Shown here: positions 1 to 20,641 of the stretch, one piece after another | Position numbering within the stretch: position 1 is the first letter of the stretch | Layout: each line of letters begins with the position of its first letter | DNA from: a virus | Reading direction: 5' to 3' (one strand) | Length of the DNA: 20,641 nucleotides | Virus record (IMG/VR): IMGVR_UViG_3300033182_000677 | Location: 1 to 20,641 of that record | Notes under the pieces: generated by a model | Told to the model about the DNA's origin: nothing | Seen by the model: the letters and a program-made list of their open reading frames with translations, nothing else | The model's database searches: none | Program-made: the position numbers and the translations under genes

Positions 1-1104
1 CTAAAATCTAAAGCATGGGATACAACAAAACAAGAAGAATTAGACAGTCTTGACCGTGCTATTTTTGAACTGCAACAAGTAGATATTGATGCAGAAATCA
101 AAGCGCATAAGGATCTTGAAGAATGGAATACAAAGAACCACTCATTCAGCGTTCTTACAAAAGAAAAGGCAAGTTTAGAAAGTTCTCAAAGTCGTGCGGA
201 GAAGCAATTCAAACGATACGAGGAAGATTTACAAGGTGTCAAAGACCACAAGTGTTACGCTTGCGGGCAAGACTTGCACGACGACGCACACGCAGAACTA
301 CTTGAAAAGAAACAAAAAGATTTTGACGAAAGCAAAGAATACCTTGACAAGGTTAATAAAGATCTTGCTGAAGTAATTGAAGGGCTAGGAGCACTTGGCG
401 AACTAAGTGATAAACCTAAAACTTATTATGATACTGCTGAAGAAGCATACAATCATAGAAACAATTTAGAAAGTTTAGAAAAATCTAAAGAAGAAAAAAG
501 CAAGTCTACTAATCCGTATACGGAACAAATGGAAGAACTTACTAAAACAGCGTTGCAAGAAGTATCATGGGGTACAATTAACGAATATACTCGCATGAAA
601 GATCACATGGATTTCTTGTATAAACTGCTTACAAGCAAAGATTCTTTTATACGTAAACGCATTATTGATCAGAACTTAGCCTTCTTAAATAAGCGTCTAC
701 AGCACTATTTAGAGCGCACTGGACTACCGCATCAAGTACTGTTTTTGAACGATTTAACGGTAGAAATTACAGAACTAGGACGTGACTTAGACTTTGATAA
801 CCTCAGTAGAGGCGAACGAAATAGACTCATTTTATCGATGAGCTGGGCGTTCCGTGATGTTTGGGAAAGCCTATATCAAAGCATTAACCTACTGTTTATT
901 GACGAACTTATTGATAACGGACTTGACGCCGCAGGTGTTGAAAGTGCGTTAGGTATCCTTAAGAAAATGGCACGTGATCGTAACAAAAACATTTACTTAA
1001 TTTCACACAAAGACGAATTAAGTGGGCGTGTTAACAACATTCTTAAGGTTGTAAAAGAGAATGGTTTTACAAGTTACGCAAACGATACAGAAGTAAATGG
1101 CTAA
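1..1104 (+). CDS. 46: Recombination nuclease subunit gp46 (SbcC/Rad50-like ATPase), C-terminal part
   Basis: The frame is open from base 1, so the N-terminal half, with the Walker A motif, lies outside the window; 367 residues remain. A long charged coiled coil surrounds a zinc-hook motif Cys-x-x-Cys-Gly-Gln (cysteine codons at 253 and 262). The ABC signature LSRGERNR is near 805-828, Walker B LLFIDEL near 886-906, and a terminal switch histidine in ISHKDEL near 1000-1020. This order is that of Rad50/SbcC ATPases; in T4 the gp46-gp47 complex resects DNA ends for recombination-dependent replication and helps degrade host DNA. The signature has SRGE where SGGE is commonest. The stop codon overlaps the next start by 8 bases, so the two genes are probably co-translated. 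Gp46 is far more likely than host SbcC because of the phage context. Confidence 0.93.
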   Translation, partial: LKSKAWDTTKQEELDSLDRAIFELQQVDIDAEIKAHKDLEEWNTKNHSFSVLTKEKASLESSQSRAEKQFKRYEEDLQGVKDHKCYACGQDLHDDAHAELLEKKQKDFDESKEYLDKVNKDLAEVIEGLGALGELSDKPKTYYDTAEEAYNHRNNLESLEKSKEEKSKSTNPYTEQMEELTKTALQEVSWGTINEYTRMKDHMDFLYKLLTSKDSFIRKRIIDQNLAFLNKRLQHYLERTGLPHQVLFLNDLTVEITELGRDLDFDNLSRGERNRLILSMSWAFRDVWESLYQSINLLFIDELIDNGLDAAGVESALGILKKMARDRNKNIYLISHKDELSGRVNNILKVVKENGFTSYANDTEVNG

Positions 1105-1327
1105 AACAACACACGAATTACTCATGCAGGCTGTGATGGATTATTATAACACACAGGCCAAATTTGAAGAAAAAGGCTTCGACGAAACAGGTCGCAAGGC
1201 TCGTGTAATTCTTAGTCACATAAGAAATTTGGCTACTACTAGGCGCAACGAAATACAAGCAAAACGTAAATTACTCAAGGCAGAAAAAAAGGCCAAAAAA
1301 GCACAGGCTAAAGATGATACCGTATAA
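1097..1327 (+). CDS. Small basic protein downstream of gp46, function unknown
   Basis: This encodes 76 residues. The first half looks like a short helical domain containing RKARVILSHIRNL, and the last third is almost only Lys, Ala, Gln and Arg, like a histone H1-type tail. The start codon lies inside the end of gp46, an 8-base overlap that implies translational coupling; no strong ribosome binding site is seen. I recall similar small Lys/Ala-rich proteins beside gp46 in marine T4-like phages, sometimes labelled histone-like, but cannot check this here. DNA or RNA binding is a reasonable guess from the charge, not something shown by a recognised fold. The coding frame is supported by the tight overlap and by the next gene starting nine bases after its stop. 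Confidence 0.75.
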   Translation: MAKTTHELLMQAVMDYYNTQAKFEEKGFDETGRKARVILSHIRNLATTRRNEIQAKRKLLKAEKKAKKAQAKDDTV

Positions 1328-1336
1328 GTACAGTTC

Positions 1337-1786
1337 ATGCAGTGGACTTATAAGGGTAAACAAATTGAAAGTATTCCAGACGAATATGAAGGATTTGTAT
1401 ACCTTATAACTAATCTTACCACTGGGCAAAAATACATAGGCAAAAAACTAGCAAAGTTTAAAACTACCAAACCACCTCTTAAAGGCAAGAAAAACAAACG
1501 TAGAGGCTTCAAAGAAAGCGATTGGAAGGACTATTGGGGTTCGTCCGATCGACTCAACGCAGATGTCCACGCACTAGGCCCAGAAAACTTCACAAGAGAA
1601 ATATTATATCTGTGTAAAAGCAGAGCAGAAATGTCATACATTGAGGCAAGAGAACAATTTGACCGCCGTGTATTAGAAACAGACGAGTATTATAACGGCA
1701 TTATTAACGTAAGGGTAGGCGGGTCAGATAAATTACGCAAGGCATTACTAGAGCACACAATTAAGGCAAAGCAATCCAACACCTAA
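1337..1786 (+). CDS. GIY-YIG endonuclease (T4 Seg-like, probably a free-standing homing nuclease)
   Basis: The 149-residue protein carries the two halves of the GIY-YIG nuclease core: a VYL variant of GIY at residues 21-23 and KYIGKK at 32-37. A basic linker (residues 38-58) follows, then a conserved-type WKDYWGSS segment, and a Glu within YIEAREQF near residue 103 in the position of the metal-binding glutamate. Such nucleases make double-strand or nicking cuts and in T4 relatives often behave as selfish homing genes. No DNA-binding domain of the T4 SegA type is obvious after residue 125. It starts nine bases after the preceding stop with a poor ribosome binding site. It sits directly before a long structured non-coding segment, which is where a homing gene or an intron-derived nuclease might be found. 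A phage repair or packaging role cannot be excluded. Confidence 0.85.
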   Translation: MQWTYKGKQIESIPDEYEGFVYLITNLTTGQKYIGKKLAKFKTTKPPLKGKKNKRRGFKESDWKDYWGSSDRLNADVHALGPENFTREILYLCKSRAEMSYIEAREQFDRRVLETDEYYNGIINVRVGGSDKLRKALLEHTIKAKQSNT

Positions 1787-2205
1787 GGTTGGCGGGCCAG
1801 TTTGTAATACCGCTGAGGAAAAGGTCCCCTGAGAAGGACACTCGTACACGTTGATCAACCCCCATTGGGAGATAAGCCATCAAAAGAATTGGGCTCACCG
1901 GTTGGCGTAGATAGATTGTTGGCTGTCAAAAAAACTGCACATTACACATAAAAACCGTATGCACAGGAACGAAGCAACGGGTAATGTATTATACAGAAAG
2001 CATAAGAGCGTCTTATGCACTCTATATAGTACATAATGTCGACGTAGGTTGGGAAAGGTCAGAGCCCATTGTGTAGCAGAAAACACCTACTTCCAAGTCT
2101 CGGCTGGGCGAACTCACATGAAGCGCAATTTTTGAGATTAGATGGAACCGTAACAGGTTCCGTCTGACTGAAACAATCTACATGATGCTAAAATGCTTCG
2201 CATTT
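1787..2205 (+). ncRNA. Candidate large structured non-coding RNA
   Basis: No convincing protein frame exists here, yet the segment is packed with complementary pairs that nest. They include CAACC 1856-1860 with GGTTG 1900-1904 enclosing AGCC 1875-1878 with GGCT 1892-1895, and ACATTAC 1939-1945 with GTAATGT 1981-1987 enclosing CCGT 1955-1958 with ACGG 1977-1980. There is an 8-bp hairpin 2000-2007/2011-2018. A three-way junction is closed by GTAG 2044-2047/CTAC 2087-2090, with arms TGGG/CCCA (2050-2068) and GTGT/ACAC (2071-2086). A 10-bp hairpin 2140-2149/2156-2165 lies inside AGATT/AATCT (2135-2139/2175-2179). One U-G wobble in that hairpin would become an A-C mismatch on the other strand, which mildly favours plus-strand transcription. 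I do not recognise the family; boundaries are approximate. Confidence 0.55.
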
Positions 2206-2227
2206 ATAATGTAAGAAAAAGAAAGTG

Positions 2228-2272
2228 GTGTTTGAGCGATAGCGAAAAACACAAACGATCTTTAGATCGTTT
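2228..2272 (-). terminator. Hairpin pair ending the leftward operon
   Basis: Two adjacent hairpins are visible: GTGTTT 2228-2233 with AAACAC 2247-2252, and AAACGATC 2253-2260 with GATCGTTT 2265-2272 (8 bp, 4-base loop). Read on the minus strand, the second hairpin is followed by a T-rich run (GTGTTTTTC). It sits just after the stop of the last leftward gene, so it would fit a terminator for that transcript. On the plus strand no T-run follows. Confidence 0.55.
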
Positions 2273-2287
2273 CATAATAAATCAACT

Positions 2288-2467
2288 TTAATGTAAATCA
2301 GGATCTCTTCCTAAACCCTTAATTGTATATTTGATGTATTCTTCTAGGTCTAAGTGATTTTGTGGATATTGTAATTGTAGAAGATGTAGCGTTTCGAGTG
2401 CAAACGAGTAATCATCAATGCCATCTGCTAATGTTTCATTGTCAGTGCTATCATATACTCTGTACAT
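2288..2467 (-). CDS. Small acidic protein of unknown function
   Basis: This encodes 59 residues from the ATG at 2467 (MYRVYD...); an in-frame ATG three codons upstream (2476) is the alternative. Neither has a clear ribosome binding site. The protein is acidic and probably helical with a short beta start, and contains ETLADGIDDYSFALETL and a central LQLQYP segment. I recall proteins of this style (MYRVYD...ETLADGI) as small hypotheticals in marine T4-like phages, but that is memory, not a search. It is the last gene of the leftward unit after the tail assembly protein and its frameshift extension. A TAAATA element (CGTAAATA on the minus strand, 2482-2489) lies just upstream. Hairpins resembling a terminator follow its stop. 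No function can be assigned. Confidence 0.65.
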   Translation of the reverse strand: MYRVYDSTDNETLADGIDDYSFALETLHLLQLQYPQNHLDLEEYIKYTIKGLGRDPDLH

Positions 2468-2481
2468 CTTAATCATAAAAT

Positions 2482-2489
2482 TATTTACG
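2482..2489 (-). promoter_or_regulatory. TAAATA late-promoter-like element
   Basis: On the minus strand this reads CGTAAATA, close to the T4 late promoter TATAAATA. It is only about 14 bases upstream of the next start codon, so a transcript from it would begin almost at the start codon. It may be a real internal promoter or chance in AT-rich DNA. Confidence 0.3.
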
Positions 2490-2509
2490 ACATAACAGCA
2501 CTAATAAAA

Positions 2510-2737
2510 CTACTGCTTATTGGCTTTTTTCTTTTGATCTGCTTGATGTTCAATTAGAGCAACAATTTTCTTTCTTTGCGATGGTGTAAGATTGTATGAA
2601 CTTTCTATAGTGATGCCGCCATTCATAAACCAAGTCATAAATGTAAGATCATCTTCGATCTTATCTACTTCTTTTTCTAGAGAATTTAAGTACTCTAAGA
2701 TAGAGTCAGAGTCTTGGCGTTGTTTGATGCTTATACG
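2510..2737 (-). CDS. -1 frame extension of the tail assembly chaperone (frameshift product part)
   Basis: This is 75 codons in the -1 frame relative to the preceding gene, beginning within its last codons. In this frame a TGA lies just upstream, and between that TGA and codon 34 of the extension there is no ATG, GTG or TTG, so independent initiation would give only a fragment. The residues are charged and helical (ILEYLNSLEKEVDKIEDDL), then a TFMTWFMNGG segment and a lysine-rich end. The slippery heptamer at 2737-2743 would join it to residue 282 of the upstream protein, giving a fusion of about 357 residues. This mirrors the G/GT arrangement of tail tape-measure chaperones. It is too short to be a full T4 gp51 (about 249 residues by memory). 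Coding is supported by the sensible protein sequence; frameshifting is inferred. Confidence 0.7.
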   Translation of the reverse strand, partial: RISIKQRQDSDSILEYLNSLEKEVDKIEDDLTFMTWFMNGGITIESSYNLTPSQRKKIVALIEHQADQKKKANKQ

Positions 2738-3582
2738 AAAAAATTTGATTGGTCAAATATTAAAGGAACTTCAAGTTCTGACTTAGCACCCGCTTCTACT
2801 AGATGCTCTGGCACTCTTACTTTATATGGTGGAACATCGAACTTTTTCTTTTGATTGCGCAAGTGATTTGCAACAGCATCGTAAGTGACTTTGTCTGTAC
2901 TATAGAAAAACTCACGGATTGCAGTTGGGTTAGTTTCTTCACCGTCGGGAGTTTTAATGCAGTATACCTGTTTACAAATTAGATCTAAATTGTTTTCTGT
3001 TAAGTCATTAAACGCATCTTGTAGCATTTTCTTAATGTTGTCGTCATTAACATCAGATGCTCTTGCGGCTTGTAAAATACGATCAGTATTAAACTGCTTC
3101 ATTTCAAAAATGTTTTGTTCTCTATATTTTAGAGGTGCAGTTAAAAAAGTTAAATCACCAACATTAACAGACTCATCCCACGATTGTTGTGAAATATTGT
3201 CTAAAATTGTTCGTAAGTCAACAGGCACTTCTAATACCTCGTCATCTGTGCCAGGTACAGGCGCTTCTAAATTCATTATTTCGCCGTATGTTGCGATACG
3301 CATAGCAATTAAAATTGCATCTAGATCAATCATTGGAATGTCAAACGGGTCGTCAATTAACGGGCATGCACTTTTAATAGCAGAAGCAGTTGCTTCTCCA
3401 TTCATTAATGCATCAGGAGTACGTAGATAAATTTCGTCTCTAGCGGTCATTGAGTACACAGGAAGTTCGCCTGCACTACTTTTTTCTAGTGGGTTTGATT
3501 TATACCACTGTCCTTTACTAGGCAACGTAATAAAAATTTTCGGTTGTCTAGCATATTTGGATAGCAAGTTATTTTCTGACAT
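2731..3582 (-). CDS. 26: T4 gp26/gp51-like baseplate hub assembly protein / tape-measure chaperone
   Basis: This encodes 283 residues from the ATG at 3582 (MSENNLLSKYARQPK); a TTG four codons upstream is open but lacks support. The N-terminal region with FITLPSKGQWY and the following PVYSMTARDEIYLRTPDALMNG resembles the family of T4 baseplate hub assembly proteins (Pfam T4 baseplate family, which I recall as covering about 208-286 residues). In T4 these proteins help build the central hub on which the tail tube and tape measure assemble. The gene is transcribed away from the tape-measure-like gene from a perfect TATAAATA at 3625-3632. It ends at a slippery heptamer leading into a -1 frame extension, as expected for tail chaperones. 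Whether it corresponds to gp26 or gp51 specifically is uncertain. Confidence 0.85.
   Translation of the reverse strand: MSENNLLSKYARQPKIFITLPSKGQWYKSNPLEKSSAGELPVYSMTARDEIYLRTPDALMNGEATASAIKSACPLIDDPFDIPMIDLDAILIAMRIATYGEIMNLEAPVPGTDDEVLEVPVDLRTILDNISQQSWDESVNVGDLTFLTAPLKYREQNIFEMKQFNTDRILQAARASDVNDDNIKKMLQDAFNDLTENNLDLICKQVYCIKTPDGEETNPTAIREFFYSTDKVTYDAVANHLRNQKKKFDVPPYKVRVPEHLVEAGAKSELEVPLIFDQSNFFV
2737..2743 (-). promoter_or_regulatory. -1 ribosomal frameshift slippery site U UUU UUC
   Basis: On the minus strand the codons AAT TTT TTC GTA TAA end the chaperone gene. The heptamer T TTT TTC is in the exact phase required for tandem -1 slippage, and the zero-frame stop follows after one codon. 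The -1 frame then stays open to 2510. A perfect hairpin ACTCTA-TCT-TAGAGT (2692-2706) lies about 30 bases downstream, further than usual for a stimulator. Confidence 0.65.
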
Positions 3583-3592
3583 TTTTAAATCC

Positions 3593-3600
3593 AATAAATA
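3593..3600 (+). promoter_or_regulatory. Late-promoter-like AATAAATA for the tape measure gene
   Basis: The plus strand reads AATAAATA, one base from the T4 late consensus, 59 bases upstream of the ATG at 3659. It lies within the leader of the divergent gene, so the two transcripts would overlap by a few bases at their 5' ends. Confidence 0.55.
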
Positions 3601-3624
3601 AAGTTGTACTAGTATACGTGTTTT

Positions 3625-3632
3625 ATTTATAT
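3625..3632 (-). promoter_or_regulatory. T4-type late promoter (TATAAATA) for the leftward tail-assembly operon
   Basis: The minus strand reads TATAAATA, a perfect match to the T4 late promoter used by the sigma factor gp55 with the sliding clamp. It lies 43 bases upstream of the ATG at 3582, a sensible leader length. Confidence 0.75.
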
Positions 3633-3658
3633 ACGTAGATAATAGGATTTTTTTAAAT

Positions 3659-5956
3659 ATGGATCAAGTCGAATTACTCCAGAGTGGCTTACGTGGCAAT
3701 CGCGGCCCTGCATCAGAAGCAACACTAGATGAAATAGCACGTCTTTTAGGAAAAAACACCGATTCTTTAAAAGATATAGCAGAAACCAAAAAAACGATTG
3801 ACAAAGGTGTATGGGACAAATTTTACAAAGGGCTAACCGGAGCGGCAAACGTTAGTGGTATTGCTGTTGCTCAACTATCAAAATTTGCTAAAAAACAAAA
3901 AGACGTTACTGATTTATCAGCCTATCTAGCAAAACATCTTAGCGGGTTTGGTGAAGGTATCGACGAAGCAACTAATTTAATTTACGATAACTTCAAAGCA
4001 TTTAGAACACTTAGTAAGAGTGGTGTTTTCTTGCAAGATGAAACTATTAAACTAACTGAACGTTATGCGGCAATGGGCATCGATTTAGAAACTTTAACTA
4101 CAAACCTAGGAGCAAACGCTTCTGCATTTGCGGCATTTGGTACAGCAACGCAAGGTGCAAAAATAGCAATGAATGGTGCGGAACTGTTTGCTGGATCACT
4201 AGGATCTCAATTGCAAGCATTTGGATATGACTTTGCTGAAATGAATGAAACATATTTTGATTACCTAAATATGAATGCTTACGCATTACAACGTGGCACA
4301 TCTTCGATAACTAGTCTTGAAGCAGGCGCCGGCACTTATGCAAAATATCTACGTAGACTATCAGACTTAACAGGCCAACAAGCAGATCAGATTGCTGATC
4401 AAATGAAAAAGGCCAATCTCAACGAAGGTTATAAAAACTTCCTTGCTACAATGAGCGAAGGAGAAAGAGAAAGAGCCAACTCGCTTGTAACAGCATATGG
4501 TGCGGCATACGGCGATGCCGGTAGAGAAGCCGCAATGGCCGCAGTTATGGGGTTTGCGCCTATGACTGATGCGTCACAAGAATTAAGTGCTATTTTACCC
4601 GGATTTGCTAACGGTCTACAAGATGCTGTTGGAACTAGTAAAGCATTTAACGGTTCATTAGAAGACTATCAAAAAGGCATTGTTGGTAACTTAACATCAC
4701 AAGCACAAGCAAATCAACAATTTGTAAACAGTACTTCTCAACTAGCCGGTGCTTTGATATTAAGTGGCGATTCTATGGGTAATACATTTAGTGGAATAAT
4801 TGCCGGCAATAATAGATTACTAAAATCTCAAGACGATGTCGAAAAATTATTTTCTGATCCTGCGGCAACAGCAGACGGATTTAACGAAGGTCTTCGCGAT
4901 GCTGATGTAGCAATTAAAGATATGCGTGTTGCTGTATCGCAGGCTGCATCTGCACTAATTGGAGACGTAGGGTTAGAAGGTATGGCTCGAAAGGCTGGCG
5001 AAGCAGTTAAAGAGTTTGGTGACGACTTAATTAGTACTGCTAGAAGAGCCATACGTGGTGGTGCAGGCGACCTTGAATCAGGTGCCGATTCAAACGAGCC
5101 AATTTCAAATACCATGCTTGGCCAACTAGGAGAATACTTCACAAACAAATATACTAGTTTAGTTCAAGACAAAGGCGCCACTACTCCAAGTCAATTTGCT
5201 GGAATTGCAAGAGGACGCAACATCGGAACAAACACTGGCCTAGGCGAAGCAATAAGCACACTACTAAAAGAAAAAGGTGAAGATATTCAAGGTCGCGAAC
5301 AAGAGTATGTAACTGGAATATTACAAAATTATGCTAAAACAAATGAAGCAAACATCAAAGAAAGAATGCAACAATACCTAGATGCTAACCCTGATATCGA
5401 CTTAAATCTAGAACAGTATTGGGATCAAATGATGAAAACGCAAATTCCTAATGCTGTAAAAAATTACTTAGAAACAGCACACGGATTCAACGACGGAACA
5501 ATGGGTGCATTTGGATCATTGTTTGGAAACTTTGGTAAAGGCACTCCTGCAATGCTACACGGTGAGGAAGCAATTATTCCTAAAGATTCACCTATGGGCG
5601 GCATGTTAAGTATGATGCAAGGTGACATGGGCAACATGATGAGCATGATGAAGAATGGCAAGGATGGAAAGCCAAACTTTGGTGCTATGATCGAGGCTGG
5701 CGAGAAAATGGGCGCCAAATATGACACTTATGCCAAAGATAATGCTGGTGCAATGAAAGAACAGGGCAGAAATTTTGCCAAATCGTTTGGAATTAGTGAC
5801 GAACAACTTGACAAGATGGAGGCTCAGAGTGTAAAATCAAATAATACTGCGAATTCTGGTACTTCAATAAATACTGGTACCGGAGGACTTGGACCAAAAC
5901 TAGACGAACTTATTCGACTTAACAGGGATATGCTCGAAGAACTTCGTAATATGTAG
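3659..5956 (+). CDS. Tail tape-measure-like protein
   Basis: The 765-residue protein is rich in Ala and Gly and mostly predicted helical, with an N-terminal region (1-60) of short repeats around LGKNTDSLKDIAETKK and hydrophobic helices at about 155-185 and 270-310. Near residues 615-640 is GKGTPAMLHGEEAIIPKDSP, whose AMLHG-E-AIIP core is seen in many tape measure and tail structural proteins. A methionine-rich segment follows (about 643-665), then a Ser/Gly/Thr linker and a short helical C-terminus. Tape measures set tail length at roughly 0.15 nm per residue, which would predict a tail near 115 nm. A ribosome binding site AGGA lies at 3645-3648. T4 gp29 has 590 residues. The adjacent divergent chaperone supports the call; another virion protein remains possible. 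Confidence 0.7.
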   Translation: MDQVELLQSGLRGNRGPASEATLDEIARLLGKNTDSLKDIAETKKTIDKGVWDKFYKGLTGAANVSGIAVAQLSKFAKKQKDVTDLSAYLAKHLSGFGEGIDEATNLIYDNFKAFRTLSKSGVFLQDETIKLTERYAAMGIDLETLTTNLGANASAFAAFGTATQGAKIAMNGAELFAGSLGSQLQAFGYDFAEMNETYFDYLNMNAYALQRGTSSITSLEAGAGTYAKYLRRLSDLTGQQADQIADQMKKANLNEGYKNFLATMSEGERERANSLVTAYGAAYGDAGREAAMAAVMGFAPMTDASQELSAILPGFANGLQDAVGTSKAFNGSLEDYQKGIVGNLTSQAQANQQFVNSTSQLAGALILSGDSMGNTFSGIIAGNNRLLKSQDDVEKLFSDPAATADGFNEGLRDADVAIKDMRVAVSQAASALIGDVGLEGMARKAGEAVKEFGDDLISTARRAIRGGAGDLESGADSNEPISNTMLGQLGEYFTNKYTSLVQDKGATTPSQFAGIARGRNIGTNTGLGEAISTLLKEKGEDIQGREQEYVTGILQNYAKTNEANIKERMQQYLDANPDIDLNLEQYWDQMMKTQIPNAVKNYLETAHGFNDGTMGAFGSLFGNFGKGTPAMLHGEEAIIPKDSPMGGMLSMMQGDMGNMMSMMKNGKDGKPNFGAMIEAGEKMGAKYDTYAKDNAGAMKEQGRNFAKSFGISDEQLDKMEAQSVKSNNTANSGTSINTGTGGLGPKLDELIRLNRDMLEELRNM

Positions 5957-5968
5957 GATAACAATTAA

Positions 5969-7699
5969 ATGGGTTGGAAAAAATACTTTACAGAATATAA
6001 ACCGGCGGATACATCAGGCAACACAAGTCCTATTTCAGGATACAGCGGCAACGGCCCTGCTAGAACAAACTATTCATCGTTCTTGCCTGAAGTGTATTCA
6101 GGCCACCCTAATCGTATTGAACGCTATACGCAATATGACACAATGGACGCAGACTCAGAAGTTAATGCGGCATTGGATATTCTTGCTGAGTTCTGCACAC
6201 AAGAAAACAGCGAAAACAAAACACCATTTAATATCTTCTTTAAAGACAAAGCAACTAGTACTGAAATTAAGATTTTAAAAAGTTATCTACAGCAATGGGC
6301 AGACATTAACAACTTTGATAGAAGGATTTTTAAAGTTGTTCGTAATTTGTTTAAGTATGGTGATGTATTTTTTGTACGTGATCCAGAAACTTACAAGTGG
6401 TTTTATGTTGATCCTGCAAAAGTTGACAAAATTATTGTTAACGAAAGTGAAGGAAAACAACCCGAGCAATATGTTATCCGTGATTTAAACATTAACTTTC
6501 AAGATCTAGCAGTAACACAAAAGAACGCAACAAACTCACCAGGATCAATCGACTATACAACTGGCGGGGGTTCACAAGGTAGAGGTTTTGTTGGTGCAGG
6601 TCCACAAAACTTTGGAACAAGATTTGAACAACAACAAAATCAACTAGCAGTCGATGCTGAACATGTTGTTCACTTATCATTATCAGAAGGTTTAGACAGA
6701 AACTTTCCATTTGGTAATTCACTATTGGAAAGTGTGTTTAAAGTTTATAAGCAGAAAGAATTACTCGAAGATGCAATTATTATCTACCGTGTGCAAAGAG
6801 CACCAGAACGTAGAGTATTTTACATCGACGTAGGTAACATGCCTACTCACTTAGCAATGGGTTTCGTTGAAAGAGTTAAAAACGATATCCATCAAAGACG
6901 TATTCCAAGTGCAACTGGCGGAGGCACAAACGTAATTGATGCCAGTTTTAATCCATTATCGATTAACGAAGATTATTTCTTCCCGCAAACAGCAGAAGGT
7001 CGTGGATCTAAAGTAGAAACACTACCTGGTGGTACTAACTTAGGTGAAATTGATGACCTTAAGTACTTTACTAACAAACTATTCCGCGGTTTGCGTATTC
7101 CTAGTTCATACCTTCCTACCGGCGCAGACGATTCTGCGGCACAGTATAACGACGGAAGAGTAGGCACTGCTTATATCCAAGAACTTCGCTTTAACAAATA
7201 TTGCGAAAGATTACAAAAACTTGTAGCATATATCTTTGATAGAGAGTTTAAATTATATCTACGTGCTAAAGGTGTAAACATTGACAATGCAATCTTTGAT
7301 TTACACATGAACCCACCTATGAACTTTGCTTCATATAGACAAAGTGAAATGGATAATGCTCGTGTTAATACATTTGCTTCACTACAAGAAGTACCATATA
7401 TGAGTAAACGATTTGCACTAAAACGTTTCTTAGGCCTTACAGCAGAAGAAATTGCAGAAAATGAAACACTATGGCGTGAAGAAAACTCCGATGACGTTAT
7501 TAATAACGTAGGTTCAAGTACAGAAATGCGTAGCGCAGGTGTTACACCTGGTGGTATGCAAACTGATCTAGATAATCTAGGCACAACAGAACCAGGCGAA
7601 GGCGCACCTGAACCAGAAGCAGCACCAGGCGGCGAAGCAGGCCCAGGAGCAGAACCAACACCTCCACCAACTCCAGGCGGTGGCGGAGCAGGGATTTAA
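5969..7699 (+). CDS. 20: Portal vertex protein gp20
   Basis: The 576-residue protein has the features of T4-like portals: an N-terminal MGWKKYFTEY segment, the YTQYDTMDADSEVNAALDIL region near residues 52-72 typical of this family, a conserved RVQRAPERRVFYIDVGNMP core (about 275-295), and LRIPSSYLPTGADDSAAQYNDG near 375-400. Twelve copies form the ring at one head vertex, nucleate prohead assembly and serve as the DNA channel and packaging docking site. The last 45 residues are a low-complexity tail of Gly, Pro, Glu, Ala and Thr. An AGGA ribosome binding site precedes the ATG, and the gene follows the tape measure by only 12 bases. The next frame opens before its stop. Confidence 0.96.
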   Translation: MGWKKYFTEYKPADTSGNTSPISGYSGNGPARTNYSSFLPEVYSGHPNRIERYTQYDTMDADSEVNAALDILAEFCTQENSENKTPFNIFFKDKATSTEIKILKSYLQQWADINNFDRRIFKVVRNLFKYGDVFFVRDPETYKWFYVDPAKVDKIIVNESEGKQPEQYVIRDLNINFQDLAVTQKNATNSPGSIDYTTGGGSQGRGFVGAGPQNFGTRFEQQQNQLAVDAEHVVHLSLSEGLDRNFPFGNSLLESVFKVYKQKELLEDAIIIYRVQRAPERRVFYIDVGNMPTHLAMGFVERVKNDIHQRRIPSATGGGTNVIDASFNPLSINEDYFFPQTAEGRGSKVETLPGGTNLGEIDDLKYFTNKLFRGLRIPSSYLPTGADDSAAQYNDGRVGTAYIQELRFNKYCERLQKLVAYIFDREFKLYLRAKGVNIDNAIFDLHMNPPMNFASYRQSEMDNARVNTFASLQEVPYMSKRFALKRFLGLTAEEIAENETLWREENSDDVINNVGSSTEMRSAGVTPGGMQTDLDNLGTTEPGEGAPEPEAAPGGEAGPGAEPTPPPTPGGGGAGI

Positions 7700-7712
7700 G
7701 GTAAATAATAGT

Positions 7713-7958
7713 ATGTTGTTAAAAGAATTTTTCTATTTTGATAAAGAAGGTAATAACTTCGAAGATGATAAACGTTTCGATGCTGAAAGAGATATCAGTG
7801 TTGTGCGTCCAGACGATACAAGAAAGACTCGTTTAACACTAAAACAAATTAACGAAATTCGCAGAACAGGCGAAGCACGTGAACTAGAACAACAGAAAGA
7901 GTTGTCATTTATCCGCGACATGTATGGCCCACAACCAGAAGCGGATATGGCCATTTAA
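7713..7958 (+). CDS. Small conserved-looking head-region protein, function unknown
   Basis: This encodes 81 residues from the ATG at 7713 (MLLKEFFYFDKEG); an in-frame GTG at 7680 inside the portal gene is open but less likely because TAAGG near 7697 suits the ATG. The sequence is strongly charged: an acidic first third, then DTRKTRLTLKQINEIRR and an acidic/basic helix ending in FIRDMYG. Marine T4-like phages have a small protein of this kind between gp20 and the core genes, to my recollection. T4 has the small head core genes 67 and 68 in this place, so a role in the prohead core is possible, but no clear homology to gp68 can be seen. A GTAAATAA element overlaps its leader. Confidence 0.75.
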   Translation: MLLKEFFYFDKEGNNFEDDKRFDAERDISVVRPDDTRKTRLTLKQINEIRRTGEARELEQQKELSFIRDMYGPQPEADMAI

Positions 7959-7974
7959 ATAGCCTTTAAATACA
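7954..7974 (+). promoter_or_regulatory. Paired TTTAAATA elements before the 7978 gene
   Basis: Two TTTAAATA copies, about 11 bases apart, occur at the end of the previous gene and just before the next start codon. They resemble the late-promoter core TAAATA. The second lies only a few bases from the ATG and would give an almost leaderless mRNA. Confidence 0.3.
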
Positions 7975-7977
7975 TGC

Positions 7978-8559
7978 ATGAGCATGGCATTTGTAGTAGG
8001 CAATGGTACGTCTAGACAACATTTAGATCTAAATAAATTAAAAGGCAAAGGCACTATCTATGCCTGTAATGCCGTTTATCGCGACTTTAACCCAGACGTT
8101 TTAATTGCAGTGGATCCTAAAATGATTCACGAAATTGTTGCGTCAGGCTATCATAACAATAATGCAGTATGGACAAATTATAATAATTCGTACAAGGAAT
8201 ATAATAATTTAAACTATTTTGATCCTAGTAAAGGTTGGAGTAGTGGTCCAACGGCATTATATAAAGCAAGTAAAGACAATCACGAAACTGTTTATATTTT
8301 AGGCTTTGATTATATGGGCTTAAAAGACGGCAAGCGATTTAATAACGTATTTGCAGACACACAGAATTATAAAAAGAGCGCAGAGCCAGCAACATACTAC
8401 GGCAACTGGTTAAGACAAACAGAAACTACAATCAAGGCACACCCCCACATCCAGTATATTAGGCTAATTAATACGGGTGACTTTTGTCCTACCCAGTTAA
8501 ATACATACGAAAATTTCAGAAATATTACATATTCGCAATTTGAAAATACACTTTTGTAA
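7978..8559 (+). CDS. Rossmann-like protein resembling DUF115/GT42-type enzymes, unassigned
   Basis: The 193-residue protein starts at 7978 (MSMAFVV) or at the second ATG at 7984; neither has a good ribosome binding site. The N-terminus FVVGNGTSR, then TIYACNAVYRDFNPDVLIAVD, resembles the nucleotide-sugar binding start of sialyltransferase-like GT42 and DUF115 proteins (a Gly-Asn-Gly-x-Ser loop after a first beta strand). A later WSSGPTALYKA and YILGFDYMG fit a second Rossmann-type half. This suggests a small sugar-transfer or nucleotide-binding enzyme, but the active site cannot be confirmed. It interrupts the head gene block between portal and prohead core, ends at tandem terminators, and seems to be its own unit. 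An unrelated Rossmann fold is possible. Confidence 0.6.
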   Translation: MSMAFVVGNGTSRQHLDLNKLKGKGTIYACNAVYRDFNPDVLIAVDPKMIHEIVASGYHNNNAVWTNYNNSYKEYNNLNYFDPSKGWSSGPTALYKASKDNHETVYILGFDYMGLKDGKRFNNVFADTQNYKKSAEPATYYGNWLRQTETTIKAHPHIQYIRLINTGDFCPTQLNTYENFRNITYSQFENTLL

Positions 8560-8587
8560 AAATGCAACCCTCAAAAGGCGCATTTTT
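8558..8587 (+). terminator. Rho-independent terminator (first of two)
   Basis: AAAAATGC 8558-8565 pairs with GCATTTTT 8580-8587 (8 bp), with a possible inner CC/GG pairing, and the 3' arm itself supplies the T-run. It overlaps the stop codon of the preceding gene. Confidence 0.7.
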
Positions 8588-8598
8588 AGCCTATTTGC

Positions 8599-8619
8599 AC
8601 CGGTAAAACTGGTTTTTTT
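8599..8619 (+). terminator. Rho-independent terminator (second of two)
   Basis: ACCGG 8599-8603 pairs with CTGGT 8609-8613, with a loop of TAAAA and a run of seven T (8613-8619). With the hairpin just before, it isolates the next gene from upstream transcription. Confidence 0.75.
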
Positions 8620-8627
8620 GTAAATAT
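8620..8627 (+). promoter_or_regulatory. Late-promoter-like GTAAATAT for the head-core operon
   Basis: GTAAATAT follows immediately after the terminator T-run and lies 45 bases upstream of the ATG at 8673. The position, after a terminator and before the first core gene, supports a working promoter that would drive gp67-like through gp23. Confidence 0.5.
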
Positions 8628-8672
8628 TACTGAACAGCCTTGCCTATTAACATTTAAAAGGAGAACAAACAA

Positions 8673-9488
8673 ATGTCAAACAAATTTGAAGAATTGTTAG
8701 ATCTTCTCGTAAACGAAGAGCAGGAAAAAGCAGAAGAACTTTTCCACGATATCGTTGTTGAGAAATCTAAAGAAATTTACCAAGGATTAATTGAATCCGA
8801 GTCTAAAGAAGACGAAGAAGAAGTAGAAGAAGCATCTGAAGAAGATGCAGAAGATGAAGTTTCAGAAAACTTTGTTGACGACTTTGCTGATGAAGAGTCA
8901 GTAGAAGAAGTTGGCGGTGATGCAACTGACGACATGATGGCAAACGTAGAAGCGGATGACGACATGGGCGACGAAGAAGATCATCACGCTGACATGGGCG
9001 GCAACGAAGAATTAGAAGATCGTGTTGTTGATCTAGAAGATGCGCTAGACGACCTTAAAGCCGAGTTTGAAGCAATGATGGGCGACAAAGAAGAAGGCGA
9101 TGAGGACGAAGTAGACGCAGGCGAAGAGCCAGAGATGGGCGACGACGAAGAAGAATCAGAAGAAGCCGAAGAAGAGTCATATGCTTTTGAAGCAGACGAC
9201 GAAGAAGGTGCTAAACAACCAAAAACCGCTGGCGAGACCATGAGAGAATATGTTGAAAAGGTCTCAGCACCTAAGAATTCAGAAGGCGCTGATAACACTA
9301 AATCACCTGTAGCAGGTAATGCTAAAGCACCTAACGATGCTAAAGCACATTCCATTGGTGGTGGAAGTGAAGAAAAGGGCGGTAGTGCCGAAAAGCCTAA
9401 GGAAGATAATGCCGGTAACATTAATGTTCCTGGTGGTAAGGCCGGAGACACTTTTAAGAAGGCATCTGCACCAAAGAGTGCTGAGTAA
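8673..9488 (+). CDS. 67: Prohead core protein, gp67 (PIP)-like, expanded
   Basis: The 271-residue protein opens with a short helical domain (MSNKFEELLDLLVNEEQEKA, then ELFHDIVVEKSKEIYQ) matching the style of T4 gp67, followed by a very acidic middle (about 45-185) dominated by Glu and Asp, with one coiled-coil-like insertion (ELEDRVVDLEDALDDLKAEF). The final 80 residues are Gly, Lys, Ala, Pro and Asn rich. T4 gp67 has only 80 residues, so this is a large expansion. The core forms inside the prohead and is destroyed by gp21; L39-I40-E41 before S42 fits the gp21 site rule. An excellent ribosome binding site AAGGAG precedes the ATG. It is the first gene of the core-protease-scaffold-capsid block. 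Assignment to gp67 rather than gp68 is by composition and position. Confidence 0.75.
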   Translation: MSNKFEELLDLLVNEEQEKAEELFHDIVVEKSKEIYQGLIESESKEDEEEVEEASEEDAEDEVSENFVDDFADEESVEEVGGDATDDMMANVEADDDMGDEEDHHADMGGNEELEDRVVDLEDALDDLKAEFEAMMGDKEEGDEDEVDAGEEPEMGDDEEESEEAEEESYAFEADDEEGAKQPKTAGETMREYVEKVSAPKNSEGADNTKSPVAGNAKAPNDAKAHSIGGGSEEKGGSAEKPKEDNAGNINVPGGKAGDTFKKASAPKSAE

Positions 9489-9504
9489 TTAGGGAGAGGC
9501 CATA

Positions 9505-10134
9505 ATGGCATCATACTTAAGAGAAAATCTAACTTTCGATCAGGCGAAAGTCACCCTTGAGTCTCAAGGTGATGGAGAAAACAAGTCTCTTTATCTTAAA
9601 GGCATTTGTATTCAGGGTGGTGTTAAAAACGCTAATCAGCGAGTCTACCCGGTCTCCGAAATAGGCAACGCTGTTAAGACACTCAAGGATCAGATCGACG
9701 GTGGATACTCTGTACTAGGTGAAGTTGATCACCCAGATGACTTAAAAGTAAATTTGGACAGAGTTAGTCACATGATTACCGACATGTGGATGGACGGTCC
9801 TAATGGATTTGGTAAGATGAAAATTTTACCAACTCCGATGGGTAACCTAGTTAAAACAATGCTTGAAAGCGGCGTTAAACTAGGTGTATCCAGCAGAGGT
9901 AGTGGTAATGTTAACGAAGCCAACGGCGAAGTTAGCGATTTTGAAATTATCACTGTTGATGTTGTAGCACAACCAAGTGCACCAGGTGCTTATCCTACAC
10001 CAATCTATGAACACATTATGAATGTAAATGGTGGTTATAGAGCAATGCAGATAGCACAAGAGGTACAAGGCGATAAAAAAGCACAAAAGTACCTACAAGA
10101 AGCAATGCTACGAGTCATAAAAGGCTTGCAGTAA
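9505..10134 (+). CDS. 21: Prohead maturation protease gp21
   Basis: This is a 209-residue serine protease of the T4 prohead family (herpesvirus-protease-like fold). The likely catalytic histidine is H76 in LGEVDHPDD, and the serine is S129 or S130 in LGVSSRGSGNV; both contexts are those of T4 gp21. The N-terminal half holds the family segment YLKGICIQGGVKNANQRVYP, and VDVVAQPSAPGAYP follows the serine. The enzyme cleaves gp22, gp67-like and gp23 during head maturation and then itself. A GGGAGAGG ribosome binding site lies before the ATG, 16 bases after the previous gene. Its length is close to that of T4 gp21 (212 residues), and all key residues appear to be present. Confidence 0.95.
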   Translation: MASYLRENLTFDQAKVTLESQGDGENKSLYLKGICIQGGVKNANQRVYPVSEIGNAVKTLKDQIDGGYSVLGEVDHPDDLKVNLDRVSHMITDMWMDGPNGFGKMKILPTPMGNLVKTMLESGVKLGVSSRGSGNVNEANGEVSDFEIITVDVVAQPSAPGAYPTPIYEHIMNVNGGYRAMQIAQEVQGDKKAQKYLQEAMLRVIKGLQ

Positions 10135-10150
10135 AAACAGGAGAAAGCCA

Positions 10151-11239
10151 ATGAGTGATGTTTTTAACAAACTTTTCGAAACAGGCATCCTAAGTGAGGA
10201 CGTTCGTTCTTCTCTACAGGAAGCATGGGACGCAAAAGTCAAAGAAAACAAAGACAAAGTTACTGCTGAACTCCGCGAAGAATTTGCACAACGCTACGAG
10301 CATGATAAACAAAACATGGTCGAAGCAGTTGATCGCATGGTCTCCGAACGTTTACAATCTGAAATTGAAGAAATTGCAGAAGACAAGAAGGCACTTGCAG
10401 AAGCAAGAGTTGAGTACAAAGCAAAAGTAAATGAGCATTCAGAGAAACTGCAAGAGTTTATGCTCAAGCAGTTAACCAAGGAAGTTGCTGAACTACATGA
10501 AGACCGTCAAAAGGTTACAGAACGTTTCAGCAAACTAGAAGACTTTGTGGTTAAACAACTTGCAAAAGAAATCAACGAGTTTGCGGAAGACAAGAAAGAC
10601 TTGGCAGAAACCAAAGTTAAACTTGTCGCAGAGGCTAAGTCTAAACTTGACGAACTTAAGGCTAAGTTTGTTGAGAAGTCGGCTTCAATTGTTAAGGAAA
10701 CAGTTTCTAAGAAACTTTCAGATGAGATTACTCAATTGAAAGAGGACATCGAAACTGCTCGCCAAAACAATTTTGGTCGCAAAATGTTCGAAGCGTTTGC
10801 TAATGAGTATCAATCTTCTTACCTTAACGAGAAATCAGAAACTAGTAAGTTAATGAAAGTTATCGCTGAGAAAGAAGTACAGTTAGCAGAGGCTAAGAAA
10901 GCCATCACAGAGAAAACTACATTAGTTGAATCTAAGGAACAAGAAATTGTTAAAGCCAAGGATGAAGCGAAACGTGTTGCAGTGATGAACGAGTTGCTCA
11001 GCCCATTAGGTAAAGACAAGAGGGAACTCATGTCAGAACTATTGGAATCAGTGCATACTGAAAAGTTGCACACAGCGTTTGAAAAGTATCTACCAGCAGT
11101 TATGGAAGACAGAGCACCAAAAACTGCGAAAAAGGCTATTATGGAAGGCAAAGAAGTAACAGGCAATAAAGAAGTAGAAACAAAGGTAGAAACAAAATCA
11201 AACCTAATTGAACTCCGCAGATTAGCGGGATTAAACTAA
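10151..11239 (+). CDS. 22: Prohead scaffold protein gp22
   Basis: The 362-residue protein is nearly all helix with strong coiled-coil character and a Lys/Glu-rich composition. Three related segments occur near residues 62-100, 101-130 and 131-175, marked by LxxEIxEIAEDKKxLAEA-type or KQLxKEVxELxED phrasing, so the rod grew by internal repetition. Cleavage sites matching the gp21 rule occur after residues 24, 84, 247, 260, 299 and 332. The C-terminus (LIELRRLAGLN) is short and may carry the capsid interaction. In T4 gp22 forms the core around which gp23 assembles and is then reduced to peptides. The ribosome binding site AGGAGAAA precedes the ATG, 16 bases after gp21. Confidence 0.93.
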   Translation: MSDVFNKLFETGILSEDVRSSLQEAWDAKVKENKDKVTAELREEFAQRYEHDKQNMVEAVDRMVSERLQSEIEEIAEDKKALAEARVEYKAKVNEHSEKLQEFMLKQLTKEVAELHEDRQKVTERFSKLEDFVVKQLAKEINEFAEDKKDLAETKVKLVAEAKSKLDELKAKFVEKSASIVKETVSKKLSDEITQLKEDIETARQNNFGRKMFEAFANEYQSSYLNEKSETSKLMKVIAEKEVQLAEAKKAITEKTTLVESKEQEIVKAKDEAKRVAVMNELLSPLGKDKRELMSELLESVHTEKLHTAFEKYLPAVMEDRAPKTAKKAIMEGKEVTGNKEVETKVETKSNLIELRRLAGLN

Positions 11240-11255
11240 AAAGGAGAAGGACAAA

Positions 11256-12410
11256 ATGTCAGAAATCATCAACGAAAACTGGCAGGATACAAAAGGCGCT
11301 TTACTAGAAGGTCTTTCAGGTCAGAAGAAAAGCGTTATGGATGTCACTCTCGAGAACACTAGACGTTATCTCGCTGAGTCGGCAACTGCTGGTGCAACTT
11401 CCGCAGGAAATGTTGCAACACTAAACCGTGTTATCCTACCGGTAATTAGACGTGTTATGCCAACCGTCATCGCTAACGAAATCGTTGGCGTTCAACCAAT
11501 GACCGGCCCTGTTGGTCAAATCCACACCTTACGTGTACGTTATGCAGAAACTTTCGATGACGCTACAGCAGGTGAAGAGGCTCTAAGCCCATTCAACATT
11601 GCTCGTGGCTACTCTGGTAATGCTACTACTAACCGTGCAGATGCTACTGCTACGTTAGAAGGTACACCAGGTAAGAAGATGTCAATTCAAATCCTCAAGC
11701 AGGCAGTAGAAGCGAAAACTCGTAAACTATCTGCTCGCTGGACTTTTGAAGCGGCACAAGACGCTCAAGCACAACAAGGTATTGACGTTGAAGCAGAAAT
11801 CATGGCGGCACTTGCTCAAGAGATTACTGCTGAAATCGATCAAGAGATCCTTGCTTCACTACGTTCACTAGCATCTACTGAAGAAACTTACAACCAAGCG
11901 GCTGTAAGCGGTACTGCTACATTCGTAGGCGACGAACACGCGGCTCTTGCTGTTCTAATTAACAGAACTGCTAACAAGATCGCTCAGCGTACACGTCGTG
12001 GTGCTGGTAACTGGGCAGTTGTTTCTGCAGAAGCATTAACAATTCTTCAGTCTGCTACAACTTCTGCGTTCGCAAGAACTACTGAAGGCACTTTTGAAGC
12101 ACCAACTAACACTAAGTTTGTTGGTACACTAAACAACTCAATGAGAGTTTATGTAGACGGCTATGCGGCTGATTCAACAGCAGTACTAGTTGGTTACAAA
12201 GGCTCTTCAGAGGCTGATGCGGCGGCATTCTACTGCCCATACATTCCTCTAATGAGTTCAGGTGTTGTTCTTGATCCAGCAACTTTTGAACCAGTTGTAG
12301 GCTTCATGACAAGATATGGCTATGTTGAACTAAACAACACTGCTTCATCTCTTGGTAATGCGGCTGACTACTTGGGTGAAGTTGCAATCAGCAACGTTTC
12401 GTTCTCTTAA
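11256..12410 (+). CDS. 23: Major capsid protein gp23 (compact form)
   Basis: The 384-residue protein has the T4-like signature VILPVIRRVMPTVIANEIVGVQPMTGPVGQIHTLRVRYAE at about 59-97 and a conserved core from ILKQAVEAKTRKLSARWTFEAAQDAQ onward. The HK97-like fold is expected. Residues 39-42 read L-A-E-S, so gp21 should cut after E41, leaving a mature protein of about 343 residues. T4 gp23 has 521 residues and marine relatives, as I recall, around 460-470; this one is shorter, mostly in the loop between residues 97 and 145 and around 200-330. No frameshift is seen, so it looks naturally compact. AAGGAG precedes the ATG, and a strong terminator follows the stop. Confidence 0.96.
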   Translation: MSEIINENWQDTKGALLEGLSGQKKSVMDVTLENTRRYLAESATAGATSAGNVATLNRVILPVIRRVMPTVIANEIVGVQPMTGPVGQIHTLRVRYAETFDDATAGEEALSPFNIARGYSGNATTNRADATATLEGTPGKKMSIQILKQAVEAKTRKLSARWTFEAAQDAQAQQGIDVEAEIMAALAQEITAEIDQEILASLRSLASTEETYNQAAVSGTATFVGDEHAALAVLINRTANKIAQRTRRGAGNWAVVSAEALTILQSATTSAFARTTEGTFEAPTNTKFVGTLNNSMRVYVDGYAADSTAVLVGYKGSSEADAAAFYCPYIPLMSSGVVLDPATFEPVVGFMTRYGYVELNNTASSLGNAADYLGEVAISNVSFS

Positions 12411-12427
12411 TAGAGAAAGTAGTAACG

Positions 12428-12457
12428 AAAAAGGGTGGCTTCGGTCACCCTTTTTTT
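12428..12457 (+). terminator. Strong terminator after gp23
   Basis: An AAAAAGGGTG arm pairs with CACCCTTTTT around a UUCG loop closed by C-G and G-T pairs (12428-12455), followed by extra T to 12457. It is a classic intrinsic terminator ending the head operon. Confidence 0.92.
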
Positions 12458-12473
12458 ATGAGTAAATAAAAGT

Positions 12474-12746
12474 ATGGAAGTAGAAATTAGTTTAGACTGG
12501 CCAGATGTAGAACGTGAAATTCGAGAGTTAACTAAAAGTGCTCCTGAGTTTAAAATCGACGTGATTAAATTTTGTCGAGGTATGGACAGCGAAATTAAAA
12601 AACTTTCTGAAATTGAATTACAAATTAGAAGACACCCAACAGATTCACTAGCACAAAAACATACACTAAAAGTAAAAGAAATTAACGAAGCAATTAAATT
12701 TTTTACACAAACACATCTTATGCACTTGTTCACAAGAACTGACTAA
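12474..12746 (+). CDS. Small helical protein of unknown function
   Basis: This encodes 90 residues, mostly charged helix: LDWPDVEREIRELTKSAPEF, then IKKLSEIELQIRR, and a C-terminal IKFFTQTHLMHLF. No known motif is recognised and no signal peptide or membrane segment is seen. It is flanked by a strong terminator upstream and a promoter-like CTAAATAC overlapping its stop, so it is transcribed alone or by read-through. A GTAAATAA lies 5 bases before the ATG, leaving almost no leader and no ribosome binding site. The competing minus-strand frame is longer but lacks a promoter and runs into the terminator, so the plus reading is preferred. Its role could be in the head or elsewhere; nothing decides it. 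Confidence 0.65.
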   Translation: MEVEISLDWPDVEREIRELTKSAPEFKIDVIKFCRGMDSEIKKLSEIELQIRRHPTDSLAQKHTLKVKEINEAIKFFTQTHLMHLFTRTD

Positions 12747-12750
12747 ATAC
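12743..12750 (+). promoter_or_regulatory. Late promoter CTAAATAC
   Basis: GACTAAATAC overlaps the stop of the preceding gene and lies 83 bases upstream of the next ATG at 12833. The same GACTAAATA string recurs at 13277 and 15083, each time at the start of a new unit. Confidence 0.55.
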
Positions 12751-12832
12751 AATGTCTAAAGTGTGCCCCTAATAAGGTGGACTTATGCTGTACCCACAGC
12801 GTAGACCTAGAACGTCAATAAAGGAGAAAACA
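12751..12832 (+). promoter_or_regulatory. Structured 5' leader of the 12833 gene
   Basis: GTCTA 12754-12758 can pair with TAGAC 12802-12806, enclosing a GCTG/CAGC hairpin (12787-12800). The ribosome binding site AAAGGAG follows outside this structure. It may protect the mRNA 5' end or be regulatory; no known riboswitch is recognised. Confidence 0.35.
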
Positions 12833-13231
12833 ATGGGACGTCCAATTAACAAAAACAAAATCGGCCAAGGTACCGGTAAAATTTTATGCTCTGCATATTA
12901 CTTTACAGGTGCTTCTGAAGTAAACGGTGCTACAACTCCAGCATGGGTTGTATCACAGCGTTCAACTAGCAAGTTTAACGTAACTGATGGTTCTACTACT
13001 GAAGTATTAACTCTTGTTAATAAATCAGCAGGTGCTTTAGCGGCAGGTGAATTTATTATTAATGCTGTACTAGACGATTCAACTACAGTTCAAGTTACTA
13101 AACTACGTAACAGAACTATTCAGTATGAAGGCGGTACTGCAAACGTTGCTAATATTGCTTACAATATTGGTCATGGCTTAGTAGTAGGTTCAACTACAGA
13201 CGGTGAAGCAGAAGTAGAAGGTCAAAATTAA
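12833..13231 (+). CDS. Small beta-rich putative virion protein
   Basis: This encodes 132 residues from the ATG at 12833 (MGRPINKNKIGQGTGKI), chosen because AAAGGAG lies just before it; an upstream in-frame ATG at 12785 would sit inside the structured leader. After a short basic N-terminus the chain is Thr, Val, Ala, Asn and Gly rich and would form beta strands, with an acidic end (GEAEVEGQN). Basic MGRPxNK starts are, as I recall, typical of small virion proteins of marine T4-like phages. A strong separate promoter and terminator suggest high late expression, fitting a structural or head decoration protein. I cannot identify the exact role. Confidence 0.75.
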   Translation: MGRPINKNKIGQGTGKILCSAYYFTGASEVNGATTPAWVVSQRSTSKFNVTDGSTTEVLTLVNKSAGALAAGEFIINAVLDDSTTVQVTKLRNRTIQYEGGTANVANIAYNIGHGLVVGSTTDGEAEVEGQN

Positions 13232-13241
13232 TTGACACTTT

Positions 13242-13274
13242 GAGAAAGGACAAAGGAAACTTTGTCCTTTTCTC
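13242..13274 (+). terminator. Long hairpin terminator
   Basis: GAGAAAGGACAAAG 13242-13255 pairs with CTTTGTCCTTTTCTC 13260-13274 around a GAAA loop, with one extra T bulged. The long stem ends the preceding gene just before the next promoter. Confidence 0.8.
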
Positions 13275-13278
13275 TTGA

Positions 13279-13286
13279 CTAAATAA
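13279..13286 (+). promoter_or_regulatory. Late promoter CTAAATAA
   Basis: GACTAAATAA follows the terminator and lies 24 bases upstream of the ATG at 13310, with AAGGA as ribosome binding site between them. Confidence 0.6.
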
Positions 13287-13309
13287 TGATATAAACAAAG
13301 GATCTATAC

Positions 13310-14245
13310 ATGTCAGTTGAAGTCTTAAGAGTAAGCGGAGATTACAAAATTGTCACAGCACAAGGTGGCTCAAACCTAGTGACAGTTGATTCGCCAGAAC
13401 TGCGTGTTACTGGTGACCTTACAGTTCTTGGTACTACAACTACTGTTGAATCAACAATTACAACTATTGCTGATCCGGTTATTACACTTAATGATGGTGA
13501 AACTGGTGCTGGTGTTACTGTTGGACAGTCTGGTTTAGAAATTGACCGCGGTACAGCACAGAAAGCAACTATACTTTTTGATGATACACTTTCGTACACA
13601 ATGCCAAACGGCGGCGCCGGCGAAGGTATGTTTACATTAAAAGTTGGTAGTACACTTGGTGGATTAAGAATTCATCACATTGAAACTACTGGCGAAGATT
13701 TAGTATTGTTAGGAGCCAATGCACCTAATGCTGTTGTTAGTGTTAGAGGTACTGCAAATTACGAAAATCAAGTTACTGATGACGATGATATTCCTAATAA
13801 AAAGTATGTAGATACTGCTATTATTACTTCACCAGGACCACAAATTGTTAGTGATGATACAAAAGTAGTTGTTGAAGATTATGATTTAGGCGCACCGTAT
13901 TCACGTGCGTATATTAACGTTGACAACACAACACGTTTTGAAGTAAATCAATACACAATTGAACTAGGTAATCTTACAGTTGATGGTACAACTATTCGTC
14001 CAAATAACTCAGGAGATAATCTATTCTTAGAATCAAACGGATCAGGCGAAGTAGTAGCACGTGATGTATTAAGTATCGAAGGAAACGTTATTCCTAGTGC
14101 TCCTGTTGCAGATTCAGGTAGATTAAAACTATATGTACAATCCGAAGATACAGGCGGTACTGGACTTTATTTTGTAAATACATCTAGTACAAGAGATGAA
14201 CTCGTAAGCAAAAAGAAAGCACTGCTCATGAGCATGTTATTTTAG
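13310..14245 (+). CDS. Fibre-like virion structural protein
   Basis: The 311-residue protein is beta-rich. Near residue 30 it has SPELRVTGDLTVLGTTTTVE followed by STITTIADPVITLN, a phrase characteristic of fibre and baseplate-associated proteins of marine T4-like phages. GQSGLEIDRGT and later GNLTVDGTTI and LFLESNGSGEVV repeat the same idea of labelled, modular beta strands. The C-terminus (RDELVSKKKALLMSMLF) resembles an ending that I recall in other such phage structural proteins. It opens the fibre operon from a GACTAAATA promoter and is followed nine bases after its stop by the next small gene. It may be a short fibre, whisker or adaptor; which one is not visible. Confidence 0.75.
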   Translation: MSVEVLRVSGDYKIVTAQGGSNLVTVDSPELRVTGDLTVLGTTTTVESTITTIADPVITLNDGETGAGVTVGQSGLEIDRGTAQKATILFDDTLSYTMPNGGAGEGMFTLKVGSTLGGLRIHHIETTGEDLVLLGANAPNAVVSVRGTANYENQVTDDDDIPNKKYVDTAIITSPGPQIVSDDTKVVVEDYDLGAPYSRAYINVDNTTRFEVNQYTIELGNLTVDGTTIRPNNSGDNLFLESNGSGEVVARDVLSIEGNVIPSAPVADSGRLKLYVQSEDTGGTGLYFVNTSSTRDELVSKKKALLMSMLF

Positions 14246-14254
14246 GAACAACAA

Positions 14255-14578
14255 ATGGCTATTACAAACGAATATATTGATGCAACGATTACAACAGTGT
14301 ATACTAGCACTGATACAACTGCAATTACTAGTATGATTTTCTGTAACTATGCTTCAGCAACACTTACTGATGCTGATACTTATTTAGATCTTCATATTGT
14401 TCCTAGTGGAGATACTTATAACGAGAAAAACAAAATCTTGCATCAATTAAAAATTCCAGCAGGTGAAACATTTATTATGGATTCAGAGCGTTTGGTTCTT
14501 GATAATGGCGACACAATTCAAGCACAAACAACTTCGCCTGCAACAGTAAGTGTAACAGTGAGTTCGATTCCAGTATAA
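14255..14578 (+). CDS. Small beta-sandwich-like virion protein
   Basis: The 107-residue protein is Thr/Ile/Val rich with the pattern VYTSTDTTAITSMIFCNY, then DLHIVPSGD, HQLKIPAGETFIMDSERLVLDNGDTIQAQTTSPATVSVTVSSI. The same pattern is found in the 111-residue protein at 19865, so the two look like paralogues. Beta-sandwich virion accessory proteins of this type accompany fibre genes in marine T4-like phages. The ribosome binding site AGGAA precedes the start. The last base of its stop is the first base of the next ATG (TAATG), so translation is coupled. It is probably a structural or fibre-attachment protein; exact role unknown. Confidence 0.72.
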   Translation: MAITNEYIDATITTVYTSTDTTAITSMIFCNYASATLTDADTYLDLHIVPSGDTYNEKNKILHQLKIPAGETFIMDSERLVLDNGDTIQAQTTSPATVSVTVSSIPV

Positions 14579-15054
14579 TGAAATTTGTTAAACACCAACA
14601 ATTAAACGAAAAAATGATCACAGACCCGAGTGTGTCTGTAGAAGCCAACGGCCATGTTGTACTAGGTACTAACTATGCTGTTAAAGTTCCTGTTGGTAGT
14701 TCAAGTGAGCGTCCACAGTTTCCTGAAAACGGACAAATTCGTTATAACACAGATTTAAATGAATTCGAACTGTATGTAAACAATGCATGGGAAAATGCTC
14801 GTACAAGTCGTCCAAGCACAATTACAGTTCAAAACTTAGGTACAGGTGATGCAACCGAAACAGACTTTGGTCCTTTAAGTCCGGTACCTGCAACTGCCGC
14901 AAATGTTATTGTGTTAGTTGAAAACGTTGTTCAAATATCAGATATTAACTATACAATGGTACAAAACCCAGGTGGTGCTAACGGTTACTATCTACGCTTT
15001 GACTCAGCAGTTCCATTTGGTAAAGACGTTGTCGTAATTCACGGCTTCGATTAA
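14578..15054 (+). CDS. Virion protein with a fibre repeat module
   Basis: The 158-residue protein has an N-terminal KFVKHQQLNEKMITDPSVSV segment, then a module VPVGSSSERPQFPENGQIRYNTDLNEFELYVNNAWE (about residues 37-73) that recurs four times in the 1554-residue fibre at 15196. After it come a Thr/Val-rich linker and a C-terminal beta domain (NVIVLVENVVQISDINYTMV...VVVIHGFD). The module's conserved points are V-G, RP, G-I/E-R-N and A-W. It may bind to or nucleate the fibre. Translation is coupled to the preceding gene by TAATG. A separate promoter begins after its stop, so the operon seems to end near 15060, though no clear terminator hairpin is visible. Confidence 0.75.
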   Translation: MKFVKHQQLNEKMITDPSVSVEANGHVVLGTNYAVKVPVGSSSERPQFPENGQIRYNTDLNEFELYVNNAWENARTSRPSTITVQNLGTGDATETDFGPLSPVPATAANVIVLVENVVQISDINYTMVQNPGGANGYYLRFDSAVPFGKDVVVIHGFD

Positions 15055-15084
15055 TACCTAACTCCAGCCTTTTTCCAAACAAGA

Positions 15085-15092
15085 CTAAATAC
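15085..15092 (+). promoter_or_regulatory. Late promoter CTAAATAC for the large fibre gene
   Basis: GACTAAATAC is identical to the element at 12741-12750 and sits 104 bases upstream of the ATG at 15196. Confidence 0.55.
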
Positions 15093-15195
15093 TGTTAATG
15101 CTAGGCAATGACCGTTGCAAGCAGGACAAACTGTGGTCAACCCGCAATGTAAGGTGGTTGGAGGGACAGGATCCCCGCGTATATAAGGAGAGACA
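15093..15195 (+). promoter_or_regulatory. Structured 5' leader of the large fibre gene
   Basis: Three hairpins can be drawn: GCAA 15105-15108/TTGC 15115-15118, CAACC 15138-15142/GGTTG 15156-15160, and GGGA 15163-15166/TCCC 15172-15175. The ribosome binding site AAGGAG follows, free of the last hairpin. The segment is GC-richer than the neighbouring genes. It could stabilise the mRNA or tune translation; no known family is recognised. Confidence 0.35.
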
Positions 15196-18100
15196 ATGGC
15201 CGTCGGTCGCATTTCGGGTCCGTTGCTTAAGAGTAATCTCATTCGTAATGGGGTTGATCTGGCGTTTGAAACGGATTTATTATACTTAGATGTTGTTAAT
15301 GGTAGGGTTGGCATCAAAACCGCAAGTCCTAACTACGAACTTGAGATCAATGGCAAAATATACGCAACCAACATTGAAGCCGGCAATCAAATAGATGTTG
15401 GTAACTTAAATCTTAAAAACAACACAATTTCATCAGACTTAGGAACAATTGAATTACTACCAGCAGGTAGTGATCCTGTAGTCTATCATTCAAAGATTCA
15501 CATAGATTCATTAGAATTAAATGACAACTACATCACGACATTAGATTCTAATGCACCTATTGAACTACGACCAAACGGCACAGGTACTATTGAATTAGTA
15601 GGTAATACAAACGTTACAGGTAACTTGTTTGCTACTGGTAACATTACTGCCGCAGGCAACATCAGTTTAGGTGACGGAAACCTTGATAACATTGCTATTA
15701 ATGCAGATGTTATTTCTGATATTATTCCCGATGTTAGCGATACTTACAGATTAGGTATTCCAACCAAACGTTGGAAATCGCTAGATTCAAACTATGCTAA
15801 CATTGGTGATATACAAATTGCTGATAACGTAATATCGCCTATCAATACAAACGAAGATCTAATCATTCGTGCTAATGGCACCGGAATTGTTGACATCTAC
15901 GGATTGTCTATCGACGCAGGCGGTGACGTAAGTCTAGCAGGTACACAGTTACGTTTCGGCAACATTTCAATTGACGGTGACGGCGACAACACTGGTATTT
16001 TTGCACTAGATTCAAATACAAACATCAACGTTAACAGTTCTGGTACTGGTAGAATTTTACTTAACGGTACAGACATTTTACTTGAACAAGGCAATGCATT
16101 TTGGGTTACAGCAAATGGTAGCGATAGTAACTCAGGCGGAAGCGTACAAGAAGCATTTGCTACACTCAAGTATGCACTAAGTCAAGCAAGTTCAGGTGAT
16201 ACAATTTATGTAGGCGCCGGCACATTTGAAGAAATTGCACCACTAACAGTACCACAAGGTGTACAAATTATTGGTAGCGGCTTGCGTACAACACAATTAA
16301 AACCAACTGCGGCTACAAGAACAAATAACTTCTTCTTACTCAACGGCGAAACAACTATTGAGAACTTAACCGTTAGAGAAATTGAGTGGAGCGGTACTAC
16401 AGGCTATGCATTTTCGTATGCATCTGGTGCAGTAGTAACAACACGTTCTGCATATGTTAGACACTGTACAGTTCTTAACTTTGGTTCAAGTGTAAGACTT
16501 GGAACTAACGGTGCTGACGATCCTTATGGATATGATGCAGGCGATGCAGGCCGAGGCGCATTAGTAGATGGTAGTAACATGGGTACTTCGTTAGAGTACG
16601 CTATGTTGTTTGACAGTGTAACATTTATTGTACCAAACTCTAAAGGTCTTGTAATTACTGAAGGCGGTCGTGTAGAATGGCTAAACAGTTTCGTTTACTT
16701 TGCAACACAAGGTATTGAAGGTGTTGCAGGTTCAACAGGTGTTGCAGGTGACGGTAAAACTAAAATTCAATTAAGTGGTATTACAGGAACATTTACCGCA
16801 GGCGACACAGTAACATTTACTTCAACAGACGGATCAACTGTAACAAACTGTACTATTGAAAGTATGGAAAGTGCAGATACTATTGTTGTTGATGGACGTT
16901 ACGATGGATTAGACGGCTTTGACTTTACACCAGCGAGTATTACAGCCGCACCTAGTGGCGCTACTGCTACAAGCATTATAAGATATGACAGAAAAGACTT
17001 TGGTGCTGAATTAAGATCTATTGCATCAGCAAACATATACGGTCAGTTTGGTGTTAGAGCAGACGGACCAGATGTAAGACTAAGAATGAGTTCACATGAC
17101 TTTGGTTACATTGGCTCTGGTAAGAAATATGACAACAATGACAATGATGTAGCACAAGCAAACGAAATTACAGAAGTAAACGGTGGTAGAGTATTTTATA
17201 ACTCGACTGACCAATACGGTGATTATAGAATTGGTGACTTATTCCACGTTGACCAAGACACGGGTGCTGTTACATTTAGTGGCGGCAACTTTGACGTTAG
17301 TTCGTTAACTGGTATTAACTTTATTTCTGGCAGCAATCAAACTATTGTAGATCCGTTTAAAGTACAAACAGGTAACTTAGTACTAAGCGGAAACACAATG
17401 TCGTCGCTAACAGGCGATATTAATATTACACCTTACAGTGGCGAAACAAACATTACAGGTAACCTAAATGTTACAGGCGATATTGATCTAGGCGGCAATA
17501 TTACACTAGGTAATCAAGACACTGACAACATTATTATTAATGCTGATTTACAAAGTGATCTAATTCCAGACGCTGATACTACATATAAAATTGGTAAAGC
17601 AACTAAACGCTGGAATGATATACACGTTAAAAACTTCTATGGCGGAGATGGCGCAACAGCGAATCTTATCATGATCATGGAAGAAGATCAACTTAATGCT
17701 ACACAAATTCAAGTTGACAACGTATTAATTAGAAACAATGGTTTAGAAACTACAATTAGTGGTGCTAACTTAGAATTACAAGGTAATGCAACAGGTTATG
17801 TTGACATTGTAGGTACACAAGCACTTAATATTCCAGTTGGTACAACAACACAAAGACCATTGGGTGTTACAGGACACATTCGCTTTAACTCAACAACACA
17901 ACAGTTTGAAGGTTATGCAGGTACTGCTTGGAGTTCACTAGGCGGCGTTAGAGACGTCGACAGTGACACTTACATTATTCCAGAAACTAGTGCAGGTAGT
18001 GACGAAGATAGATTAGATTTTTATGCAGGTGGCGTTAAAGTTGCAGAACTAGATCAAACTAGTTTGCGTGTAGACGATGTACAACCGCTAAATGAAGATT

Positions 18101-19860
18101 ATGTAAACTTTAACAGTAATACTGGCGTTAAGATTCCAGTAGGTAATACTTTACAACGTCCTGGTACACCTACTAGTGGTTTAATTAGATTTAATAATAG
18201 CACAACACAGTTTGAAGGCTATAACGGTGTTGCGTGGTCAAGTTTAGGCGGTGTACGCGACGTAGACAATGACACTTACATTATCCCAGAACTTACTCCA
18301 GGTGGAGATCAAGATACACTTTATTTCTACAACGGCGGTGTAAACACAGCAACTATTGATGCTACAAACGGATTAAAAGTTGATAAAATTTCAGCATTGT
18401 CAACAGGTTCGTCAAACTATGTAGACTTCTTAGGTACAGACGGTGTTAGAATTCCATCAGGAACAACACTAGAACGTCCAAGTGTGTATGACGCAGACGA
18501 TGCAGGTGTTATTAGATACAACACAGCATTGCGTTCTTTAGAATCGTGGAGTGGCACTGCTTGGGAACTAATTGGTGGCGGTTCTGTTACTGACGGCGAC
18601 GGAGATACGTATCTAACAGTAGAAACAGCAAACGACGACAGTGATACATTTACATTCTACTGCGGTACTAACTTAGGCGAATCACCAGCAGTAGCACCGG
18701 TGGTTACAATTAGTAGAAACGGATTAATTGTTGACAGCACAATTTCAATTAACAACAATGTAATTGAAACTATTAACACAAACGAAGATTTAATTATTCG
18801 TGCTAACGGTACAGGTCGCGTAATTATTGACGGTAGTGATGGTCAGTCAAGTTCAGGTAACTTGTTTGCTACAGATCCGTTAATGACTCTTAACTTAACA
18901 GCAAGCGGATACAACTATGTTGATATGGGCTTCATTTTTGAACGTGGCTTAGATATTAACAAAGGATTTATCTACGATGAAAGTGCTGACGAGTTTGCGG
19001 CTATTTCAACTATTGAACAAGGTACTGTTAAAGGTAACGTAGCAATTACAGATTATCAAACTATTGCTACTGGCACTGTTAAGATTAAAGACTACGATGC
19101 TAATATGCTTGTCGGTACAGGTAGCAATAAAGAATTAATTACTAGTGCAAACGGTACTACAATTAATGCAGAAGGCATTGTAAACTTTGAAAATGGTAGA
19201 TTAATTCTACCTATGGGAACCACTGCTGAAAGACCAGCAAGTCCTGCAAACGGTGAAGTAAGATACAACGAAACTACACAAAGATACGAAGCATACTATC
19301 CAGATGCTGGATGGAACTTAATGGGTGTTGGATATGGTACTCCTGTACAGTATCAACAGTTTACAGGAGACGGTGTAGCATATTCGTTTACACTAACTAA
19401 TCCTATAAGTTCAGCACAAGCACTTATGGTTGCTATCAACGGTGTAATTCAAAATCCAGGTGATAGTTATATTGTTAGTGGACAAGAACTAATTTTCATT
19501 GATAACACTAGTACAGCATACCCAGTAGAAGATGGCGCAATCATTGATGTAAGACATTTGAGTGCACCAAGTGTAGCAACAACACGAGTCGATACATTTA
19601 CGGGCGACGGCAGTACACGTAGATTCTTGTTAAGTGTAGCACCACTTGATAAATTTGGAATTATTCCATTTGTAGACAACGTTTATCAGGATCCGCTAGT
19701 ATATGATGTTGATGGACAATATATTGAGTTTACAGACGAAGCACCTGACGAAGATTCAAGAATCAACGTCATTAATTACTCAACAATACCTGCTCCGGAG
19801 GTAATTACTAGAAGCGAAGCAGTAGATGAAGCAATTACATACGCGATTGCATTAGGATAA
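15196..19860 (+). CDS. Large mosaic tail fibre / virion structural protein with beta-helix domain
   Basis: The 1554-residue, almost wholly beta-rich protein starts at the ATG with AAGGAG before it. Residues 1-300 hold repeated adhesin-like strands, including TKRWKSL and NTNEDLIIRANGTG (near 216). Residues about 300-640 look like a right-handed parallel beta-helix of pectate-lyase type (SGDTIYVGAGTFEE, VQIIGSGLRTTQL, TTIENLTV), often used to bind or cut host polysaccharide. A second TKRW phrase lies near 810. Four copies of a VGxTxxRP...IRFN...AW module start near residues 879, 980, 1086 and 1338, and NTNEDLIIRANGTG recurs near 1193. The C-terminus has two FTGDG-type repeats (near 1389 and 1466). 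It is most likely a host-recognition fibre; enzymatic activity is not shown. Confidence 0.8.
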   Translation: MAVGRISGPLLKSNLIRNGVDLAFETDLLYLDVVNGRVGIKTASPNYELEINGKIYATNIEAGNQIDVGNLNLKNNTISSDLGTIELLPAGSDPVVYHSKIHIDSLELNDNYITTLDSNAPIELRPNGTGTIELVGNTNVTGNLFATGNITAAGNISLGDGNLDNIAINADVISDIIPDVSDTYRLGIPTKRWKSLDSNYANIGDIQIADNVISPINTNEDLIIRANGTGIVDIYGLSIDAGGDVSLAGTQLRFGNISIDGDGDNTGIFALDSNTNINVNSSGTGRILLNGTDILLEQGNAFWVTANGSDSNSGGSVQEAFATLKYALSQASSGDTIYVGAGTFEEIAPLTVPQGVQIIGSGLRTTQLKPTAATRTNNFFLLNGETTIENLTVREIEWSGTTGYAFSYASGAVVTTRSAYVRHCTVLNFGSSVRLGTNGADDPYGYDAGDAGRGALVDGSNMGTSLEYAMLFDSVTFIVPNSKGLVITEGGRVEWLNSFVYFATQGIEGVAGSTGVAGDGKTKIQLSGITGTFTAGDTVTFTSTDGSTVTNCTIESMESADTIVVDGRYDGLDGFDFTPASITAAPSGATATSIIRYDRKDFGAELRSIASANIYGQFGVRADGPDVRLRMSSHDFGYIGSGKKYDNNDNDVAQANEITEVNGGRVFYNSTDQYGDYRIGDLFHVDQDTGAVTFSGGNFDVSSLTGINFISGSNQTIVDPFKVQTGNLVLSGNTMSSLTGDINITPYSGETNITGNLNVTGDIDLGGNITLGNQDTDNIIINADLQSDLIPDADTTYKIGKATKRWNDIHVKNFYGGDGATANLIMIMEEDQLNATQIQVDNVLIRNNGLETTISGANLELQGNATGYVDIVGTQALNIPVGTTTQRPLGVTGHIRFNSTTQQFEGYAGTAWSSLGGVRDVDSDTYIIPETSAGSDEDRLDFYAGGVKVAELDQTSLRVDDVQPLNEDYVNFNSNTGVKIPVGNTLQRPGTPTSGLIRFNNSTTQFEGYNGVAWSSLGGVRDVDNDTYIIPELTPGGDQDTLYFYNGGVNTATIDATNGLKVDKISALSTGSSNYVDFLGTDGVRIPSGTTLERPSVYDADDAGVIRYNTALRSLESWSGTAWELIGGGSVTDGDGDTYLTVETANDDSDTFTFYCGTNLGESPAVAPVVTISRNGLIVDSTISINNNVIETINTNEDLIIRANGTGRVIIDGSDGQSSSGNLFATDPLMTLNLTASGYNYVDMGFIFERGLDINKGFIYDESADEFAAISTIEQGTVKGNVAITDYQTIATGTVKIKDYDANMLVGTGSNKELITSANGTTINAEGIVNFENGRLILPMGTTAERPASPANGEVRYNETTQRYEAYYPDAGWNLMGVGYGTPVQYQQFTGDGVAYSFTLTNPISSAQALMVAINGVIQNPGDSYIVSGQELIFIDNTSTAYPVEDGAIIDVRHLSAPSVATTRVDTFTGDGSTRRFLLSVAPLDKFGIIPFVDNVYQDPLVYDVDGQYIEFTDEAPDEDSRINVINYSTIPAPEVITRSEAVDEAITYAIALG
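17830..19326 (+). repeat. Four fibre modules within the large fibre gene
   Basis: Four coding repeats of about 39 codons start near 17830, 18133, 18451 and 19207. Each runs V/S-G-x-T-x-x-RP, then G-x-I/V-R-(F/Y)-N, then A-W or GW. A fifth copy is in the gene at 14578 (about 14686-14796). The protein pattern is kept while DNA codons differ, so the duplications are old. Between the first two copies GGVRDVD-DTYIIPE is also repeated. Confidence 0.75.
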
Positions 19861-19864
19861 AGAC

Positions 19865-20200
19865 ATGGCAAATACATTTAGTAACAAATTAACAAGTCAA
19901 ATTGGAACAGGAGATGTAACAGTTTATACTCCAGGAAGCGGTATTGCTTATACTACCGTAATTGGATACACTGTTGCAAACGTACACAATAATAACATTA
20001 ATGTAGACTTGTTTATTAGAGATACAGATTCAACTGAAGTTTACTTACTTAAAGGAACATTAATTGAGCCAGGTAGTGCTATTGTTCCAGTAGGTGGTGA
20101 ACAGAAACTGGTAATTTTGCCTAATCAAGAATTGTGTGTAAGATCAGACACTAGTGCAAGTGCTGACGTTACAATTAGTGTATTGGAGATCACATCATAA
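19865..20200 (+). CDS. Small beta-rich virion protein, paralogue of the 14255 gene
   Basis: The 111-residue protein starts four bases after the large fibre gene stops, with AGGA before it. It shows the same sequence plan as the protein at 14255: VYTPGSGIAYTTVIGYTV, then NINVDLFIRDTDSTEVYLLKGTLIEPGSAIVP, a conserved-looking LVILPNQELCVRSDTSASADVTISVLEI end. Both have a strand-rich sandwich pattern with a TS-A-V-x-I-S tail. A fibre-associated role is likely because each sits beside a fibre protein. The stop overlaps the next start by one base (TAATG). The single cysteine near residue 94 is not in a metal-binding pattern. Confidence 0.72.
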   Translation: MANTFSNKLTSQIGTGDVTVYTPGSGIAYTTVIGYTVANVHNNNINVDLFIRDTDSTEVYLLKGTLIEPGSAIVPVGGEQKLVILPNQELCVRSDTSASADVTISVLEITS

Positions 20201-20451
20201 TGGCTGTTATTCCTAAGTACATTGGTAATACTAACAATCCTGGAAAAACAGGAAAGAGTGCATTACACGCATTTACAAGAAATGCAAATGGTGATTTACT
20301 GTATACAAAAATTACAAGCGGGTCGGTAGCACTTACAGACGGTAATGGTAACCCTCTGTACCTTGAAGCAGACATTGGAACCGACGACGGCAGTTATTCG
20401 ATAAATACCAATGGACAATTAATTTATACGTTTAGTGAGAACCAACAATGA
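20200..20451 (+). CDS. Small putative virion protein
   Basis: The 83-residue protein, coupled to the gene before it by a one-base TAATG overlap, has a short Gly/Asn/Lys N-terminus (MAVIPKYIGNTNNPGKTGKS) and then short strands typical of fibre proteins (DLLYTKITSGSVALTDGNGNPLYLEA, YSINTNGQLIYTF). Nothing in it points to an enzyme. It lies in a tight string of small structural genes and its stop overlaps the next start (ATGA). I do not recognise a named family. Confidence 0.7.
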   Translation: MAVIPKYIGNTNNPGKTGKSALHAFTRNANGDLLYTKITSGSVALTDGNGNPLYLEADIGTDDGSYSINTNGQLIYTFSENQQ

Positions 20452-20641
20452 CAACTATTAACCTAGGAAATCTTAAATTTACATGGAAAGGCGACTGGAC
20501 CTCTAGTACGGCTTATAATAAGGACGACATAGTAAAATACGGTCCTAGTGTTTATGTTTGTGTAGATGCTCACGTTTCAGGAGCCGCATTTGCTAATAAT
20601 TCTGCTAAGTTTGAAGTAATGGCAGAAGGCTTAGAAAATGC
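20448..20641 (+). CDS. N-terminus of a virion protein with a W-x(n)-AY carbohydrate-binding-like module, truncated by the window
   Basis: The frame starts at the ATG overlapping the previous stop (ATGA) and is open to the window edge, giving 64 residues. The segment FTWKGDWTSSTAYNKDDIVKYG followed by VYVCVDAHVSG fits the W-x-S-x-T-A-Y-x-x-x-D-x-V pattern of chitin-binding-like modules that many phage fibre and neck proteins carry. The remaining length and C-terminal domains are outside the window. It belongs to the fibre operon; a host-binding role is likely but unproven. Confidence 0.8.
   Translation, partial: MTTINLGNLKFTWKGDWTSSTAYNKDDIVKYGPSVYVCVDAHVSGAAFANNSAKFEVMAEGLEN

Follow-up and report, generated by a model that had tools for sequence, protein, structure and literature searches.

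Programmed -1 frameshifting in the tail-assembly chaperones (TACs) of long-tailed phages is a textbook form of recoding. In lambda (G/GT) and P2 (E/E+E'), a single gene with a slippery site near its 3' end gives rise to a short product and to a minority product that is extended in the -1 frame; the lambda slippery site is G GGA AAG. For the T4-like phages, gp26 and gp51 were reportedly recognized as the tail-assembly chaperones by Vladimirov, Gautam and Davidson in 2022 (Virology 566:9-15). In lambda, according to a review (PMC5009743), the G part binds the tape measure and the T part the major tail protein. A comparable TAC-N/TAC-NC pair, with a conserved -1 frameshift at a poly-T motif, has been predicted by comparative genomics in phage Adele of the Vandenendeviridae (PMC12846349). 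The same 2025 paper names Vladimirov 2022 as the source for poly-T signals known from the TAC-N genes of T4-like phages (PMC12846349), and according to PRFect, 'some T4-like phages' use two genes, a short one and a fused longer one, instead of frameshifting. Hence, there is reason to doubt the suggestion, made in an earlier sequence-only reading of the locus studied here, that no such frameshift had been described in the gp26/gp51 family: the identity of the chaperones is published and poly-T signals have already been credited to them, which leaves that claim of novelty weak.

The locus lies in a 20,641-nucleotide stretch of viral DNA (IMG/VR record IMGVR_UViG_3300033182_000677), the whole of which we term the window. 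It very probably encodes a T4-type tail-assembly chaperone expressed as a TAC-N/TAC-NC pair through programmed -1 frameshifting. Its features are as follows:

2731 to 3582, minus strand: TAC-N, the gp26-like 0-frame product of 283 aa, with its ATG at 3582 and its TAA at 2733-2731

2737 to 2743, minus strand: slippery heptamer T TTT TTC, in the 0-frame phase X XXY YYZ and within the overlap of both frames

2740 to 2746, minus strand: second canonical slippery heptamer, A AAT TTT, which overlaps the first to give the joint decamer AAATTTTTTC

2513 to 2737, minus strand: TAC-C, the -1 frame extension of 75 codons past the shift (RISIKQRQ...KKKANKQ), with its stop at 2512-2510

On the minus strand the 0-frame ends in GAC CAA TCA AAT TTT TTC GTA TAA, while the reading after a slip would be TTT TTT CGT ATA AGC..., i.e. 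FF-RISIKQRQDSDSILEYLNSLEKEVDKIEDDLTFMTWFMNGGITIESSYNLTPSQRKKIVALIEHQADQKKKANKQ, which runs for 75 codons beyond the site; the 0-frame part together with the extension amounts to a TAC-NC of about 357 aa. In the -1 frame a TGA lies just upstream of the site and the first ATG, GTG or TTG is codon 34. The sequence-only reading had noted the heptamer, its phase, the open -1 frame of 75 codons, the upstream TGA and the start at codon 34, all of which we could re-verify; it overlooked the overlapping A AAT TTT. The heptamer count in the window by itself proves nothing, as TTTTTTC occurs there in 8 copies against 10.8 expected by chance and is thus not enriched.

Judged by sequence only, the locus specifies a short form of the protein and one with a C-terminal extension, as is the case for the chaperones of other long-tailed phages. 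We propose that most ribosomes would terminate at the TAA one codon past TTC, releasing the 283-residue TAC-N, and that a minority would slip back by one base. The slip would take place on T TTT TTC, which lets tRNA-Phe (GAA) pair anew with UUU in the P site as well as in the A site, with the overlapping A AAU UUU possibly assisting the slippage. The shifted ribosomes would then read 75 more codons to produce TAC-NC with its predicted helical C-terminal domain. If the pair works like lambda G/GT, the N-terminal part common to both forms would coat the tape measure and the extension would recruit tail-tube subunits. In this scheme we infer the ribosomal nature of the shift, the ratio of the two products and their binding partners. 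A search for a conserved downstream stimulatory structure or an upstream Shine-Dalgarno-like element found none in the family; downstream folding has a mean z of -1.0 versus about -0.3 in controls, the value for the window being -0.97. The comparison with lambda is one of arrangement and not of sequence, with an N-domain of about 280 aa in the window, and the two systems further differ in the slippery site, which is T TTT TTC in the window. The phage Adele system likewise differs in its motif, GTTTTT, and in belonging to another phage family (PMC12846349).

The assignment to the gp26-like family draws on profile searches and on relatives. The window protein matches phrog_150 'baseplate hub' (T4 gp26-like) with an E-value of 1.3e-4, and scores 15.6 bits against the Pfam T4_baseplate family (PF12322), below the cut-off of 24.5; its relatives score 59-79 bits against the same family (E 1e-16 to 1e-22), and the window protein aligns with these PF12322-matching relatives along its full length. 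A tblastn search with the window protein recovered 62 phage records at 21-33% identity (best E 1e-31), mostly from jumbo myoviruses such as RaK2, GAP32, 121Q, PA5oct, Atu_ph07 and Phosso. The structural model of TAC-N has a pLDDT of 89.9 and resembles predicted viral 'baseplate hub' proteins in BFVD. Neither a sequence search of the PDB nor a Foldseek search of the PDB with the TAC-N model gave a significant match. The HK97 tail-assembly chaperone 2ob9 aligns with residues 1-105 of the model with middling scores (Z 6.0, 88/104 residues, rmsd 6.7) and is the only one of the listed structural matches that covers the N-terminal part of TAC-N; this alignment with a predicted structure is suggestive of a chaperone fold. 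We also observed that most relatives in the gp26-like alignments display two CxxC pairs, resembling those of zinc ribbons, near window residues 109 and 257, and that the window protein has lost the cysteines of both. Separately, the BFVD matches to the TAC-N model include proteins of ~450-690 aa from the large phages Ralstonia RSF1 and RP12 and Erwinia phiEaH2 and Special G, which, going by these models, are possibly unrecognized chaperones.

The sequence-only reading had proposed an alignment of the junction in related phages. We performed this alignment and found that the heptamer, its phase and the -1 extension are kept in highly diverged relatives. Scans of viral contigs succeeded when seeded with the relatives L029, L031, GAP32 and P-SSM2, and two such scans yielded 66 and 80 loci, to which 12 and 1 were added from others; scans with the window protein alone or with its alignment recovered no viral-contig relatives, queries with the DNA pattern of window-like junctions or with the extension alone gave no matches, and a distant nucleotide search for relatives of the window likewise gave no match. 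An in-phase T TTT TTC is present in 122 of the 131 non-identical homologous loci, and 97 of the 131 possess both this heptamer and the overlapping A AAT TTT. A separate cyanophage-like set retains the heptamer in 72/72 non-identical contigs. It is from this conservation, rather than from the count in the window, that the site can be said to be non-random. Among the 131 loci, one has T TTT TTT at the site, and seven (L119, L120, L122, L127, L128, L131 and L134) have the junction AAATTTTTCC, which lacks T TTT TTC and retains A AAT TTT; in these, one canonical slippery site has apparently been swapped for another. One further locus is anomalous: in Microcystis phage Mel-JY01 (L012, 2890-3970) a T7 run, AACTTTTTTTGG, precedes the extension, which occupies the +1/-2 frame; this reflects either another kind of shift (-2 or +1) or an error in sequencing the homopolymer.

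The residue preceding the Phe-Phe pair is varied (N, S, H, R, Y, D or T), while its codon ends in T without exception. Among the 110 loci with AAT ahead of the Phe pair, 103 have a codon ending in A just before the AAT, be it for Val, Ser, Ala or Thr, which is what the second heptamer, A AAT TTT, requires. In the clade L097-L176, 76 degenerate columns have a conserved amino acid; of these, the codon is invariant only at the site, in the columns for GTA, AAT, TTT and GCT. Conditional on the amino acids, a lineage would have T TTT TTC by chance with a probability of about 0.13; the joint chance is about 10^-6 for the seven clusters at 40% identity, about 10^-10 when four further families are added, and about 10^-17 for the 18 clusters at 60% identity if these are treated as independent. 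One of the seven 40% clusters is phage CM1, which has T TTT TTT, likewise slippery but a different heptamer. As the two frames overlap here, part of the conservation of the Phe codons could stem from amino-acid constraint; however, this does not account for the T preceding them. The same junctions bear on the alternative that RNA polymerase slips on the T run to yield mRNAs in the other frame. The run of six T at the site would suit such slippage, though six is short for a bacterial polymerase, and the seven AAATTTTTCC loci have only five T and yet keep the tandem heptamer A AAT TTT; moreover, tandem tRNA slippage needs just this phase and the pattern T TTT TTC. We accordingly regard polymerase slippage as highly improbable.

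Beyond the 0-frame stop, the extension evolves as a protein. Across 182 pairs of relatives, the -1 frame has a median dN/dS of 0.096, as opposed to 1.54 and 1.67 for the same DNA read in the other two frames. Hence, the -1 extension of the relatives is under purifying selection; these values are those of the relatives' extensions, since no close relative of the window phage turned up from which dN/dS could be obtained for its own. The extension is modeled as helical (pLDDT 86.5, pTM 0.57), and on its own found no structural match in BFVD. Frame changes at homopolymers being common errors, the junction might be ascribed to a sequencing error or to a decayed gene, but the same arrangement recurs in about 200 non-identical assemblies or isolates and is accompanied by purifying selection; conservation and selection together lead us to reject this explanation for the family, and we consider its probability negligible.

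A different possibility is that the extension is a separate small protein, the 'gp51' of cyanophages, translated by internal initiation or by termination-reinitiation. Several relatives do have an ATG or GTG that overlaps the 0-frame stop or lies close to it, and the extension is entered in GenBank records as a CDS of its own. On the other hand, besides the late first start codon of the window, 89 of 129 loci have no start codon within ten codons past the site, and in the Pseudomonas phages PA5oct and Paride there is no ATG, GTG or TTG anywhere in the -1 frame, which disfavors separate initiation. Further, the -1 relation holds in all examined loci but one and the heptamer is kept, neither of which separate initiation needs, and in T4 the extension is part of gp51, joined there to the same domain. 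These observations render a separate protein very unlikely. Programmed -1 frameshifting in the chaperone gene, as the sequence-only reading had proposed, finds support in the conserved site, its phase and the protein-like -1 frame, all of them, along with the selection on the relatives' extensions, being properties that can be read from the sequences themselves.

Two further features of the window are pertinent to the genomic context:

3624 to 3631, minus strand: TATAAATA, equal to the T4 late-promoter core, separated from the TAC start codon by 41 nt

3659 to 5956, plus strand: divergent 765-aa protein, the tape-measure candidate, between TAC and the portal gene and containing GTPAMLHGEEAIIPKD

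Many relatives have a similar gene order, with a portal, a large structural protein and a divergent gp26-like gene, and an SbcC/gp46-like endonuclease gene nearby. The promoter core is present as a single copy in the window versus 1.9 expected, which is not above chance and weak when taken alone; 51 of 129 relatives have it no more than 130 nt upstream. The chaperone gene of the window is divergent from its putative tape measure, whereas the lambda gene is situated just upstream of it. The GTPAMLHGEEAIIPKD element in the 765-aa protein is a motif known from the C-termini of tape measures. Comparisons of this protein with PHROG and Pfam profiles gave no assignment; the corresponding neighbors in PA5oct, Phosso and the marine phages have no informative profile match, and those in the enterobacterial and Vibrio phages fall in phrog_14121 'virion structural protein'. 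The sequence-only reading had called this neighbor a tape measure, for which the motif and one marginal match speak; since no profile names the protein, the label is plausible and is used here as a hypothesis. Elsewhere in the window, positions 1337-1786, near the gp46-like gene, encode a SegE-like GIY-YIG homing-type endonuclease (PF19835, E 2.8e-35), whose best PHROGs family, phrog_447, bears the name 'NAD synthetase' and looks misannotated, and positions 7978-8559, between the portal and prohead protease genes, show a weak match to a phage alpha-2,3-sialyltransferase (phrog_4603, E 1.5e-5).

The combination of T TTT TTC and a -1 extension extends to the cyanophages P-SSM2 and DSL-LC02, the Aeromonas phages Aeh1 and Ah1, Agrobacterium phage OLIVR5 and Stenotrophomonas phage BUCT608, with Sinorhizobium phage phiM19 showing T TTT TTT at the site. 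P-SSM2 parallels the window in both the terminal T TTT TTC of gp26 and the conserved -1 extension; it differs in being annotated as two genes and in the shorter extension of about 60 aa. Its CDS labeled 'gp51 baseplate hub assembly catalyst' sits in the -1 frame of gp26, and by its position and frame the cyanophage "gp51" appears to be the -1 extension of gp26. The cyanophage extension in turn matches the jumbo-phage extension (hhalign 91% over about 33 columns). In T4 itself, each of gp26 and gp51 is a full-length PF12322 protein, and the C-terminal stretch of gp51 matches the cyanophage -1 extension, with which it shares phrog_634 (hhalign 96.7%). This link was obtained from profile-versus-profile comparisons via the cyanophage sequences, hhalign comparisons of the single T4 gp26 and gp51 sequences with the jumbo profile being too weak to use. 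T4 gp51 thus has the same C-terminal domain as the window-type -1 extension; however, the T4 proteins are encoded by two separate genes on opposite strands, with the long form being an in-frame fusion, and the 3' end of T4 gene 26 lacks T TTT TTC. The simplest inference from these sequences would be that, in T4, gene duplication and in-frame fusion replaced the frameshift. As a side observation, Cygsa01 (L179) and two Ackermannviridae, PhaxI (L181) and Vibrio phage 1.255 (L182), have a -1 extension from the junction on; they lack an X XXY YYZ heptamer, having ATTTTC or CTTTTTC instead, and in two of them an ATG overlaps the stop. The mechanism in these three may be different.

A more sweeping proposal can be advanced only tentatively, and we would sooner doubt than accept it in its entirety: that the T TTT TTC shift is ancestral for the chaperones of the T4-like superfamily (jumbo, cyanobacterial, rhizobial and Aeh1-type), that the cyanophage 'gp51' is not a separate gene, that the T-even 26/51 arrangement is derived, and that all of this is so far unreported.

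To what was already described, the present analysis adds figures for how well the site is conserved in jumbo and marine lineages, a second heptamer that overlaps the first and is present in loci without it, and a connection from the window extension via cyanophage gp51 to T4 gp51. In this way, a recoding event known from textbooks would come to include the T4-type contractile-tail lineage. What are annotated as small 'gp51' genes in cyanophages and jumbo phages would find an explanation as misannotated extensions, and many public annotations could be corrected. The seven loci with A AAT TTT offer a natural experiment on the evolution of slippery sites, and T4 26/51 provides a case where gene duplication has apparently taken the place of recoding.
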